Source of the DNA: Thermovirga lienii DSM 17291
GTDB taxonomy: Bacteria; Synergistota; Synergistia; Synergistales; Thermovirgaceae
Assembly (NCBI GenBank): GCA_000233775.1
Contig: CP003096.1
Location: 1,576,501 to 1,640,500 of the forward strand
Reading direction: 5' to 3'
Length of the DNA: 64,000 nt
Shown here in pieces: positions 1-64,000 of this stretch; within the stretch, counting starts at the first letter, position 1, and the number at the start of each line of letters is the position of its first letter. Both the position numbers and the translations under genes were made by a program. The notes below the pieces were generated by a model. It searched no databases, was not told the DNA's origin, and saw nothing but the letters and a program-made list of their open reading frames with translations.

Positions 1-67
1 CCCAACTGTCCCTAATTTCCATCATTTTTATAGCAATGTAATGATCTAAGGAGACTACATATCCCAT
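1..67 (-). CDS. N-terminus of an unknown gene, displaced from its ribosome site by an IS256 element (partial)
   Basis: An open frame starts with ATG at 67-65 (minus strand) and stays open for 22 codons to the window edge. The first residues read MGYVVSLDHYIAIKMMEIRD; I do not recognise the family. If the adjacent IS and one copy of its 9-bp target duplication are removed, a TTGGAGG ribosome site stands 6 nt before this ATG, a normal initiation region. In the present arrangement the ATG is preceded by IS terminal sequence with no good Shine-Dalgarno. The gene is therefore probably poorly translated unless the IS supplies expression. What is seen: the frame, the duplication and the displaced ribosome site. 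What is inferred: that this is a real gene. Confidence 0.5.
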   Translation of the reverse strand, partial: MGYVVSLDHYIAIKMMEIRDSW

Positions 68-75
68 TAGCAACC

Positions 76-1472
76 GGTCAAGTCCTATATTTTGTGTAAA
101 TTTGTTTTGGTCTCTGGTAATGGTCTTATGCATTTTTCTTATTTTTTGTTAAAGGCAATAGATTTTAGGGCTTGATCTAGATTGCTGTTGTGAAAGATAT
201 TCATAGTACTCATCCATATCAAGGTACTTCCTTCCACCAGCCCACTTGTTGTCTATCTCAAGAAGAACTGCGCCAAGCAACCTTACTGCCGATTCCCTGC
301 TTGGAAATATCCGTATAACCCTCTCCCTACGCCTTATCTCCTCATTCAATCTCTCCACACTGTTGGTCGTCCTCAGACGCTTACGATACTTCTCCGGCAA
401 AGACAATATCGCCACAGCATCGTCAAATCCCTCTTCCAAAATCCTCATCGCCTTAGGAGCTTTTTCTTCGTATTCCTCTAAAACCCTCATCAACAACATC
501 CTGGCTGTCCCCATATCCGGAGCATGCAAAATAGCCTGTATCCGAGTCTTGAGCTCCCCCTGAAGACCCTTAGGTGAAGCAGATAGTATGTTCCGTATAA
601 AATGAGTTTGACACCTCTGCCAGCTTGACCCCTGAAAATTTCTCCTCAAAGCCTTTACTAATCCCTTGTGGTCGTCAGATACCACTAAATCCACACCTCT
701 TAAACCTCTATCTTTCAACCAACCGAAAAAATCCCCCCAGCTCTCCTCTGATTCGCTATCTCCTACCACAAACCCCAAAACTTCTCGTATACCTTCTCTG
801 TTCACACCCACACATATAAGCATGCTCCTATGTAAGACCCTGTTTTCTTCCCTCACCCTTATAACCAATGCATCTACAATCAGAAAGGGATACTCCTTAT
901 CCTTCAAAGACCTATCTCTCCACGCTTCTATAACTGGATCCAGCCTCCTGCATAATTCCGACACCAATGACTTGGATATCCTTACTCCACATAACTCCTC
1001 GGTTATCTCAGATACCTTACGGGTTGATACCCCATTTACTACCATCTCCATCAAAGCCAAAATAAAGGCCTGTTCGCTCCTCTGATATCTGCTGAAAAGC
1101 TCCGTAGAAAACTTGCCATTACGAAGCCTGGGCACCCTCAAAACAAGGCTCCCTACTCTCGTCGTAAGCCTGTGCGGGTATGTTCCGTTGCGATACCCTC
1201 GTCTTTCCTCTGTCCGCTCGTAAGCCTCTGCTCTCAATTGTTCCGTTGCCTGGGCTTGAAGAACTTGATTCAATACCGACTCCAATAACTTAGATACTCC
1301 AGAATCCTTACTGTCCGACAAAAATAACTGATGCAGTAATTCTGAGTCGATGGTAATATTGTACTGAGCCATTGCAAGGTCACCTCCGGTTTGGGTTTGT
1401 TTTTCCGCTTACCATTTTAAACCAGAGACCTTGCCTTGGCTCTTAATTTTACACAATTATATGGACGTAACT
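76..1472 (-). mobile_element. IS256-family insertion sequence, copy 1
   Basis: An element of about 1.4 kb carrying one transposase gene. It is flanked by a 9-bp direct repeat TTAGCAACC (67-75 and 1473-1481), consistent with the 8-9 bp target duplications of this family. The ends are imperfect inverted repeats: the left end starts GGTCAAGTCC, the inverted right end reads AGTTACGTCC, and both then share TTGTGTAAA. The intact duplication argues for simple, fairly recent insertion. The insertion lies between the ribosome site and the start codon of the gene at 1-67. Confidence 0.85.
149..1372 (-). CDS. IS256/Mutator-type transposase
   Basis: A 407-residue DDE transposase that cuts and joins the element ends. 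The length is normal for IS256. Visible motifs are the first catalytic Asp in LIVDALVIRVR (about residue 165), the second in VVSDDHKGL with the typical CQTHFIRN that follows, and the catalytic Glu in SVERLNEEIRRRERV near residue 340. The start ATG at 1372 has a GGAGGTGA ribosome site. No frameshift is visible, so the enzyme looks functional. It is clearly related to the 410-residue transposase at 19503-20735, but codon use differs: AT-richer here, GC-rich there. Confidence 0.95.
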   Translation of the reverse strand: MAQYNITIDSELLHQLFLSDSKDSGVSKLLESVLNQVLQAQATEQLRAEAYERTEERRGYRNGTYPHRLTTRVGSLVLRVPRLRNGKFSTELFSRYQRSEQAFILALMEMVVNGVSTRKVSEITEELCGVRISKSLVSELCRRLDPVIEAWRDRSLKDKEYPFLIVDALVIRVREENRVLHRSMLICVGVNREGIREVLGFVVGDSESEESWGDFFGWLKDRGLRGVDLVVSDDHKGLVKALRRNFQGSSWQRCQTHFIRNILSASPKGLQGELKTRIQAILHAPDMGTARMLLMRVLEEYEEKAPKAMRILEEGFDDAVAILSLPEKYRKRLRTTNSVERLNEEIRRRERVIRIFPSRESAVRLLGAVLLEIDNKWAGGRKYLDMDEYYEYLSQQQSRSSPKIYCL

Positions 1473-1595
1473 TTAGCAACCTCCAATATCATATGGATAC
1501 ATATTTTATCAAACGAATACACAAAAACAACAAAGCTGAAGGCAGCCTTGATACTATGGATGTGACACATCCAATACAATGCTGAAAATAAAAAA

Positions 1596-1614
1596 CCCCG
1601 GGCTATGCCCGGGG
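1596..1614 (-). terminator. Intrinsic terminator of tRNA-Leu
   Basis: On the minus strand there is an 8-bp perfect stem, CCCCGGGC / GCCCGGGG, with a 3-nt loop. It is followed directly by a T-run (the A-tract at 1588-1595 on the plus strand), 14 nt downstream of the tRNA 3' end. Confidence 0.9.
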
Positions 1615-1627
1615 CTATCTGTCTTTT

Positions 1628-1715
1628 TGGTGCCGGAGGGGAGACTCGAACTCCCACAGACCCAAGGTCCGGCGGATTTTGAGTCCGCTGCGTCTACCAA
1701 TTCCGCCACTCCGGC
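1628..1715 (-). tRNA. tRNA-Leu (anticodon CAA)
   Basis: On the minus strand a type-II (long variable arm) tRNA can be drawn. The 7-bp acceptor is GCCGGAG / CTCCGGC, the D-arm is followed by GCGGA-CTCAAAA-TCCGC as anticodon arm, and the T-loop is GTTCGAGTC. The anticodon CAA reads UUG. The 3' CCA is encoded (complement of 1628-1630). A strong terminator follows, so it is a single-gene transcript. Confidence 0.95.
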
Positions 1716-1813
1716 AGCGCAAGAATATTTTGTTATTCATTGGCCTTTTTGTCAACCTCTAAGGGGAATTTTTTTACTTTTCAATACAACTTCCACACAC
1801 AAAGAAAACAATA

Positions 1814-2596
1814 TCACAGTTTATACACATCCGGCCGTCTGTCCTGTAAAACTGGTATGGCCTCTCTTGCCTTTTCAAGCACACTAAAGTCTATATGAGC
1901 CTCAACTATACCCTCATCACCAGTTAGTTCCGCAAGGACCTGCCCTAAGGGGTCCACCGCCATTGATCCTCCCACAAATGCGTTCTGGTCCTCCACCCCT
2001 ACCCTGTTAGCGGCAACCATAAATACTTGATTTTCTATGGCTCGGGCTGTCATTAAGGTTTTCCAGTGGTGAATTCTAGGTTCGGGCCATTGGGCTGGAA
2101 CGAAAATGACTTGGCTTCCTTTTAGCGTCAACTCCCTTGCCAGTTCGGGAAAACGCAGATCGTAACAAATCATGGCCCCGCATTTTATCCCATCCAATTC
2201 GAAAAGGCAGACCTTTTTGCCTGGGGTTATGTACTTATCCTCATCCATGAGGCCAAACAGGTGGATCTTATCGTACTCTGCTATTTTTTCTCCTTCCCTG
2301 TTGAACACCATCAATCTGTTGTAGGCTTTCTTGCACCTTATCGCCGCGACAGAACCAGCTACTATGTTAACCTTAAACTCCTTGGCAAGGGAGGAGATCA
2401 AATCTTTCGTCCTTTTTCCATTGGAGTCCCCTATCTCCAAAATCTCCTCCAATGCGTAAGAAGTGTTCCACATTTCCGGCAGCAAAATAACATCAGGTCC
2501 CGATAAAGCCGCCTCTCTTATCTTCGATTCAACCGTCCTGAAATTCTCGTCAGGATTCCCTTTTACGATATTCATCTGTATGATTGAAATTTTCAT
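1814..2596 (-). CDS. Carbon-nitrogen hydrolase (nitrilase superfamily, omega-amidase-like)
   Basis: A 260-residue cytosolic amidase of the nitrilase superfamily, which hydrolyses C-N bonds through a Glu-Lys-Cys triad. The triad is visible: Glu41 (LLPEMW), Lys110 (YDKIHLF) and Cys144 (ICYDLRFPE). The YDKIHLFG and ICYDLRFPE signatures are typical of the Nit2/omega-amidase or YafV branch, suggesting deamidation of 2-oxoglutaramate-like compounds; the substrate is inferred only. The ATG at 2596 was chosen because AAAGGAGG lies 7-8 nt upstream; an upstream in-frame ATG overlaps that ribosome site. It is divergent from the thioesterase gene. Confidence 0.85.
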   Translation of the reverse strand: MKISIIQMNIVKGNPDENFRTVESKIREAALSGPDVILLPEMWNTSYALEEILEIGDSNGKRTKDLISSLAKEFKVNIVAGSVAAIRCKKAYNRLMVFNREGEKIAEYDKIHLFGLMDEDKYITPGKKVCLFELDGIKCGAMICYDLRFPELARELTLKGSQVIFVPAQWPEPRIHHWKTLMTARAIENQVFMVAANRVGVEDQNAFVGGSMAVDPLGQVLAELTGDEGIVEAHIDFSVLEKAREAIPVLQDRRPDVYKL

Positions 2597-2695
2597 CGCT
2601 TTTCCTCCTTTCAATTTAGCATCATATATTTTTTACTGTACCATCTATTCATCGGTACTGCTAGAATATATCTATTATCCTTGGAGGTGAAGAAG

Positions 2696-3115
2696 ATGCC
2701 CTTGGAAAAAATGCCAGGCTACGACGGTTGCTTCGTATGCGACAAAAGGGGCAAAAACCCAAGGTCTCTTGGCGTAAGCATATATTGGGACCCCGAAAAT
2801 CAAGAAATCAACATTCCTTTCCGACCTGATGAAACTTGGTGCGGTTTTGAAGGGATAGTGCACGGGGGAATCCTAGCCGCTTTGGTGGACGACGCTATGT
2901 CTTGGGCACTTAAAAAGACCACAAAATCCTTTGGTTTCACAGCTTCCTTATCAGTACGGTACCTTAGGCCAGTGAAGGCAGGAGATTCCTATACAGCCGT
3001 AGGGACAGTCCATCACCAAGAAGGGAAGAAAGTCCAAACCAAAGCCCGGATAATTGACGAGAAGGGAAAAGTACATGTAGACGCAAAGGCCCTTTTCGTG
3101 CTGCAAAAAGAATAA
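2696..3115 (+). CDS. PaaI-type hot-dog thioesterase
   Basis: A 139-residue single hot-dog domain protein, presumably hydrolysing acyl-CoA thioesters. The family pattern is clear: FEGIVHGGILAALVDDAMSWA supplies the central helix with HGG and an acidic residue, followed by the LSVRYLRPVKAG strand. The N-terminus carries CFVC, seen in many 4HBT/PaaI homologues (for example GCFVCG). The ATG at 2696 is preceded by GGAGGTG; a TTG at 2681 is possible but overlaps that site. It is first gene of a probable operon with the two genes downstream. The acyl substrate cannot be read from the sequence. Confidence 0.85.
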   Translation: MPLEKMPGYDGCFVCDKRGKNPRSLGVSIYWDPENQEINIPFRPDETWCGFEGIVHGGILAALVDDAMSWALKKTTKSFGFTASLSVRYLRPVKAGDSYTAVGTVHHQEGKKVQTKARIIDEKGKVHVDAKALFVLQKE

Positions 3116-3146
3116 CAGAATAAACAAACTTAGGAGGATTATAAAA

Positions 3147-3590
3147 ATGAACAAAATCATCATTAGGCACTACAGCGCGACTGCCCCAAGATGCCAGCCA
3201 GTTGACCAGACCATTGATACCCTTCAAAAAGTTGTTTCCGAGATGAATCCGAAACTCGAAAACATAGGATTCAACTTGGAGCTAGAGCTTATCAGGGATG
3301 ATAAGTGCAAAGTGGAGGATATAAACAAGGTAACTCTATCATGCCAAGAAATGGACTTCGAAGAAACTCCCCTGGAGGAGATCATCGGAGTCCCCGTGGA
3401 CATGGAGCTCTGCCCATGCCAAGAAGGCTCAGGAGAATGTAGAGCCCTAGTAGTAGAAGGCAAAGCATTCCAATCCTTGCCACCTGGGCTGATCCTAGAT
3501 GGTATATTGAGAGTTGCCTTCTCTGCTCTGGAACAGCTAGGTGGAGGTTGCGGCCACAGCTGCGATGGCTGCCACGGATGTGGGGGATAA
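3147..3590 (+). CDS. DUF2703-like small protein with Cys/His-rich tail
   Basis: A 147-residue protein with TAGGAGG upstream of ATG 3147. The fold appears thioredoxin-like, as in DUF2703: a beta-strand start (IIIRHYSATAPRCQPVDQT), a helix containing MNPKLENIGFNLELELI, then strands. Family identity is a moderate-confidence impression. The C-terminus is a striking Gly/Cys/His tail (GGGCGHSCDGCHGCGG) holding four Cys and two His, and a further CPCQEGSGEC lies near residue 92. Both look able to bind metal. It sits 3 nt upstream of the cobalamin adenosyltransferase, so a metal- or corrinoid-handling role is possible, but this is inference. Confidence 0.6.
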   Translation: MNKIIIRHYSATAPRCQPVDQTIDTLQKVVSEMNPKLENIGFNLELELIRDDKCKVEDINKVTLSCQEMDFEETPLEEIIGVPVDMELCPCQEGSGECRALVVEGKAFQSLPPGLILDGILRVAFSALEQLGGGCGHSCDGCHGCGG

Positions 3591-3593
3591 AAC

Positions 3594-4115
3594 ATGGATA
3601 TCCCATGGATAACCACGAAAAAGGGCGACAAAGGACTCACCACTCTGGGCAACGGTGAAAAAGTACCTAAAGATCACCCCAGAGTGGAGCTATACGGAAC
3701 TCTAGATGAGTGCCAAGCCGCCATAGGTATAGCAAGGGCCCACTGTGCTTTTGAGGAAATAAATGCACATCTACTTGAGATAGAAAACATGCTTGGCACT
3801 TTAATGGGACATCTCTCACTTTTCCCAGGTGTTCCATGTCCCGAATATCAGGCCCTAGAGAAAATAATATCTCACGTAGGAACCATCGTAGGCGAAAAAA
3901 AACATATCTTTTTAAGACCTGGAGACTCCAAAGTAGGCTCTTTTCTCCACTTGGCACGCACTATTGCCCGAAGGGCAGAGAGAAAGGCCGTCAAGCTTTA
4001 CCGAGAGGGAAAGATTGAGGATAAAAGCTACATATTCATAAACCGCCTCTCTGACGCCATATTCGCTCTTGCCCTTTGGCTCAACATGGAGGAGAAACAG
4101 AGCAGCGCCGACTAA
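3594..4115 (+). CDS. Cob(I)alamin adenosyltransferase, PduO type
   Basis: A 173-residue enzyme that transfers the adenosyl group of ATP to cob(I)alamin, producing coenzyme B12. Diagnostic PduO-type motifs are present: TTKKGDKGLTTLGNG at the N-terminus (ATP binding), YGTLDECQAAIGIA, the helical RTIARRAERKAVKL arginine cluster, and INRLSDAIFALALWLN at the C-terminus. Length matches the family (170-190). The ATG at 3594 follows TGGGGG and lies 3 nt after the upstream stop, so translation is probably coupled. The product would serve B12-dependent mutases, none of which lie in this window. Confidence 0.9.
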   Translation: MDIPWITTKKGDKGLTTLGNGEKVPKDHPRVELYGTLDECQAAIGIARAHCAFEEINAHLLEIENMLGTLMGHLSLFPGVPCPEYQALEKIISHVGTIVGEKKHIFLRPGDSKVGSFLHLARTIARRAERKAVKLYREGKIEDKSYIFINRLSDAIFALALWLNMEEKQSSAD

Positions 4116-4189
4116 AATAATTAGCCGTTAAAAAAACACCTCTTGCAACTTTAACTTACAACCCGTAGAACAAAGCATTAAGTTTATTG

Positions 4190-4208
4190 TATAATGGGTT
4201 ATGTATAC
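4190..4208 (+). promoter_or_regulatory. Promoter and possible operator of the GntR gene
   Basis: A perfect -10 TATAAT (4190-4195) lies 42 nt before the start codon. The -35 is weak. A GTATAC palindrome (4203-4208) overlaps the expected transcription start and would be a plausible GntR-family half-site pair; the operator assignment is inference. Confidence 0.5.
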
Positions 4209-4237
4209 GGCTATATTTGAGGGGAGGCTCTTTTTTA

Positions 4238-4912
4238 ATGACTAATAATCCTTTTACTCCGGCAAAGAACATGGATCTGAGGGAGATAGTGTATCAAAAA
4301 ATCAAGGAAGCCATAGTGGAAGGCCTTATAAAACCGGGAGAGCGTCTTTCTGAAGTCGAGATAGCAGATAAGCTTGCCGTTTCAAGGACGCCTGTAAGGG
4401 AGGCCATTCGACAGCTTGCTCAAACGGGGCTTGTAACCTTGGAACCTAGAAAAGGGGCCTTTGTGACCCTCCCCACACTAAAAGACGCAGAGGACCTGTA
4501 CGACTTGAGAGCCACCCTTGAGCTCATGGCTTTGAGGTACGTCATAAAGAACCCGCCACGTGAAACTCTCGAAAAGTATCGAGAGATCTTTGCGGCAATA
4601 AACGAGAAAACCCCAACCAAACACTACCTAACAGAAGATAGAAAGTTCCATAACATGCTTTACGAGGCATCGGGCAACAAGTACCTCCATAAAATGTTGA
4701 GCAACATATCGGATCTGATCAACCTCTGTCGTCACTACTCTGTCGAAGGCACCCCTCTCACTACCTTCGCCTACGAACATATTTTGATCATCGACGCCAT
4801 CCTGGATCAAGATTGGGAAAGGGCAGAAAAGGAAATGAAGGCTCATATGGCTCGCACCAAGGAAGGTCTTTTGTCCTACTTAAGAAACCATCCTGACATG
4901 AAAGAAAAATAA
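4238..4912 (+). CDS. GntR-family regulator with FCD domain
   Basis: A 224-residue regulator. The N-terminal winged helix-turn-helix shows the FadR-subfamily signature: IVYQKIKEAIVEGLIKPGERL, then LAVSRTPVREAIRQLAQTGLV. The C-terminal all-helical FCD ligand domain has the usual DLRATLELMALR, the metal-binding D/H positions (FHNMLYEASGN) and a final H-x3-D helix (EHILIIDAIL). Such proteins sense carboxylic acids. The ATG at 4238 has GGGGAGG upstream. The transporter gene starts 6 nt after its stop, so the regulator probably controls that transporter, and possibly itself. Confidence 0.9.
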   Translation: MTNNPFTPAKNMDLREIVYQKIKEAIVEGLIKPGERLSEVEIADKLAVSRTPVREAIRQLAQTGLVTLEPRKGAFVTLPTLKDAEDLYDLRATLELMALRYVIKNPPRETLEKYREIFAAINEKTPTKHYLTEDRKFHNMLYEASGNKYLHKMLSNISDLINLCRHYSVEGTPLTTFAYEHILIIDAILDQDWERAEKEMKAHMARTKEGLLSYLRNHPDMKEK

Positions 4913-4918
4913 CCCAAA

Positions 4919-5806
4919 ATGGCACCTACTACCACTTCTATAGGTTTCGCACTGGCATTCATGGCTGCATTCACATGGTCGATAGCTCCAGTGTTTTACA
5001 GAAGAGCTATCGACTATGTTTCTTATTTTGGCCTTGGAGCAATAAGATGCATAGGCTACATAGTCAGCGCAGCAATTTTCCTGTTCATAACGATGGGATT
5101 AAAAAGCTTTGCTTTCCCTGGCATTAAACTTTTTGCCATAGTATTCATATGCTCAAATATATGGTTGGTTGTAGGAGATCTATTCTACTTCGCAGCCCTG
5201 CACAGGTTAGGGGTTTCTCTATGTGTTCCCATAACTTCTGCTTACCCTCTGCTAGCTGTCCCGGCATCTTGGATATTCCTGAACTCACCCTTCAACGCAA
5301 TGATCCTGGCAGCAGCAATCTTGATAGTACTAGGAGTGATACTTCTTTCCAGTAGCAGGGGTTCTATCATTCCTTCTGCTGTCTCTTTTGGAGGACTTTT
5401 TGCTGCAGTGCTCGCTATGAGCTGTTGGACCTTCGGTATAATCACAAACAAGCTTTTGATGGAGTATCTATCAGCTCCACAACTTGAGTGGTGGCGGGCA
5501 GTCTCAGTAACTATAGGCTCTTGGGCAATATTTATTGCAAATAAAAACACAAAAGATATCAAAAACATCTCTTTCGGCAACATTATGGAAATAGCCCTGG
5601 CTGGAGCTCTTGGACTAACCATAGGCAACTTGCTTTTCACCTACAGTTTCAAATTCATAAGCGTGGAAGTATCTACCTGCATAGTTTCTGCAAGGCCATT
5701 CATAGCCGCACTGGTGGCTTTTTTTGTCCTCAATGAAAAACTTACAAAAATAAAGTTAGCGGGAGTATCATTGGTGACAGCAGGTATTGTTTTAATATCC
5801 ATATAA
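4919..5806 (+). CDS. EamA/DMT-superfamily transporter
   Basis: A 295-residue inner-membrane permease with about ten transmembrane helices arranged as two EamA repeats. The first covers roughly residues 8-140 (FALAFMAAFTWSIAPVFYRRAI at its start) and the second 155-295 (FGGLFAAVLAMSCWTFGIITNK at its start). DMT carriers export amino acids, purines or other metabolites; the substrate cannot be told. It is translationally close to the upstream GntR gene, suggesting export or uptake of that regulator's ligand. No strong ribosome site is seen before ATG 4919, which fits coupling to the upstream gene. Confidence 0.85.
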   Translation: MAPTTTSIGFALAFMAAFTWSIAPVFYRRAIDYVSYFGLGAIRCIGYIVSAAIFLFITMGLKSFAFPGIKLFAIVFICSNIWLVVGDLFYFAALHRLGVSLCVPITSAYPLLAVPASWIFLNSPFNAMILAAAILIVLGVILLSSSRGSIIPSAVSFGGLFAAVLAMSCWTFGIITNKLLMEYLSAPQLEWWRAVSVTIGSWAIFIANKNTKDIKNISFGNIMEIALAGALGLTIGNLLFTYSFKFISVEVSTCIVSARPFIAALVAFFVLNEKLTKIKLAGVSLVTAGIVLISI

Positions 5807-5851
5807 AACCATTAATGGCTGTGTTCTACCAAAGAGGAGGTAAACCAACCA

Positions 5852-6619
5852 ATGGCTATTAAGTTCTTTCTCTACAAGTTGATAAAAAGTCTGTTGGTTC
5901 CTCCAGGATGTTTTTCCACTGTTCTGGCATTATTGGGCCTTTCATGCCTTCTGAAAAAACATAAGGGAAAAGCCCTGGGAGGAATGTTACTAATCCTTTC
6001 CTTGGCTTTTTGGTTTCTGGCAACTCCCATAGGAGAAAGGTTTATATTGCTTCCCCTAGAGAAAGCTGTCACTCCGTCACTTCCTGAAGCTCCTCAAAAC
6101 CCCGTAATAGTCCTTTTGGATGGAGGATGCAGATACGGCAAAACTCCTGAAGAGACCGAACCAGGCCCCTACACTGTCCAAAGAGCTGTGGGAGCCTTCC
6201 TACTCGCCCAAAAGAACCAGTGGCCCATAATAGTCACAGGAAGCTACGGAGGTGGTAAATATCCTATCTCCGCTGCCAAAGCCATATCCATTCTGCTTAA
6301 AAAGCTTGGCTTTACGGGAGAGATAATACTGGAAGAAGAGGCTAGAACCACATGGGAAAACATGGCCAACATCAAAGATATCGTCACGAAACGCAAGTTC
6401 AAGGAAATAATCCTGGTCACCAGTGCTTTCCACATGAAAAGGGCATCGTGGTGTGCCATGCAAAACTTAGAGGAAGCCAAGCTTTACCATTGGCCTGTAG
6501 GTTATTTGGCAGACGAAAAACCCCTTGATCCTCTTGATTTTCTGGCCGTAACCACAGCAAAAAACGTCCTTGCCCTGCGGGAATATATAGGGTTGATAGC
6601 CTACAAGATTATTTACTAA
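5852..6619 (+). CDS. YdcF/ElyC-like DUF218 membrane protein
   Basis: A 255-residue protein with two N-terminal membrane helices (about residues 15-32 and 40-60) followed by a DUF218 domain. Recognisable DUF218 features are VIVLLDGGCRYG, PIIVTGSYGGG, the ETRTTWENM-like EEARTTWENMANI, and ILVTSAFHMKRA with the conserved His. Family members (ElyC, SanA, YdcF) are linked to envelope integrity and to lipid-carrier or peptidoglycan metabolism. The ATG at 5852 is preceded by AGAGGAGG. Its stop overlaps that of the convergent rarA by 4 bp. Confidence 0.8.
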   Translation: MAIKFFLYKLIKSLLVPPGCFSTVLALLGLSCLLKKHKGKALGGMLLILSLAFWFLATPIGERFILLPLEKAVTPSLPEAPQNPVIVLLDGGCRYGKTPEETEPGPYTVQRAVGAFLLAQKNQWPIIVTGSYGGGKYPISAAKAISILLKKLGFTGEIILEEEARTTWENMANIKDIVTKRKFKEIILVTSAFHMKRASWCAMQNLEEAKLYHWPVGYLADEKPLDPLDFLAVTTAKNVLALREYIGLIAYKIIY

Positions 6620-7935
6620 CTGTTGCCTCCATTCTCCCTGAAACGTCTCCAAAGTTTTTTTAACCGTTGCGCCAACGCCCTTTCCGCGCCTACTTCCTGG
6701 GGAAAGTAAAATCTTCTATTCTCGGGAAGATACCTTTGGGGAACCCAGTGTTCAGGGTAGTCGTGGGGATACTTATAACCTTCGCCGTGAGGGTCCAAAT
6801 GCCTTGGAACCTGCATTAGGTCCCCTTTCTCTATAGCCGAAAGCACTCTGTCGATCGCCAAATAAGCGCTATTGCTTTTCAAGGTCGAAGCCAAATATAT
6901 AACTAACTCCGAAAGTATTATCCTCGCCTCAGGATACCCTACCATGTCCACAGCATAAGCCGCTGCTGTTGCCAGAGAAAGGGCCTGGGGATCCGCCAGT
7001 CCCACGTCCTCCGCCGCAAATATGAGCAGCCTCCTGGTCAAAAAACGCAGGTTCTCTCCTCCAGATATCATCCTACCCAGCCAGTATAAGGCAGCATCAG
7101 GATCTGATCCCCGCATGCTCTTTATGAGAGCGGAAATAACCTTATAGTGTTCATCCTGAGCCCTGTCATAACGCTTGAAAGAACCTTGGGAAACCTCTTT
7201 GAGTATATCCTTCTCTATGACATTGGCGCCCCTAGCTGCTGTGGCCACGGCAGCCACCTCAAGACGATAAAGGGCCTGCCTTGCATCCCCTCCTGAAAGT
7301 AGAACTAGCGCCTCCAAAGCTTCCCTGGACAGACGTAGTTCCAACATACCAAGACCTCTTTCTTTGTCCTCTAAAGCTTTCATAAGCAAATCAGCTATGG
7401 CATCTCTGCCCAGGGGGTAAAGTTCGAAGACGACCATTCTAGACAAAAGGGTCTTATTTATCTCGAACCACGGATTCTCCGTCGTTGAACCCACTAGGAC
7501 GACTTCTCCCTTTTCCACGAAAGGTAAAAGCACGTTTTGTTGCTGCTTGTTGAAATGATATATTTCGTCCACAAAGAGAACAGAGGCCTTGCCAGATCGC
7601 GCTTTCCACTCAATGGCCTCCGCCAAAACATCCCTTAGAGAAGTCACATTTGAGGTAACTGCGTTTATCTCTATGAAGTGCCTCCCTGTCATGGAGGCCA
7701 TTATTCTCGCAAGGGATGTCTTCCCCACACCTGGTGGGCCATACAGGATGCAATTAGGAACTTTTCCCGATTGCAAAAGGGCTCTTAAGGGCTTGCCTTC
7801 ATCAATCAGATGAGGCTGTCCCAAAAATTCATCAATGGTCCTGGGCCTCATTCGTTCAGGCAGCGGAGTTTCGTCATTTGGTTTCTTTTCTTGGGCGTTG
7901 TCGAAATCCTTCCACAGTAGGGACTCATTTTCCAT
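6616..7935 (-). CDS. rarA: Replication-associated recombination protein A (AAA+ ATPase)
   Basis: A 439-residue AAA+ ATPase of the RarA/MgsA/WRNIP1 family, acting at stalled replication forks with SSB. Seen: LPERMRPRTIDEFLGQPHL at the start, Walker A GPPGVGKTSLA, Walker B VLFVDEIYHFNKQQQ, sensor 1 VGSTTENPWFEINKTLLSRM, and the C-terminal tetramerisation region with RGSDPDAALYWLGRM and the YKYPHDYPEHWVPQRYLP tail unique to RarA. Length is normal. The upstream interrupted HAD gene overlaps its start by 11 bp, so the two once formed a coupled unit. Confidence 0.95.
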   Translation of the reverse strand: MENESLLWKDFDNAQEKKPNDETPLPERMRPRTIDEFLGQPHLIDEGKPLRALLQSGKVPNCILYGPPGVGKTSLARIMASMTGRHFIEINAVTSNVTSLRDVLAEAIEWKARSGKASVLFVDEIYHFNKQQQNVLLPFVEKGEVVLVGSTTENPWFEINKTLLSRMVVFELYPLGRDAIADLLMKALEDKERGLGMLELRLSREALEALVLLSGGDARQALYRLEVAAVATAARGANVIEKDILKEVSQGSFKRYDRAQDEHYKVISALIKSMRGSDPDAALYWLGRMISGGENLRFLTRRLLIFAAEDVGLADPQALSLATAAAYAVDMVGYPEARIILSELVIYLASTLKSNSAYLAIDRVLSAIEKGDLMQVPRHLDPHGEGYKYPHDYPEHWVPQRYLPENRRFYFPQEVGAERALAQRLKKLWRRFRENGGNS

Positions 7936-8514
7936 GCACTATTCTCTCCTCCATAAATGACTCCACCTCTTCTGGCTTTTGCGGCAACATTATTCCTTCG
8001 CAGCCAGTACGGACCTTCACTTGAGGGAACCTGTCCTTGATTAGGGAATCTACACCTTCCCAAATTGTCCTTCCTACCCAATCCAGGGTCAACATTCTGG
8101 AAGCAGCCCAATGTTCTAACGATATTTGGGATTTCTCATCAACGACCATGCATCCTACCCCCAACCGCGCTGCCTCATAGGCTATGTCTAGCACCAGAGG
8201 AGATTCAGCAGGCAAAAGGACGTCCTCTTGCCATGCCTCCTTTAGCCATTCTTCTCCTTTTTCTTCAGCTAGGTTTTTGTATTCCCAAGGAACTAGTGGA
8301 GCAGGATTTCTCAAGGATTCCACGAGGCATTTGACGCTTTCAAATTCCGCATCAGCCCAAAAAGCCCAGGACTCTCCCTTCCTTTCCACCAAAACGGCTC
8401 TCATTCGAGCCCTCCTTGCGCCTTGCAGGTCATACAAAAAATCTCCAACCACTACACAATTTTCGTAAGGAATACCCAAACACTCTGCTGCCATCCAAAG
8501 TGCCTTGGGGTCAG
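7925..8514 (-). pseudogene. HAD-family hydrolase, C-terminal part, separated by the IS110 element
   Basis: About 196 codons of a HAD hydrolase downstream of the IS110 insertion. It begins within motif III (PKALWMAAECLGI) and contains motif IV as VVGDFLYDLQGARRA, where the Asp would coordinate magnesium, then an extra domain of unknown role. Joining it to 9750-10148 with the element removed restores one uninterrupted frame of 329 codons across AAACCT/GACCCC. The fragment has no start of its own except one reading out of the IS end, so it is probably inactive. It overlaps the rarA start. Confidence 0.85.
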
Positions 8515-8557
8515 ATACTGTATTGAAAGTCAAGGGTTTTGATCTATAGATTTGTTT

Positions 8558-9514
8558 TTAGTTTACAGGTTCATATTCCAGAGTAAAGGGTCGCTTGTAT
8601 TTAAATATAGAGAAAGCCAAGAGTAAGAGTTTTCTGGCTGCGGCAGTTCTAGCTAATTTGTCTGGTTTCCCTGATTTTTTTAGGTTCTCATAATGTTTTC
8701 GTATATAAGGGTTATACCTTGCAGCAGATAGGGTAGCCTGGTAGAGGATTTTTCTTATAAGAGAGCTTCCTTGCTTGCTGATGCGAGGTTTTCCGTGTAC
8801 AGAGCTTCCAGACTGATGCTGAATGGGATCTAGCCCTGCAAGGGCAGTTATCTGTTTTCTGTTTGCATCAGGGAATTTAAAGAAAAAGACTAGGAGATAC
8901 AGAGCCGTAACTATTCCGATTCCAGGAATTGATTTTAGAAACTGCAGCATATCTTCCCTTCCATTTTCGATTACTAAACCCTCGGCGTCCTTTAGCATTT
9001 TTTCTTCCATGGCCTTGTGGCGGCGGATCTCTTCTTTTATGAGGTTGCAGGAATCTTCAAGCATATAGGGTTCTCGTATCAGGGCGTCCAAGCTACCTTG
9101 AAGGGCTATGCGATTACGCTGAAATATTTGGTATAGGTTTAGTATTGATATTACGCTTTTAGGCCAGTTGTCTTTGGGAGCACTCTCTACAACATCCTCT
9201 CTGCTGCCGTATAGAAAGAGCAATTGCGAATCGCTTTTGTCTGTCTTTGAACGGATATTCTCTACACGCCTGAGGTTTGGGACGATGCTAGGGTTGACCT
9301 TTTTGAAGGGAATGCTGTTCGTTATGCACAGTTCTTCTAACCGTCTTGAATATGTGCTGGTAGGTTCAAATATTATTTTTACATCTTTACCCCTAGATTT
9401 TATGTAGTTGTGCAGTTGCGATAGGTGTTCGTCATTAGGGAATATTCTATGATTCTTACCGTCAAATACAACTAACTCTTGCTTTCCTACGTCAATACCT
9501 ATACAGTTATTCAT
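8558..9514 (-). CDS. IS110-family recombinase (DEDD transposase)
   Basis: A 318-residue recombinase. The N-terminal RuvC-like DEDD domain shows GIDVGKQELVVF (first Asp), IIFEPTSTYSRRL (Glu) and SKTDKSDSQLL (Asp pair). The C-terminal Tnp domain shows LKSIPGIGIVTALYLL, ALAGLDPIQHQSGSS and GKPRISKQGSSLIRKILYQA, which holds the nucleophilic Ser context. Length is normal for IS110 (about 320). The ATG at 9514 has GGAGGTAA 5 nt upstream. No disabling mutation is seen, so the element may be active. Recombination in this family is guided by a bridge RNA (established in 2024 work on IS621). Confidence 0.95.
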   Translation of the reverse strand: MNNCIGIDVGKQELVVFDGKNHRIFPNDEHLSQLHNYIKSRGKDVKIIFEPTSTYSRRLEELCITNSIPFKKVNPSIVPNLRRVENIRSKTDKSDSQLLFLYGSREDVVESAPKDNWPKSVISILNLYQIFQRNRIALQGSLDALIREPYMLEDSCNLIKEEIRRHKAMEEKMLKDAEGLVIENGREDMLQFLKSIPGIGIVTALYLLVFFFKFPDANRKQITALAGLDPIQHQSGSSVHGKPRISKQGSSLIRKILYQATLSAARYNPYIRKHYENLKKSGKPDKLARTAAARKLLLLAFSIFKYKRPFTLEYEPVN

Positions 9515-9548
9515 AGGGTTACCTCCATCATTTTGTAGTGATGGAGCG

Positions 9549-9735
9549 TAAAGAGGGCTGCCCTCCGCACCCTACCTCGTGAACTCGGGCCGAGGTCCGC
9601 CTCGCCCTTGATACTGTCCGGGTTGGCGGAGGGTGGTCTATCTGACCCACGGCCCAACATCATTAATATGCCGACCCGGTCTTTAACGACCCACCCTTAC
9701 CTCCATCCTAAAGCTAGTATAAACTCCCTAGCCTC
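9549..9735 (-). ncRNA. Predicted IS110 bridge RNA
   Basis: On the minus strand the non-coding end folds into two successive guide-bearing internal loops. The target loop is closed by 9688-9696 with 9631-9638. It holds a left guide at 9678-9687, an inner hairpin 9651-9676, and a right guide GGGTCAG (9642-9648) that is the exact complement of CTGACCC at the insertion site. The donor loop is closed by 9626-9633 with 9561-9568 (8 perfect pairs). It holds ACAGTATC (9610-9617), identical to the element's right end, an inner hairpin 9587-9607, and ACGAG (9576-9580), complementary to the left end CTCGT. The order target loop then donor loop matches the published architecture. The transcript ends are estimates. 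Confidence 0.8.
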
Positions 9736-9749
9736 TACAATAATGTACG

Positions 9750-10148
9750 AGGTTTTATTGGCTCCTGGTCTCTGGTGAAGACATGTTTCGGTAGCGTTAT
9801 TCCACAACGTGACGCAGCCTCTTGGACTGAAGCGAGGCAGTTTCGCGATACCACAGCCCAGGGTTTATTGTTGTCTTCCAACCACTTGATAAGCTCCATG
9901 GCGCCTGGCACAGGGGTAGCTCTTCTAGCACCTTCCATCTCCACCTCAAGTAGATCTCTTTCCAGTTCTAGCCTCTTTTTCTCTTCCAACAGACGACCTG
10001 ACTCGAGGAGCGGCACCAAGCGGCCGTTGAAGTATTTATCCCTTATTCTCTGAAAGTTCAGCTTGGTGTTGGCCAGAACTCCATCCCAATCGAGGATAAA
10101 GCCCCCAGCTTGAGCTGGATGCCAAAAAGGTGGGAAGATAAAGGGCAC
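9750..10148 (-). pseudogene. HAD-family hydrolase, N-terminal part, truncated by IS110
   Basis: The 5' part of the interrupted gene, GTG start at 10148. It contains HAD motif I, FILDWDGVLANTK (nucleophile Asp near residue 19), a helical cap, motif II AVVSRNCLA (Ser) and the Lys of motif III in EPIKP. The IS110 then adds four foreign codons before a stop. As it stands the protein lacks motif IV and should not be an active phosphatase. With the insert removed, product length would be 328 residues. Function beyond phosphatase or phosphonatase-type chemistry cannot be assigned. Confidence 0.85.
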
Positions 10149-10178
10149 TTATACCACCACACAATTCATAAAAATTTA

Positions 10179-10402
10179 GGGTATGAGGCTCTGCAAGCTT
10201 CATACCCTTATAAACGACCGTGCCCCGCGGCTGCCGTGATTAGAAGGTCTTGACCCGATCCTTTTCATATGGGGGCCTGCCCAACCTTAGCTTTGAAACC
10301 TTAGGCTTCTCTGCCGGAAGGGACGCCAGCCCCGCCCGTGGTCGAGTGTTGGCTCAAGACTCTTTCTAGCATCACGTACAGCGCAGGGTCCCACGTGTCA
10401 CC
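10179..10402 (-). ncRNA. ssrS: 6S RNA (SsrS), including its terminator
   Basis: 6S RNA binds the sigma70-RNA polymerase holoenzyme and down-tunes transcription. The minus strand folds with a closing stem CCCTGCG / CGCGGGG, a second stem CGTGAT / ATCACG and a large central bubble. Primary-sequence landmarks line up with E. coli 6S: CTTGAGCCAACA (cf. CCTGAGCCGATA), GCAGAGAAGCC (cf. CCGAGAAGCC), and the 3' segment GGCAGCCGCGG. A terminator follows: GGGTATGA / TCATACCC (10179-10207), then a T-rich stretch. RNA of about 190 nt is expected before the terminator. The 5' end is estimated from the promoter. Confidence 0.88.
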
Positions 10403-10408
10403 ATGTAA

Positions 10409-10437
10409 ATTATAGCACATCACCTTGGTTGTTGTAA
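10409..10437 (-). promoter_or_regulatory. Promoter of 6S RNA
   Basis: On the minus strand: -35 TTACAA (10437-10432), 17-bp spacer, -10 TATAAT (10414-10409). The -10 is perfect and the spacing optimal. It places the transcript start at about 10402. Confidence 0.8.
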
Positions 10438-10480
10438 GTTCAGACATACTTCTAAATCCTTGCGTCCAAAACCAAAATAG

Positions 10481-11851
10481 CTATAAATTTATCCCAAAAT
10501 CTAGCAGAAACTCTTTAATTCCCTTTGATTCCAAGATGTCCCCACCAAAGGTGGCAACGTTTATTTTGACGGGTTTTAAAGAATATTTCCCTATCCTCAA
10601 GCCTTCCAACTTCTGCTTGAGCCTATTGGCTACCAGTTCCGCCCCCTCCCTTGGCGTATGGGGTAATATAAGAAGCAGTACGTTGCCCAGCCTGCCTACA
10701 ATGTCCACCGAACGCAAACTCCCCCTCACACATTTTCCAAGTTCTTTAATTATGGATTCAAACAAGCTTTCATCGATCGTTTCGGTTTCACTGAGACTTA
10801 CTATGTCATCTATGTTCATTGCCACAAAAGACAATGGATAGCCATAACGCATGGAACGCTCTACTTCCAATTTAACAAGCTCCTTCAATCTGGCTGATGA
10901 GTAAAACCCTGTAACAGGATCCCTATGGTAAAGTTGAGACATTCCCTCCATTACCCTATTTTTCTCCAATATCGCAGCTGTTACAGCCCAAAAACTATCT
11001 ATGACGTGGCTGTTTATGTTCCCCAATTTGCCGTTTTCTCCAGATAGCACCACGAAAACCGCTGGGGAAGCGCCCGTTATTAGGGTGCCAGCTTTAAGGG
11101 AATGCACACCGTGGCGTTCCATAACATCTTTCCACGATCCTGCCACCTCTATCCAGGGCACTTTCCACTCGGCGCCTTCTATGATGTTCAACCCTCCAAA
11201 ACTCCAAGAAGTCCTTTCTTCACCAGAGTTTCCTAGCTGAAGGGCAAAATCCAGGTAGTTTTTCAGGTCTTTCCTACCCAAAAGAGGCGGCAAGACTGCA
11301 TCGAATTGCAAAACCCATCGCTGATCTTTAGCGTCCCAGACGAAGATTCCTCCCCACTCCGCTTGAGCTACCTCCAGCATTGCACTGATAAGGCCCTGAA
11401 GCAGCTCCGTTGCTCCATAGAGCTTCACAAGTTCAAAGTATTTATCTTTAAAAGCTATCAGTCTTTTGCATATTTCTTTATCGGTAACATCGTCCAAAAA
11501 AGCCATTATCCTTCCATTGCCGAAGGAAAAAACATTCCCTCTCAACAACAGACTTCCTGGAACCAGTTCGAAGGCAACCTCACTCCATCCTTTGCCCTGT
11601 GCCTTTTGCACCAAAACCTCGTAATCTAAAGGCCCCTTATTGCCAAATACTTCTTTGATTTCACATGGAAAGGAGGGCTGGTTCCCACAAAAAGCTTCAA
11701 ACGCCTGGTTAGCCACCTCAATTATCATGCCTTTCTCCTCGTCAATGGTTCCACCAAAGACCAATGAGGAAGCCTTCTCCACAACCTCTTCAAAAGATAT
11801 ACTGGCTTCCTGCTGTTTTAACCAACCTACGAGGGTTTCCATTTTTTCCAC
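10481..11851 (-). CDS. PAS/GAF-like protein with degenerate GGDEF domain
   Basis: A 456-residue cytosolic signalling protein. Residues about 1-140 look PAS-like and 150-310 GAF-like; these two are inferred from pattern only. A GGDEF-type domain follows, beginning DPVTGFYSSARLKELV and RSMRYGYPLSFVAMNIDDIVSL. The active-site loop expected as GGDEF reads VGRLGNVLLLILP, so the catalytic GG(D/E)EF signature is missing. The protein should therefore not make cyclic-di-GMP; it may act as a sensor or nucleotide-binding regulator. ATG 11851 with a modest ribosome site. It lies just upstream of the 6S RNA gene, which has its own promoter. Confidence 0.75.
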   Translation of the reverse strand: MEKMETLVGWLKQQEASISFEEVVEKASSLVFGGTIDEEKGMIIEVANQAFEAFCGNQPSFPCEIKEVFGNKGPLDYEVLVQKAQGKGWSEVAFELVPGSLLLRGNVFSFGNGRIMAFLDDVTDKEICKRLIAFKDKYFELVKLYGATELLQGLISAMLEVAQAEWGGIFVWDAKDQRWVLQFDAVLPPLLGRKDLKNYLDFALQLGNSGEERTSWSFGGLNIIEGAEWKVPWIEVAGSWKDVMERHGVHSLKAGTLITGASPAVFVVLSGENGKLGNINSHVIDSFWAVTAAILEKNRVMEGMSQLYHRDPVTGFYSSARLKELVKLEVERSMRYGYPLSFVAMNIDDIVSLSETETIDESLFESIIKELGKCVRGSLRSVDIVGRLGNVLLLILPHTPREGAELVANRLKQKLEGLRIGKYSLKPVKINVATFGGDILESKGIKEFLLDFGINL

Positions 11852-11941
11852 CTCAAGTTAGAGATTTTGATACAATAATGATAAACTATTTATAGATAAT
11901 AACAAGCTATCAAGGAATAACCAAGAAAGAAGGGATGCAAC

Positions 11942-12649
11942 GTGAATTCCAATAACCTTTGGCGCGCAATAGCTATATTGATAACAATTACCCTGTTCTT
12001 TTTCCTTGCTCCAACTCCAGGCTTCTCAGCGACTCCGCAGGAACGAATAGACGGAGCCATTAGACTTATAAAAAAGATGGCCGAACAAGAAGACTCTCCC
12101 CGCATGGCAGACCTAGTAAAGGACGCAAAGGGAATCGCCATTTTCCCATCAGTCATAAAGGCTGGACTTATCATAGGTGGTCAACGAGGTGAGGGGCTTT
12201 TCCTTAAGAAAGACCCATCAAAAAACAAGTGGTACGGCCCTAATTTCGTAAACATAACTGGCCTGTCTTATGGATTGCAGATTGGGGCCCAATCCATTGG
12301 ACTTGTACTAGTGGTAATTAATGAAGACGGCTTAAGAGGATTCATGGGAGACAACGTAAAATTGAGCGGTGATCTTTCAGTAGCTGCTGGCCCCCTTGGA
12401 AGACACACCGAAGCGGGAACGGACAGCAGGCTAGAGGCATCAATATACAGCTACTCTATAGCTAAAGGGCTTTTTGCGGGCTTAAGCGTAGAAGGAGCTG
12501 TAATAGACGTGGATGAAAATGCAAACATAGCCTACTGGGGCGCAAATATGTCACCCAAAAACATCCTTAGCCGACCGGCCACAGATGTTAGAATAAAACC
12601 CCTTCTGCGGGAAATTTCCAACCTGGAGAAAAAAGCCAAGTCGAATTGA
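11942..12649 (+). CDS. Secreted SYLF-domain (Ysc84-like) lipid-binding protein
   Basis: A 235-residue protein with a classical signal peptide (hydrophobic residues 8-22, cleavage probably after PGFSA). The SYLF/Ysc84 domain covers most of the rest: DAKGIAIFPSVIKAGLIIGGQRGEG near the start, then the repeated glycine-rich strands with SIGLVLVVIN, GDLSVAAGPLGRH and SYSIAKGLFAGLSVEGAVI. Homologues bind phosphoinositide-type lipids in eukaryotes; the bacterial role is unknown. GTG start at 11942, behind AGAAGGGA. The next gene starts 10 nt later, so they are probably co-transcribed. Confidence 0.85.
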   Translation: MNSNNLWRAIAILITITLFFFLAPTPGFSATPQERIDGAIRLIKKMAEQEDSPRMADLVKDAKGIAIFPSVIKAGLIIGGQRGEGLFLKKDPSKNKWYGPNFVNITGLSYGLQIGAQSIGLVLVVINEDGLRGFMGDNVKLSGDLSVAAGPLGRHTEAGTDSRLEASIYSYSIAKGLFAGLSVEGAVIDVDENANIAYWGANMSPKNILSRPATDVRIKPLLREISNLEKKAKSN

Positions 12650-12659
12650 GAGGGCCATC

Positions 12660-13457
12660 ATGAATTGGCAAGAGATCGCAGAAAGTGGACACTACGGTGA
12701 CAAGATAGTAAGAATAACTGTCCCCCATGAGCCACAAAGGATAGAAAGGGCTCCTGTGGTAATTTTGTTACACGGAGTCCATGGGTGCGCTAACGCCGAA
12801 CCAGGTAACAAATATCTGCATATAGCTCAAGCCCTCGTCAACATGGGCATCAACGCAGCAATGATAGAGACCAGCAGGGCTCAGAGAAACCCAGAATTAT
12901 ACGGTGATGACAGAGTTGCTTGGGCAATTGGCGCTTTCAGTGGAAAAACATTTGAAGAGGACCTTGCCGACAATCTGGTGGGAATAAATCGAATAAAAAA
13001 AGATTTTCCTCACTCAGCCCTCTGGCTTTGGGGCTTTTCCCTGGGAGGTATACATTCCGTCATAATAGCTAGCAAGAAAGAAAACCCCCTTGACGGATTG
13101 ATCCTGAGCGGAAGCGGGATAGAGCTAACAAAGGAAGGAGAAAAGGCATTAAATCTACCTATATTGAACACCATGCCACAAAGGGAGGAACTGAAAAAAG
13201 CGGCAAAACACGCCTCGACCAAAAAGGTCATTGCTTTTTGGGGCAGCGAAGACAACATCTTTTCGAAGGAATCTTGTATGGCCCTCGTAGACTTAATCCC
13301 CATACCGCCCAAAAACAAAGAATTTCACATAATCAAAGGAGCTGACCACTCTTTCAGGCTTATGAAAGGAAAACAATCAACCGAGCCGATAAAGGCCATG
13401 ATTCACATTGTAGGCCCTCAAATACTCCAAGGCCACGGCGCATCAAACCCCAAATAG
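12660..13457 (+). CDS. Alpha/beta-hydrolase, dienelactone-hydrolase-like
   Basis: A 265-residue cytosolic alpha/beta-hydrolase with no signal peptide. Oxyanion region VVILLHGVHGC near residue 35, nucleophile elbow WGFSLGGIHS (Ser about residue 128), catalytic Asp in FWGSEDNIF and His in IKGADHSFRL. The triad is complete, so it should be an active esterase or lipase-like enzyme. The substrate is unknown. It is co-oriented with the SYLF gene 10 nt upstream. Its 3' end overlaps the convergent prepilin peptidase by 40 bp. Confidence 0.8.
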   Translation: MNWQEIAESGHYGDKIVRITVPHEPQRIERAPVVILLHGVHGCANAEPGNKYLHIAQALVNMGINAAMIETSRAQRNPELYGDDRVAWAIGAFSGKTFEEDLADNLVGINRIKKDFPHSALWLWGFSLGGIHSVIIASKKENPLDGLILSGSGIELTKEGEKALNLPILNTMPQREELKKAAKHASTKKVIAFWGSEDNIFSKESCMALVDLIPIPPKNKEFHIIKGADHSFRLMKGKQSTEPIKAMIHIVGPQILQGHGASNPK

Positions 13458-14194
13458 GAGAGCACGAGAGGCCCTAAGACTAAACACACAAACGTCCCCA
13501 AAGCAAGGAAAGGACCGAAAACTATTGCGTCTTTCCTGCCAACTTTCCGGAGAATAAGCAGTATCAAAGCAACTGTACCTCCAATCATAAATCCCATATA
13601 AAGACTCAAAGCCGTCATTTTGAAGCCTAAAGCTAAACCAGTCCCCCCCATGAGACTGGCATCTCCCCAACCCATTTTCCCTTTGCTCAGAAATATGATA
13701 AAACCTATCAAGCCCGCCCCAAGCAAAGCTCCAAAAAGAGAATCCAACGCTATCCATGGACCTCCGAATGCCACCCTTATGAAGAAAACTAGCACTCCTG
13801 GAATCCACGCGAAAAGGTCGTATATGTATCCACTGTATATATCTGTCAGAGCATTGAGCAACAATCCATAACTTATAATTAGAGATGTTAAAGCAGCAAG
13901 ACTCCCCCCCCATCTCCATGCCAAGACCGCCCCTATCAGGAAACCTGTAAGCTCCACGATTAAGTAACTCGCACCTATGGGCTCAGAACAATATCTGCAC
14001 TTTCCTCCATGACTTATGTAGGAAAATAAAGGAACTAAGTCCCAAAAGGAAAGCTCATGCCCGCAGTGATCACATCTGGAGCGTTCATTACCCCACCACC
14101 TATCGTTTTCAATAGTTCTTCTGGCAACCACGTTTAGGAATGACCCCATGGAGGCCCCTATCATGCCGCTAAGAATTATTAGCATCCACTTCAT
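13418..14194 (-). CDS. pilD: Prepilin peptidase / N-methyltransferase (A24 family)
   Basis: A 258-residue polytopic membrane protein that cleaves type IV prepilin leaders and methylates the new N-terminus. The N-terminal methylase domain has the two CxxC pairs (CDHC and CRYC) of the cytosolic loop. The two catalytic aspartates are in ALTDIYSGYIYD and GKMGWGDASLMGG (the GxGD motif). About seven to eight transmembrane helices. Length is normal. It has no pilus genes as neighbours here, so its substrates are encoded elsewhere. The convergent 3' overlap with the hydrolase gene may cause transcriptional interference. Confidence 0.92.
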   Translation of the reverse strand: MKWMLIILSGMIGASMGSFLNVVARRTIENDRWWGNERSRCDHCGHELSFWDLVPLFSYISHGGKCRYCSEPIGASYLIVELTGFLIGAVLAWRWGGSLAALTSLIISYGLLLNALTDIYSGYIYDLFAWIPGVLVFFIRVAFGGPWIALDSLFGALLGAGLIGFIIFLSKGKMGWGDASLMGGTGLALGFKMTALSLYMGFMIGGTVALILLILRKVGRKDAIVFGPFLALGTFVCLVLGPLVLSYLGFDAPWPWSI

Positions 14195-14322
14195 GTTCCC
14201 CCTCCATTCAAAGGATATTTTAGCTTATGTAAGCTATTAATGGATAACTTTCTACAAAATAAGATTTCATCGTGGTAAAATGATGGGAGAGAAACCCCTA
14301 AAAAGTTGTGGAGGTGGACAGG

Positions 14323-14784
14323 GTGCCTAAAAAAATCCTCGTAGGTGTGGACATGAGCAAATTAGGTGAAAATGTCACCTTGTATGGACTCTCTCTTGCA
14401 TACAGGCTGGACGTGGACGTAACCTTCATACATGTATTGCCTCACCCTTCCCTGTGGAGAGGATACGACCCATGGATTCCTCGAATAGAAATCGACCACC
14501 AAATAAAGGAAATCGCACAAAAGCGTCTAACGTATTACCTCAAAAAGGCAGAGGAAAAGGACCCAGTATTAAAAGACAAAAAGAGAGAAATCGTAGTACT
14601 AGAGGGCAACCCCGCGGAGACGATAATAAATTACGCGAAAGAAAAGGGTTACAACCTCATCATTGTTGGCTCAAGGGGCCACAGCGCCTTCGAACGGATA
14701 GTAGTTGGAAGCACCGCTACTAATGTGGCAAGATATGCTCACTGCTCCGTCCTTATACATAGAATAGGAGAAGACATTATTTAA
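14323..14784 (+). CDS. Universal stress protein (UspA family)
   Basis: A 153-residue single-Usp-domain protein. The ATP-binding pattern is visible: KKILVGVDMSK at the N-terminus, then IIVGSRGHSAFERIVVGSTATNVARYAHCSVLI, i.e. the G-2x-G-9x-G(S/T) loop. It is therefore likely an ATP-binding Usp. The GTG at 14323 was chosen because GGAGGTG stands 6 nt before it; an in-frame GTG at 14308 lies upstream of that site. A -10-like TAAAAT at 14276-14281 precedes it. Confidence 0.85.
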   Translation: MPKKILVGVDMSKLGENVTLYGLSLAYRLDVDVTFIHVLPHPSLWRGYDPWIPRIEIDHQIKEIAQKRLTYYLKKAEEKDPVLKDKKREIVVLEGNPAETIINYAKEKGYNLIIVGSRGHSAFERIVVGSTATNVARYAHCSVLIHRIGEDII

Positions 14785-14791
14785 AAGGCAA

Positions 14792-14836
14792 GAAGGAGCG
14801 AGATGGGCATTAGAGGATACCCTTTTTCGCTCCTTC
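14792..14836. terminator. Possible shared hairpin between convergent genes
   Basis: Inverted repeat GAAGGAGCGA (14792-14801) / TCGCTCCTTC (14827-14836), 10 bp perfect with a 25-nt loop, lying between the stop of the Usp gene and the stop of the convergent hypothetical gene. There is no clear T-run directly after either arm, so terminator function is uncertain. Confidence 0.4.
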
Positions 14837-14863
14837 AATTCAAAACGAAACTGGTCTAAAAGC

Positions 14864-15307
14864 TTAATAAATAAGTTTGCTTCCGCCCTTTCCCTTATTA
14901 AGCTTGTCAAGCTGCTCCAGTACGGCAGGGGAAGCTACATCTATTTTTGGCTTGGCGGCTTGTTCTTTCTGCATAACCTCACGAAGCTTCTTCTCATATT
15001 CCTCCATGGCTTCTTTGATCTTTTCTACATCTCCTTTAACCCACTGCATAATGCTATCCGCCATGGCTTCAACCACGTCTTCTGAAGGAAGTTCCGTTAT
15101 GACACCAAGTTCCTTCAATATCCTGTGCTCTTCCCTTATGGATTCCTTGATGTCTTCATCATCCAGCAACCCTTTCCTGTAGAGGGCCCGGGCCAATATA
15201 TTGAATTTGGTCTTGTGGTTCTCGTCGCTGTAGGATAAGCTGTCTATCCGTGCAACCAACATGCTCAAAAGCTCATCCAGGCTTATTTGTCTTGGCATCT
15301 GCATCAT
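14864..15307 (-). CDS. Conserved-looking helical protein of unknown function
   Basis: A 147-residue acidic, almost entirely helical protein; family not recognised. AAGGAGG stands 8 nt before ATG 15307, so translation is well supported. The middle and C-terminal half (VKGDVEKIKEAMEEYEKKLRE) is strongly charged and likely coiled coil; the end is basic and Gly-rich (LNKGKGGSKLIY). There is no signal peptide or membrane helix. It stands alone between a convergent Usp gene and a divergent YitT gene. A structural or adaptor role is conceivable, but no function is assigned. Confidence 0.7.
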   Translation of the reverse strand: MMQMPRQISLDELLSMLVARIDSLSYSDENHKTKFNILARALYRKGLLDDEDIKESIREEHRILKELGVITELPSEDVVEAMADSIMQWVKGDVEKIKEAMEEYEKKLREVMQKEQAAKPKIDVASPAVLEQLDKLNKGKGGSKLIY

Positions 15308-15424
15308 TTTGAATCCTCCTTGTAATAAAAATCCAAAGGTAATTGTATCACGAAGGGGATATTTTCATCAGAGTTTTTGTGGTGTAGACTATGCAATGAG
15401 CGCTCCCTTAGGAGATGATGAAAT

Positions 15425-16315
15425 TTGCATCCAAAGTTGCGAGCGATCTTGTCAAAGACATGCGCACAAATAAAGAGAGAACTGCCAACCTTCATAGCAA
15501 CCTCCTTCGGTTGCTTCATAGTTGCTTTTGGCATCATGGCCTTGACAGTTCCGTACAAGTTTCCTGACTCTGGGATATCCGGAATAGCTGTCCTTTCTAA
15601 CTATGCTTTCTCAATATCTCCTGCGTGGGTGGTAGCTTTTGCCAATGCTGCCCTCCTTCTATGGGGATTAAAGGAGCTACCCAAACGATTCATCATATGG
15701 ACCGTATATTCCGTCTCCCTATTAACGGTGTTGCTTAAGCTAATGGAAAACATTCCTCATCCAGATCTAAAAGAATTGCTATTGGTGGCCATATTGGCTG
15801 GAGTGGTTAAGGGACTTGGTGGAGGCCTGGTAATTCGCTCTGGAAGCTCCCTTGGGGGGACCGATATACTTGTAGTAGCTATGAGAAGGCGCTACGGCAT
15901 AGAGGTTGGGAAGTTCACCTTCTACATAAACCTTTTCATACTCTCTGCTTCTATTCCGCTGGTAGGACTGGAGGGTGCCCTCTACGGACTGGTGAGCATT
16001 TTCTGCAACGGGGTGGTCATGGACAACGTGCTCAAGTCATTCGACAGGAGACGACAGGTATTCGTGATAAGCAATGAGCCAGAAAGTGTTTCAAACTTCG
16101 TAATAAAAGAACTTCACAGAGGCGTGACACTGTTGCACGGGGAAGGTGGCTACACCAAGCAACCAAGAAAAGTCATCCTCTGTCTTTTGACTCCAAGACA
16201 AACCGTGGAGCTCAAAAGGTTTCTGGCACAAAAAGATCCTACTGCCTTCATGGTGGTATCAGACGCAGCGGAGGTAGTTGGCAAAGGCTTCAAAAGTTGG
16301 CATCACCACATATAG
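15425..16315 (+). CDS. YitT-family membrane protein (DUF161 + DUF2179)
   Basis: A 296-residue protein with five to six N-terminal transmembrane helices (about residues 20-190, YitT/DUF161) and a C-terminal cytosolic DUF2179 domain (HRGVTLLHGEGGYTKQPRKVI, and ending DAAEVVGKGFKSW). The glycine-rich VIRSGSSLGGTDILVVAMRRRYGI segment is a YitT hallmark. Transport function is suspected, substrate unknown. The start is TTG at 15425 behind AGGAG; an ATG 8 nt upstream is in another frame. Start confidence is moderate. Confidence 0.8.
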   Translation: MHPKLRAILSKTCAQIKRELPTFIATSFGCFIVAFGIMALTVPYKFPDSGISGIAVLSNYAFSISPAWVVAFANAALLLWGLKELPKRFIIWTVYSVSLLTVLLKLMENIPHPDLKELLLVAILAGVVKGLGGGLVIRSGSSLGGTDILVVAMRRRYGIEVGKFTFYINLFILSASIPLVGLEGALYGLVSIFCNGVVMDNVLKSFDRRRQVFVISNEPESVSNFVIKELHRGVTLLHGEGGYTKQPRKVILCLLTPRQTVELKRFLAQKDPTAFMVVSDAAEVVGKGFKSWHHHI

Positions 16316-16319
16316 AAGC

Positions 16320-17150
16320 TCACCACCTAGCAGTAGAAGCAACCTCTATGACCGCCATGATCCACCTGTACACATCCATAGGATCGTTCCAGTTCGCCCT
16401 AAGCCCTCTCCCTGAAAACCTCTCTGATCCGGGAACAATGGACGCTGCATCACACTGCACTGTGTAGTTGAAGGTGATTTTAACATCGTAAGGGGAACTA
16501 AGCCTGAACACCGGAGCTACCTCTCTTTTCAACGCGTGCAAAGCCTCTTCAGTAGCGCTTCTCAAAAGCCCTTCAGTAACACTAGGGTGAAGTAGCTCTG
16601 CAGAAGACCTTCCTCGTCCTTCCTTGACGGCACAGGTAACCACGTTTTCGCCAAGCAGGCTGAGGGCCTCCATACACACCGCCACATCTCCGGTCACCAT
16701 TGCCACGGGCTTGCCCAAAGCTCCGCACAAAAATGCATTGAGACCCGTCTCCCCTATACGCCATCCGTTCAAGGTAAGCTCATGTACGCAGGAAGCAGAA
16801 AACGTATGATCCAATACGGCTTTCTCTGTACCGGCCATGGCATGATAGGCTACGAAAAACACACCGTCGCACTCCTCCATGCCTTCTACCATCTCCAGCA
16901 CCTTGGGAAATCCGCTCACTAAGTGAACGGAGCTTGGCATGGTGTTTATGTCCAGGTTTATCATCCTTCCATGGGCATCGTTAACGATCACTTCCTCAAC
17001 ACCATTGTCCAAACAGGCCCTAACCACCGCCATTACATCCCATGCTTGCATCTTTCTGCCAAAATCATACTCTGAAGAGCCATGGCGAACCTGGTCAGGA
17101 TTTACTACCCCAGTTGCTCCCTCCATGTCAGCGCTGATGAAGATCCTCAC
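16320..17150 (-). CDS. M55-family D-aminopeptidase
   Basis: A 276-residue zinc D-aminopeptidase of the DppA family, removing N-terminal D-amino acids (D-Ala, Gly) from peptides. Metal ligands are all present: Asp8 and Glu10 (ISADMEGATG), His60 (VNDAHGRM), His103 (AYHAMAG) and Glu134 (IGETGLNA). Length is normal. Its start lies 23 bp inside the 3' end of the upstream reductase gene, so the two are translated from one message. It probably helps scavenge cell-wall-derived or D-amino-acid-containing peptides, in line with the VanX-like dipeptidase at 25315-26034. Confidence 0.9.
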   Translation of the reverse strand: MRIFISADMEGATGVVNPDQVRHGSSEYDFGRKMQAWDVMAVVRACLDNGVEEVIVNDAHGRMINLDINTMPSSVHLVSGFPKVLEMVEGMEECDGVFFVAYHAMAGTEKAVLDHTFSASCVHELTLNGWRIGETGLNAFLCGALGKPVAMVTGDVAVCMEALSLLGENVVTCAVKEGRGRSSAELLHPSVTEGLLRSATEEALHALKREVAPVFRLSSPYDVKITFNYTVQCDAASIVPGSERFSGRGLRANWNDPMDVYRWIMAVIEVASTARW

Positions 17151-18159
17151 GGCTTTTTGCCTCCCATTCCCGCACTATTTTATAGTTCCTTCTCAAGGCC
17201 CTGCCCAACCCCACAAGGTCACATGATCCTTTTTCTAACAGGGTTCGTGCTGTAGATAATTTCGTTATTCCTCCCGTGCACACTACGGGAGTATCCCCCA
17301 CCACGTCCTTGATAGCCAAAGCGTAATCCGCAAAATAGCCTTCTCCCTCACCATCATAGCCGCAATGATTTCCTGAGATGTCAATGAAATCCACTTCCAT
17401 AGCCGCCAACTCCTTAGCGACCCACTTGGAATCCTCTATGGTCAATCCCCTAGGTTCCTCGTTGGGCATGGAATCCGCAACTCCCAACCGTACGGCCACC
17501 ACGTGCTCGTCAGATAGAAGCCCCCTAACAGCCTCATAAACTTCAAACAAAAACCTGGCCCTGTTTTTTATGTCTCCACCGTAGCGGTCCTTCCTCTGGT
17601 TGGTTAGAGGGCTTAGAAACTGTCCAATGAGATAACCGTGACAAGCGTGTATCTCCACTCCACCGTAGCCAGCTCTAACAGCCCTTGCGGCAGCTTCAGC
17701 ATACAGCTCCACGAGATGGGATATTTCCTCTGTCTTTAGGGGCCTGGGCATGACGTAAAGGCTGCAGCGAGGATGCCTCAATGCAGAGGGAGCAACGGGC
17801 GCCCAATCTTCCACCATCATCTCTTCGTCCTGTACAAGAGAGCCGGCATGGTTGATTTGAACTACGACATTACAACCATTCGTGTGATATAGCTCGGTAA
17901 GCTTTTGCTGGTAGGGGATAACTTCGTCTCTATCGAGCAAAAGCTGCCTTAGCCTGGTTCTCCCATCTTTATGTACGGCGTGGTGCTCTACGATTGAAAG
18001 GGCCACTCCACTCTCGGCGAGTTTTTCATTTATATCAAGGGTATCTGCCGTCGGAAGACCATCTTTCGTAGAGGTGTTGGTAGCGATGGGAGCAGAGACC
18101 ACTCTGTTCTTTAGCTCCATAGGGCCTACCTCAATGGGTTGCCACAGAACATTGCTCAT
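17128..18159 (-). CDS. NADH:flavin oxidoreductase (Old Yellow Enzyme family)
   Basis: A 343-residue FMN-binding TIM-barrel reductase. Typical landmarks are MELKNRVVSAPIATN near the start, VVQINHAGSL, AARAVRAGYGGVEIHACHGYLIGQFLSPLTNQRKDRYGG (here written in pieces: GVEIHACHGYL, then FLSP-NQR-DRYGG), and the C-terminal phosphate-binding VVCTGGI. It lacks the extra FAD and 4Fe-4S domains of the longer enoate reductases. Start ATG 18159 has GAGGAGGGG upstream; an earlier in-frame ATG would lie inside the ychF 3' end. Substrate unknown; an enone or similar electrophile is likely. Confidence 0.85.
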   Translation of the reverse strand: MSNVLWQPIEVGPMELKNRVVSAPIATNTSTKDGLPTADTLDINEKLAESGVALSIVEHHAVHKDGRTRLRQLLLDRDEVIPYQQKLTELYHTNGCNVVVQINHAGSLVQDEEMMVEDWAPVAPSALRHPRCSLYVMPRPLKTEEISHLVELYAEAAARAVRAGYGGVEIHACHGYLIGQFLSPLTNQRKDRYGGDIKNRARFLFEVYEAVRGLLSDEHVVAVRLGVADSMPNEEPRGLTIEDSKWVAKELAAMEVDFIDISGNHCGYDGEGEGYFADYALAIKDVVGDTPVVCTGGITKLSTARTLLEKGSCDLVGLGRALRRNYKIVREWEAKSREDLHQR

Positions 18160-18205
18160 CCTTTCTCCCCTCCTCACATGTATAGAGTACCAACTTTTTG
18201 GTACT

Positions 18206-19300
18206 TCACACATTAAACCTTATCTCTATTATGTCTCCATCTTTGACTATATACTCTTTGCCTTCAAGGCGCAAAAGACCTTTTTCTCTACACTTGGCCA
18301 TGGAAAAATCATTAGCCTCGAAATCATCATAGTGGACCACTTGGGCCCTTATAAAACCCCTCGCCAGATCGGTATGAATGGCTCCGGCAGCTTCCACGGC
18401 CGTGCTGTTTTCTCTTATAGTCCAGGCCTTGACCTCGTCCTTGCCTACCGTGAAGAAGGAAATAAGGCCCAATAGTCTGTACGCTGCAGATATAAGCCTT
18501 TCTCTCCCAGGCTCCTCTATTTCCAAATCGGCCATGAACTCCTTCTGCTCTTCCTCGTCCAGATCCAAAAGATCCATTTCCATTCTTCCGAAGAGCTTCA
18601 CCACCTGTAGATTCCTATCCGCCGCAAGTTTTTTAAAGGCCTCCATGCCTGGTATGGAGCTTTCATCCACTTGGGTCTCGTCCAGATTCAGCACCACAAG
18701 CTCGGGTTTGACTGTGAGGAACGCAAAACCCTTCAAGAGCTTGATCTCCTCCTTGGTCATCTCCATATCCCTCAACGGGCGCTCCTCAAGCAGAAACTTC
18801 CTGCACCTTTCCAGAAGGTCCTTTTCTTTTTCTTCCTCTGCCTGCAACTTTTTCTTGGAGTTCAACCTATTCAGACGATTTTCTATTACCGAAAGGTCCC
18901 TGAATATCAGCTCCATCTCCACTATTTCCCAATCCCTCGCAGGATCCACATCACCCTCAGGATGGGGAACCTCGGGGTTGTCAAAGCACCTGATTACGTG
19001 GACCAAAGCATCACTCTCCCCAACGAAGGAAAGGAAAGCATTGCCCAACCCAGCTCCTTTGCTGGCATCCTTGGATAACCCTGCAAGGTCCACGAATTCC
19101 ACCTGAGCAGGCACCTCTCTTTTGGGTTGATACACTTCCACCAGCTTGTCGAAGCGTCTGTCGGGGACTGAAACCACAGCTCTGTTGGGATCAGTCTTGC
19201 CGCTGGCGTAAGGCTTAACCTCAGCACCCGCCTTGGTTATTACATTGAAGACAGTGGTTTTACCACATAAAGGAAGACCTACTATACCGCAGTTCAGCAT
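18206..19300 (-). CDS. ychF: Ribosome-associated ATPase/GTPase YchF
   Basis: A 364-residue Obg-family P-loop NTPase that binds ribosomes. Visible are Walker A GLPLCGKTT, switch II VDLAGLSKDASKGAGLGNAFLS, the NLDETQ motif that replaces NKxD and underlies ATP preference, a coiled-coil insert (residues about 130-200), and a C-terminal TGS domain (ISFFTVGKDEVKAWTIR, then AAGAIHTDLARGFIRAQVV). Length is exactly that of the family. It probably heads the minus-strand run ychF, reductase, aminopeptidase. Confidence 0.97.
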   Translation of the reverse strand: MLNCGIVGLPLCGKTTVFNVITKAGAEVKPYASGKTDPNRAVVSVPDRRFDKLVEVYQPKREVPAQVEFVDLAGLSKDASKGAGLGNAFLSFVGESDALVHVIRCFDNPEVPHPEGDVDPARDWEIVEMELIFRDLSVIENRLNRLNSKKKLQAEEEKEKDLLERCRKFLLEERPLRDMEMTKEEIKLLKGFAFLTVKPELVVLNLDETQVDESSIPGMEAFKKLAADRNLQVVKLFGRMEMDLLDLDEEEQKEFMADLEIEEPGRERLISAAYRLLGLISFFTVGKDEVKAWTIRENSTAVEAAGAIHTDLARGFIRAQVVHYDDFEANDFSMAKCREKGLLRLEGKEYIVKDGDIIEIRFNV

Positions 19301-19389
19301 AAAATCACTCCTACTTTCAGCCTTTTTGACTATTTTACAGGAAGTTTCGCCTTTGAAAACTATTTTTATGACAATGCATGTTTAATATG

Positions 19390-19418
19390 TTAACATTTAT
19401 TTTGGCAACACGTATACT
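19390..19418 (+). promoter_or_regulatory. Orphaned promoter of the IS-disrupted DUF4139 gene
   Basis: Plus strand: -35 TTAACA (19390-19395), 17-bp spacer, -10 TATACT (19413-19418), followed at 19433-19439 by a perfect AAGGAGG ribosome site. The second IS256 starts 9 nt after that site, so this expression signal now points into the insertion sequence. Confidence 0.7.
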
Positions 19419-19426
19419 AAAAACAT

Positions 19427-19449
19427 CTTATCAAGGAGGCCTTGATAAG
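19427..19449. repeat. Perfect palindrome around the orphan ribosome site
   Basis: A 10-bp arm CTTATCAAGG (19427-19436), 3-nt centre, and its exact complement (19440-19449). It lies just after the -10 and overlaps the ribosome site. It could be a repressor operator, an mRNA hairpin hiding the ribosome site, or simply the preferred insertion target of the IS. Confidence 0.6.
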
Positions 19450-20844
19450 GTCAAGTCCAAATTTGTGTGTAAATTCCCTCTGGCAGATAAGATCACCCCG
19501 TTTTAAGCTACATTTACCTGGGTATCGGCATTATTCACCTCCTTCTGCTGTTTTTCTGTGTTAGCCTTCCACTCCCAATACTCTGCCATATCAAAGTAGC
19601 GCTTTCCTGTGGTCCACACCTCGTCGATCTCTACAAGCACTGCTCCGATCAGTCTCACAGCCGACTCCTCGTTAGGGAAGATTCGGATCACCCGCTCCCG
19701 CCGGCGGATCTCCTGGTTGAGCCGCTCGACTCCATTGGTGGTGCGCAGCCGCTTCCGGTAGCGCCCTGGTAGTGCCATCACCGCCATTGCGTCCTCGAAA
19801 CCAGCTTCAAGTCGCTCTACCGCCTTTGGCGCCCGGGCGCCAAAGGCCTCTATCGTTTCGTTCAGCAACCGCCTGGCCGTCTCCATATCCGGCGCGTCGA
19901 AGATCAACCGCAGTCGCCCGTGCAGGTCGCCCTGGAGGCTCTTAGGACAGGCGTCCAGGATGTTCCGGATAAAGTGGGTCTGGCACCGCTGCCATGTCGC
20001 TCCTTGGAAGTGGGTTTCTATCGCATTGATCAAGCCCTTGTGATCATCCGAAACAACCAAGTCCACTCCCTTGAGACCGCGCTCCTTGAGCCGGCCGAAG
20101 AACTCCGACCAAGCAGCCTCTGATTCGCTATCCCCGAGCATAAGCCCTAAAATCTCCCGGTATCCCTCCCGGTTGATCCCTGTAGCGAGAAGTACGCTTG
20201 AAAGCCGTACCCGGCCGCCTTTACGCACCCGGATGACAATGGCATCTACCAGGAGAAATGGGTATTCCTGGCTGCTCAAATCTCGCTCGTTCCACTCCTT
20301 TACGATGTCGTCCAGTCTTTTGCACAGGCTGGATACGGTGGATTTGGAGAACTCCGTGCCGCATAGTTCATCAACAACCGCCCTTACCTTCCTGGTGGAT
20401 ACGCCGTTCACGACCATCTCGACCATGGCCAGCAAGAGCGCCTGCTCGCTCCGCTGGTACCGCTCGAAAAGCTCCGTGGAGAAGTGCCCGCTCCGGAGAC
20501 GGGGAACCATAAGCGTAAGTTCTCCTACGCGAGACTTGAGCAGCTTATCCCGATACCCGTTGCGGTACCCCTGCCGCTCTTCGGTACGTTCGTATGGCTT
20601 GGCCCTGAGTTGTTCGGTAGCCTGAGCATCGAGTATCTGATTCACGATGTTCTCCACCAACCGAGCCAATCCATCATCCCGAATAAATAATCCTTGCAAG
20701 AGATCACAGTCTACGGTAACCTGGTAGTGAGCCATCTTTTCTCCCTCCTGATGATTAAGATTAAGCTACTTCTTATCTACCAGAGGGAGGGGTGGCTCTC
20801 CTGCTTCAAGCCATCAATTTTACACCATCATAATGGACACTACT
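19449..20844 (-). mobile_element. IS256-family insertion sequence, copy 2 (GC-rich)
   Basis: About 1.4 kb. The left end reads GGTCAAGTCC, identical to the left end of copy 1; the inverted right end reads AGTAGTGTCC, and both continue to a GTGTAAA motif. There is no matching direct repeat at the two flanks (CCTTGATAA on the left, CGCTTCTGG on the right). The insertion must therefore have been followed by a deletion or recombination. The host gene on the right has lost its 5' end, which fits. Base composition is visibly GC-richer than the surroundings. Confidence 0.8.
19503..20735 (-). CDS. IS256/Mutator-type transposase (GC-rich paralogue)
   Basis: A 410-residue transposase colinear with that at 149-1372 and similar over its whole length. 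It has the same DDE context: LLVDAIVIRVRKGGR, VVSDDHKGLINAIE with CQTHFIRNIL, and GVERLNQEIRRRERV. It is intact, with ATG 20735 behind GGAGGGA. Codon third positions are rich in G and C, unlike neighbouring genes and unlike copy 1. This suggests arrival from a GC-richer host. The C-terminal tail (TEKQQKEVNNADTQVNVA) is unrelated to that of copy 1. Confidence 0.95.
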   Translation of the reverse strand: MAHYQVTVDCDLLQGLFIRDDGLARLVENIVNQILDAQATEQLRAKPYERTEERQGYRNGYRDKLLKSRVGELTLMVPRLRSGHFSTELFERYQRSEQALLLAMVEMVVNGVSTRKVRAVVDELCGTEFSKSTVSSLCKRLDDIVKEWNERDLSSQEYPFLLVDAIVIRVRKGGRVRLSSVLLATGINREGYREILGLMLGDSESEAAWSEFFGRLKERGLKGVDLVVSDDHKGLINAIETHFQGATWQRCQTHFIRNILDACPKSLQGDLHGRLRLIFDAPDMETARRLLNETIEAFGARAPKAVERLEAGFEDAMAVMALPGRYRKRLRTTNGVERLNQEIRRRERVIRIFPNEESAVRLIGAVLVEIDEVWTTGKRYFDMAEYWEWKANTEKQQKEVNNADTQVNVA

Positions 20845-20845
20845 C

Positions 20846-22132
20846 GCTTCTGGTGGAGTACAGATAGTTGAAACACGCTTCGGCGGCTTAGTAGTAAATG
20901 ATCAGCTACCTCAAGGCCTTGAAGAGCTTGCTCAAAAACTGAAAGCTGCCCAAAGGGAAAGAGACCTTCTTGCATCCAAACTGGAAGGATTAGTACAGTC
21001 AATAAACAAGTTGGATGAAACGCCCGCTGTCGGTAAGACCGCGGAGGAAATCATATCCTTCGTTGAAAAGTTATCTTCCAAAAGGCAAAAACTGCAAATG
21101 GAAATCTATACGACGAACCAAGCCCTGGACGATGCAAAAAAACGCTATGAGACCCTTAAGAAAGAACTGGAGTCCTACCTTCCTCCCGACCATGAGAAAT
21201 ACAACAGGTTCATTATAAAAACCCAAGGTCAAGGAGATGTAATAATTTCAGCGTGGACCGGCCTAGCGTCATGGAGCCCCTCATACCACCTTGATTTGAA
21301 CAGCAGCGCCTCCACAATTGAAGGCGCTCTTAAGGCCACAATAACACAAAATACCGGCATCCCGTGGAATGGTAGGATAAGGCTTCACACAACCATGCCC
21401 AAGGAAAGTCTTTACATCCCCAAGCTACCACCTCTAGTGGTTGATTTCGAAAAAGAGGAAAAGTATCTCCTCATGGAAGCGAGAAAAAGCGTTCAGATCG
21501 AGAACGTTGCATCTACAGAGACACAAGAGTACAACTTAACAGATGTAGTTTATATAGCTCAAGGAGAAGTTTCGTCTTCCAAACCTAGCGTACTGGAAAT
21601 AAAATCTTTCACTTTGAGAGGAAGCACATCTATTGTCTGTATTCCTGAATTTTCCAGGGAGGCATGGGCGGTGGCTACTGTTGAACATCTAAATGAGCCC
21701 ATCATAGAAGGCAAGGCGGAACTCTATATTGACGGAAACCTGTCGGCTCAAAGTACTCTTCCTAGAGCAGGCAAAGGAGAGAAGCTGGAGATACCCTTCG
21801 GGAAAACCCCTCTGGTCAAGGTGGAAAAGGAGTATCTAATACCTAAAGAAGGGCAAAAATGGACCGGTAAGGGATGGATCAAAAAGGGCTATGCCATAAC
21901 CGTGACCAACGGAACCGACGACGATATTAACGTAACCGTGTTAGACCGCATCCCAACCTCTGCAAACGAGGACATCAAGGTAGAGGATATCAATATCACC
22001 CCCGCACCAGAAGAACAGGATGAAAAGGGCATAGTCAAATGGAACCTTCCAATCAAAAGGGGAGATAACAAAAAAATTGAGGTCTCCTACATTGTGAAGT
22101 TCCCTGCTAACAAGGAAATAACGTTCCGGTAG
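20846..22132 (+). pseudogene. DUF4139 (MuiA-like) protein, 5'-truncated by IS256
   Basis: The frame is open from the IS edge (GCT at 20846) to the stop at 22132, giving about 428 codons. It begins ASGGVQIVETRFGGLV and continues through a coiled coil (LEELAQKLKAAQRERDLL) into the DUF4139 beta-domain (ASWSPSYHLDLNSSASTIEG, AITVTNGTDDDINVTVLDRI). Family members have a signal peptide and a DUF4140 N-terminus; the signal peptide and the first part of DUF4140 are missing here. The only in-frame start candidate near the front (TTG 21011) lies inside the coiled coil without a ribosome site. The role of the family is envelope-related but poorly known. Confidence 0.8.
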
Positions 22133-22207
22133 AGAAATTTTCCCTTAGGGCCAACGAAATGTATAATTGGGGCAACAAGTTATAACATGCATCAAGAAGG
22201 TGAAAAC

Positions 22208-22777
22208 ATGGAATCTTTCAATAAGGCGACCACAAAGGAAAACACCAGCAGGACAGAACAGCTAATAGAAATGTATCTCAAAAGGCTCAAACAATGTGGA
22301 TTCAGAATGACAAATCAACGCCGGATAATCATTGAGATCCTGCTCAAAAATCTGGGCAGACACTTAAATGTAAAGGAGCTACTGAACATAGCCCAAAAGG
22401 AAGATCCCACTATTGGGATAGCCACAATATACAGAACCGTGGATTTACTAACAGGACTAGGGCTTCTCAATATGATTAACCTTGAAGAAGGTTTCAGTAG
22501 ATTTGAAGTTCCAGATGAGCAAATGCATTTTCACTTTTACTGCAAATCCTGCGGTAAAGTAGTTCACCTGCCAGACGAGGAGGATAAAACAAAAACCGTT
22601 ATGCAGTGGGCACAAAAGGAAGGATTTAAGCTTCTACCCCAAACTTTCGAGCTGGCAGGAATATGTCCTGAATGCATAAATGAAGGTGTAGTAGAAGAGG
22701 ATTTTTGCCATATCAAGAGACCTATTTGTGAAAAGAGGTGTAAAAAGCACAGACGCAGATGGAGGCATGAAAACTAA
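22208..22777 (+). CDS. fur: Fur-family metal-dependent repressor
   Basis: A 189-residue regulator of the Fur superfamily. The N-terminal winged helix (LKQCGFRMTNQRRIIIEILLKN, then TIGIATIYRTVDLLTGLGLL) recognises DNA. The dimer domain has the His-rich metal site HFHFYCKSCGKVVHL and two CxxC zinc pairs (CKSC, CPEC). A Cys/Lys/Arg-rich C-terminal tail (CEKRCKKHRRRW) is unusual. Start ATG 22208 has AGAAGGTGA upstream; TATAAT-like TATAATTGG lies at about 22160. With Fur-like boxes before the NifX/MinD and feo genes close by, iron sensing is the most likely role (versus Zur or PerR). Confidence 0.88.
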   Translation: MESFNKATTKENTSRTEQLIEMYLKRLKQCGFRMTNQRRIIIEILLKNLGRHLNVKELLNIAQKEDPTIGIATIYRTVDLLTGLGLLNMINLEEGFSRFEVPDEQMHFHFYCKSCGKVVHLPDEEDKTKTVMQWAQKEGFKLLPQTFELAGICPECINEGVVEEDFCHIKRPICEKRCKKHRRRWRHEN

Positions 22778-23177
22778 AATCTCAATTACCTTGCTGTTTT
22801 TGATGTTTCTTTGTGTGGTTTTTCTTTTGGGGGTACAGAAGGCTTGTGCCGAGTGTTTCGGTGCCCCCTTGCCCGGAGGTTTCGCCGGGGAATACATGGG
22901 AACCTACGTAGGAGACGACTACGGAACTTTTGTCATCACTATATCCCCACAAGGCACAATTGAAGGTTATCTAACCATTCAAAAAGGCCCCAAAACCTTG
23001 CCCATGAATGGAAGCTGTTCGTACGGCGGAGATTGCGAATTCCATTCCTACAAAGAAGAAATTTCCTTCAGCGGGAAAATTGATTTCTCCTGCAAAATAA
23101 AAGGAACCTGGAGTCAAAAAGAGCCCTCGACAAAGGGAATATTCATAGCAGCTAAAATAAAACCTCAACACCCCTAA
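22767..23177 (+). CDS. Small secreted protein of unknown function
   Basis: A 136-residue protein whose ATG overlaps the last codons of the Fur gene (GGAGGC precedes it). It starts with a signal peptide (hydrophobic residues 5-22, likely cleavage after KACA). The mature part is about 110 residues, beta-rich and with several Cys (ECFGAPLPGGFAGEYMGTY, NGSCSYGGDC, IDFSCKIKGTW). The alternating GxYxGxxxG and SGxIDxSxxIKGTW pattern resembles small beta-barrel or extracytoplasmic domains, but I do not recognise a family. Overlap with fur suggests co-regulation, perhaps a metal-related periplasmic role (inference). Confidence 0.65.
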   Translation: MKTKISITLLFLMFLCVVFLLGVQKACAECFGAPLPGGFAGEYMGTYVGDDYGTFVITISPQGTIEGYLTIQKGPKTLPMNGSCSYGGDCEFHSYKEEISFSGKIDFSCKIKGTWSQKEPSTKGIFIAAKIKPQHP

Positions 23178-23196
23178 CCCAAACACCTAATAAACG

Positions 23197-23229
23197 TTGA
23201 CAATAATATTGATAACTATTATCGTTAAC
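23197..23229 (+). promoter_or_regulatory. Promoter with Fur-like box before the NifX/MinD cluster
   Basis: TTGACA (23197-23202), 17-bp spacer, TATCGT (23220-23225). A 19-bp stretch at 23211-23229 matches the classical Fur consensus at about 14 of 19 positions and includes the perfect inverted repeat GATAA-CTA-TTATC. It covers the -10, so binding would block polymerase. Confidence 0.6.
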
Positions 23230-23260
23230 CCGAGAAAATTTAAAAGTAGGGGTGATGGAA

Positions 23261-23593
23261 ATGAAGATAGCCGTTGCGATGGAGAACGGTAATGTCTGTG
23301 AGCATTTTGGCCATGCACCAGCTTATGTGATCTACACTGTTAAAGAAGGGAACATTGTGAGCAAGGAAGGACTTACCAATCCTGGTCACACTCCCGGTTT
23401 CTTGCCTAAGTGGATGTCCGGCATGGGGATTGATGTAATAATAGCTGGCGGGATGGGCCCAAGGGCGGTCGAGCTCTTCAAAGAACAAGGTGTTACTCCA
23501 ATCATAGGCGCTAAGGGCCCAGTAGAAGAAGTTGTCCAAAAATACTGCGAAGGATCCCTTCAAACTGGCCAAAGCACCTGTAATCATCATTGA
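23261..23593 (+). CDS. NifX/NafY-like (dinitrogenase FeMo-cofactor family) protein
   Basis: A 110-residue protein of the NifX/NafY/VnfX fold, which binds iron-sulphur or FeMo-cofactor-type clusters. It shows MKIAVAMENGNVCEHFGHAPAY (CxxHFGHA is the family signature), IDVIIAGGMGPRAVELFKEQG and a Cys/His tail (STCNHH). There are no nitrogenase genes here; stand-alone members with MinD ATPases are common in anaerobes and may handle Fe-S clusters. ATG 23261 is 6-7 nt after AGGGGTGA. It precedes two MinD-type genes and is probably under Fur control. Confidence 0.85.
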   Translation: MKIAVAMENGNVCEHFGHAPAYVIYTVKEGNIVSKEGLTNPGHTPGFLPKWMSGMGIDVIIAGGMGPRAVELFKEQGVTPIIGAKGPVEEVVQKYCEGSLQTGQSTCNHH

Positions 23594-23610
23594 AGGAGAG
23601 TGCTTTACGG

Positions 23611-24459
23611 ATGCCCAATCTTACATTGGCCATAGCAAGTGGTAAAGGAGGAACAGGCAAAAGCAGCTTTGCTTCATCTTTTGGAGTAACCAAACAAGGA
23701 ATACTTTTAGTGGATGCTGATGTGGAAGAACCTAACCTGGCCCTCCTCTTAAATTTAAAACCCTTAGAAAGCTCCTTGGTTAATTTACGAATCCCTGCAA
23801 TAAACAAAGATGTGTGCACAAAGTGCGATAAATGCGTTGATGCCTGCCGATTTGGGGCTTTAAACATCTTTGGGGACAATATACCTATGGTAAACGACCT
23901 TTGTCACGGCTGCGGGCTTTGTTCCTTGGTTTGTCCTACGAAGGCAATATCTGAAATAGAAAAACCCATAGGTGAGGTACGTCACTACTTATCAAAAAAC
24001 GTAGAGCTCCTTGAAGGACGGTTAGCCCTCGGAATGCCCAATCCAGTGCCAGTAATAGAAGCTGTAGTCGATGCCGCCATGGCCGTAGAAAAACCAAGAA
24101 TTATAGATTGTGCCCCTGGCACCTCATGCCCCATGGTCGCAGGTGCAAGAAGGGCTGACGCCGTGTTGCTGGTAACAGAACCTACCCCTTTCGGGTTAGC
24201 CGATCTGAAACTCGCCCTTGAGGCAATAGTTCCGCTAAATAAACCCGTAGGAGTGGTTGTCAATAAATATGGTATTGCATCAGAAAACGTAGAAGAGTTG
24301 TGTAAAAATTGGAATGTACCTATCCTCGGCTATTTTCCTTTTAGCAAACATGTAGCAGCCTCTTACGCTAAAGGCATTCCTCCAGCAACATACGATCACC
24401 TATGGCAACAAAGAATATCTGACATATGGAATTACTTTGAAGAGAGGGTTGGGAAATGA
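23611..24459 (+). CDS. MinD/Mrp-type ATPase with inserted 2[4Fe-4S] ferredoxin domain (1)
   Basis: A 282-residue P-loop ATPase. The deviant Walker A is ASGKGGTGKSSFA, then LLVDADVEEPN. A two-cluster ferredoxin module is inserted at about residues 68-120: CTKCDKCVDACRFGALNIFG and CHGCGLCSLVCPTKAI. The ATPase core resumes with IIDCAPGTSCP. Such proteins occur in pairs beside NifX-like proteins in anaerobes and are thought to act in Fe-S cluster handling. The start is set at ATG 23611; AAGGAGAG lies about 10 nt upstream. Its stop overlaps the next start by 4 bp (ATGA). Confidence 0.88.
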   Translation: MPNLTLAIASGKGGTGKSSFASSFGVTKQGILLVDADVEEPNLALLLNLKPLESSLVNLRIPAINKDVCTKCDKCVDACRFGALNIFGDNIPMVNDLCHGCGLCSLVCPTKAISEIEKPIGEVRHYLSKNVELLEGRLALGMPNPVPVIEAVVDAAMAVEKPRIIDCAPGTSCPMVAGARRADAVLLVTEPTPFGLADLKLALEAIVPLNKPVGVVVNKYGIASENVEELCKNWNVPILGYFPFSKHVAASYAKGIPPATYDHLWQQRISDIWNYFEERVGK

Positions 24460-25331
24460 AACCTAAAGAAATAGTTGTAACTAGTGGAAAGGGAGGGACA
24501 GGAAAAACTACCTTAACCTCCTCCTTGGCTGCATATTTGGGCAACGTAACCTTATGTGATGCCGATGTAGACGCTCCAGATCTTTATATTCTACTGAAAC
24601 CATCCATAAAAGCTAATTACAAATTTTGGGGCATAGATACTGCCCAAGTTGATTCTTCTAAATGCATTGGCTGCAGTCGCTGTTTCAAAACATGTCGTTT
24701 CGACTCGATCACCATGATAAATGACAAAGCAATAGTAGACACCAACTTCTGCGAAGGATGCGCCGCCTGTGCCTACGTATGCCCTACCAATGCAATTTCC
24801 ATGGTACCCACGGAACAGGGAACTTACTATGAAAGCACTACTAACTATGGGCCCATGTGGCATGCCCAGCTTTTCCCAGGAGGGGAGAACTCGGGCAAGC
24901 TCGTGCAAATTTTGCGCAACAGAGCGAAGGAAACAGCATTGAAAGAGAAAATTCCCTACGTAATAATTGATGGCCCTCCAGGTGTGGCCTGCCCGGCCAT
25001 ATCTTCAATAACGGGGTGCGACCTAACTGTAGCAGTAACGGAACCCTCCGCCAGTGCCCTTTCTGATTTGAAAAGATTAACTGAAGTAGCCAAAAGATTT
25101 TCCGTACCTATGGGTATCGTTATCAATAAATCTGACATTGCACCCAAGGTAACGGACCTCATCAAGGAAGAGTGCCAAAAAGAGGGTTTGACTGTAATTG
25201 GGGAGATTCCCTTTTCTGAAGACATCCCAAAGGCTATCTCGAGAAGGGAAATTCCTTTGGAAGAAACGAAACCTAACATAGAAAAGATATGGAAAACCAT
25301 ATTGCACAACCTCACTAGCTCACCCATCTAA
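24456..25331 (+). CDS. MinD/Mrp-type ATPase with inserted 2[4Fe-4S] ferredoxin domain (2)
   Basis: A 291-residue paralogue of the preceding protein with the same layout. Walker A is TSGKGGTGKTTLT, then CDADVDAPDLY. The ferredoxin module is CIGCSRCFKTCRFDSITM and CEGCAACAYVCPTNAI, followed by a Walker B-like VIIDGPPGVACPAISS and the INKSDIA nucleotide-specificity motif. Family pairs probably form heterodimers. Translation is coupled to the upstream gene by the 4-bp overlap. Its 3' end overlaps the convergent dipeptidase gene by 17 bp. Confidence 0.88.
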   Translation: MKPKEIVVTSGKGGTGKTTLTSSLAAYLGNVTLCDADVDAPDLYILLKPSIKANYKFWGIDTAQVDSSKCIGCSRCFKTCRFDSITMINDKAIVDTNFCEGCAACAYVCPTNAISMVPTEQGTYYESTTNYGPMWHAQLFPGGENSGKLVQILRNRAKETALKEKIPYVIIDGPPGVACPAISSITGCDLTVAVTEPSASALSDLKRLTEVAKRFSVPMGIVINKSDIAPKVTDLIKEECQKEGLTVIGEIPFSEDIPKAISRREIPLEETKPNIEKIWKTILHNLTSSPI

Positions 25332-26034
25332 ATTTGGGTTTGGTAATACCGTAAATAGCTTTTGGTGCTCCCGTCCTTATAGCCCAGTTCATGTTCCCAA
25401 AATCGAAGTGCCACCACTCCTCAGGGTAGTTGGAAAAATTTGCTCTTCCCATAAGTTGCAATAGCATCTTTCGGTTCTCCATCGCCTCCTTTTCTTTCGC
25501 CGAAAGCTTTTTGCCCTCTCTAGCAAGGTTCTCGTAGTAGCAAGTAAAAGACCTTTCTGTCGTTTCATCAAAATCCGATCCCATGTAGAGAATTCGTCCC
25601 TTGTTATCGCTTATGGTAAGATCTACAGCACCACCTGTTGCATGCCCTGGCACCCTGATGGGGTCGTCGGATGGCAAAGCCACAAACATCTTGGCCCTTC
25701 TGATGATTTCTTCCTCGCAAAGGTCCTTGTTGCGTTCCCTTAGCTCGCGGCATAACTTGGAAAACAAGGCTTTCTGCAGGGCAAGAGGTCTCCAGCAATC
25801 CAGCAGCACAAGCTTCCAACCCCTGGGCAAACTTTCTGCAACTTCTATGAGCCTTTCCAAAACCCCTTCTCTTACGTAGCACTCAGGAATGCTCCCCTCA
25901 AGTCCCTGTATGAAATACTGAGGTCTAACCAATATCCTCTCAGGATAACAGCTTGCGGGCACAAGAGGCTCTCCGTTATCTTCCAGTTTTGGGGTGAAAG
26001 CTTCTTGAGATTTGGTCTTTTCCTCTTGGATCAT
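25315..26034 (-). CDS. D-Ala-D-Ala dipeptidase (VanX-like, M15D)
   Basis: A 239-residue zinc dipeptidase. Motifs: LLDCWRPLALQKALF, the zinc ligands in VPGHATGGAVDLTI (His and Asp) and the last His with catalytic Glu in EEWWHFDFGNMNW. No signal peptide is seen, so it acts in the cytosol, as VanX and E. coli DdpX do. It is last in a run with a TRAP transporter (13 nt after dctM) and no van genes are nearby. Use of D-Ala-D-Ala or related D,D-dipeptides as nutrient is therefore more likely than vancomycin resistance (inference). Confidence 0.85.
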   Translation of the reverse strand: MIQEEKTKSQEAFTPKLEDNGEPLVPASCYPERILVRPQYFIQGLEGSIPECYVREGVLERLIEVAESLPRGWKLVLLDCWRPLALQKALFSKLCRELRERNKDLCEEEIIRRAKMFVALPSDDPIRVPGHATGGAVDLTISDNKGRILYMGSDFDETTERSFTCYYENLAREGKKLSAKEKEAMENRKMLLQLMGRANFSNYPEEWWHFDFGNMNWAIRTGAPKAIYGITKPKFRWVS

Positions 26035-26047
26035 GTCTTGTCATCTC

Positions 26048-27337
26048 CTATAGGCCTAATACCCTGGGCAGAGTAACGGTTATGAATGGGAAAGTAATTA
26101 TGCCCAAAAGAACAAGCATTGCTACGGCTATGAAAGGCCATATTTCTCTGAAAAGCTCCCCAAGGGGCACCTTACCTACGGCTGCCACAATGTAATTACA
26201 GGCTCCAACGGGAGGAGTTATGAGCGCAATGGTCACGTTCAAGGTCATTACAATCCCGAAATGGAAGGGATCTATGCCTGCTTTCATGGCCAATGGGTAA
26301 AAAATAGGAGTCAGGAGGGTAAGTACAGCCACCTCTTCCATGAACATACCGATTACAAACGTTATTAGGCTCAAAACTACCAGCAAAAGCCACGAATGCT
26401 CCAGAAGCCCCATGGATATGAGCCAAGAAGCGAATTTGTGGGTTACTCTCTCCCATTTCAAAAACCAGCCAACTACCGTTGCAGCGCCCATTATCAAAAA
26501 CACCGCGCTGGTCAGACTGATGGTTTCGTAGATGGCATCCCAAAGGCTTCTAAAAGTAAGTTCCCTCGTTACGAAAACTCCGGCCACTAGACAGTAAACC
26601 ACCGCAAGGGCTCCAGATTCCGTCGGAGTAACCAATCCTGTGACTATACCTCCAATTATTATAAAAGGAGCAATAAGAGCTACTGTTGCTCTTTTTAAAA
26701 TCCTGCCCGCTTCCTTTCGAACCTCTTTGGGATCGTTGACTGGGACCTTGTAGCGTTTGGAATAAAACCAATTCATGACCATGAAGGCAACTCCCAAGAA
26801 GAGGCCCGGTAGTATGCCCGCTATGAAAAGTCCTCCTACCGAGGTATTAGTCATGGAAGCATAGATGATCATGAATATGCTTGGCGGAATTATAGGACCA
26901 ATGAGGGAGCTTCCCGCTGTGAGGCCCGCTGCATACGCCTTTGGGAAACCTTCCTTCTCCATAGCAGGTATGAGGATGGAGCCCAGCGCTGATGCATCCG
27001 CTGCAGCAGACCCATTAACTCCGGCCAAAATTATTCCAGCCACCACGTTCACATAACCCAGACCACCTCTTACGCTTCCTATGAGCAATCTGCTGAAATC
27101 TATCAATCTGTCGGTCAATCCAGAACGGTTCATCAAGTTGCCCACTAGAATGAAAAAGGGGATAGCCATCAGTGAAAATACGTCCATACCACCAAAAAAT
27201 TGCTGGGGAATAACTCTTATCAACGACCCATTGCCCGTAGTCAGCAAGCCAACCAAGCCTGTAAAAAGCAGGGACGCGTATAGAGGGACTCCTATGACCA
27301 TCTGGCAGAAAAACACCAAAAGCAACGCCAAAATCAT
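26048..27337 (-). CDS. dctM: TRAP transporter large permease (DctM family)
   Basis: A 429-residue membrane protein with about twelve to thirteen helices, forming the transport channel of a sodium-coupled TRAP system. Typical segments: LFTGLVGLLTTGNGS at the front, FSRLLIGSVRGGLGYVNVVAGIILAGVNGSAAADASALGSIL (a DctM hallmark near residue 90-130), GIIPPSI-like PIIPPSIFMIIYA, and MFMEEVAVLTLLTPIFYPLA near residue 330. It overlaps dctQ by 4 bp. Substrate unknown; with the D,D-dipeptidase in the same run, an amino-acid- or carboxylate-like ligand is plausible. Confidence 0.92.
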   Translation of the reverse strand: MILALLLVFFCQMVIGVPLYASLLFTGLVGLLTTGNGSLIRVIPQQFFGGMDVFSLMAIPFFILVGNLMNRSGLTDRLIDFSRLLIGSVRGGLGYVNVVAGIILAGVNGSAAADASALGSILIPAMEKEGFPKAYAAGLTAGSSLIGPIIPPSIFMIIYASMTNTSVGGLFIAGILPGLFLGVAFMVMNWFYSKRYKVPVNDPKEVRKEAGRILKRATVALIAPFIIIGGIVTGLVTPTESGALAVVYCLVAGVFVTRELTFRSLWDAIYETISLTSAVFLIMGAATVVGWFLKWERVTHKFASWLISMGLLEHSWLLLVVLSLITFVIGMFMEEVAVLTLLTPIFYPLAMKAGIDPFHFGIVMTLNVTIALITPPVGACNYIVAAVGKVPLGELFREIWPFIAVAMLVLLGIITFPFITVTLPRVLGL

Positions 27338-27831
27338 CTGTTCTCATCCTTTCTGGTCTTCATGAACTCCAAGAGCAAAAGCTGCACGAGAAGGATCGAC
27401 ATGCCCAAAGGAACCGCCATGAGGACGATGGCCTTGGGAATACCCAAAGCCATCGTTTTCATGTGCCACGTCCCCCTGACGTTCTGTGCCCCGTACCAGA
27501 TGAGAACGAAAAGCACTATCACCTGAATGGTCAATCTCAAAAAAACAGAGGTCTTTTTGAGCCACCCTGGAAACTTGGGGACCAGAAAATCTATCGCCAT
27601 GTGGTCTCCTCTAGTCAAAGCTCCGGCAGCACCCAGCATTACCAGCCAAACCAAGGAGTATCTGGCCACCTCCTCAGTCCATATAACAGAGTTCTTGAGA
27701 AGATAACGGAATACTATTCCCATGACTATATCCATGATGTTTATTATCAATAGACTTCCGGCCAAGAGGGCGCTCGTTCTTTCAATGATCCTAGAAAGAC
27801 TCTCCAGGGTTTCCCAACCTCTACGTTCCAT
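27334..27831 (-). CDS. dctQ: TRAP transporter small permease (DctQ family)
   Basis: A 165-residue protein with four transmembrane helices (about residues 12-34, 50-68, 90-112, 130-152), the normal DctQ topology. TEEVARYSLVWLVMLGAAGALTRGDHMAIDFL is the recognisable family region (E-E-x-x-R-Y in TEEVARYSL; GDHMAIDF). Its start overlaps the dctP stop and its stop overlaps dctM, so all three are translationally coupled. Confidence 0.9.
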   Translation of the reverse strand: MERRGWETLESLSRIIERTSALLAGSLLIINIMDIVMGIVFRYLLKNSVIWTEEVARYSLVWLVMLGAAGALTRGDHMAIDFLVPKFPGWLKKTSVFLRLTIQVIVLFVLIWYGAQNVRGTWHMKTMALGIPKAIVLMAVPLGMSILLVQLLLLEFMKTRKDENR

Positions 27832-28883
27832 TAATTTCCTCCGGAAACTGCCTTATTGGCGTTCTCAGCGCACTCCAGGGCAAGTTCCATCCAATCGGAG
27901 GAAACCTTGCTCTTAAGCCATTCAATATAACCTGGCTGTCCAATGGAACGGAACTCTTCCATTTCTTCCGGAGTGGGAGCGTAAACTTCCATGCCCTTTT
28001 CCTTCAAAAATTCTATTTGCTTCGCATCCGCCTCTTCCACTTCCTTCCTGCTTATCCGGTTGGCTTCTTTTGCAGCTTTTAGCACGACCTCTTGATCCTC
28101 TTTCGAGAGGGAGTCAAATAGGTCTCCGTTCATTACCAAAAATTGGTCGGAATATTGAATGTTCGCCAAGGTCATATATTTTTGGACCTCAAAAAGACTG
28201 CCGATTATTATATACATTGCAGGGTTCATCTGACCGTCGACAACTCCTGTCTTCAGGGCCATGTAAAGCTCCGTCCAAGGAATTGGAGTGCCACTTGCTC
28301 CAAAGGCCTTGTATATGGCTATCTGCCCCTCGTCCATTGCTCTAAATTTCAACCCTTTGAAATCTGCTGGATGGTGAATAGGCTTTTTAGAGTTGGTAAA
28401 GGCCAAAAAGCCCCCCTCCTCTACGGCTTCCAACAGGACCGCACCGGTCCTGTTGCGGAACTCCTCCTGCGCTCTCTTCCAGTAACGGCTGTTATCAAAG
28501 AAGTAATGGGCCGCTTCATAGCTATTGAACATGAAGGGTACGGATGACGCATATATCTCGGGGAAGACCGGCGCTACCCCTGCGAAAGAGGCTATATTGA
28601 TTATCGGCTGGTTCAATCCTGACTTCATCAGAAGCTCCATTCGTTCTTCTTCCGTACCTAGTTGGCTGTCAGGGAACAATTCTATCTTGAGGCGGCCTTC
28701 AGTTCCTTCCTCCACGAACTTCTTGAAGTTCACAGCGAAAGCGTGAACTGCGTTGTTTTTCTCATCGGGGGGGCCATTGTACGACATTTTAGCAGTGACT
28801 GCCATTGCTCCAGATACGGAGAGAAAAAGAAAAACCCCCGCCAAAATAACACCTAACATCAACCTGCTCGCCCTAACCCTCAT
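27831..28883 (-). CDS. dctP: TRAP transporter substrate-binding protein (DctP family)
   Basis: A 350-residue periplasmic receptor. Signal peptide at residues 1-28 (MRVRASRLMLGVILAGVFLF, cleavage near AMA). Family features: FKKFVEEGTEGRLKIELFPDSQLG, a region before PEIYASSVPFMFNSYEAAHYFFD, and GLKFRAMDEGQIAIYKAFGASGTPIPWTELYMALKTGVVDGQ (cited in parts: the Arg of GLKFRAMD binds the ligand carboxylate, and PIPWTELYMAL follows). ATG 28883 is 7 nt after AAAGGAGAGG; a further in-frame ATG upstream overlaps that site. Carboxylate-type ligand expected, identity unknown. Confidence 0.92.
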   Translation of the reverse strand: MRVRASRLMLGVILAGVFLFLSVSGAMAVTAKMSYNGPPDEKNNAVHAFAVNFKKFVEEGTEGRLKIELFPDSQLGTEEERMELLMKSGLNQPIINIASFAGVAPVFPEIYASSVPFMFNSYEAAHYFFDNSRYWKRAQEEFRNRTGAVLLEAVEEGGFLAFTNSKKPIHHPADFKGLKFRAMDEGQIAIYKAFGASGTPIPWTELYMALKTGVVDGQMNPAMYIIIGSLFEVQKYMTLANIQYSDQFLVMNGDLFDSLSKEDQEVVLKAAKEANRISRKEVEEADAKQIEFLKEKGMEVYAPTPEEMEEFRSIGQPGYIEWLKSKVSSDWMELALECAENANKAVSGGN

Positions 28884-28923
28884 CAAAACCTCTCCTTTCA
28901 TCTAATTAAATAACCTCTTAGGC

Positions 28924-28980
28924 ATTTTATTATCCAGAAAGCGGGACGTCAATTGCATTTAACATTAATCGTCATTAATC
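28924..28980 (-). promoter_or_regulatory. Promoter and direct-repeat site upstream of the TRAP operon
   Basis: Minus strand: -35 TTGACG (28952-28947), 17-bp spacer, -10 TAAAAT (28929-28924), 41 nt before dctP. Just upstream of the -35 lies a direct repeat CATTAATC (plus-strand sense, 28963-28970 and 28973-28980) with a 10-bp period, i.e. on one face of the helix. That placement suits an activator. Confidence 0.65.
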
Positions 28981-29007
28981 TTTGTTTTTATCTCGAACTT
29001 TATAAAT

Positions 29008-29048
29008 GAAGGTGCAAGCGCTGACGTTACAACAGCACTTGCACCTTC
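29008..29048 (-). terminator. Hairpin downstream of the Mrp gene
   Basis: An 11-bp perfect inverted repeat GAAGGTGCAAG (29008-29018) / its complement (29038-29048), lying just past the Mrp stop on the minus strand. The T-rich stretch after it is interrupted, so efficiency is uncertain. Confidence 0.6.
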
Positions 29049-29076
29049 GCTTTATGTCTATTAATGTTAATAACTG

Positions 29077-29865
29077 TTATTTAAGTGATTTTAAAACTCC
29101 ATCAGCCAAATTCTCCAAAACAGCCTCATTTGCGTAGTGCTCCAACCTACCGGCGTCCCCAAGAATGGAAATTTCCCTATCTACTGGCAGGCCAGCTATG
29201 ACAGGAACCTTCCACTTTTCTGACAATTTTTCAACGTGGCTAGGCCCATACAATTCCCATTTCTCCCCACAATGGGGACAAACCGCGTACCCCATGTTCT
29301 CCACAATCCCTAATAGGGGCACTTCGAGCATCTGTGCCATGTGCATCATCTTTTCGACAATAAGCGAGGCTAGCCCCTGAGGCGTACTGACCACCATGAC
29401 GCCGTCCAAGGCTATCATCTGCATTACGGTCAGCGTAGCATCAGCCGTGCCTGGAGGCAAATCAACGATCAAACACTCTGTATCTTCCCAATTCAGGTCT
29501 TCCCAGAACTGCATTATGGCCTTTCCTATCAAGGGGCCTCTCCAAACAACGGGCTTAGAAGGGTCATCAAGCACCAGGTTAGTTGACATAACTTTTATAC
29601 CGAGCCAGCTGCTTTTGGGTGGTATTACTCCTTTATCAGTTACGAAAGGTTTTTCTCGCACTCCAAGCAGCTTGGGTATGGATGGCCCTGTTATATCAGC
29701 ATCTAAAATTCCCACTTTAAGACCTTTTCTTGCAAGGGCCACCGCTAATAGAGCTGACAAAGTGCTTTTTCCCACTCCCCCTTTACCACTTCCTACAGCA
29801 ACTATATTTTTAATGTTTTTTTTGGTCTTAGGAGGCATACCCCCTGCATTCTTATTTTCCGCCAT
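29077..29865 (-). CDS. Mrp/ApbC-type Fe-S cluster carrier ATPase
   Basis: A 262-residue cytosolic P-loop ATPase of the Mrp/NBP35 group. Deviant Walker A VGSGKGGVGKSTLSA, then ILDADITGPSIPKLLG, PVVWRGPLIGKAIMQFW, CLIVDLPPGTADATLTVMQ, and the metal-binding CPHC (GYAVCPHCGEKWELYG) used to carry a [4Fe-4S] cluster. It lacks the N-terminal DUF59 domain. ATG 29865 lies 8 nt after AAAGGAG; ATG 29871 is possible but too close. It follows a NifX-like gene and is transcribed away from feoAB, across an intergenic Fur box. Confidence 0.9.
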   Translation of the reverse strand: MAENKNAGGMPPKTKKNIKNIVAVGSGKGGVGKSTLSALLAVALARKGLKVGILDADITGPSIPKLLGVREKPFVTDKGVIPPKSSWLGIKVMSTNLVLDDPSKPVVWRGPLIGKAIMQFWEDLNWEDTECLIVDLPPGTADATLTVMQMIALDGVMVVSTPQGLASLIVEKMMHMAQMLEVPLLGIVENMGYAVCPHCGEKWELYGPSHVEKLSEKWKVPVIAGLPVDREISILGDAGRLEHYANEAVLENLADGVLKSLK

Positions 29866-29879
29866 ATTCATCTCTCCTT

Positions 29880-30209
29880 TTATGAACGCTGCTTTATATA
29901 TTCCCTCACGGCTCGTTCGCAGGTAATGGGAAGAGTCACTTCGCTAAACTTAATCCCCGCGGCATCCAAAGCCCCTTGAGCTTTAGGCCCTACTCTAGGG
30001 GCTAAAACCACAGAAACTCCCTGCCTAGAAAGCTCCTGAACAGCCCGTCCGCCTGCTCCATGGCCCGCTTCTTTTGCCTTGTTCTCTATGACTTGCTGCA
30101 AGGTCCCCTCTTCGTCGAAAAGGAGGAAATATGAAGCTCTGGCAAATCGCTCAGAGACAGGGTCACCTTCAGACCTGCCGTCAGAAGGAACAGCAATGTA
30201 CGATCTCAA
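29880..30209 (-). CDS. NifX/NafY-like protein (second copy)
   Basis: A 109-residue protein of the dinitrogenase FeMo-cofactor family: RSYIAVPSDGRSEGDPVSERFARASYFLLFD at the front (cited as SYIAVPSDG and VSERFARA), then VSVVLAPRVGPKAQGALDAAGIKF. It lacks the CxxHFGHA of the first copy: the equivalent segment is VSERFARA, without Cys or His, so its cluster binding may differ. It is first in the pair with the Mrp-type ATPase and divergent from feoA, with a shared regulatory region. Confidence 0.8.
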   Translation of the reverse strand: MRSYIAVPSDGRSEGDPVSERFARASYFLLFDEEGTLQQVIENKAKEAGHGAGGRAVQELSRQGVSVVLAPRVGPKAQGALDAAGIKFSEVTLPITCERAVREYIKQRS

Positions 30210-30229
30210 TTCGTTAACACTCCCTTCTT

Positions 30230-30258
30230 TTGATTATGATTATCATTTACAATAGTAT
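30230..30258 (+). promoter_or_regulatory. Fur box in the divergent NifX / feoA promoter region
   Basis: The 19 bp at 30232-30250 match the classical Fur consensus at about 15 of 19 positions, with the inner palindrome ATGAT-T-ATCAT. On the plus strand the box overlaps the -35 and spacer of a promoter TTGATT (30230-30235)-17 bp-TAGTAT (30253-30258), so bound Fur would cover it. Confidence 0.75.
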
Positions 30259-30316
30259 CTTCCTTCCCCCCAAACTAGTCAAGCAAAGTCGCCTGGGAGT
30301 TTATTGATAAAGGATA

Positions 30317-30345
30317 TTGACAATAAAGGCACAACCGTGTATCGT
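30317..30345 (+). promoter_or_regulatory. Second feoAB promoter
   Basis: TTGACA (30317-30322), 17-bp spacer, TATCGT (30340-30345), about 70 nt before feoA. Both hexamers are identical to those of the promoter at 23197-23225. No Fur-like palindrome covers this one. Confidence 0.5.
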
Positions 30346-30415
30346 TGCATGTGCAAAAAGTTTGGTGAGGCTAACTTTTCTTAAGTTATTCTTCCTTGCC
30401 GAAGAGGAGGTAAAC

Positions 30416-30661
30416 ATGACCACTGGGCTTCATTTATTGAAAAATGGCCAAAAGGCCAAGATAGTTTCTCTGCCTCCAGGCTTGTGTGGTAAACGAATAG
30501 AAGCTTTGGGGCTGAGACCTGGGAAAACAATAGAAAAGGTCTCAGGAATGCCCTTCAAGGGGCCTGTTACCATCTCACTGGACGGAAGGCAGATTGCCAT
30601 AGGTCATGGGATGAGCGAGAAAATTGTGGTTGAACCTATTACGGAAGGAGAATCCCAATGA
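30416..30661 (+). CDS. feoA: Ferrous iron transport protein A
   Basis: An 81-residue SH3-like cytosolic protein that assists FeoB. KAKIVSLPPGLCGKRIEALGLRPGKTIEKV is the FeoA core (I give SLPPG and LGLRPGKTIEKV as the telling parts), followed by GPVTISLDGRQIAIGHGMSEKI. ATG 30416 is preceded by GAGGAGG. The stop overlaps the feoB start as ATGA. Confidence 0.92.
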   Translation: MTTGLHLLKNGQKAKIVSLPPGLCGKRIEALGLRPGKTIEKVSGMPFKGPVTISLDGRQIAIGHGMSEKIVVEPITEGESQ

Positions 30662-32463
30662 AGTTCCCCTGCCTCGGTTGCCACGACCAAGCTCAGCATT
30701 GCGGAGGCTGTCCGGCTTCCAATGAAAATTCACCTTCCGAACTAAAAAAAATTCTCCTAGTGGGCAATCCTAACGTGGGCAAAAGTGCCGTCTTCACGAG
30801 GTTGACCGGAGTTCATGCCATATCTTCTAATTTTCCTGGAACAACCATAAGTTTCACTCAAGGAAACCTACGACACGAAGGTCAAAACTACGTTATCATA
30901 GATGTCCCAGGAACTTACACATTGAATCCCACAAACGAAGCAGAGGAAGTGGCCAAGCGCATAATCGAAGAAGATTCTGACATAGTGATAATTGTCCTTG
31001 ACGCAGGAGCACTGGAGAGGAACTTATACTTGGCCCTTCAAGTCCTGGAGCTTGGAAAGAAAGCCATAGTTGCGCTCAACATGGTAGACGAAGCTAGGCA
31101 TAAAGGCATTGAGATCAACATTGAAGCTCTTGAGAAAGCTCTGGGAGTTCCCGTAGTCCCAACTGTTGCTCTTTCTGGCAGGGGAATAAAGAACTTGGTG
31201 AATCGCCTCAAGGAGGCTAGAAAATCCCACATAACTCCACAAAGTGACGAAGATAGGTGGAAGACCATAGGGAAAATAATCGCCCAAACACAAAAAGCCC
31301 ATCACAGACATCACACTGTGAAGGACCGTCTGGAGGACATCACAGTCCATCCCTTGTGGGGCGCTCTGTTTGGAATAGCCGTAATAGTTGCAAGTTATTA
31401 CGCTGTTAGACAGATCGGAGAGGGCATCATAAACTACATCCTTGATCCCATCTTCTCTACATTTGTCCTGCCTCTACTGGAAGCTCTCTCAAGGAGCATG
31501 AATCCCCAAGGCTTTATGCACTCTTTGTTACTAGGAACATTGATAAACGGCACATTAGACTTTGAGCAAAGTTTCGGCCTATTGACTACAGGTCTATACG
31601 TCCCCCTCGTAATGGTTCTGCCATATATTTTTGCATTTTACACCGTACTGAGTTTACTGGAAGATTCAGGATATCTACCTCGACTTGCTGTATTATTCGA
31701 CTCGTTGATGCACCGATTGGGCCTCCACGGCTTCGCAATAGTCCCCAACCTGCTTGGCCTAGGGTGCAACGTGCCTGGCATCCTGGCGACGAGGGTTCTT
31801 GAATCCCCCAGAGAGCGATTCATTGCTTCTACGCTAATTTCCGTAGCCGTACCATGCGCTGGCCTTCAAGCGATGATATTCGGTGCGCTAGGAAGCTTTG
31901 GCGGCAAATACGTGGCAATGGTGTACGGCTCCCTTGCTGTCGCATGGATAGTCTTAGGAAGGATCCTAAATGCGTTGCTTCCAGGCTACAGCCCCGAGCT
32001 CATCATAGAGATACCTCCGTATAGAGTTCCTTCATTGAGAGGACTCGGTCTTAAACTGTGGTTTAGGATCAGGGGTTTTCTGATTGAGGCAATCCCTCTA
32101 GTCTTATTTGGCGTCCTGGTGGTCAACCTTCTCTACATGTCAGGAATTATGAACGTAATATCCAACCTTTTGGAGCCTTTCTTCAACATCGTTCTGGGGC
32201 TTCCAGCATCAACAGCTGGACCCATAATACTAGGACTATTGAGAAAAGACGTGGCCGTTGGTATGCTGTTACCGCTGAACCTCACCCCTCAGCAAATGGT
32301 CATAACCGTGGTGATGTTGTCCATGACGTTCCCGTGCATAGCTACTTTCATAGTCCTCTTTAGGGAACTTGGAGCCAAGAAGATGCTTTACAGTCTGGGA
32401 ATAATGTTGACAACAGCGATATTGTTCGGTTTCATGCTGAGGTTATTCTTCTTGCTTGCGTAA
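30658..32463 (+). CDS. feoB: Ferrous iron transporter B with N-terminal cysteine cluster
   Basis: A 601-residue inner-membrane Fe(II) transporter. The N-terminal G domain has G1 GNPNVGKSAVF, G3 DVPGTYTL and G4 NMVDEARH. The Gate/core domains span about residues 230-600 with conserved GYLPRLAVLFDSLMHRLGLHG and PNLLGLGCNVPGI (with the conserved Cys). It is shorter than E. coli FeoB (773) but within range for the clostridial type. Before the G domain lies an extra Cys motif (C5, C8, C15, C18) that looks metal-binding. It is coupled to feoA; Fur control is expected. Confidence 0.95.
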   Translation: MKFPCLGCHDQAQHCGGCPASNENSPSELKKILLVGNPNVGKSAVFTRLTGVHAISSNFPGTTISFTQGNLRHEGQNYVIIDVPGTYTLNPTNEAEEVAKRIIEEDSDIVIIVLDAGALERNLYLALQVLELGKKAIVALNMVDEARHKGIEINIEALEKALGVPVVPTVALSGRGIKNLVNRLKEARKSHITPQSDEDRWKTIGKIIAQTQKAHHRHHTVKDRLEDITVHPLWGALFGIAVIVASYYAVRQIGEGIINYILDPIFSTFVLPLLEALSRSMNPQGFMHSLLLGTLINGTLDFEQSFGLLTTGLYVPLVMVLPYIFAFYTVLSLLEDSGYLPRLAVLFDSLMHRLGLHGFAIVPNLLGLGCNVPGILATRVLESPRERFIASTLISVAVPCAGLQAMIFGALGSFGGKYVAMVYGSLAVAWIVLGRILNALLPGYSPELIIEIPPYRVPSLRGLGLKLWFRIRGFLIEAIPLVLFGVLVVNLLYMSGIMNVISNLLEPFFNIVLGLPASTAGPIILGLLRKDVAVGMLLPLNLTPQQMVITVVMLSMTFPCIATFIVLFRELGAKKMLYSLGIMLTTAILFGFMLRLFFLLA

Positions 32464-32484
32464 GGTTTTTCAGCGTTTCCTGTT

Positions 32485-33267
32485 TCAATCGGCTACAGGA
32501 AACGCTATTTCTCCCACATCAGGTATGAAGTGTTTCGTCCATTTAACGCCGAACACTGTCTCCAAAGAGGTTGTGTCCAAATCCCTTGACTTTTTGGTAC
32601 AAACCACTTTACCCTCCTTCAGGAACATTACCCGATCGGACCAACGAAGGGCAGAGTTCACATCGTGCATGGCTATCAATATGGCACATCCCTTTTTCCT
32701 CAGTCCTTCCACGAGCTTAAACATGGAAAGAGCATGTTTTGGGTCCAATGCGCTAGTAGGCTCGTCCATCAAAAGAATGTGGGGTTCCTGGGCAAGAGCT
32801 CTGGCTATTGCTACCCTTTGGGCTTCTCCACCCGAAAGCTCTGTAGCCAACCGATCCTCAAATCCCTCAAGATCTACAGCCTTCAAGCTATTTCTGGCAA
32901 TTTCGTAATCCTGAGCTCCAAAGCTATTGAACCTTCCCGCGTAGGGATAACGGCCCATAAGCACTATCTCTATAACCCTGAAGGGCATATAAAAGTAGTT
33001 CTGCTGTGGAACCACGGCAACCTTCCTCGCAAGGTCCCTTTTGGCAATCTCTTTTATGTTCTTCCCTTCGAAGAAAACTTCACCACTGGTCATGCGGCCA
33101 ACGCCTGCGACAGCACCTATCAAAGTGCTCTTTCCGCTCCCGTTGGGGCCTAAAAGGCCCAATACCTCCCCATATTGAAGATGGAAGGTGACGGAGTCCA
33201 AAATGACCTTGTCCCCCATGATCACGCTTATATTATTGGCTTCTAACGCCACGCTAATACCCCTCAT
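32485..33267 (-). CDS. ABC transporter ATPase, iron/siderophore-cobalamin type
   Basis: A 260-residue FecE/BtuD-type ATPase: Walker A GLLGPNGSGKSTLIGAVAG, Q-loop VVPQQNYFYMPF, signature ELSGGEAQRVAIARAL, Walker B ILLMDEPTSALDPKH, H-loop AMHDVNSA. ATG 33267 follows GGTAGGAG. The start lies 6 nt after the permease stop, so they are coupled. Substrate is Fe(III)-chelate, haem or corrinoid by family; the neighbouring feoAB favours iron. No substrate-binding protein gene is adjacent. Confidence 0.9.
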   Translation of the reverse strand: MRGISVALEANNISVIMGDKVILDSVTFHLQYGEVLGLLGPNGSGKSTLIGAVAGVGRMTSGEVFFEGKNIKEIAKRDLARKVAVVPQQNYFYMPFRVIEIVLMGRYPYAGRFNSFGAQDYEIARNSLKAVDLEGFEDRLATELSGGEAQRVAIARALAQEPHILLMDEPTSALDPKHALSMFKLVEGLRKKGCAILIAMHDVNSALRWSDRVMFLKEGKVVCTKKSRDLDTTSLETVFGVKWTKHFIPDVGEIAFPVAD

Positions 33268-33272
33268 TACTC

Positions 33273-34271
33273 CTACCTTCCCTTCCACAGGAGGAAGCAA
33301 AACACAGGGCCACCCGTAAGAGCAGTAAGGACTCCTATAGGAAGCTCTCCTAACATTCTGGAGAACGTGTCCGCTACAACAAGCAAAATGCCTCCACCCA
33401 AAAAGGCCAAAACCACAAGCCCCCGATGTCCCGGGCCAAAGATCAACCGCAACAAGTGGGGCACTACCAGACCAACAAACCCTATCACACCACAGGTAGA
33501 AACTGCTACAGATGTTGCAAGGGAACTCAAAAAGAGAAGGGCTAGTTTTGTCCTCCCTTCGTCAACACCCAAGGCCTCTGCTGGCCCCCCTGAAGCTATA
33601 ATGTCCATCTCCCTGGAATAGAATAAGCCTACAGTCAAAACGGCCATAGCCGAAGCAAAAACTAAAAAGGCCTGAGACCAGTCAGCTGAGGAAAAACTGC
33701 CCAAAAGCCAAAATACTATAACGGCAGCTTGCTGGCCTGCTAAGGCTTTGAGCAGAGTTATGCCAGCACTCAATATACTGCTAACTACTACTCCAGCAAG
33801 AATTAGTCTAGGAGAATTTTTGATACCCTTACTTCCTCCGGCCAAAGCCATGGAGACCAAAAGAGAAGCTGCACCCCCAACAAATGCAAAAATCGCCACA
33901 GGCCTTAGACCTAACAGAAAGGCCAAAGATGCCCCAAATGCGGCTCCGGTAGCCACTCCAAGAGTGTAAGGCTCTGCCAGAACGTTCATCAAAAGCCCCT
34001 GATAAATAACCCCACTGGTGGAAAGACATGCTCCTACAAGTAATGCAGAAACAACCCTTGGAAGCCTTATATCCAATAGGATCAATCTTTCTTGTACCTG
34101 GAAACCATCAGGGTTACCCCACACCAAACTCCCCAAAACCGAAAAAACCCGTCTAATGGATATAGGTGCTTCTCCCACAGACAGGGACCAAAAAACGCAC
34201 AAAATCAAAACTCCAAATAGGGTAGTAAAACCCAAAAGGCAATTTACCCGCCTTTTCCCCAAAAATACCAC
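33273..34271 (-). CDS. ABC transporter permease, FecCD/BtuC family
   Basis: A 332-residue membrane protein with about ten helices. FecCD hallmarks: DIRLPRVVSALLVGACLSTSGVIYQGLL (cut here to LPRVVSALLVGACLS and SGVIYQGLLMN), EPYTLGVATGAAFGASLA and, near the end, GVIGFVGLVVPHLLRLIFGPGH-type segment (GFVGLVVPHLLRLIFG). GTG or a nearby TTG start; TGAGGTGG overlaps the first codons, so the exact N-terminus is uncertain. It forms the importer with the ATPase downstream. Confidence 0.88.
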   Translation of the reverse strand: MVFLGKRRVNCLLGFTTLFGVLILCVFWSLSVGEAPISIRRVFSVLGSLVWGNPDGFQVQERLILLDIRLPRVVSALLVGACLSTSGVIYQGLLMNVLAEPYTLGVATGAAFGASLAFLLGLRPVAIFAFVGGAASLLVSMALAGGSKGIKNSPRLILAGVVVSSILSAGITLLKALAGQQAAVIVFWLLGSFSSADWSQAFLVFASAMAVLTVGLFYSREMDIIASGGPAEALGVDEGRTKLALLFLSSLATSVAVSTCGVIGFVGLVVPHLLRLIFGPGHRGLVVLAFLGGGILLVVADTFSRMLGELPIGVLTALTGGPVFCFLLWKGR

Positions 34272-34286
34272 CTCATAAGTCTGGTT

Positions 34287-34886
34287 TTAAGCCTTTGTTT
34301 TTTTTCTTCCCTTGGCGACCTCATCCATGTGAGCACAATGCCCTTTTGTCCTAAAATCAGGGCAACTACAATTATTGTGTTTCAAGTCGACGACGAACTC
34401 TTCCTGACCATCTTTTACAATGTATATATGGTCAGATACCATACGAGAGACCAATTTATCGGCATGTTCGTCAGTCTCTCCACCAACTCTTTTGCTTTCG
34501 TCTATAGCCTTGTTCGAAAGATTATCAGCCAGGCTGTTTTCCTGTCTTGGTATCCACTGAAGTCGAGCTTTCGTCTTATCGATGAGGAACAGGGCCTCTT
34601 CTGCCAAAGGTAAAAGTCTGGGCTCCCTTATCTTCCAGTTGCCCAGCATCTGATTGACCACCAACTTGCTGTCACCTTTCACAACACAATTGTAAAGTTT
34701 CCTATTTAAGAGTTCTCTAAGCAAGAGGATCAGAGCCTCGTACTCCGCTTCGTTGTTGGTTCGCTTGCCTAAGTACTTGGACTCCTTCCACAGGATCTGC
34801 CCCTTGCCAAAATCAACGATACAAGCACCTGCTCCGGCCTCTCCAGGATTCCCCCTGGACGCCCCATCAAAGTAGCCAATTATCAT
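34287..34886 (-). CDS. RNase HI-like protein fused to a SWIM zinc finger
   Basis: A 199-residue protein. Residues 1-130 are an RNase H fold with all catalytic carboxylates: Asp7 (YFDGASRGNPG), Glu46 (NNEAEYEAL), Asp72 (GDSKLVVNQM) and Asp121 (NSLADNLSNKA). Residues about 150-190 carry a SWIM-type zinc motif CxCx8CxH (C173, C175, C184, H186) in a context typical of SWIM (FVVDLKHNNCSCPDF). Ordinary RNase HI is about 155 residues without this finger. The finger could help bind nucleic acid or a partner. Probably removes RNA from RNA:DNA hybrids. Confidence 0.85.
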   Translation of the reverse strand: MIIGYFDGASRGNPGEAGAGACIVDFGKGQILWKESKYLGKRTNNEAEYEALILLLRELLNRKLYNCVVKGDSKLVVNQMLGNWKIREPRLLPLAEEALFLIDKTKARLQWIPRQENSLADNLSNKAIDESKRVGGETDEHADKLVSRMVSDHIYIVKDGQEEFVVDLKHNNCSCPDFRTKGHCAHMDEVAKGRKKTKA

Positions 34887-34971
34887 GCTATTGCTCCTTT
34901 CATAAAAACTTTAATATGAACATTGACTCATTATACTAACTATAACGACCTAAGCCATTATATCAATAACA

Positions 34972-34995
34972 AGCAGGCGCCCTAAGGCGCCTGCT
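34972..34995 (-). terminator. Intrinsic terminator of the small-protein transcript
   Basis: A 10-bp perfect stem AGCAGGCGCC (34972-34981) / its complement (34986-34995), GC-rich with a 4-nt loop. On the minus strand it is followed by TTGTTATTGATAT. It lies 43 nt past the stop of the 60-residue gene. Confidence 0.8.
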
Positions 34996-35038
34996 TCCGA
35001 TAGCCCACTCACTTATTTATTAAAGACAAAACCTCACA

Positions 35039-35221
35039 TTACAAGGATTCCGCTAAATGATAAGCCGCTGAAGTTTGAGGTGAGGATACAGCATCCTGAG
35101 ATTTGGCCAACAACCAATGGCCACTTTCATCCTTGGTCCACACATTGAAGCTCGTGAAAGTTTCTTCTATTATGCTCTGATTTGCCATGTACCAGTTGCC
35201 ATTTTGATCTTTTATCCACAT
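35039..35221 (-). CDS. 60-residue protein with two Trp-Lys-Asp-Gly-Trp repeats
   Basis: A small gene with GGGAGG 6 nt before ATG 35221, an upstream consensus promoter and a strong terminator downstream. The protein contains two copies of the pattern W-x-K-D-x-x-G-x-W, at residues 2-10 (WIKDQNGNW) and 28-36 (WTKDESGHW), 26 residues apart. Each is followed by a hydrophobic turn and Ala. The rest is Ser/Ala-rich. There is no signal peptide or membrane helix. I do not recognise a family. Two Trp-flanked KDxxG turns suggest a tiny beta-hairpin repeat fold, perhaps carbohydrate- or nucleic-acid-binding (speculative). Confidence 0.7.
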   Translation of the reverse strand: MWIKDQNGNWYMANQSIIEETFTSFNVWTKDESGHWLLAKSQDAVSSPQTSAAYHLAESL

Positions 35222-35284
35222 AATTATCCCTCCCGTTTTTTTTAAAAATCACTAACCCCTCACACCAAATCAAAACGGGCAGGT

Positions 35285-35338
35285 TCATCTTATTCGTCCT
35301 GGTTCAGGATGTATTCCGGAAGCCAAACTTCTAACCAC
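35285..35338 (-). CDS. Possible 17-residue leader peptide
   Basis: GTG at 35338 is placed 7 nt after GGAGG. The frame reads VRSLASGIHPEPGRIR and stops at 35285, all within the 5' leader of the small-protein transcript. Too short for statistics; the support is spacing, promoter position and clean stop. It might be a regulatory uORF or chance. Confidence 0.35.
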   Translation of the reverse strand: MVRSLASGIHPEPGRIR

Positions 35339-35371
35339 CCTTATTCCTCCTTTGTTCTGTGCTTGGGGTAA

Positions 35372-35400
35372 TTTATATCAACTATTCTTCAGTTTGTCAA
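35372..35400 (-). promoter_or_regulatory. Consensus promoter of the small-protein transcript
   Basis: Minus strand: -35 TTGACA (35400-35395), 17-bp spacer, -10 TATAAA (35377-35372). Near-perfect sigma70-type promoter; the start at about 35365 gives a 145-nt leader and a transcript of about 390 nt. Confidence 0.8.
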
Positions 35401-35451
35401 CTGCAGTTTATTATTTTTGGCTTTTTGAACGTTTTCAAGCTATGCAGTTTA

Positions 35452-35465
35452 TGCAACCGGTTGAA
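35452..35465. promoter_or_regulatory. LacI-family operator upstream of the AOR gene
   Basis: TGCAACCGGTTGAA: a 10-bp perfect palindrome CAACCGGTTG that fits the LacI/GalR consensus TGNAANCGNTTNCA with one mismatch. It lies between the divergent small-protein promoter and the AOR gene (which has TATAAT at 35562-35567). A related site precedes the lacI-type gene at 39323-39336. Confidence 0.65.
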
Positions 35466-35618
35466 TTATAACATTGCCCCCCCAACATCTGCAAGGTGGA
35501 AATAACTTAAAACTTTTTGTGTATTTTAAAGAAAAGTGCAACTATTTCTTCTGTTCTTGCCTATAATGATGCTAATATATAGTGACAATGAGTTAAAAAA
35601 AGCTACGAGGTGATAGGC

Positions 35619-37406
35619 ATGTACTGTAGAATGTTGGTAGTGGACCTTTCAATGGAAAGATCCTGGGTAGAAGAAATCGAAGAAGAAGCGATCAAAAAGT
35701 ACATAGGTGGAAAGGGCTTGGGAATCTATTTGCTGGACAAAATGCTGCCCAAAGGAACGCCCCCACTCGAAAAAGAAAATGTACTACTTTTCCTCACCGG
35801 CCCCCTAACTGGAACATCTTTTCCGACCTCAGGAAGGTTCGTCGTAGCAACAAAGTCACCTCTCACCAACATGTACGTAGACAGTCACGCTGGAGGACAC
35901 TTTGCTCCGGCTATGCGAAGGGCAGGCTTCGAAGTGCTGGTAATAAAGGGCAGAGCATCCAAACCATCCTACATTTGGATAGACGACGACAGGATAGAAA
36001 TAAGGGAGGCTCAGCACCTTTGGGGCATGCAAGTAGATGAGACCGTGGAAGCAGTAAGAAATGAGACATCCCATGAAGCCCACGTGGCAACTATAGGACC
36101 TGCAGGGGAAAACCTACTTCCCATAGCTACTATAACTTTTGACAAGGACAGCGATCCATGGAGGGCTGGCGTAGCCGGCAGAGCAGGCACTGGATCTGTC
36201 ATGGGAAGCAAAAACCTGAAGGCCGTGGCCTTGAGAGGCTCAAAATCTATTCCCATCAAAGACGAGACAAACCTAAGGAAACTCACTTCAGAGATAGCTC
36301 GCCTCGCTATGGAATCCCCTGCAATTCACCGCAGGCGAACTGTGGGCACCTCCGCACTAGTGGAGCCCATGAGCAGAACAGGCATACTACCCTCCTACAA
36401 TTTCAGGCAGGGTTATTTCCATCCCATCTACGGCCTGACATCAGCAAACCTAAGGTATCACACAAAGAGAGATGTAGCATGCTTCAACTGCCCCATAGTA
36501 TGTGGGAAAATACTCGATGGAGGAGGGAAAGACACGAAAGTAGAATACGAATCCATTGCTCTTCTTGGAAGTAACGATGGGATAGGGTCCATGCCGGAAC
36601 TAGCCAAAGCCATCTCGGTCTGCAACCAAATGGGCATGGATACCATATCCGCAGGGGGCATTGTAGCCTTCGCGATGGAATGCAAGGACCGCGGGATACT
36701 TCACGAAGCTCCATCTTTCGGCGATGCCGAAGGTCAACGGAAACTACTTGAGGACATTGCTTTCAGAAGAGGGTTGGGAGCCATCTTGGCAGATGGAGTA
36801 AAGGAAGCCTCTAAAAGGATAGGAAAGGGAACCGAAGAGTTTGCCATTGAGGTAAAAGGATTGGAGCTTCCTGGGTACGATCCCAGAGCAACGTGGGGTA
36901 TGGCCTTGGCCTACGCAACCTCCGACAGGGGTGGATGTCACCAAAGAGCATGGACCGTTCTAGCGGAACTAGACGGCATACTTCCCAGGTTTGGAACCGA
37001 GGGCATTGCCCTAAAAGTCAAAACCACCCAAGACGAGAGGGCTGCGGCGTTCTCCTTGGTGGTATGCGATTTCCTCCCCTATGACCAAAACGTCATATAT
37101 CCGTGCCTTGAGCATGCTGCCGGCCTTGAAATGAGCGAAAAGGAGTATTTGGAAGCAGGAGAAAGGATATGGAATCACATACGTATGTTCAACATACGAG
37201 AGGCCAACATATCCCGAAAGGACGACTATCTACCCAAGCGGATGTACCATGACCCCATCCCCATGCCACCTAGAGGAGAAGACAAAGTGAGTTTACCCAA
37301 AGAGCTTTTCGATAAGATGTTAGATGAGTATTATATGTTACGAGGATGGAACGAAGATGGCATCCCAGAGGAAGGGACATTGGGACGTCTAGGACTCTCT
37401 TGGTGA
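35619..37406 (+). CDS. Tungsten-type aldehyde:ferredoxin oxidoreductase
   Basis: A 595-residue AOR-family enzyme oxidising aldehydes (or reducing acids) with ferredoxin, using a bis-pterin tungsten cofactor and one [4Fe-4S] cluster. N-terminal half: YIGGKGLGIYLLDKMLPKG and the pterin-binding LFLTGPLTGTSFPTSGRFVVATKSPLT region (given as LTGPLTGTSFPTSGR). Cluster cysteines: CFNCPIVCGK near residue 290 and the later VVCDFLPYD. Central AGVAGRAGTGSVMGSKNLKAVA is an AOR signature. Length is normal (about 600). ATG 35619 follows GAGGTG; a GTG 9 nt upstream overlaps that site. Substrate open; amino-acid-derived aldehydes are likely in a fermenter. Confidence 0.92.
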   Translation: MYCRMLVVDLSMERSWVEEIEEEAIKKYIGGKGLGIYLLDKMLPKGTPPLEKENVLLFLTGPLTGTSFPTSGRFVVATKSPLTNMYVDSHAGGHFAPAMRRAGFEVLVIKGRASKPSYIWIDDDRIEIREAQHLWGMQVDETVEAVRNETSHEAHVATIGPAGENLLPIATITFDKDSDPWRAGVAGRAGTGSVMGSKNLKAVALRGSKSIPIKDETNLRKLTSEIARLAMESPAIHRRRTVGTSALVEPMSRTGILPSYNFRQGYFHPIYGLTSANLRYHTKRDVACFNCPIVCGKILDGGGKDTKVEYESIALLGSNDGIGSMPELAKAISVCNQMGMDTISAGGIVAFAMECKDRGILHEAPSFGDAEGQRKLLEDIAFRRGLGAILADGVKEASKRIGKGTEEFAIEVKGLELPGYDPRATWGMALAYATSDRGGCHQRAWTVLAELDGILPRFGTEGIALKVKTTQDERAAAFSLVVCDFLPYDQNVIYPCLEHAAGLEMSEKEYLEAGERIWNHIRMFNIREANISRKDDYLPKRMYHDPIPMPPRGEDKVSLPKELFDKMLDEYYMLRGWNEDGIPEEGTLGRLGLSW

Positions 37407-37437
37407 TGCATGAAAATGATTCTGGAGGTGTAAGCCC

Positions 37438-38469
37438 ATGTGGAAGATAGCAATAGTAGGCTTCGGAAACGTATCTCAGGGATTTCTGAGAATATTAAAG
37501 GACAAGAAAGAATCCCTCAAGGAACGCTACAACTTTGAGTATTCCATAACCGCCATAGCAGACCCAGTAAAGGGCTCAGTTATGAACGCTTCAGGGCTGG
37601 ATGTTGACTTTCTTATGGAACTCTTCGATTCAGAAGGAAACCTTAAATCCCACCCTAACAGAACGGACCTTGGATCTATCGATATAATAGAAAGAAGCGA
37701 AGCCGACATAATAGTTGAGACTACGATTACCAACCTGGAAACAGGCGAACCAGGGCTTAGCCATATAAAAGCCGCATTGAGCGCCAAAAAGCACGTGGTA
37801 TCCACAAATAAGGGACCTGTCTCTGTAGCCCTACCCGAATTAGCTAAACTAGCAAAAGAAAACCATGTGGAATACCTCTTCGAAGGCGTAGTATTGAGCG
37901 GGACTCCATCAATAAACCTGGCAAAAGAGGCATTGGCAGGTTGTGACATAAAGAAGGTTATGGGAATAGTAAACGGAACGACCAACTACATCCTCACCAG
38001 GATGGAAGAAGGAACTTCCTACGAAGACGCTCTCAAAAAAGCCCAGGAGCTGGGATATGCAGAGGCGGATCCCACAGGGGACGTCGAAGGATGGGACGCT
38101 GCTGTTAAAGCTCAAGTCCTCGCTAACGTCATAATGGGACATCAGATAAAAATAGAGGACGTCCAGCGGACAGGAATAACCCAAATAACCCAAGAAGACA
38201 TCAAGGACGCTGCCAAAAGGGGCGCCAGGATAAAACTTATAGCAGAGGTTGAGAAAACCAACGGCACTGTCAAGGCTTCCGTTAGCCCCCAAGAGATACC
38301 CTTAAGTCATCCTCTGGCCAATATTATGGACGCCACCAACGCCTTGACCTTCACCACAGATCATCTTGGCGATGTGACCATAGTTGGCCCAGGAGCAGGA
38401 AGGGTTGAAACTGGACAAGCACTTTTGACGGATATTCTTGCCATACATAGAAAATATTGCAAAATATGA
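37438..38469 (+). CDS. hom: Homoserine dehydrogenase (no ACT domain)
   Basis: A 343-residue NAD(P)-dependent enzyme converting aspartate semialdehyde to homoserine. N-terminal Rossmann motif IVGFGNVSQGFL, then the catalytic domain with GIVNGTTNYILTRME and AEADPTGDVEGWDAAVKAQVLA (the Asp/Lys substrate-binding region). The C-terminal ACT regulatory domain is absent, so it should be feedback-insensitive. GGAGGTG precedes ATG 37438, 32 nt after the AOR gene, so the two are probably co-transcribed. That pairing is unusual, and homologues of this short type may act on other beta-hydroxy acids or semialdehydes. Confidence 0.82.
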   Translation: MWKIAIVGFGNVSQGFLRILKDKKESLKERYNFEYSITAIADPVKGSVMNASGLDVDFLMELFDSEGNLKSHPNRTDLGSIDIIERSEADIIVETTITNLETGEPGLSHIKAALSAKKHVVSTNKGPVSVALPELAKLAKENHVEYLFEGVVLSGTPSINLAKEALAGCDIKKVMGIVNGTTNYILTRMEEGTSYEDALKKAQELGYAEADPTGDVEGWDAAVKAQVLANVIMGHQIKIEDVQRTGITQITQEDIKDAAKRGARIKLIAEVEKTNGTVKASVSPQEIPLSHPLANIMDATNALTFTTDHLGDVTIVGPGAGRVETGQALLTDILAIHRKYCKI

Positions 38470-38477
38470 CTGGGACC

Positions 38478-39302
38478 TCAACCCCAGAGTTCACCCTGCG
38501 GAGTGAATATTTGGGGAACTACAAGGACTGCCTGAGGACGGATTCGCTTGTCCCTTAGCCGATTTATCATAAGCCGCCCAGATAAGGCTCCTAAATGAAA
38601 CGCAGGAAACTCCAATGTCCAAGCACCCAATATGGAAGCTTCTTCCTGGGAACCACAGAAAATCAAAACATCATCAGGGGAAGCTTCCACTTTTTGTCCT
38701 AACCTACCATCCAACACGTGACATTTTGCATTCTTTTTCTGCGTTTGATATTTGGAAAGGAACGAATACACGGCCCCCTCGCCAGGGTAATATCTGAAAC
38801 CCTGCCCTTTACTTAGTTTCTCTATCTTCTCCACGATGGCCTTCTCGTCAAATTTGATGGAAACCCCATCAAATTGATGCTCACCCACAACGACAACTGG
38901 CAGGTTTAGTTCTTCCGCTGGTGGTTTTTCGTAAACAAATATGAGCCCATCCACTCGCCTGGCAGAAAGGACCTTCAAGGCATTGATTCTTTTTTTATCG
39001 TCTGAAGAAGTTTCTTTGATCATTATCTCTACCCCTATCCTTTCCATCACCCTCTCCAAGCCACATAGATAGAGACCAACCCACCAAGGGGACAGCTGCT
39101 TGAACACAACCCCTATCGTATCGGTCGTTTTCGTGGAAAGTCCCCTTGCCAACACGTCAGGCCTGTAACCAAGTTTTTTGACCGCTGCCCATACTTTTTC
39201 ACAGGTGGCAGCACTTATCCTAGGGTCTCCTTTCAAGACCCTGCTCACCGTGGCCTTGTTGACCCCAGCCTCCGCTGCTACATCGGCCATTGTCACCTTC
39301 AT
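38478..39302 (-). CDS. LacI-family regulator (short)
   Basis: A 274-residue repressor. The N-terminal helix-turn-helix and hinge are canonical (MADVAAEAGVNKATVSRVLKG, cited as VAAEAGVNKATVSRVLKG, then LGYRPDVLARGLSTK). The periplasmic-binding-protein-like ligand domain is about 60 residues shorter than in LacI/GalR. It contains TIGVVFKQLSPWWVG and AILGAWTLEF-like remnants, so ligand binding may be altered. It is convergent with hom. A LacI-type half palindrome lies just upstream of its start, suggesting autoregulation, and a full one lies upstream of the AOR gene. Confidence 0.85.
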   Translation of the reverse strand: MKVTMADVAAEAGVNKATVSRVLKGDPRISAATCEKVWAAVKKLGYRPDVLARGLSTKTTDTIGVVFKQLSPWWVGLYLCGLERVMERIGVEIMIKETSSDDKKRINALKVLSARRVDGLIFVYEKPPAEELNLPVVVVGEHQFDGVSIKFDEKAIVEKIEKLSKGQGFRYYPGEGAVYSFLSKYQTQKKNAKCHVLDGRLGQKVEASPDDVLIFCGSQEEASILGAWTLEFPAFHLGALSGRLMINRLRDKRIRPQAVLVVPQIFTPQGELWG

Positions 39303-39322
39303 GAGATCCCCTCCCGGAATAA

Positions 39323-39336
39323 TACTACCGGTTGCA
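39323..39336. promoter_or_regulatory. Auto-operator candidate of the LacI-type regulator
   Basis: TACTACCGGTTGCA: the right half CCGGTTGCA matches the LacI consensus exactly, the left half has two mismatches. It is 21 nt upstream of the start codon and shares ACCGGTTG with the palindrome at 35452-35465. Confidence 0.5.
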
Positions 39337-39359
39337 CAGTAAAGTTCAAGGGGGGTACA

Positions 39360-40997
39360 CTATTCAAAGCAGCTTCCGCCTATGAATTCCCTCAAAATGG
39401 ACGTGTTGGGAACCACGTCGGAAGGGATGAAAGGAAAGTACTGAGAAAGGGTCAAAAGCCTTTGGGCTTCGCCGTACACAGGAGAAGACTCTTCCACGCT
39501 TCTCAAAAGGCCCTCGGTATATCCTTTCAATACAGGCAGCTCGTACACTAGGGCGGAATTGAACATTCGATCCGCCTTCTCCTGGTAAGGAAAAATGTAA
39601 TCCTGGGCACCCTTAACAACTGAGGGCCACTGCATTAAAGTAGCCTCCGCACTTTTACCTCTGGTTCGGTAATCTCTGACCAATCGCCTTAGCAACCTGT
39701 TATCCGTAGTACTAGTTCTATTGTGTCTATCCATGCTTATTCCAGTGAGAGGAGAAACAAAGATCTTGTAGACCTTCTCATCGGGAATTCCTCTGGTTAT
39801 CAACTGGTTCAGGCCATGAATCCCCTCTATTATCACCACACCTTGCTTTTCCAACTTCAACGTAGGTCCTTTCTCTCTCTTTCCTGAAATGAAGTTGAAC
39901 CTAGGCAGAACCACTTCCTTGCCCGCAAGGATTGCATCAAGTTGCTGCTCGAGAAAATCCAAATCCAAGGCGTATATGGACTCGAAATCAAAATTACCGT
40001 CAGCATCCCTCGGGGTCTTCTCCCTGTCCAAGAAATAGTCATCAAGGGATATCACAACAGGTCTTTTGCCACAGACCCTCAGGCATATGGCCAATCGCTT
40101 GGCTGTAGTGGTCTTTCCAGAACCGGACGGACCGGCTATGCATATAACTTTAACAGTTCCTTTTTCTATTATGTCTCCGGCTATCTCATTGAGTTTTTGG
40201 TTGTGCAAGGCCTCCGATACCAAGATGAGCTCCTGCGCTCTGCCAGATGCCACATACCTATGCAGGTTATCCATCGTACTTACGCCCAAAATATCCAACC
40301 ACTCGGCATATTCCTCGAATACGTCCGCTAGCTTCCGAGGTGGTCTGAAAGGAGGCAGTTCCTTGGGCGATGTGACCGTAGGAAACCTAAGGACCACTCC
40401 ACTCCTGAAAGGGACCAGGTCCCACGATTTAATATAACCTGCAGAAGGGGCAAGGGGGGTATAAAAATGGCCATACACTCCATCACAGGACCACAACGTG
40501 ACAGGGTCTATCCGTGCTGCCTCTAAAAGGGCAGCCTTACCAAGATCGTTCTGACTCCTGAATATTTGTTTTGCCCTATCCAAGGGCACAACCTCCATCT
40601 TTATGGGCAAATCGTCATGGACAAATGACTCTAGGGCCTCGCGCACAAGCCTTAGATCTTCCTGATCAAGGCCCTCTCCTTGTACTTCGCAGAAAAAACC
40701 ATCACTTATGGAGTGTCTTATAAAAACTTCCTTACCTAGAATCTTCCTGCATGCTACCACCAATAAAAAACTAAGGGTGTTCCTGTAAACGGCCATACCC
40801 TCAAATGAGGATGTATCGACAAAGTCCACTTCGCAATGGTCATCTATGGTCCAAGTCAAGGGTCGCAGGTACCCGTTGACATGCCATGCAACCACTGGTT
40901 TATCGTTCAGGCCGCAAAGGGAAAGAACCTCAATACCAGACACAGGTTTATGAAATTTTTCTACTCCTATCCCTCTTATAGATACAGAAAAGGCCAC
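39360..40997 (-). CDS. TGS/ThrRS-like nucleoside kinase (uridine-kinase domain)
   Basis: A 545-residue protein with a ThrRS-like N-terminal half. A TGS-like domain (about residues 1-65) is followed by a ThrRS second-additional-domain-like part with GVYGHFYTPLAPSAGYIKS. A P-loop kinase domain follows from about residue 280: VICIAGPSGSGKTTTAKRLA, VISLDDYFLDREKTPRDADG, VVIIEGIHGLNQLI and RLVRDYRTRGKSAEATL. The last three are uridine-kinase/phosphoribulokinase-like. The same architecture is known in Thermotoga and clostridial nucleoside kinases. GTG start at 40997. Probable cytosolic nucleoside phosphorylation; specificity unknown. Confidence 0.82.
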   Translation of the reverse strand: MAFSVSIRGIGVEKFHKPVSGIEVLSLCGLNDKPVVAWHVNGYLRPLTWTIDDHCEVDFVDTSSFEGMAVYRNTLSFLLVVACRKILGKEVFIRHSISDGFFCEVQGEGLDQEDLRLVREALESFVHDDLPIKMEVVPLDRAKQIFRSQNDLGKAALLEAARIDPVTLWSCDGVYGHFYTPLAPSAGYIKSWDLVPFRSGVVLRFPTVTSPKELPPFRPPRKLADVFEEYAEWLDILGVSTMDNLHRYVASGRAQELILVSEALHNQKLNEIAGDIIEKGTVKVICIAGPSGSGKTTTAKRLAICLRVCGKRPVVISLDDYFLDREKTPRDADGNFDFESIYALDLDFLEQQLDAILAGKEVVLPRFNFISGKREKGPTLKLEKQGVVIIEGIHGLNQLITRGIPDEKVYKIFVSPLTGISMDRHNRTSTTDNRLLRRLVRDYRTRGKSAEATLMQWPSVVKGAQDYIFPYQEKADRMFNSALVYELPVLKGYTEGLLRSVEESSPVYGEAQRLLTLSQYFPFIPSDVVPNTSILREFIGGSCFE

Positions 40998-41040
40998 TAC
41001 AGAAACACCCCGTTTTTTGGTCCTTTAGCGGTCACTCGAA

Positions 41041-42018
41041 TTAGCTGCTCGCTGCTGAATCACTCTTTTCGCCACTACCCTTCACCGCAGCAGGAGACGG
41101 TGCGCCTGGGTCACTTCCCTGAACTACCTCTAATTCGGGAGTTCCCGCCCACTCATGGAATGAGGAATCGTAGTTACGGGCGTTCTCAAAACCAGCCATC
41201 CTTAGGACCAAAACCAAGTAGGCCGACCTCACTCCTGCCGTGTCATAAACAACTATTTCATCATCTGGACTTAGCCCATAGGATTGGAACAAGGCCCTAA
41301 GCTCTTCCACGTCCTTTACTGTTTGGTCTTCGTTGAAAACCAAATCAAAGGGGATATTGATGGCCCCGGGTATATGGCCTCCCCTCTTTTCCTGGAAAAT
41401 TCTAGCCCCTTGATACTCGAAGGGCGTCCTAGCATCAATTATATATACCTCTCCCAATTTTGCCTTGAGCCACGGGGTGGTAACATTGTAGCCACCGCTG
41501 AAACTTTCGATCTTGAAAGGTTTGGCCTTCGCCACAACGGGCTTGGTGGACACTTTTCCACCTGCGGCCTTCCAAGCCATAAAACCTCCCTCCAGCATCT
41601 TGGCGTTTTCTATGCCTGAAAGGCGGAGTATCCACACCACCCAACCGTCTTGCCCCCATCCACCGGGATCAGCATAGACGACAACAGGTTTCTTTCCGTC
41701 GATGCCCAAAGCACCTATTTTCTTGGCCAAAATATCCTTGGGGTAAAGGTCTCCCCAACCGGGTGAGCCGGGACGCCCTTTCATATTGGCAAAGTACGTC
41801 CACTCAGCGTTAACTGCTCCAGGTATATGGCCTTTGGAATACATAGATTTAGGTCTTGCGTCCACTATTACAACAGACCCTTTGTTAGCCTTGAGCCACT
41901 CAGGAGTTACATAAAGGGAATCCTTACCACTTTCAGAAGCAAAAGCAACCGACATGATAGTTACCACAATTAAGCAGGCAAACACGAAAGAACCCACTAT
42001 CCTACGCAACTCTACCAT
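41041..42018 (-). CDS. Exported double-rhodanese protein lacking both catalytic cysteines
   Basis: A 325-residue protein with a signal peptide (residues 1-28, cleavage near AFA-SES) and two rhodanese domains (about 37-160 and 180-300), ending in a Ser/Pro/Gly-rich tail. Fold landmarks: IVDARPKSMYSKGHIPGAVN and IIDARTPFEYQGARIFQEKR with GGHIPGAINIP. The active-site Cys should follow VVVY in each domain, but the sequences read VVVYADPGG (Ala116) and IVVYDTAGVRSA (Asp259). The only Cys is in the signal peptide. It should therefore not transfer sulphur; a binding or structural role is more likely. ATG 42018 was preferred over TTG 42048. Confidence 0.85.
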   Translation of the reverse strand: MVELRRIVGSFVFACLIVVTIMSVAFASESGKDSLYVTPEWLKANKGSVVIVDARPKSMYSKGHIPGAVNAEWTYFANMKGRPGSPGWGDLYPKDILAKKIGALGIDGKKPVVVYADPGGWGQDGWVVWILRLSGIENAKMLEGGFMAWKAAGGKVSTKPVVAKAKPFKIESFSGGYNVTTPWLKAKLGEVYIIDARTPFEYQGARIFQEKRGGHIPGAINIPFDLVFNEDQTVKDVEELRALFQSYGLSPDDEIVVYDTAGVRSAYLVLVLRMAGFENARNYDSSFHEWAGTPELEVVQGSDPGAPSPAAVKGSGEKSDSAASS

Positions 42019-42054
42019 CCTTTCTTTTCTAATGATTATTTTCGCCAATAAACT

Positions 42055-42090
42055 ATCCCTCCGAGTTACGTATATTTTACCCGGAGGGAT
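42055..42090. terminator. Hairpin between the betaine operon and the rhodanese gene
   Basis: Perfect 9-bp inverted repeat ATCCCTCCG (42055-42063) / its complement (42082-42090). It lies after the permease stop and before the rhodanese start on the minus strand. No good T-run follows, so it may be a weak terminator or a 5'-leader structure. Confidence 0.45.
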
Positions 42091-42128
42091 TTATATATGC
42101 CATCAGTAATTTTTCCCAATACAAATAC

Positions 42129-42983
42129 TTATGGTTTCTTCACAGGATCCCATTTCTTGGCAAGACCTTGGGTTATGCGATCGATCACGATGGCCATTAT
42201 TACTATGCTAAGTCCTGACTCGAACCCCCGTCCAACGTTTATCCTGTTTATAGCCATCAGGACCTCCTGTCCAAGCCCCCTGGCACCTATCATGGAGGCT
42301 ATGACAACCATCGAAAGAGCCATCATGGTAGTTTGATTGACTCCAGCCATTATGGACGGCATGGCCAACGGAAGCCGTACCTCCTTCAAAAGCTGCCACC
42401 TAGTTGCTCCATAAGCCAAAGCTGCCTCCTGGACAGATTTTGGCACCAGTTCTATCCCCAGACACGTCAACCGTATCACAGGCGGAAGGGCATATATGAC
42501 CGTAGCCAATATGGCCGGAACCTTTCCCAATCCGAACAGCATCATGGCCGGTATCAAGTACACGAAACTAGGCATGGTCTGCATGGCATCCAAAATTGGC
42601 CTAATAATTACCCCTACGGTTTTAACTTCCGCCATAAGCACTCCCAAGGGAATCCCCAGAGCAAGAGAGATGACAACAGACGTTATGACTATAGCCAATG
42701 TCTCTATGGCAAGGCCCCACAGTCCGAAAACTCCTATTATCACAGGCAGTAACGACAAAACAAGGGTTGGGAGAACTTTCCTTATACTAAACCACGAAAT
42801 TGCCGCAATCAGTAATATATACCCCCACCACGGAACGGCAGATAGGGCAGATTGTATCCACAAAAGGAGCTGCAAAAGAGCATTCGAAAAAGCATCAAAG
42901 GCTTCACCGTGGTTTTGTATCAGCGCCTTTATCCCACTGTTCAAATGGGGCGCAACATGAAACTCCCATGCCTCAGGAAACAT
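42129..42983 (-). CDS. proW: Glycine betaine/proline-type ABC transporter permease
   Basis: A 284-residue membrane protein with about seven helices. The ProW/OpuAB inner-membrane component is recognisable from SVVISLALGIPLGVLMAEVKTVG, PILDAMQTMPSFVYLIPAMMLFGLGKVPAI (cited in part) and the EAA loop EAALAYGATRWQLLKEVRLPLAMPSIMAG (key residues EAA---GA-RWQ-L--V-LP). The order upstream to downstream is binding protein, ATPase, permease, with a 10-bp overlap with the ATPase gene. Osmoprotectant or nutrient quaternary amine uptake. Confidence 0.92.
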   Translation of the reverse strand: MFPEAWEFHVAPHLNSGIKALIQNHGEAFDAFSNALLQLLLWIQSALSAVPWWGYILLIAAISWFSIRKVLPTLVLSLLPVIIGVFGLWGLAIETLAIVITSVVISLALGIPLGVLMAEVKTVGVIIRPILDAMQTMPSFVYLIPAMMLFGLGKVPAILATVIYALPPVIRLTCLGIELVPKSVQEAALAYGATRWQLLKEVRLPLAMPSIMAGVNQTTMMALSMVVIASMIGARGLGQEVLMAINRINVGRGFESGLSIVIMAIVIDRITQGLAKKWDPVKKP

Positions 42984-43866
42984 CGCTATTCACCTCTTTA
43001 TCATTTGCCGCGTTGAGAGCTGCTATCTGTTCATCGGCCTTTCTGATTTCTTCCCTTCTATCCTGAACGAAGCGAGCTACGTAGTCGTTGGCAGGATTGG
43101 CAAAGACCTCGGCGGGTTTGCCTATCTGAACTATGCTGCCATCCTTCATCACCGCCATCCTGTCACCGAGGCGCATTGCCTCGTCCAAATCGTGAGTGAC
43201 AAAGAATATGGTCTTGTGCATTTCTTCCTGCAGGCGAATCAATTCGTCCTGCATCTCCCTACGTATCAAGGGATCCAAGCCACTAAAAGGTTCATCCATT
43301 AGGAGTATAGGGGAATCAGCCACAAGGGCCCTTGCGATCCCTACTCTCTGGCGCATTCCTCCACTCAGCGAAGAAGGATAATAACTGGCCCATTTCTCAA
43401 GGCCCACTATCTCGAGGGCGTGCATGGCCTTTTCCCTTCTTTCTTTCTTGGGAACCCCTCTAAGCTTCAGACCAAAGGCCACATTATCCAGGACTGTTTT
43501 ATGAGGCAAAAGCCCATAATGCTGAAATACCATGGCCGTCTGGTATCGCCGGAACTCCGTCAGCTCTTTTTTGTCCATCGCCGTGACGTCATAGCCGTTT
43601 ATGGTTATCTTGCCATAGCTTGGTTCAACCAACCTTATAAGGCAGCGTATCAGCGTGGATTTCCCGCTGCCCGAAAGCCCCATGACTATGAACACTTCGC
43701 CTTTTTTCACCTCAAAGGACAGATCCCTTACGGCCACTACATCCTCACTAGAGGCCTCTATAGATCTCATTAGCTCCTCGTCATCTACGTCTATCACTAC
43801 CTTACCCGACTTAGATTTCGAATATACTTTCCAAAGCTCCTCGACTGCTATGGCTACGTCACTCAC
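42973..43866 (-). CDS. proV: Glycine betaine/proline-type ABC transporter ATPase
   Basis: A 297-residue ATPase: Walker A GLSGSGKSTLIRCL, Q-loop MVFQHYGLLPHKTVLDNVAFGL, signature SLSGGMRQRVGIARALV, Walker B PILLMDEPFSGLDPLIR and H-loop FVTHDLDEAMRLGDRMAVM. These are ProV/OpuAA-type sequences. The C-terminal CBS pair that senses ionic strength in OpuA/ProV is absent (the protein stops about 100 residues early relative to E. coli ProV). Osmotic gating by CBS is therefore not expected. It overlaps proW. Confidence 0.92.
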   Translation of the reverse strand: MSDVAIAVEELWKVYSKSKSGKVVIDVDDEELMRSIEASSEDVVAVRDLSFEVKKGEVFIVMGLSGSGKSTLIRCLIRLVEPSYGKITINGYDVTAMDKKELTEFRRYQTAMVFQHYGLLPHKTVLDNVAFGLKLRGVPKKERREKAMHALEIVGLEKWASYYPSSLSGGMRQRVGIARALVADSPILLMDEPFSGLDPLIRREMQDELIRLQEEMHKTIFFVTHDLDEAMRLGDRMAVMKDGSIVQIGKPAEVFANPANDYVARFVQDRREEIRKADEQIAALNAANDKEVNSDVS

Positions 43867-43868
43867 TG

Positions 43869-44885
43869 TTAATTCCTCTCCTCCTCCAACGCCTTCTTTA
43901 TCTTTTCAACCTTTACTGGATCATCTATCCACTTTGCCCATTCATCTTGATATGTCCTCAAGAACCAAAGAGCAGCTTCATCCACAGTAGCATCATTCTT
44001 CTGCATGAACGCCAACGCCGCGTTGTTTTGGGCAAGGGTCGTCTCGTATTTTTTCAGGAACTCAACGATCTCCGGATGTTTCTCAGCGTACTTGGCGTTT
44101 ATGCCTATGTGCACCCGTGAAGGAGGAAAACCACACCCATAATCCTTGCCCCAGCGATTAGGATCGTAAGGTGGCTCTTCCAGTTTCGTCATGTCCAGCA
44201 TTCCCATTATCCACTCCGGCTCCCAATAATATGCTAAAATGGGCTTTCCTTTTTCGTAATGAGACACGATGGCAGTAGCTAAAGCTGTCTGGGAACCAGG
44301 ATCAAAGGGCTCGAAGTACTCAAGAAGCCCGTATGTTTCCAGCTTCTTTAAGTTAATGTCGTGAACCACCCATCCAGGCACAGCATTATAAAAGCGACCC
44401 TTCTTGGGGTTCTCCGGATCCTTGAAAAGTTCCCAGTACTTGGGCAGGTCGAACACAGACTTAAGATCTGGAGCCATGGGTTTTATGCCTCTCTTGGGAT
44501 CCCCTTTGATAACAAAGGTAGGAACATACCATCCTTGAGGTGCATCGGGGTAAACCTCTCCTAAGTCTATGACTTTCTTGTTCTTTACCACTTCTTCCTC
44601 ATACCAATCCCTAACGTTATCGATCCAAAGCTCCATTATTACATCAATTTCTCCTCTGGCAAGACCTGTAAGGCCGGGCACCGACTCCGCAAAGATGTAG
44701 TCAGGCTTGTAGCCATACCCCTTTTCCAAAATATATCCAGCTATCCTATTGTGCATCTGAATGCTATTCCAACTGTGATCGACAAAAACCACTTTCTTTC
44801 CCGATGCAAAGGATACTCCACCAAACACACCAAGGACAAAAGACAACAATACTATCCAAAGTGCACTTCTAAATGCCTTTCTCAT
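43869..44885 (-). CDS. proX: Glycine betaine-type ABC transporter binding protein
   Basis: A 338-residue exported receptor. Signal peptide at residues 1-27 (IVLLSFVLGVFGGVSFA). The OpuAC/ProX fold is shown by VVFVDHSWNSIQMHNRIAGYILEKGYGYK, GLARGEIDVIMELWIDNVRDW and ILAYYWEPEWIMGMLD. The Trp residues around W-E-P-x-W would form the aromatic cage for a quaternary ammonium. ATG 44885 has AAGGAGGGG. First gene of the importer operon; the proV start follows its stop by 2 nt. Confidence 0.92.
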   Translation of the reverse strand: MRKAFRSALWIVLLSFVLGVFGGVSFASGKKVVFVDHSWNSIQMHNRIAGYILEKGYGYKPDYIFAESVPGLTGLARGEIDVIMELWIDNVRDWYEEEVVKNKKVIDLGEVYPDAPQGWYVPTFVIKGDPKRGIKPMAPDLKSVFDLPKYWELFKDPENPKKGRFYNAVPGWVVHDINLKKLETYGLLEYFEPFDPGSQTALATAIVSHYEKGKPILAYYWEPEWIMGMLDMTKLEEPPYDPNRWGKDYGCGFPPSRVHIGINAKYAEKHPEIVEFLKKYETTLAQNNAALAFMQKNDATVDEAALWFLRTYQDEWAKWIDDPVKVEKIKKALEEERN

Positions 44886-45059
44886 ATTTTCCCCTCCTTT
44901 TTACTATTACGCTTACGTTCCTTTTGGTTCTCCAACTTCTTAGGGCTCTAGCTAAAAATGGTACGCTAATATCGAGGAGTTACTGCCATATCATCAATTG
45001 AGAGATCTTTCAGCAGGAAAACTGAAATGGTTACAACCTTTAAAAAAACCGCAAATGAT

Positions 45060-45416
45060 TTAAGCAATTGGTTTATCAGAAAGCTCCTGAACCTTACGCT
45101 CCAACTCCTCTACTCTTCTTTTCAAATCCTCGACCACAGTGATCAAGTCAGAATAGGGCACCACCTTTCCTCTTTTTTCCGTTCTAGCTTTCTCCACCAA
45201 TTCCCTGACTAGGGAGTTTCTGTACAAAGTTGAACGAGCCACTCCCAACTTTCGAGCTACAGACTGAAAGTCTACATCTTGTCCTGATGCCTTCATTTCA
45301 TCTATAGCCACCTTCACAGCATCAAAAAGACCTTGCTTACCTCTCTTTTCCAACCTTATCAAGCTCTCCCTTACTGGCGCCTTCAAAAATGCTCCATTTT
45401 TCACTACATGTAGCAT
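45060..45416 (-). CDS. Small HTH protein with coiled-coil tail (DUF6262-like)
   Basis: A 118-residue basic protein. The middle carries a helix-turn-helix-like segment (VDFQSVARKLGVARSTLYRN) and the end a heptad coiled coil (LITVVEDLKRRVEELERKVQEL). This layout resembles the DUF6262/TnpC accessory proteins of Tn554-type transposons, but no tyrosine recombinase genes lie nearby, so it is more likely a stand-alone regulator. The start is uncertain: ATG 45416 lacks a ribosome site, and TTG 45440 or GTG 45404 are alternatives. Convergence to no neighbour; it stands alone before the GntR gene, divergent from it. Confidence 0.6.
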   Translation of the reverse strand: MLHVVKNGAFLKAPVRESLIRLEKRGKQGLFDAVKVAIDEMKASGQDVDFQSVARKLGVARSTLYRNSLVRELVEKARTEKRGKVVPYSDLITVVEDLKRRVEELERKVQELSDKPIA

Positions 45417-45502
45417 AACAACGAAAATGCTGGGCGTCAAGTTTTGAATACAAAATAAAAAAAGTGCGCCTAATCTGAAAATTTAGACTATATTGCTAAC
45501 CG

Positions 45503-45550
45503 TTGCACAAATGGCTTACTTGGTATATAAAGTGTACTGGTCTGACCAGT
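45503..45550 (+). promoter_or_regulatory. Promoter and FadR-type operator of the tricarboxylate cluster
   Basis: TTGCAC (45503-45508), 17-bp spacer, TATAAA (45526-45531). It is followed at 45536-45550 by ACTGGTCTGACCAGT, a 7-bp-arm perfect palindrome. This is almost the textbook FadR-family operator (TGGTNNNACCA core, flanked AC..GT). It overlaps the transcription start, so the adjacent FadR-type regulator very likely represses here. Confidence 0.8.
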
Positions 45551-45565
45551 TACGGGGGGATACTA

Positions 45566-46255
45566 ATGCCACAAAGAAAGATCAAAGGCACTCGCATTTA
45601 TGAACAGGTAGTAGAAGAAATAAAACGGTCCATTTCTTCAGGTGAACTAAAACCAGGTGACCCTCTGCCTTCAGAAAGGCAGCTAATGTCGGAAATGGGT
45701 GTAAGCCGAAGCTCTCTAAGAGAAGCGTTTCGAATCTTGGAATTGCTGGGCCTCATAGAGAGCATTCCCGGAAAAGGCCGATTCGTAAGAAAGCCCCGCC
45801 CGGAAAACAAGGACTTAAGCACTGTCCCCTTAGAGGACGAAGCGATCCTGGAGCTCATGGAGGCCCGTCGTATTTTGGATCCTGCTATTTGTAAAATAGC
45901 CGCCATGCACGCTCTTCCTTCAAACCTCACGCAAATTCGTAAGATTCTATCCAAGACTTCCCAAAACATTGAGAACCTCTCACAAAGGGCTAAACTGGAT
46001 TACGATTTCCACCTTGCCCTAGCGGAAGCTACTCACAACTTCGTCTTCGTTAACGTGGTCAAAATGACCTTCAACCTCATAATGGCAACCCACGAACGAA
46101 TATACTCCCTTTTGAACGACAAGGAGGCCTTTCTCAACGAGCACCAAGAAATATATGAGGCAATAATGGACCACAATGTGAATTTGGCCTCGGACCTTGC
46201 TGCCAAGCACATAGACCGAATCTACAAGACGTTACAGGAGGCAATGGCTAAATAA
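45566..46255 (+). CDS. FadR-type GntR regulator of the tricarboxylate cluster
   Basis: A 229-residue regulator. The N-terminal winged helix is typical (IYEQVVEEIKRSISSGELKPGDPLPSERQLMSEMGVSRSSLREAFRILE; the SERQLMSEMGVSRSSLREA stretch is the recognition region). The FCD domain follows from about residue 95 with LMEARRILDPAICKIAA and FHLALAEATHN (metal-binding His). ATG 45566 lies after GGGGGGA. It sits 43 nt upstream of the HD gene and precedes the hydratase/lyase genes. It probably senses one of their organic acids. Confidence 0.9.
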   Translation: MPQRKIKGTRIYEQVVEEIKRSISSGELKPGDPLPSERQLMSEMGVSRSSLREAFRILELLGLIESIPGKGRFVRKPRPENKDLSTVPLEDEAILELMEARRILDPAICKIAAMHALPSNLTQIRKILSKTSQNIENLSQRAKLDYDFHLALAEATHNFVFVNVVKMTFNLIMATHERIYSLLNDKEAFLNEHQEIYEAIMDHNVNLASDLAAKHIDRIYKTLQEAMAK

Positions 46256-46297
46256 GCCAAAATTAAATACAAGAGAAAAACATGGAGGGGTGCAAAA

Positions 46298-46843
46298 ATG
46301 AAGGAGAGAATTTTGAAGCTGTTCCCGGAAATCGATTGGATCGAAAACGAAGAGCTCAAGGATAAGGTTCTCAAAACCCTTGAGGACGCCTTGAGAATCG
46401 GAGGTTGGGAGCCAGAGGATATGGACAAGATTCCCTTTACTCTGCTCATCAAGGATTGCCCCGCTTCCCTCTTGACCCACTTCAGAGGAGTAACAAGGAT
46501 GGCTAAGAAGGCCATGGAAGAGTTCAATGCCTTGTATGACTACAAACTGGACAACGATACCCTGATAGCAGGAGCAATACTTCATGACGTGGGCAAACTG
46601 GTGGAATACAAGCGCGACGCCGATGGCAAGGTCGTAAAATCCGATCTCGGCAAGGATCTCCGCCACCCATTTTCTGGTGTAGGACTGGCAATGAAAAACG
46701 ATATCCCCTCTCCCATCTGCCACTGCATAGCAGTTCATGCGGGTGAAGGCGATGGAAGGCACAGGTCTCCTGAAGCAGTTGTCATAAACAAATGCGATTT
46801 CTTGAACTTCGAAACCCTTAAGTCCTTCATGGGACTTATTTAG
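46298..46843 (+). CDS. HD-domain phosphohydrolase
   Basis: A 181-residue HD-superfamily protein: His in LLTHFRGVTRMAKKA, the HD pair in LIAGAILHDVGKLVEY, and further His residues HPFSGVGLAM and CIAVHAGEGDGR, enough for a metal-dependent active site. Homologues are found inside LeuCD/citrate-lyase-type clusters of anaerobes; their substrate is unknown to me. ATG 46298 lies 9 nt after TGGAGGGG. Its co-location with hydratases and a lyase suggests repair or removal of a phosphorylated side product (inference). Confidence 0.75.
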   Translation: MKERILKLFPEIDWIENEELKDKVLKTLEDALRIGGWEPEDMDKIPFTLLIKDCPASLLTHFRGVTRMAKKAMEEFNALYDYKLDNDTLIAGAILHDVGKLVEYKRDADGKVVKSDLGKDLRHPFSGVGLAMKNDIPSPICHCIAVHAGEGDGRHRSPEAVVINKCDFLNFETLKSFMGLI

Positions 46844-46878
46844 GTATATCAAAAACAAATAAACGGAGGTGCATCTCC

Positions 46879-48159
46879 ATGGGGAAGACGATGATCCAAA
46901 AGATCATCCAAAGGGCTTCAGGCAAAGAGGTAAAACCTGGTGACAGGGTATGGTGCAACATCGACCTTTCCACCGCAAGGGACTTTGCAGGCCCCAACTG
47001 CGTCCTGCAGTTTGACAAGGAAACGGAAGGAAAAGGCAAAGTATGGAACCCAGATAAAATAGCATTTACCTTCGATCTGGAAGCTCCATCCCGCTCTGAG
47101 CAGGTAGCAAACAATCAAAAGCTCATAAGAGAGTTCGCAAAACGCCAAGGCATCACAAAGGTATTCGACGTAAACTGGGGAATCGGGCAGCACGTGCTGC
47201 TGGAACATGGCCTTGTAAAACCTGGTTGGGTCATACTGGGCACGGACAGCCACATGAACTTGCTTGGAGCAGTTGGCGCCTTTGCCACCGGAGTAGGAAA
47301 CACGGACATCGTGGCATCCTGGATTCTCGGAAAACTCTGGTACAGGGTTCCAGAGACCGTCAAGATAAAAGTGACAGGCAGCTTCAAAAAGGGCGTATGC
47401 ATGCGAGATCTGCTGACAAAAATAGTGGGAACCCTTGGAGCTGGCGGACTTATATACAAGGCCGTAGAGTTCGTAGGGCCAACTATTGAGAAGTCCAACC
47501 TGGCAGAGAGAATAACTCTATGCTCCATGGTAACCGAAATGAGCGGGAAGATCGGCCTCATACAACCCAACGGCGAGGTCCTAGAGTGGCTCAAGGCAAG
47601 GGCGGGAGAGGAAGCCGTGGAGTTGGCCGAAGCCATAAAGGCCGACCCCGACGCGGTCTACTCGGAAGAGTACGAGTTCAACGTGGACGACCTCGAACCT
47701 ATGGTATCCGCCCCAGATGCTCCCGATAACGTCAAAACCGTGAGGGAAGTGGCTGGCGAAAGGTTGGACCAGGTGCACATAGGCTCTTGCTCCAACGGCC
47801 GCTTTGAGGACATAAAAGCAGCCTTTGAGGTCCTAAAGGCAGCGAACTTCAAGATTGCTCCAGGCATGAGAGTCATAATAACTCCTGCAACCAGAGAGGT
47901 CATGAAACAGTGTGCCCAGGCAGGGTTCATAGAAAAATTCTTGGATGCTGGAGTAATCTTCACGAACCCCACTTGTGCACTCTGCACAGCGAAACATTAC
48001 GGAACTCTGCCAAGCGGTGATATCGGCATGTCCACCACTAACAGAAACTTCATAGGCAAGGTTGGCAAGGGAAGCCATACGTATTTGGCAAGCCCGATGA
48101 CCGCCATGGCATCGGCAGTTCGCGGCGTTATCACCGACCCGCGGGAAATTCTTGGGTAA
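46879..48159 (+). CDS. LeuC-type hydro-lyase large subunit, divergent (set 1)
   Basis: A 426-residue [4Fe-4S] hydro-lyase of the isopropylmalate/homoaconitate/methylmalate dehydratase group. Cluster cysteines are in IGSCSNGRFED and NPTCALCTAKHYG. These differ from the usual GSCTNGRIED and GCGPC-G-H-G. The DSHT motif is DSHMNLLGAVGAF. It is thus a divergent lineage whose substrate cannot be inferred from isopropylmalate isomerase. It is a candidate aconitase, mesaconase or citraconase. ATG 46879 has CGGAGGTG. It pairs with the small subunit 13 nt downstream. Confidence 0.88.
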   Translation: MGKTMIQKIIQRASGKEVKPGDRVWCNIDLSTARDFAGPNCVLQFDKETEGKGKVWNPDKIAFTFDLEAPSRSEQVANNQKLIREFAKRQGITKVFDVNWGIGQHVLLEHGLVKPGWVILGTDSHMNLLGAVGAFATGVGNTDIVASWILGKLWYRVPETVKIKVTGSFKKGVCMRDLLTKIVGTLGAGGLIYKAVEFVGPTIEKSNLAERITLCSMVTEMSGKIGLIQPNGEVLEWLKARAGEEAVELAEAIKADPDAVYSEEYEFNVDDLEPMVSAPDAPDNVKTVREVAGERLDQVHIGSCSNGRFEDIKAAFEVLKAANFKIAPGMRVIITPATREVMKQCAQAGFIEKFLDAGVIFTNPTCALCTAKHYGTLPSGDIGMSTTNRNFIGKVGKGSHTYLASPMTAMASAVRGVITDPREILG

Positions 48160-48172
48160 GGGGTGGATTCTC

Positions 48173-48691
48173 ATGACGGAGAACATCTTAAGAGGAAGAG
48201 CATGGGTTTTCGGGGACGATGTGGACACCGACCTCATATACCACAACAAGTACTTGGCTATAACCGACCCAAAGGAGATGGCCCAGTACTCCTTCGAATA
48301 CTACCCAGGTAAGGAAAACTTCGCCAAGGAAGCCAAGCCCGGAGATTTCGTAGTAGCCGGGCAAAACTTCGGCTGCGGCTCATCCAGGGAACACGCCGTA
48401 TATTGCCTCAAGGAGCTAGGTATCCCCGTAATACTCGCAGAATCTTACGCCAGAATCTATTACAGAAACGCAGTAAACAACGGATATCCTGTCCTTGTAG
48501 TTCCCAACATCACCAAAAAGGTGAAAGATGGCGATGAACTCGAGGTCAACCTGGACACCGGAGAGATCAAAAATCTGACCACTGGTGAAGTAATGCACGG
48601 CGACGCGGTGACGGATCTGGAAAAGGAAATAATGGCCTACGGTGGCCTGATTCCCTACCTCAAGGCCCAAGCCGCCAAAGAGCAAAAATAG
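48173..48691 (+). CDS. LeuD-type hydro-lyase small subunit (set 1)
   Basis: A 172-residue swivel-domain subunit: VFGDDVDTDLIYHNKYLAI at the N-terminus, then FGCGSSREHAVYCLKELGI and AESYARIYYRNAVNNGYPVL. The substrate loop after the Tyr (YLAIT) differs from the loops described for isopropylmalate isomerase (YLVY-like) and homoaconitase (YLRT), supporting another substrate. ATG 48173 lies behind AAGGGGTGG. It forms the complex with the preceding large subunit. Confidence 0.88.
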   Translation: MTENILRGRAWVFGDDVDTDLIYHNKYLAITDPKEMAQYSFEYYPGKENFAKEAKPGDFVVAGQNFGCGSSREHAVYCLKELGIPVILAESYARIYYRNAVNNGYPVLVVPNITKKVKDGDELEVNLDTGEIKNLTTGEVMHGDAVTDLEKEIMAYGGLIPYLKAQAAKEQK

Positions 48692-48703
48692 GAGGTGAGC
48701 TCC

Positions 48704-49960
48704 ATGGGTAAAACCTTCGCTGAAAAAGTTTTGGGGAAAGCAGCTGGACAAGATGTCAAGGCAGGCCAAGTCGTGACCGTCGAGCCTCACTTTTGCATGA
48801 GCCACGACAATGCCGCCCCTATCTCCAAGACTTTTAAGAAAATTGGCGTAGATAAGGTATGGAACCCAGATCATTTAGTTATAATCCTAGACCACGCTGT
48901 TCCAGCGCCCACGGACAAACATGCAGAGAACCACAAGATAATCAGAGAGTTCGTTAAAGAGCAGGGGATCAAACACTTCTATGATGTGAACAGCAAAGGC
49001 GGCGTATGTCACCAGATAATGTGCCAGGAAGGATTTGCCCTTCCTGGTCTGGTAATGGTGGGAAGCGATAGCCATACTTGCACCTATGGTGCCTACGGAG
49101 CCTTCTCCACGGGCATAGGAAGAAGCGAGATGGCAGCTACCTGGGCAACAGGCAAAATCTGGTTCCGTGTACCTGAGTCCATGAAGATAACAGTAAAGGG
49201 ATCCTTCAAAAAGGGCGTTTCCGCCAAGGATCTGATACTTAAGATCATTGGAGATATAAAGGCAGATGGCGCAGATTATATGTCCGTCGAGTTTCACGGT
49301 CCAGCCATATCCCAGATGTCCTTGGCAGAAAGGATGACCTTGTGCAACATGGGCATAGAGATGGGCGCCAAAAACGCCGTTTGCCCCCCTGACGAGAAGG
49401 TGCTTGAAGCCATAAAGGACAACGCAAAGACCGATAAATGGGAAGCCATATGGGCTGACGAAGATGCCGTATACGCGAAAGAGCTGGAATACGACCTTCA
49501 AGACCTTGAGCCTGGTGTAGCAAAGCCCCACACCGTGGACAACTACGCCCCAGTGAGCGAGGTCGCAGGAACTCCTATACATCAGGCCTTCCTGGGAAGC
49601 TGCACCAACGCCAGGATAGAGGACCTAAGAGAAGCTGCCTCTATACTCAAGGGCAAGGAAGTGGCGGTTAGGACCATAGTGATCCCAGCATCTTGGAAAG
49701 TATACCGCCAGGCTATGGAGGAAGGCTTGCTGGATATATTCCTGGATGCAGGCTGCATAATAAATAACCCTGGCTGTGGACCGTGTATGGGGAACCACGA
49801 AGGAATACTAGCCCCAGGTGAAGTATGTATCTCAACGGCCAATAGGAACTTCAAAGGTCGCATGGGCAACAAGGAAAGCTTCATCTATCTGGCAAGCCCC
49901 ATGACGGTTGCGGCTTCCGCCATAAAAGGCGCAATAGCCGACCCAAGGGAGGTGCTCTAG
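48704..49960 (+). CDS. LeuC-type hydro-lyase large subunit, canonical cluster motifs (set 2)
   Basis: A 418-residue large subunit with standard signatures: VGSDSHTCTYGAYGAFSTGIG, LGSCTNARIEDLREAA and NNPGCGPCMGNHEG, the last two providing the three cluster cysteines. It resembles HacA/LeuC2-type homoaconitase-isopropylmalate dehydratases of archaea and anaerobes. It is clearly not a recent duplicate of set 1. ATG 48704 follows GGAGGTGAG, 12 nt after the set 1 small subunit. The exact substrate is open: isopropylmalate, methylmalate, aconitate or dimethylmalate. Confidence 0.88.
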   Translation: MGKTFAEKVLGKAAGQDVKAGQVVTVEPHFCMSHDNAAPISKTFKKIGVDKVWNPDHLVIILDHAVPAPTDKHAENHKIIREFVKEQGIKHFYDVNSKGGVCHQIMCQEGFALPGLVMVGSDSHTCTYGAYGAFSTGIGRSEMAATWATGKIWFRVPESMKITVKGSFKKGVSAKDLILKIIGDIKADGADYMSVEFHGPAISQMSLAERMTLCNMGIEMGAKNAVCPPDEKVLEAIKDNAKTDKWEAIWADEDAVYAKELEYDLQDLEPGVAKPHTVDNYAPVSEVAGTPIHQAFLGSCTNARIEDLREAASILKGKEVAVRTIVIPASWKVYRQAMEEGLLDIFLDAGCIINNPGCGPCMGNHEGILAPGEVCISTANRNFKGRMGNKESFIYLASPMTVAASAIKGAIADPREVL

Positions 49961-49962
49961 AT

Positions 49963-50457
49963 ATGAAAATAACAGGAAGGGTATGGAAATACGGGGACGA
50001 CGTAAATACCGACGTCATTTTCCCTGGCAAGTACACGTACACTGTATCAGAGCGCTCTGAAATGGGCCAGTACGCGTTGGAGGACTTGGACCCTGAGTTC
50101 ACTAAAAACGCCAAGCCCGGAGACATCATAGTGGCAGGGAAGAACTGGGGATGCGGCTCCTCCCGCGAGCAGGCGGTTACCTGTCTCAAAGTTAGGGGAA
50201 TAGGAGCAATAATAGCTAAGGGATTTGCCCGAATCTACTATCGCAATGCCCTCAACGAGGGACTTCCCATAATAGTGGCACCTGAAGCAGTTGATGCCAT
50301 AGAGCACCAAGATGAGATAACCATCGATTTCGACAAGGGGGAAATCATAACTCCCAAGGGCACTTTCTCCTTCCCTCCGTTCCCTGAGTTCGTAAGGGGA
50401 CTAATAGAGGACGGTGGTCTGATACCTCACGTTAAGAAATCTCTAGGACTAGAATAA
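49963..50457 (+). CDS. LeuD-type hydro-lyase small subunit (set 2)
   Basis: A 164-residue small subunit: VWKYGDDVNTDVIFPGKYTY, then WGCGSSREQAVTCLKVRGI and AKGFARIYYRNALNEGLPI. The substrate loop reads YTYTV, different from set 1 (YLAIT) and from the published isopropylmalate and homoaconitate loops. This implies that the two complexes act on different acids. ATG 49963 starts 2 nt after the set 2 large subunit with GGGAGGTG inside that gene's end. Confidence 0.88.
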   Translation: MKITGRVWKYGDDVNTDVIFPGKYTYTVSERSEMGQYALEDLDPEFTKNAKPGDIIVAGKNWGCGSSREQAVTCLKVRGIGAIIAKGFARIYYRNALNEGLPIIVAPEAVDAIEHQDEITIDFDKGEIITPKGTFSFPPFPEFVRGLIEDGGLIPHVKKSLGLE

Positions 50458-50476
50458 AAGAGGGAGGTTTTGCAAG

Positions 50477-51709
50477 ATGGAAAGAAACGTTATGCAGGTT
50501 AAGGAGAAAAAGGATCGTTACACTGTAACCTATATACCGGGAGACGACTCGGGCTTCGACGTAATGGAAGCAGCCATGATAGTCATGCAGGCCTTGAATC
50601 CCCCTATCGATTGGGTTAGAGCCGATATGGGATGGTGCATGTGGGAAAAATCCTGCAAAGAGTATCCTGAGGGCGACCCAAGGAGAAACACCGTTCCTCC
50701 GGAGACCATCGAAAAGGTCAAAAATTCCGACGCTACCCTAATGGCAGCCATAACATCCAAGTCGGGAGTAAAAGGCTTTAAATCCGCCATACTTCAGCTA
50801 AGACAGATGTTCGACCTCTATATAAACTTCAGACCGGCAAAACTGTACCCCGGAGTAAGCACCCCCTTAAAAGGAGACCCCGATATAAACATAGCCCTGT
50901 TCCGCGAGAACACTGAAGACCTCTACTCTGCCGTAGAGTGGCGACCACTGCCGAAGGAGATGTTCGACCTGCATCCAGGCATGGAGAGGTTCAAGGACAA
51001 AAGTGAAGTTGCCGTATCTTGGAGGGTGTACTCCAAAGAAGGATGCGACAGAATAATAAGGGCCGCCTTCGAGTATGCCAAGGCAAATGGCCTCAAGAGC
51101 GTTGTAAACTGCAACAAGGCCAACGTCATAAGGGCCACCGACGGGATGATGAAAGAGCGCTTCCTAGAGATAGCAAAAGAATACCCAGAGATAGAAGCAA
51201 GGGAAGAGAACGCCGATGCCACAGCCATGTGGCTGATCAAGAACCCTCAGGACTACCAGGTAATAGTGACCTCCAACGTCTTCGGCGACATCCTCTCCGA
51301 TGAAGCCTCCCAGCTCATTGGCGGACTGGGCTTCTCCCCGAGCGGCAACATAGGAGAAAATACGGCGATCTTCGAACCAAGCCATGGTTCTGTGCCTAAA
51401 TACGCTCACCAATACAAGATCAACCCCTGCGGCATGCTCATAACCGCAGCGATGATGCTCAAGTACCTCTGTCTGGATGAGTACGCAGAGAAATTGGAAA
51501 AGGCCATAGGAGATACGCTGGTAGAAGGTAAATATCTAACTTACGATATCTGGAGGGACCGTGGAGACAAGGATTGGGAGACAAAGGCCGTCTCCACCCT
51601 TGATATGGCAAAGGCCATAGCCTCCAAGATCGACCCGGACTTCGACAAGAAGGCCGATGAAATTTGCGCCAAAGCAAAAGAAATGTGCGCATGGGAGCAC
51701 CTGGTATAA
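50477..51709 (+). CDS. Isocitrate dehydrogenase-like beta-decarboxylating dehydrogenase
   Basis: A 410-residue member of the isocitrate/isopropylmalate dehydrogenase family. FRENTEDLYSAVEW is isocitrate-dehydrogenase-like (RENTEDxYxxxE). The Mg-binding VFGDILSDEASQLIGGLGF and the coenzyme loop EPSHGSVPKYAHQYKINPCG are clear. The usual N-terminal GDGIGPE reads GDDSGFD, an unusual change. The His-Gly-Ser without the NADP-type Lys/Tyr pattern would suggest NAD, weakly. In this operon it probably interconverts (iso)citrate-type acids and 2-oxo acids. Last gene before a strong terminator. Confidence 0.82.
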   Translation: MERNVMQVKEKKDRYTVTYIPGDDSGFDVMEAAMIVMQALNPPIDWVRADMGWCMWEKSCKEYPEGDPRRNTVPPETIEKVKNSDATLMAAITSKSGVKGFKSAILQLRQMFDLYINFRPAKLYPGVSTPLKGDPDINIALFRENTEDLYSAVEWRPLPKEMFDLHPGMERFKDKSEVAVSWRVYSKEGCDRIIRAAFEYAKANGLKSVVNCNKANVIRATDGMMKERFLEIAKEYPEIEAREENADATAMWLIKNPQDYQVIVTSNVFGDILSDEASQLIGGLGFSPSGNIGENTAIFEPSHGSVPKYAHQYKINPCGMLITAAMMLKYLCLDEYAEKLEKAIGDTLVEGKYLTYDIWRDRGDKDWETKAVSTLDMAKAIASKIDPDFDKKADEICAKAKEMCAWEHLV

Positions 51710-51728
51710 GAACTTTCTCGAAGCAGAG

Positions 51729-51759
51729 CGAGGCCTCCGCTGGAGGCCTCGTCTTTTTT
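51729..51759 (+). terminator. Intrinsic terminator after the dehydrogenase gene
   Basis: A perfect 10-bp stem CGAGGCCTCC (51729-51738), 3-nt loop, complement (51742-51751), then TCTTTTTT. It separates the hydratase/dehydrogenase unit from citDEF. Confidence 0.92.
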
Positions 51760-51763
51760 AGTC

Positions 51764-51795
51764 AAAACAACAACTGCATAACATATTGTTGTTTT
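51764..51795. repeat. AT-rich inverted repeat upstream of citD
   Basis: AAAACAACAA (51764-51773) and its exact complement (51786-51795) around a 12-nt centre, 11 nt before the citD ribosome site and just past the preceding terminator. It may be a protein-binding site controlling citDEF; no obvious promoter hexamers are visible in the remaining space. Confidence 0.5.
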
Positions 51796-51818
51796 TGTAC
51801 TTCATGGAGGGGATGAAA

Positions 51819-52088
51819 ATGAAAACCGCCCAAGCAGGCACACTGGAGTCCATGGACTGCCTGGTAACCGCAAGCGCTGCAGAAAGGGGAAAAGGCATTT
51901 TTATAACCATGGAGGGGGCCAACATCGCCAGGTTCAGGGACTCTATACTCAAGACGGCGAAGGCAACCCTTCAGGAATTGGGCATCAAAGACGTCGTCCT
52001 TTCAATTCAATTCAATGGTGCCAACGACGTCGTCTTGAAAGCTAGAGTTGAAGCGGCAGCAAGAACCCTCATGGGGGGTGAAGAATGA
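51819..52088 (+). CDS. citD: Citrate lyase acyl carrier subunit (gamma)
   Basis: An 89-residue acyl carrier protein. The modification motif AGTLESMD near the N-terminus holds Ser11, equivalent to E. coli CitD Ser14, which carries the phosphoribosyl-dephospho-CoA prosthetic group. The rest follows CitD (VLSIQFNGANDVVLKARVEAAARTL). ATG 51819 lies 8 nt after GGAGG; ATG 51813 is possible. The genes for prosthetic-group synthesis and activation (citX, citG, citC) are not in this window. Confidence 0.9.
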   Translation: MKTAQAGTLESMDCLVTASAAERGKGIFITMEGANIARFRDSILKTAKATLQELGIKDVVLSIQFNGANDVVLKARVEAAARTLMGGEE

Positions 52089-52963
52089 TGGCCTTAAGGC
52101 GTACCATGCTCTACTTACCCGGGAACAACCCCAATATGCTCATGAGGGGGCACCTTTTCAAGCCCGACGGGGTAATCCTTGACCTGGAGGATTCCGTATC
52201 ATTGGGTGAAAAAGAAGCTGCGAGGATCTTAGTACGAGAGACATTAAAAAATGTGGACTTTGGCGAATGCGAGGTAACGGTCAGGATAAACGGCCTTGAT
52301 ACCCCGTTCTGGAAAAGGGATCTTGAAGAGGTCATTCCCTGGGGTATAGACGGAATAAGGGTTCCAAAGGTAGAAACCCCTCAGGACGTAAAACTTCTTG
52401 ACGAGGCCATATCGGAGATAGAAAACAAACACAACCTCCCCGAGGGGAAAGTACAGATAACCTGTTTGCTTGAAACGGCGTTGGGAATATGGAACGCTTA
52501 TCATATAGCTACAGCATCCAAACGAGTAACGGCTATATGTCCCGGAGGCGAGGACCTGAGGGCAGATTTGAAGACAAGCCGTTCCGAAAATTCAGAGGAA
52601 CTTGTAGGCCCAAGAAGAATGGTTGTATTAGCAGCTCACGCCGCTAAGGTAGATCCTTTGGATACCGTCTTTGCGGACATAACCGATGACGAGGGCCTCA
52701 GGAGGGAAACCCAGTGGGTCAAGCAAATTGGCTACCAGGGTAAAAGCGTCATCCATCCAAACCAAATTCCCATAATTCATGACGTCTTCACTCCAACAGA
52801 AAAGGAAATAGCCCAAGCTCAAAAAATCGTACAGGCGGCCAAGGAAGCCGCAGAGAAAGGGTTAGGCGCAGTCTCAGTCGACGGGAAAATGGTAGACAGG
52901 CCAGTGGTCAAACGCGCGGAATACGTGCTACAAAGAGCTGGTCTTCTCGAAGGAGGCGAATAG
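52085..52963 (+). CDS. citE: Citrate lyase beta subunit (or citramalate lyase)
   Basis: A 292-residue TIM-barrel lyase subunit that cleaves citryl-ACP into acetyl-ACP and oxaloacetate. Motifs: RRTMLYLPGNNPNML, DGVILDLEDSVSLGEKEAARILV (metal-binding acidic cluster, cited as VILDLEDSV), VRINGLDTPFWKRDLE, CLLETALGIWNAYHIA (metal-binding Glu) and GEDLRADL. It overlaps citD by 4 bp. CitE-type subunits also serve citramalate lyase, so the substrate depends on context. Confidence 0.92.
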   Translation: MMALRRTMLYLPGNNPNMLMRGHLFKPDGVILDLEDSVSLGEKEAARILVRETLKNVDFGECEVTVRINGLDTPFWKRDLEEVIPWGIDGIRVPKVETPQDVKLLDEAISEIENKHNLPEGKVQITCLLETALGIWNAYHIATASKRVTAICPGGEDLRADLKTSRSENSEELVGPRRMVVLAAHAAKVDPLDTVFADITDDEGLRRETQWVKQIGYQGKSVIHPNQIPIIHDVFTPTEKEIAQAQKIVQAAKEAAEKGLGAVSVDGKMVDRPVVKRAEYVLQRAGLLEGGE

Positions 52964-52965
52964 TC

Positions 52966-54519
52966 ATGGCCGTCAATGCTGTGGGACGGGATATACCGAG
53001 CTCTATTCCTGGTTACAAAGACGACGTCGTGCTGTTCAGAGGGGCCACGAAGAGGTTACCAAAGGGAAACCGCTACGGCAAAAAAAACAGGACGACGTTC
53101 TTCACCAAGACTGACAAGACGCTCCCCAACATAAAGGCAGCAATCCGAGAGTCGGGACTTCAAAGCGGCATGACCATATCCTTCCACCACCACCTACGCA
53201 ATGGGGATTACGTGGTCAACATGGTCCTTGACGCCTGTGCCGAAATGGGAATAAAGGACTTGGTCATATTCCCTACCGCGCTCTTCGGCGTCCATAAACA
53301 CCTAACAAAGCACATACAAAAAGGTGTAATTCGACAAATTCAAGGCTCTGTAAATGGCCCCATAGGTCAGCTAGCATCTGAGGGAGGTATGGAACTTCCC
53401 GTCGTCCTTAGAAGCCACGGAGGTAGGCCCAGGGCTGTAATAAGTGGGGATGTCAAGATTGACGTGGCGTTCATAGCTGCCCCCACGGCCGATAAATACG
53501 GCAACCTTACAGGAGCCTATGGACAGTCGGCATGTGGCTCCCTTGGATATGCTCACACGGACGCAGACTACGCAGAGTGCGTAGTAGCGATAACGGACAA
53601 TTTAGTAGAATACCCTGCCCCATACATTCAGATTCCCCAAACACAAGTGGATTACGTCGTGCAGGTGGATAAAATAGGGGATCCTGCAGGTATAGTTTCG
53701 GGAACGACCAGAGTAACCCGAGACCCCATGAGGCTTTTGATCGCACGCTATGCAGCCAAACTTACAGAATCAAGCCCTTACTTCAAGGAAGGCATATCCT
53801 TCCAGACTGGTGCTGGAGGCATTTCCCTCGCCGCTGCTGCGTACGTAAGAGATGCCATGAGAAAAAAGGGGATCAAGGGGAGCTTCGGTTTAGGAGGTAT
53901 AACAAGCTTTTTCGTGGACATGCTAGAGGAGGGACTTTTCAGACAACTGATGGACGTTCAGTCCTTCGATCTGGCAGCCGTGGAATCCATATCGCGCAAC
54001 GCCGCTCACGTTGAAATCTCTGCCGATTGGTACGCCAATCCCTGGAACGCAGGATGCATGGTTAACATGCTGGACACCGTGGTACTGGGAGCTACAGAAG
54101 TGGATAGGGACTTCAACGTCAACGTAAACACCGAGTCCGATGGGGCACTGCTTCACGGGATTGGAGGCCACCAAGACACCGCATCAGGAGCCAAACTGAC
54201 CATAATCACTACTCCTCTATTGAGGGGAAGGATACCATCCGTTGTGGATTCAGTTTACACGGTTACCACACCTGGAGAAGTGGTGGATGCTGTGGTAACC
54301 GAGTTCGGCGTCGCCATAAACCCAAGGCGCCAAGACCTCATGGACGCCATCAAACCCAGCAAGGACTTACCATTAGTCACCATAGACGAGCTGGTAGAGA
54401 AGGCCAAAAAGCTCGCGGGAGATATGGCTCCAATAGAGCACACAGACCGAATAATAGGCGTAATAGAATATCGAGATGGCTCTGTTATAGACGTAGTCAG
54501 ACAGATAAAGAAAAAATAG
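52966..54519 (+). CDS. citF: Citrate lyase alpha subunit (CoA/ACP transferase)
   Basis: A 517-residue subunit exchanging acetyl for citrate on the ACP. Recognisable: RDIPSSIPGYKDDVVLFRGAT at the N-terminus (cited as SIPGYKDDVVLFRGA), GMTISFHHHLRNGDYVVN, and QTGAGGISLAAAAYVRD, then GSFGLGGITSFFVDMLEEGLF. Length and all blocks fit CitF (about 510). It begins 2 nt after citE and is followed by a terminator, so citDEF is a complete three-gene unit. Confidence 0.94.
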   Translation: MAVNAVGRDIPSSIPGYKDDVVLFRGATKRLPKGNRYGKKNRTTFFTKTDKTLPNIKAAIRESGLQSGMTISFHHHLRNGDYVVNMVLDACAEMGIKDLVIFPTALFGVHKHLTKHIQKGVIRQIQGSVNGPIGQLASEGGMELPVVLRSHGGRPRAVISGDVKIDVAFIAAPTADKYGNLTGAYGQSACGSLGYAHTDADYAECVVAITDNLVEYPAPYIQIPQTQVDYVVQVDKIGDPAGIVSGTTRVTRDPMRLLIARYAAKLTESSPYFKEGISFQTGAGGISLAAAAYVRDAMRKKGIKGSFGLGGITSFFVDMLEEGLFRQLMDVQSFDLAAVESISRNAAHVEISADWYANPWNAGCMVNMLDTVVLGATEVDRDFNVNVNTESDGALLHGIGGHQDTASGAKLTIITTPLLRGRIPSVVDSVYTVTTPGEVVDAVVTEFGVAINPRRQDLMDAIKPSKDLPLVTIDELVEKAKKLAGDMAPIEHTDRIIGVIEYRDGSVIDVVRQIKKK

Positions 54520-54533
54520 AACATTTATCCATA

Positions 54534-54565
54534 AACGGGTCCCCGAATTCTTGGGGCCCGTTTTT
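54534..54565 (+). terminator. Terminator after citF
   Basis: Stem ACGGG-CCCC (54535-54544, one bulge) with GGGG-CCCGT (54553-54561), followed by TTTTTAATT. Confidence 0.8.
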
Positions 54566-54667
54566 AATTCCCAGCCACAAATAATTTCCTCTAATGCCCT
54601 ATCTGATATAAAATTTATCTATATTTTTATATTTTATGGATTCAAAGTTTCTTGGAGGTGTTTTGTC

Positions 54668-56932
54668 CTGCTGATAAAACCACACAAAAGTTTGAACTCC
54701 TTTCTGGAATGGATAAAGACCCTTGATGGCAAGGTTTGCACACTAAGGGAGTTCCCTCCACAGGAAGCCTCATGGGCCAGGTGGCCTGACTTGGACGAGA
54801 GACTGAAAAAAGCTCTAGAGAAAAGGGGGATCCAGAAGCTATACAGCCATCAAGCCGACGCTATAAGAATGATCATGGAGGGCAAAAACGTAGTCCTGGC
54901 AACTCCAACGGCTTCCGGCAAGAGCTTATGCTACAACGTTCCCGTACTGGATGCCATAATGAAAAATCCAGATTCAAGAGCTCTATTCATGTTTCCCACC
55001 AAGGCATTGAGCCAAGACCAAATGGCAGGACTTCATCAGCTCATAGAGCTGTCTGGGGTAGACGTAAAAACCTTTACATATGACGGTGATACCCCAGTCG
55101 CGGCAAGGCAAAAGCTGAGGGCAGCAGGACATATCGTAATAACCAACCCAGATATGCTCAATACAGGCATTCTCCCTCATCACACAAAGTGGATAAAGCT
55201 TTTCGAAAACCTAAGATACGTTGTAATAGACGAGCTCCACACTTACAAAGGAGTTTTCGGCTCTCATGTAGCAAACCTCATAAGAAGACTTAAAAGGATA
55301 TGTTCCTTCTACGGCTCCAAACCTACTTTCATAGGCTCCTCAGCCACTATAAGCAATCCAAAGGAGCTCTCCGAACTCTTGCTGGAGGAACCAGTTCATG
55401 TGATAACTGAAAGTGGAGCGCCAAGGGGCCCCAGGAAATTTGTCATATACAACCCCCCAGTGGTTAACGAGCAGCTGGGAATCCGAAAATCCTCCTTAAC
55501 GGAGACCGCTAAGATAGCGGCTGAAGCAGTAGCCAACAACATAAGCACCATTGTGTTCACCAGATCAAGGGTAAACGTGGAACTCTTAGTGACCTACCTG
55601 AGGCGGGCTCTAATTTCCAAGGGATTGGACGCTAGTAAGGTGGAAGGTTACCGGGGAGGCTACCTACCCAACGAAAGAAGAGCTATAGAACGAAAGCTCC
55701 GTGAGGGCGAAATAACGTGCGTGGTCTCCACCAACGCCCTGGAACTGGGAATAGACATAGGTAGCCTGGAATTAGCCATTCTTCACGGCTATCCAGGGAG
55801 CATCGCATCCATGTGGCAACAAATAGGAAGAGCCGGAAGAAGCATGGGACTTTCCGCAGCCATTATGGTAGCTTCCTCCTTTGCAATGGACCAATTCCTT
55901 GCTTCAAGACCCGAGTACTTGTTCGGAGCCTCTCCAGAAAGGGCACGCATAAACAGCGACAATCTCTACATACTTGCAAACCACGTCAAGTGCAGCGCCT
56001 TTGAGCTTCCCTTTCACCAAGGAGAAAAATTTGGAAACAAAGATATTTCAGAGATACTGGAATACCTTAGGCAAAAAGGAACGCTGCATAAATCGGGGGA
56101 AAAGTTCTTCTGGCAAGAGGACTCCTTCCCCGCTGAATCACTCTCATTGAGGAGCGCCACAAGCGAGAACTTTGTGATCATAGATATCACCGAGACCGCA
56201 AAACCCGTCGTGATAGGTGAGGTAGACCGTCCCAGCGCGCCTATGCTAATTCATCCCGAGGCCATATACTTTCATGGAGGCAAAACGTACCAAGTCATGA
56301 AGTTGGACTATGACGGCATGAGATGCTACGTGAAACAGGTGGAAGTAGATTATTACACCGACGCTGATATGGCCGTCAGATTCCAAACCATAGACACACT
56401 AGAACAACAAGGCCATTGGGGATTGGGAGAGATACTGATGGCAAGCAGACCTACCATATACAAAAAAATAAAACTCCACACCCATGAGAATTTGGGGTAT
56501 GGTCACATTCACTTGCCAGAGGAGCAAATGCATACAACAGCTTGCTGGCTCAAAGTACCTACAGGCGTCGTGTGGGAGGGATGGGACGAGAACCGGCAGA
56601 GCTCGGCATTAACAGGACTTTCTAACCTCCTTCGCAGCACGGCACCCCTCTTTCTGATGTGTGCACGACATGACATTATAATCCACGGCCTCGTAAAGGA
56701 TCCCTTCCTTGAAAGCCCGGCAGTATATATAGCCGACAACTACCCTGGTGGTATTGGATTGGCAGAGGGAGCCTTTGAACTAAAAAGCAAGCTACTAACC
56801 TCCGCGAGAGAGGCTCTTTCAAGCTGCAAATGCGAAAGGGGATGTCCTGCATGCATCGGCCCCCTGGGAGCCCAAATCAACGCAAAAAAGGACACGGCCT
56901 TTTTGCTGGATACCATTCTTGCCAATGACTAG
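54668..56932 (+). CDS. mrfA: MrfA-type DEAD/DEAH helicase with DUF1998 zinc domain (YprA-like)
   Basis: A roughly 755-residue superfamily-2 helicase. Motif I ATPTASGKSLCYN, motif Ia MFPTKALSQDQM, motif II VIDELHTYKG, motif III GSSATISNP, motif VI MWQQIGRAGRSMGLSA. The C-terminal part has the zinc cysteines CKCERGCPACIG. This is the YprA/MrfA family, which in Bacillus repairs mitomycin C damage with MrfB. The start is unclear: an in-frame CTG at 54668 lies 9 nt after GGAGG, and no ATG/GTG/TTG fits as well. The first sure domain starts at about 54790. Confidence 0.88.
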   Translation: MLIKPHKSLNSFLEWIKTLDGKVCTLREFPPQEASWARWPDLDERLKKALEKRGIQKLYSHQADAIRMIMEGKNVVLATPTASGKSLCYNVPVLDAIMKNPDSRALFMFPTKALSQDQMAGLHQLIELSGVDVKTFTYDGDTPVAARQKLRAAGHIVITNPDMLNTGILPHHTKWIKLFENLRYVVIDELHTYKGVFGSHVANLIRRLKRICSFYGSKPTFIGSSATISNPKELSELLLEEPVHVITESGAPRGPRKFVIYNPPVVNEQLGIRKSSLTETAKIAAEAVANNISTIVFTRSRVNVELLVTYLRRALISKGLDASKVEGYRGGYLPNERRAIERKLREGEITCVVSTNALELGIDIGSLELAILHGYPGSIASMWQQIGRAGRSMGLSAAIMVASSFAMDQFLASRPEYLFGASPERARINSDNLYILANHVKCSAFELPFHQGEKFGNKDISEILEYLRQKGTLHKSGEKFFWQEDSFPAESLSLRSATSENFVIIDITETAKPVVIGEVDRPSAPMLIHPEAIYFHGGKTYQVMKLDYDGMRCYVKQVEVDYYTDADMAVRFQTIDTLEQQGHWGLGEILMASRPTIYKKIKLHTHENLGYGHIHLPEEQMHTTACWLKVPTGVVWEGWDENRQSSALTGLSNLLRSTAPLFLMCARHDIIIHGLVKDPFLESPAVYIADNYPGGIGLAEGAFELKSKLLTSAREALSSCKCERGCPACIGPLGAQINAKKDTAFLLDTILAND

Positions 56933-56959
56933 CCCTACCGAGGTGAAAGAGACAGAAAC

Positions 56960-58159
56960 ATGGACCGCTTGAGCAGACTGGAAAGGCTACTGGGACCGCT
57001 GCCTTCAAGGCAAGAATCAAAGGAAACAAACAACGACATAAAAGGCCTTCCAGAGGGAGGAAAATGGGTACACGAAGGCGTGTACGTAATAAATAAGGCC
57101 TTTCCCCTACCTTATAAGCACGGATGCACTCTTCTGGATGACGTAGGTCATTCAGCCCTGGTTTTGGAGCCATGGGGTTCCAAGGGAACGCCAGTATTCT
57201 TGGACCTGGAGACTACAGGGCTCGCCGGAGGAAGTGGTACATACGCATTCTTGGCCGGCTTGGCCTACGTTTCAGATTCAACCTTGGTTGCAAAACAGAT
57301 ATTTCTAGCTACCCCCTCATCGGAGGAACTATGGCTCCAAGTTCTTTTCGAGAGCTTCCCGAAACGAGATGTCTCCCTAGTAACTTACAACGGCAAGTCC
57401 TTCGATTGGCCCATGATCCAGACTAGAACCATATTGAACCGAAAGAAAGTCCCTATTAGCCTGCTAGGGCACCTGGACCTGCTTCAGCTGGTCCGCTACC
57501 TCTGGAAAGAAAAGCTGGAAAACTGCAGATTATCGACGGTCGAATCAGAGCTTCTCGAAGTCCAAAGAACCGTAGCAGACGTGCCAGGATGGTTGGTGCC
57601 TAAATACTATGCCGATTTCCTCAAAACAGGAAACGCCCTCCCACTGCAGGGTGTTTTCTATCACAACCTCATGGACATTCTTTCCTTGATAGCTTTGAAG
57701 CTGAAGGTATCGAAGATAGTAAGCGGCTCAGACACGGAGGATCCGGAAGCCACATTGAAGGCAGGTGACCTGTGGGCAGCAAGGAAGAGATTGCAAGAGG
57801 CAGAGAAATTGTGGGGTTTCATAGCTGACTGCAATTCCCATTTGAGTTTCGAGGCAAAACTCAGGCTGGCCTACTGGGAGAAAAAGCGAGGAAACTACGA
57901 CGTGGCGGCGCGGCTATTCGAGGAATGTACTATCACCTTGAAGGGACCAACCCTTATAAATGTATTGATAGAACTGGCAAAGATAAACGAACACCATCTA
58001 AAGAACATACCTAGGGCCATTCAATTTACAAGGCACGCCTTGGCCGTCCTAGATAAAGCACGTCCATTCTACGACAACTGGACGTGGAAGAAGTTAAGAA
58101 ACCCCATACTCCATAGACTCGAGAGGTTGATACGAAAATCAAACATAAAAAGAGCATAA
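56960..58159 (+). CDS. mrfB: MrfB-type exonuclease (YprB RNase H-like domain)
   Basis: A 399-residue DEDD-type exonuclease: first acidic motif FLDLETTGLAGGSGTYAFL, second YNGKSFDWPMIQTR, and C-terminal YHNLMDILSLIAL. The C-terminal 120 residues look TPR-like (LEEAEKLWG and LFEECTITLKGPT helices). Length and domain order match B. subtilis YprB/MrfB. ATG 56960 is 28 nt after mrfA behind GAGGTGA. The pair is the known MrfAB repair system, working without UvrABC on crosslinks or adducts. Confidence 0.9.
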   Translation: MDRLSRLERLLGPLPSRQESKETNNDIKGLPEGGKWVHEGVYVINKAFPLPYKHGCTLLDDVGHSALVLEPWGSKGTPVFLDLETTGLAGGSGTYAFLAGLAYVSDSTLVAKQIFLATPSSEELWLQVLFESFPKRDVSLVTYNGKSFDWPMIQTRTILNRKKVPISLLGHLDLLQLVRYLWKEKLENCRLSTVESELLEVQRTVADVPGWLVPKYYADFLKTGNALPLQGVFYHNLMDILSLIALKLKVSKIVSGSDTEDPEATLKAGDLWAARKRLQEAEKLWGFIADCNSHLSFEAKLRLAYWEKKRGNYDVAARLFEECTITLKGPTLINVLIELAKINEHHLKNIPRAIQFTRHALAVLDKARPFYDNWTWKKLRNPILHRLERLIRKSNIKRA

Positions 58160-58232
58160 TTTAAAGTATTATTAGTAATTCAGCCAATTATTGATATACT
58201 AAAGGCTATAAAGGAAATAAGGAGGTCTTAAT

Positions 58233-59615
58233 ATGCCTGTACCAGAGCACATATTCAGGGAATACGACATAAGGGGTTTAGCCGACGAAGAATTGAACAG
58301 CGAGAACGTCCAAGCCATAGCCCTTGCCTTTGGCACCCTCTTAAAAAGGAAAGGAATTGGGCGAATATGCCTGGGAGGAGACGTCAGGCCTTCCACCGAA
58401 AGGATCAGAAAGGACGTAATAGAAGGAATAACCCTTGCAGGTATAGACGTTACGGACGTGGGAGTGGTAACGACCCCCATGCTCTATTGGAGCCTTTACC
58501 ATTACGGTGTGAACGGTGGCATAATGATAACTGGCAGTCACAACCCTCCAGAGTTCAACGGCCTCAAGCTTGCAGTGGGCAAGACCACCCTTTATGGAAG
58601 ACAGATCAAGGAAATTTACGACATGATCTCTAAAAACGACCTTGAGAAAGGAACCAAAAAGGGCTCTGTATTCTCTGAATCAATCAACGAACCTTACATC
58701 AACATGCTCCTTTCAAAAATAACCCTAGGGCCTAAGAAACTCAAGGTCGTCACGGACTCAGGAAACGGTACAGCCGGTCCCATCATAAACGAATATTTGA
58801 AAAGATCAGGATGCGAAGTCGTTCCACTCTTCGCAGAACCTGACGGCCGATTCCCTAACCACCACCCCGACCCAACTAAGAGAGAGAACCTCGGAACCCT
58901 TATAGACACAGTGATAAAGGAAAAAGCTGACGTGGGGCTAGGCTTCGACGGAGATGCTGACCGTATCGGAGTTGTGGATGACCAAGGGAACATAGTGTGG
59001 GGAGATATTCTAATGATCCTCTTCTGGCGGGAAATACTTCCCAAACATCCAGGAGCAAAAGCTATAGTGGAAATAAAAAGCTCCCAGGCATTGGTGGACG
59101 AAATAGAACGATTGGGTGGGGAGGTAGTATGGTGGAAATCAGGCCACTCGCTCATTAAGGCCAAGATGAAGGAACTAAACGCCCTCTTCTCCGGAGAAGT
59201 TTCAGGGCACATGTTCTTTGCCGATGAATATTATGGCTTTGATGATTCCTTTTACGCAGCGGGAAGACTGCTGAGGATCCTATCCAACTCGGATAAAAGC
59301 CTCTCGGAAATGCTCTCAGACGTGCCGAAATATTACAGCACCGCTGAAACTCGCATCCCCTGCAGTGATGAAGAAAAGTTTCAAGTTATCGAAAAAATAA
59401 AGGAAAGCGCCCTCAAAGATTACGACGCTATAACTATAGATGGAGTAAGAATCCTATATCCAAGGGGTTGGGGATTGGTAAGGGCTTCCAACACCCAGCC
59501 AGTTTTGGTCGCCAGAGCGGAAGGAAAGACAGAAAAAGACCTTGAGGAATATTGCAATGACCTCAAGAAACGGATCCTTGAGGCTGGCGTGGATGACTTC
59601 CAGTGGGAATACTGA
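58233..59615 (+). CDS. Phosphoglucomutase/phosphomannomutase
   Basis: A 460-residue alpha-D-phosphohexomutase of the AlgC/ManB group. N-terminal FREYDIRGLADEEL, phosphoserine loop MITGSHNPPEFNGLKL (Ser102), metal loop GFDGDADRIGVVDDQG (three Asp), sugar-binding GEVSGHMFFADEYYGFDD, phosphate-binding RASNTQPVLVARAEG near the end. Length is normal. GGAGGTC precedes ATG 58233. It supplies glucose- or mannose-1-phosphate for surface polysaccharides, consistent with the neighbouring epimerase. Confidence 0.93.
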   Translation: MPVPEHIFREYDIRGLADEELNSENVQAIALAFGTLLKRKGIGRICLGGDVRPSTERIRKDVIEGITLAGIDVTDVGVVTTPMLYWSLYHYGVNGGIMITGSHNPPEFNGLKLAVGKTTLYGRQIKEIYDMISKNDLEKGTKKGSVFSESINEPYINMLLSKITLGPKKLKVVTDSGNGTAGPIINEYLKRSGCEVVPLFAEPDGRFPNHHPDPTKRENLGTLIDTVIKEKADVGLGFDGDADRIGVVDDQGNIVWGDILMILFWREILPKHPGAKAIVEIKSSQALVDEIERLGGEVVWWKSGHSLIKAKMKELNALFSGEVSGHMFFADEYYGFDDSFYAAGRLLRILSNSDKSLSEMLSDVPKYYSTAETRIPCSDEEKFQVIEKIKESALKDYDAITIDGVRILYPRGWGLVRASNTQPVLVARAEGKTEKDLEEYCNDLKKRILEAGVDDFQWEY

Positions 59616-59622
59616 TGAATTA

Positions 59623-59663
59623 ATATCTAAAGGGGCAGGCTACTTTCCTGCCCCTTTAGATAT
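59623..59663. terminator. 17-bp perfect inverted repeat, shared bidirectional terminator
   Basis: Arms at 59623-59639 and 59647-59663 are exact complements (core AAAGGGGCAGG) with a 7-nt loop. It lies between the convergent mutase and epimerase genes and includes the last seven codons and stop of the epimerase. No long T-run on either side. Confidence 0.75.
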
Positions 59664-60650
59664 GAACCACTCAATAGTTTTTTCCAATCCCTCACGCAAA
59701 CTGTACTCAGGATCGTAGCCAAGCAACTCTTTTGCCTTACTTATATCTGCTTTTGAAAATCGCACGTCCCCTTTCCTGAAGGGCGCAAAGTCCCCTTCTG
59801 GGGGATTTGTTCCAGTTTTTCTTTGATAGAGATCCCTTATGGTATCCAAAAGCTCCAACAGGGTAACACTTCTTCCTGTACCTATGTTGAAGACCTCATG
59901 TCCCTGCGCTCCAAGGAGTGCAGCCCTTATGTTCGCCTGGACTACGTCCTTGACGTATACGAAATCCCTAGTGTTTTTTCCATCTCCGTATATTATAGGT
60001 TCGTTGCCACTAGCGATTCGACTCAACCAAATAGTTATAACTCCCGAATAAGGGCTTCCAGGATCCTGTCTTGGGCCGTACACGTTCATGTACCTAAGTC
60101 CCACGACGTTTAAATCCTCGGACAAAACCTGAGCATAAAGCTCATCCGTCATCTTGGATACAGCATATGGGGACTTGGGATTCAGCAGGGATGACTCCTT
60201 GAGGGCATTCTCTCCTCCATCTCCATATACTGCTGCAGATGAAGCATATACCAAGGACTTTACGCCTGATGCCTTGGCAGCCAGAAGAACGTTGAGGAAC
60301 CCATCGACGTTGCACTGATTATTGAGCAGAGGGTCATCAAACGACCTTGGGACCGAAACCAGTGCCGCCTGGTGTAAAACCATATCTACCCCCTTGCATA
60401 AGGCAAGGCAGTCATCGTAGTTTCTTATATCTCCTTCCATGAATTTGAACCTTTGGCGTTGGGCGTCTGTAAGTTTACTGGTAGCTTCCTCTAGGTTTTT
60501 TACGCGTCCGCTCAAGAAGTTGTCCATGGCGACCACTTCCTGATCCATCATGAGCAGACTCTCCACGAGGTGAGAGCCCACAAAACCGGCTGCTCCAGTC
60601 ACGGCCCACCGATAACGCTTGGAAGTCATCTCCTTAAAGATTTCTGTCAT
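59640..60650 (-). CDS. NAD-dependent UDP-sugar 4-epimerase (extended SDR, WbpP-like)
   Basis: A 336-residue SDR. NAD motif TGAAGFVGSHLVESLL, VVAMDNFLSGRVKNL, catalytic SSAAVYG with YAVSKMTDE (Tyr and Lys), and NVYGPRQDPGSPYSGVI. The segment SVPRSFDDPLLNNQCNVDG favours the UDP-N-acetylglucosamine/galactosamine 4-epimerases (WbpP/Gne) over GalE. It acts in the cytosol for polysaccharide or lipopolysaccharide sugars. The start ATG 60650 has a weak ribosome site. Its end is inside the shared hairpin. Confidence 0.87.
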   Translation of the reverse strand: MTEIFKEMTSKRYRWAVTGAAGFVGSHLVESLLMMDQEVVAMDNFLSGRVKNLEEATSKLTDAQRQRFKFMEGDIRNYDDCLALCKGVDMVLHQAALVSVPRSFDDPLLNNQCNVDGFLNVLLAAKASGVKSLVYASSAAVYGDGGENALKESSLLNPKSPYAVSKMTDELYAQVLSEDLNVVGLRYMNVYGPRQDPGSPYSGVITIWLSRIASGNEPIIYGDGKNTRDFVYVKDVVQANIRAALLGAQGHEVFNIGTGRSVTLLELLDTIRDLYQRKTGTNPPEGDFAPFRKGDVRFSKADISKAKELLGYDPEYSLREGLEKTIEWFISKGAGK

Positions 60651-60678
60651 CCCCGTTCTCTCCTCATCGATTTTTCAC

Positions 60679-60713
60679 TAAAAAGGGCAGCTGGGAAATT
60701 TTCCCGCTGCCCT
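60679..60713 (-). terminator. Terminator of the glycyl-radical operon
   Basis: Minus strand: AGGGCAGC (60713-60706), a nested GGGAAA/TTTCCC loop, complement (60691-60684), then TTTTTAGTG. Lies 26 nt past the stop. Confidence 0.85.
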
Positions 60714-60738
60714 AAATGATACATGGGTAAACTTTTTT

Positions 60739-63099
60739 CTACAACGTCTCCTGCGCTGTCCTCGCTATGATCTCCTCCTGCAATTCCTTTCCAAGATCGC
60801 AGAAGTAATCGCTGTAACCCGCCACGCGAACTATGAGATCCCTGTATTTTTCAGGGTGCTTTTGAGCATCTCTGAGGGTAGCTTCGTCGACCACGTTGAA
60901 CTGGATGTGATGCGCATCGTACCTGAAGTACGTCCTTATGAGGTTGGCAAGCTTTTCTATACCTTCCTCCCCCTCAAGTACCTTGGGCATAAACTTCATG
61001 TTCAATAGGGTTCCACCGGTCTTTATATGATCCATCTTTCCAGCGGACTTTATGACCGCAGTCGGACCGTTTCTATCGGCGCCTTGCACAGGAGAAATGC
61101 CTTCGGATAGGGGCATCCTGGCCTTCCTTCCATCCGGGGAAGCTCCCATCACTGAACCGAAATAAATGTGACAGGTGGTAGGCAACATGTCCACGTGATA
61201 TTCGCCACCCTTGGTGTTCTTTCTACCTTCAATTTCGTTAAAGAGGGTCTCAAAGACCTCCTTCATGATGTTGTCAGCGTAGTCGTCGTCATTGCCGTAC
61301 CGGGGGGTCTTGTTCATGAAGGTAAGGCGCATAGATTCATAGCCCTCGAAGTCTTTCTTGAGGGCATCCAGGACCTCGTCCATAGAATATCTCTTTTCCT
61401 CGAAGACGTGTTTCTTTAAAGCTGAGAGGCTGTCAGTTATGGTCCCTATGCCCACACATTGGATGTAATTGGTATTGTACCTGGGACCTCCATCATTGTA
61501 GTCCTTGCCTTTCTTTATGCAGTCGTCTATCAACACTGACAAAAACACCGCTGGTGCGTATTCTGCGTACATGCGCTCTATGAACTGGTTACCTCTCATC
61601 TTTATGTCCACGAAGTGGTGGAGCTGTTTTTTGAATGCTTCAAAGAGCTCTTCGTAGGTCTGGAAATTCCTGGGATCACCGGTCTCTAAGCCTATTTTTT
61701 TACCAGTCATGGGATCCACACCGTTGTTGAGGGTTATCTCCAAAATCTTGGGAACGTTTAGGTAGCCCGTAAGTATGTAGGCTTCCTTTCCAAAGGCGCC
61801 CGTCTCAACGCATCCGCTGGTGCCGCCCTCACGGGCATCCTCCAAGGTCTTACCTACCCTTATCATCTCCGCTATCACAGCATCAGCGTTGAATATGGAA
61901 GGATATCCATATCCCTTCCTTATGACGCGGCAGGCCGCCTTTAGGAAACGATCAGGCGTCTTTCTGCTAAGCTGGACATTGGCTTGAGGTTGCAGCAAGT
62001 GGATCTCATCCATTATCTCCAGCATCATGTAGGAAATTTCGTTGACGCTGTCTGAACCGTCTGGCAACAACCCGCCGAGGTTTATGTTGGTGAAATCGTT
62101 ATAGGTTCCACTCTCAGCAGCCGTGACACCTACCTTAGGAGGCGCAGGATGGTTGTTGAATTTGATCCAGAAAGCAGAGAGGAGTTCCTTGGCCCAATCT
62201 CTGGTTATCTTGCCCTCCTCCAGGTCCTTTTTGTAGAAGGGATAGAAATACCTGTCGAGGTGCCCAGGGTTCATAGCATCCCAACCATTGAGTTCCGTAA
62301 TAGTGCCGAGGTGCATGAACCAATACATCTGGAGAGCCTCCCAGAAATCTCTGGGAGCGTAGCGTGGAACCCATCTGCAATTTGCGGCTATACGTTCCAG
62401 TTCCGCCTTTCGCTTTGGGTCTTTTTCTTCTTTCGCCATCTTTTCGGCTAAATCAGCATGGCGTTCGGCAAACAAGATGACTGCGTCACAAGCTATGCGC
62501 ATGCCCTTGAGCTGTTCTCTCTTCTTAGTGGCCTCCGGGTCGTTCAGGAAGTCCAAGGAGGCTATGGACTCGTCTATTTCCTTCTTGAAGTCCTCAAGCC
62601 CCTTCTTGTAAAACTTTCCGTCCAAAGTGGTGTGCCCAGGAGCCCTCTGTTCCATGAACTCGGTAAAGATACCTGCCGCGTAGGCATCTTTCCACTCATC
62701 GTCAAGCTGCTCAAAAATGCGGTCTCTCATGGAACGACCTTTCCAGAAGGGGATAACCTTTTCCTTGTAAACCCTCTTGCACTCTTCTGAGACCTTATAA
62801 GGGTTTTTCTCCCTAGTGTCCAAGATCTCCAGGTCCTCCAGAGTGTGGCATGTAAGCTCCGGATAAGTAGATACACACTTGGGCTTAGGTCCCCTTTCTC
62901 CTACTATCAGTTCGTCCTTGCCTATGTAAATGGTCTTTTTCGCACATAGCTCCTTAAACGCCAGGGCCCTCATCACTGGTACCGAGTATTTACCTATGTT
63001 CTCCCTGTAAAAATCGGTTATTATCTCGGCTCTTTCGTAATCCAAAGTAACAGGTGTTTCGTAGCTTTCTTCTCTGAGCCTTTTGATGCGCTCGTTCAT
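60739..63099 (-). CDS. hypD: Glycyl-radical enzyme, closest to trans-4-hydroxy-L-proline dehydratase
   Basis: A 786-residue glycyl-radical enzyme. The active-site loop is GGTSGCVETGAFGKEAYIL (thiyl Cys and Glu) and the radical loop is RVAGYSDYF (Gly at about residue 761). From memory of the family, RAPGHT, TPRYGNDDDYAD, LPTTCHIYFG and SAGKMDHIKTGGTLLN are shared with HypD. GCVETG (not GCVEP or a Cys pair) separates it from diol dehydratases and pyruvate formate-lyase. Exact substrate needs testing. ATG 63099 is preceded by GGAGGGTAAGG; a start 42 nt upstream overlaps the activase gene. Oxygen-sensitive; marks an anaerobe. Confidence 0.85.
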   Translation of the reverse strand: MNERIKRLREESYETPVTLDYERAEIITDFYRENIGKYSVPVMRALAFKELCAKKTIYIGKDELIVGERGPKPKCVSTYPELTCHTLEDLEILDTREKNPYKVSEECKRVYKEKVIPFWKGRSMRDRIFEQLDDEWKDAYAAGIFTEFMEQRAPGHTTLDGKFYKKGLEDFKKEIDESIASLDFLNDPEATKKREQLKGMRIACDAVILFAERHADLAEKMAKEEKDPKRKAELERIAANCRWVPRYAPRDFWEALQMYWFMHLGTITELNGWDAMNPGHLDRYFYPFYKKDLEEGKITRDWAKELLSAFWIKFNNHPAPPKVGVTAAESGTYNDFTNINLGGLLPDGSDSVNEISYMMLEIMDEIHLLQPQANVQLSRKTPDRFLKAACRVIRKGYGYPSIFNADAVIAEMIRVGKTLEDAREGGTSGCVETGAFGKEAYILTGYLNVPKILEITLNNGVDPMTGKKIGLETGDPRNFQTYEELFEAFKKQLHHFVDIKMRGNQFIERMYAEYAPAVFLSVLIDDCIKKGKDYNDGGPRYNTNYIQCVGIGTITDSLSALKKHVFEEKRYSMDEVLDALKKDFEGYESMRLTFMNKTPRYGNDDDYADNIMKEVFETLFNEIEGRKNTKGGEYHVDMLPTTCHIYFGSVMGASPDGRKARMPLSEGISPVQGADRNGPTAVIKSAGKMDHIKTGGTLLNMKFMPKVLEGEEGIEKLANLIRTYFRYDAHHIQFNVVDEATLRDAQKHPEKYRDLIVRVAGYSDYFCDLGKELQEEIIARTAQETL

Positions 63100-63103
63100 T
63101 TCC

Positions 63104-64000
63104 TTACCCTCCAATCTTGACCTCAAGGTTTTTGGCCTCAAAGATACGGGAAAAACCTTCCATTTCCTCTTTCGTTGGGGATTTCAAATCCCTCAAAAGG
63201 TAACTCATTCCCAACCTCTCGTATTTGTGGTTCGCTGTACCGTGATACGGAAGGAGACTTACATTCTCTACCCCCCTGAGAGTGCTTATAAATCTCGACA
63301 TGGCCTCAAGCTCCTCGGGGTTGGCGTTTACCCCCGGAATCACCGGTATCCTTATCCAGATCGAAGCTCCCCCTTCCGACAAAGCTTGTAGGTTATAAAG
63401 TATCAACTGGTTGGAAACGCCTGTGTAGAACTGGTGCTTTTCTTCATCCATGAGTTTTAGGTCATACAGAAAAAGGTTGACGTACGGCGCTATCCTCGTG
63501 ATCACTTCAGTTGGAGCATATCCCGAGGTATCTACTGCGGTGTGGATATCTTTCCTTCTGCATTCCATTAGCAGTTCCTCGAGAAAATCCGGCTGCGAAA
63601 GAGGCTCTCCCCCGGAAAAGGTCACCCCTCCCCTGGATTCATCGAAAAACAGCACGTCCTTTTCTATCTCTTCCATGACCCATTGGGTAGTGACCTTTTT
63701 CCCTACGAGCTCTCTCGCCTCCGCCGGGCAAACCTCGACACAAACACCACAGTTGGTGCAAAGATTCGGATCCGCGACAAAACCCCTTTGAGTCAGACGA
63801 ATTGCTTGATTAGGGCAAGCGCTCTCACACGCGCCACACCCTATGCACCGCTCAGGTCGGTAAAGTACCACAGGTTCAAAAGCCTGGCTCTCGGGATTGT
63901 GACACCACCAACACCGCAGGGGACACCCCTTCAAAAAAACCGTATCCCTTATGCCTGGTCCATCGTGTATTGAATATCTTTTGATGTCAAAAACTATTCC
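63104..64000 (-). CDS. Glycyl-radical enzyme activase (radical SAM), 5' end beyond window
   Basis: At least 298 residues. The frame runs open to the right edge and upstream residues read FDIKRYSIHDGPGIRDTVFL, the standard activase N-terminus, so the true start is just outside. Radical-SAM motif CPLRCWWC. Two ferredoxin clusters are inserted (CIGCGACESACPNQAI, CTNCGVCVEVCPAEA), then VTFSGGEPLSQP and DTSGYAP. It installs the glycyl radical on the downstream enzyme using S-adenosylmethionine. Its stop lies 4 nt from the dehydratase start, so the two are coupled. Confidence 0.93.
   Translation of the reverse strand, partial: GIVFDIKRYSIHDGPGIRDTVFLKGCPLRCWWCHNPESQAFEPVVLYRPERCIGCGACESACPNQAIRLTQRGFVADPNLCTNCGVCVEVCPAEARELVGKKVTTQWVMEEIEKDVLFFDESRGGVTFSGGEPLSQPDFLEELLMECRRKDIHTAVDTSGYAPTEVITRIAPYVNLFLYDLKLMDEEKHQFYTGVSNQLILYNLQALSEGGASIWIRIPVIPGVNANPEELEAMSRFISTLRGVENVSLLPYHGTANHKYERLGMSYLLRDLKSPTKEEMEGFSRIFEAKNLEVKIGG

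Follow-up and report, generated by a model that had tools for sequence, protein, structure and literature searches.

Organization of the locus

The window, by which we mean the whole 64,000-nucleotide stretch of DNA that was analysed, comes from the 2.0 Mb genome of Thermovirga lienii, available as two contigs. A promoter, a short leader frame, a gene for a 60-residue protein and a terminator were all found on its minus strand; 'mini-W' is our own name for the family of the 60-residue protein. Every element that the original prediction had placed here is thus present in the right order, namely the consensus promoter with its 17-bp spacer, the 18-codon frame with a ribosome-binding site, the frame with two W-x-K-D-x-x-G-x-W repeats and the GC-rich terminator. 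The interval assigned to the unit (34972-35400) omits two palindromes located further upstream (35406-35430 and 35452-35465), which are included among the features below (Shine-Dalgarno sequences are abbreviated as SD).

35452..35465, minus strand: palindrome resembling a LacI-type operator, reading TTCAACCGGTTGCA on this strand, one mismatch to TGCAACCGGTTGCA, between mini-W and the divergent AOR gene
35406..35430, minus strand: 25-bp palindrome GTTCA-N15-TAAAC, on the upstream side of the -35 box and 5 bp away from it, either an operator or an UP element
35372..35400, minus strand: promoter TTGACA-N17-TATAAA (TTGACA 35395-35400, spacer 17 bp, TATAAA 35372-35377)
35285..35338, minus strand: leader uORF of 18 codons, MVRSLASGIHPEPGRIR followed by stop, GTG start, SD GGAGG
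35288..35296, minus strand: Arg-Ile-Arg (+X+) motif, codons CGA-ATA-AGA, then TGA, from leader comparison
35272..35283, minus strand: 5' (anti-SD) arm of a hairpin, CCTGCCCGTTTT, beginning 4 nt past the A-site codon AGA of R-X-R
35229..35239, minus strand: 3' arm of the hairpin, AAAACGGGAGG, including most of the mini-W SD
35228..35234, minus strand: mini-W SD GGGAGGG, seen in the sequence, relatives also having a strong SD
35039..35221, minus strand: mini-W gene, 60 aa, two Trp-flanked beta-hairpins (W2-W10, W28-W36)
34971..34996, minus strand: intrinsic-terminator-like hairpin AAGCAGGCGCC-TTAG-GGCGCCTGCTT, a GC-rich inverted repeat with a modest T tract

Among mini-W relatives the SD, the promoter and the terminators recur, and GC-rich hairpins lie 3' of many of the genes. 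In Thermovirga, the gene next to mini-W on the downstream side encodes an RNase H/SWIM-like protein, and its upstream neighbour is a divergent gene for aldehyde ferredoxin oxidoreductase (AOR). The former (window 34287-34886) codes for an RNase H-type protein with a weak C-terminal match to the SWIM zinc finger. Mini-W is probably a monocistronic, standalone unit, in keeping with the proposal of an undescribed small-protein unit standing on its own. The accompanying claim of independence from the neighbours holds for the downstream genes, which vary; on the upstream side several genera have a LacI-family gene 115-270 bp from mini-W and others a LacI-type operator.

The mini-W protein family

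Of 61 related genomes, 35 contained relatives at E<=1 in a six-frame protein search, and many of the matches had E<1e-6. Using a profile built from 16 members, we then found mini-W in 39 of 188 Synergistota genomes (E<1e-4), representing 17 genera and 9 families by our own count. Across 84,980 genomes, a pattern-based search yielded 21 loci, one titled 'uncultured bacterium' and 20 titled as Synergistota (Thermovirga, Acetomicrobium, Synergistales or Synergistaceae, and Synergistota MAGs). According to the alignment, W2, K4, D5, W10, W28, K30 and W36 are invariant, and the two W-x-K-D-x-x-G-x-W units, as predicted, begin 26 residues apart, at W2 and W28. The second repeat has been lost in genera g2, g3 and g5 of family f1 (families and genera carry anonymous f and g numbers; L numbers denote loci). 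For most close pairs dN/dS is 0.04-0.35 (0.61 for one) with synonymous changes predominating, and mini-W is, as judged from these substitutions, under purifying selection. Since relatives occur in 17 genera, synonymous changes are in excess, and SD, promoter and terminators recur, the sequence comparison identifies the mini-W frame as a real conserved protein and not a chance one. The original prediction was to be given up if relatives showed no conservation or broken frames; we looked for both and found neither.

No family in Pfam, NCBIfam or PHROG matched mini-W. The family is undescribed, just as the protein had been said to belong to no known one. GenBank phage and plasmid records gave no match either. 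Two-repeat relatives, MWxKDxxGN proteins, are encoded by two IMG/VR contigs with phage-like genes (179 and 112 kb) and by an unassigned contig (L081), all of them large phage-like contigs:

L110, 3001-3153: two-repeat MWxKDxxGN protein
L111, 3001-3180: two-repeat MWxKDxxGN protein
L081, 4763-4945: two-repeat MWxKDxxGN protein

Because the second repeat was absent from the search pattern and yet is present in the matches, a common origin of these proteins and mini-W is likely, and they may represent phage relatives of it.

AlphaFold modelling, one of the checks suggested for the protein, produced two Trp-flanked beta-hairpins (strands 2-4/10-12 and 26-30/36-40) with block pLDDT of about 85-90 across the hairpins and an unreliable C-terminal part; a bigger alignment gave no better model. 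Foldseek found no fold match for the model in PDB (best E 3.8). In a profile search of PDB, RecA matches turned out to be the sum of several sub-threshold pieces of a fused construct and were rejected, as were SH3b and other matches with E>0.1. In the modelled structure the Trp residues sit at both hairpin ends around the turn. The same arrangement defines Trp-zipper-like beta-hairpins, in which Trp residues at both ends of a short hairpin surround the turn. The LytA-type choline-binding repeat, as described in PMC4471590, is likewise a Trp-containing beta-hairpin followed by a linker, which the mini-W unit resembles. However, the mini-W spacing is 26 residues, there are only two units, and they have no Pfam match. 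Choline- and cell-wall-binding repeat models did not match mini-W at E<=10, and no signal peptide or surface domain was seen by inspection.

In many genera the C terminus of mini-W loosely follows [LV]S[LIV]A[LVAGS], less clearly so in Thermovirga (window 35039-35060). The tmRNA (SsrA) tag ends with ALAA. The mini-W tail is slightly SsrA-like, and a built-in degradation signal is possible.

Promoter-proximal palindrome and the LacI-type regulator

Equivalent promoters lie upstream of mini-W in relatives. In 22 of 38 unique upstream regions an element of the form GTTYA-N15-TRAAC ends 4-6 bp before TTGAC. A regular expression combining element and promoter matched 20 times on both strands of 478 kb of flanking DNA, each time at a mini-W gene, and a regulon search of the whole T. 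lienii genome found a perfect match to the 25-bp element only at the mini-W locus. The palindrome could serve as operator or as UP element, and the mini-W promoter is, from its sequence, a strong and dedicated one.

The second palindrome is of the LacI type. The window contains two such sites (0.15 expected), the other one being next to a LacI-family gene that in Thermovirga is separated from mini-W by AOR and homoserine dehydrogenase genes (the dehydrogenase was named by sequence inspection):

38478-39302, minus strand: LacI-family gene
39323-39336: second LacI-type palindrome, two mismatches, just upstream of the LacI gene

The positions of the palindromes at 35452 and 39323 suggest an autoregulated LacI regulon. 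The strict LacI-type motif occurs eight times in the 478 kb of flanks, in each case 54-238 bp upstream of a mini-W gene. The LacI gene adjoins mini-W in g12, g13, g18, g27 and g34, and the order nucleoside kinase, LacI-family regulator, mini-W is repeated in several genera. In the window, positions 39360-40997 code for a 545-residue protein whose C-terminal half contains a uridine kinase/phosphoribulokinase domain; many Synergistota have retained its gene upstream of that for LacI. Leaderless mini-W copies L078, L090, L093, L094 and L095 have a LacI-type palindrome near the start codon (54-63 bp upstream of it in the first four), and some of these genomes hold another mini-W copy with a different promoter type.

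Leader peptide and proposed translation attenuation

SD-preceded ORFs were listed automatically upstream of the 38 unique mini-W genes. What had been noted as a possible leader peptide proved to recur: Arg-X-Arg is found in the leaders of six families (f1, f6, f7, f8, f9 and f10), the 22 leaders being related within genera and so not independent. The leader ends with PEPGRIR and a stop in Thermovirga; those of Acetomicrobium include MLFKNLYTKRIR and MNGFFRRPGRIRRSLTTRKG, and further examples are MNPRFSADLSSRRR and MGFVLSCSARLR (all four followed by stop), as well as MMLYKTFFSKRLRC and MVLRIRCS, both of which continue. Many leaders have their first Arg at residue 10, with a range of 4 to 20 overall. 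Leaders of f6 have three to five consecutive Arg codons and end with SRRR or SRRRRR before the stop. Leaders are absent from f2, from f4 and from the f3 members seen.

The codons are as constant as the residues. In nearly all listed leaders the motif is written CGA-NNR-AGA, often with the stop directly after it. CGA is a minority codon, making up 5-16% of Arg codons, and yet is the first Arg codon of nearly all leaders; in GC-rich genera AGA is a minority codon as well. Among 208 SD-preceded ORFs of 6-25 codons in the 478 kb of flanks, nine contain CGA-NNN-AGR and seven of the nine are mini-W leaders. A search of 61 genomes for an R-X-R leader regulon gave 14 matches, including four mini-W leaders; L119, the other in-frame R-X-R match by inspection, has no similar promoter and was judged to be due to chance. 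Aligned leader pairs differ by 17.0 synonymous changes over about 49 sites and 14.0 non-synonymous changes over about 149, and PEPGRIR has been retained despite three synonymous changes. Because of this synonymous excess, the leader peptide is, as far as the alignments go, under selection, most clearly near Arg-X-Arg. The leader frame runs on into mini-W without a stop in g12 and in three genera of f1 (g2, g3 and g5), where a fused product is possible. As a true protein the fusion is weakened by the reduced dS and the dN/dS of about 0.2-1.6 of the extension, values that suit a UTR better. An Rfam scan of the mini-W 5' region gave only chance-level matches below gathering scores.

We next compared the 30 nt past Arg-X-Arg with the SD region against 500 shuffles. 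In Thermovirga, CCTGCCCGTTTT pairs with AAAACGGGAGG (duplex dG -16.0, 1 of 500 shuffles as good; the Thermovirga values are 1 and 0). Complementarity is significant in g1, g14 (L007), g18, g2/g3/g5 and L016. The numbers of shuffles as good are 12 for Acetomicrobium L007, 6 for L013, 16 for L016, 1 each for L027 and L028, 0 for L030 and 24 for L097. It is weak in L006 (72), and in g12 (155-301), g11, L010 and L019 (218-234) and L022 (197) it does not exceed the shuffled level; the value for L025 is 385. A modelled stalled ribosome raises the predicted SD accessibility in most lineages (mean from 0.22 to 0.42) and leaves the SD not freed in Acetomicrobium L007-L011; in the fold-based test accessibility is low for L006 and L025/L026. 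The predictions thus support an SD-masking hairpin in some lineages, not all. In the leaderless f3 members the predicted start of the transcript is close to a hairpin that reaches into the SD from its 5' side. Its arms, compared by eye, have changed and yet still match (CCCGTG/CACGGG, CCCGTAAT/ATTACGGG, CCTCGTG/CACGAGG, CCTCAT/ATGAGG), and with the predicted transcript start its energies clearly beat shuffles only in L052, L053 and L100.

The arrangement resembles two known systems. ErmDL contains Arg6-Leu7-Arg8; with a macrolide or ketolide bound, the ribosome with Arg-Leu in the P site cannot accept Arg and stalls with Leu and Arg in the P and A sites, respectively, and the mRNA refolds, opening ermD (PMC8298421). 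Mini-W is likewise preceded by a short SD-preceded Arg-X-Arg uORF, and in several genera its SD lies in a predicted structure open to disruption by a ribosome that stalls at the motif. In contrast to ErmDL, the first Arg is often residue 10 and the CGA/AGA codons are also kept; the hosts are anaerobic Synergistota. The downstream gene codes for no methyltransferase, ABC-F protein or efflux pump but for an undescribed small protein. As in erm-type units, a known arrest motif (+X+) lies in a short SD-preceded leader ORF, here in six families. We nevertheless do not file the unit as an erm attenuator, since mini-W matches neither a known resistance family nor any other family of Pfam, NCBIfam or PHROGs. 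The second system is toiL/topAI-yjhQ of E. coli, where a uORF upstream of a non-resistance gene senses several antibiotics and its stalling by elongation inhibitors opens the RBS hairpin of topAI; unlike the mini-W leader, toiL controls a toxin-antitoxin operon and involves Rho, and no sequence relation between them was seen (PMC12121999). T. lienii intergenic regions have been screened by Stav et al. 2019, and the available portion of its main text does not describe the mini-W unit (PMC6429828).

Because the layout matches those of ErmDL and toiL/topAI, we infer that a stall at Arg-X-Arg exposes the mini-W SD, and we put the probability of translation attenuation through this leader at about 0.6. 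With the leader freely translated, the hairpin would re-form and mask the SD. A ribosome stalling while X occupies the P site and Arg the A site would cover the anti-SD arm, leaving the SD free so that mini-W is made. The stall could be due to slowly decoded CGA/AGA codons or to an elongation inhibitor, either a macrolide-like one that binds in the tunnel or one of another kind; for a macrolide-like trigger we put the probability at about a third. Mini-W would then probably be a cytosolic two-hairpin binding protein produced under translation stress, with a LacI-type regulator probably supplying extra transcriptional control.

Could the signal be arginine itself, with a shortage of charged tRNA-Arg or slow CGA/AGA decoding stalling ribosomes at the two Arg codons and freeing the SD? 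The retention of CGA and AGA even where rare, the stop directly after AGA and the Arg runs of f6 would fit. However, amino-acid attenuators usually carry tandem codon runs, and most mini-W leaders have just two Arg codons, split by Ile, Leu or Met; nor did the neighbourhoods examined reveal any arginine genes or link to arginine metabolism. We regard this explanation as unlikely. Equally doubtful is control that is mainly transcriptional, through the LacI-family regulator and carbon or nucleoside status, with the leader secondary. The adjoining LacI genes, the restriction of the palindrome in the flanks to sites upstream of mini-W and the leaderless copies with a palindrome close to the start codon speak for it, but many leader-bearing loci lack the palindrome, and in Thermovirga it lies some 50 bp in front of the -35 box and could belong to the divergent AOR gene.

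A constitutive role, in which the uORF keeps the mRNA stable or unfolded or supplies re-initiating ribosomes and responds to no signal, seems less probable still. Leader genes can raise downstream expression through re-initiation, according to PMC4833913, and some lineages have no convincing hairpin or keep mini-W without a leader; yet such a role would leave unexplained both the invariant Arg-X-Arg with its codons and the SD complementarity within about 20 nt of it. Finally, mini-W might be a small toxin with masked translation, similar to type I toxin-antitoxin systems, or a phage-derived gene. The predicted SD sequestration in several genera and the relatives on phage-like contigs are compatible with this, but the conserved dedicated promoter, the lack of a hydrophobic transmembrane core upon inspection of the alignment and the absence of matches in GenBank phage and plasmid records make it highly improbable.

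We therefore return to attenuation, and consider the unit to be, with the same probability of about 0.6, a standalone stress-responsive one in which a stall at Arg-X-Arg frees the mini-W SD. More tentatively, an erm-like +X+ arrest leader that induces a Trp-hairpin mini-protein in place of a resistance enzyme might constitute a new translation-stress response. Its signal would be a tunnel-binding molecule of endogenous or environmental origin, and the mini-protein would act on the ribosome or on some other core target. The unit would represent a variant of translation attenuation tied to a new small-protein family, and it is small enough for direct cell-free testing. Leaders with +X+ have hitherto been recognised through control of antibiotic resistance; here the same signature is kept in anaerobes, some from hot oil wells, before a gene whose protein is undescribed. 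Should stalling be confirmed, +X+ arrest peptides would sense something besides clinical drugs, and a small-protein family with several dedicated layers of control would have been overlooked.
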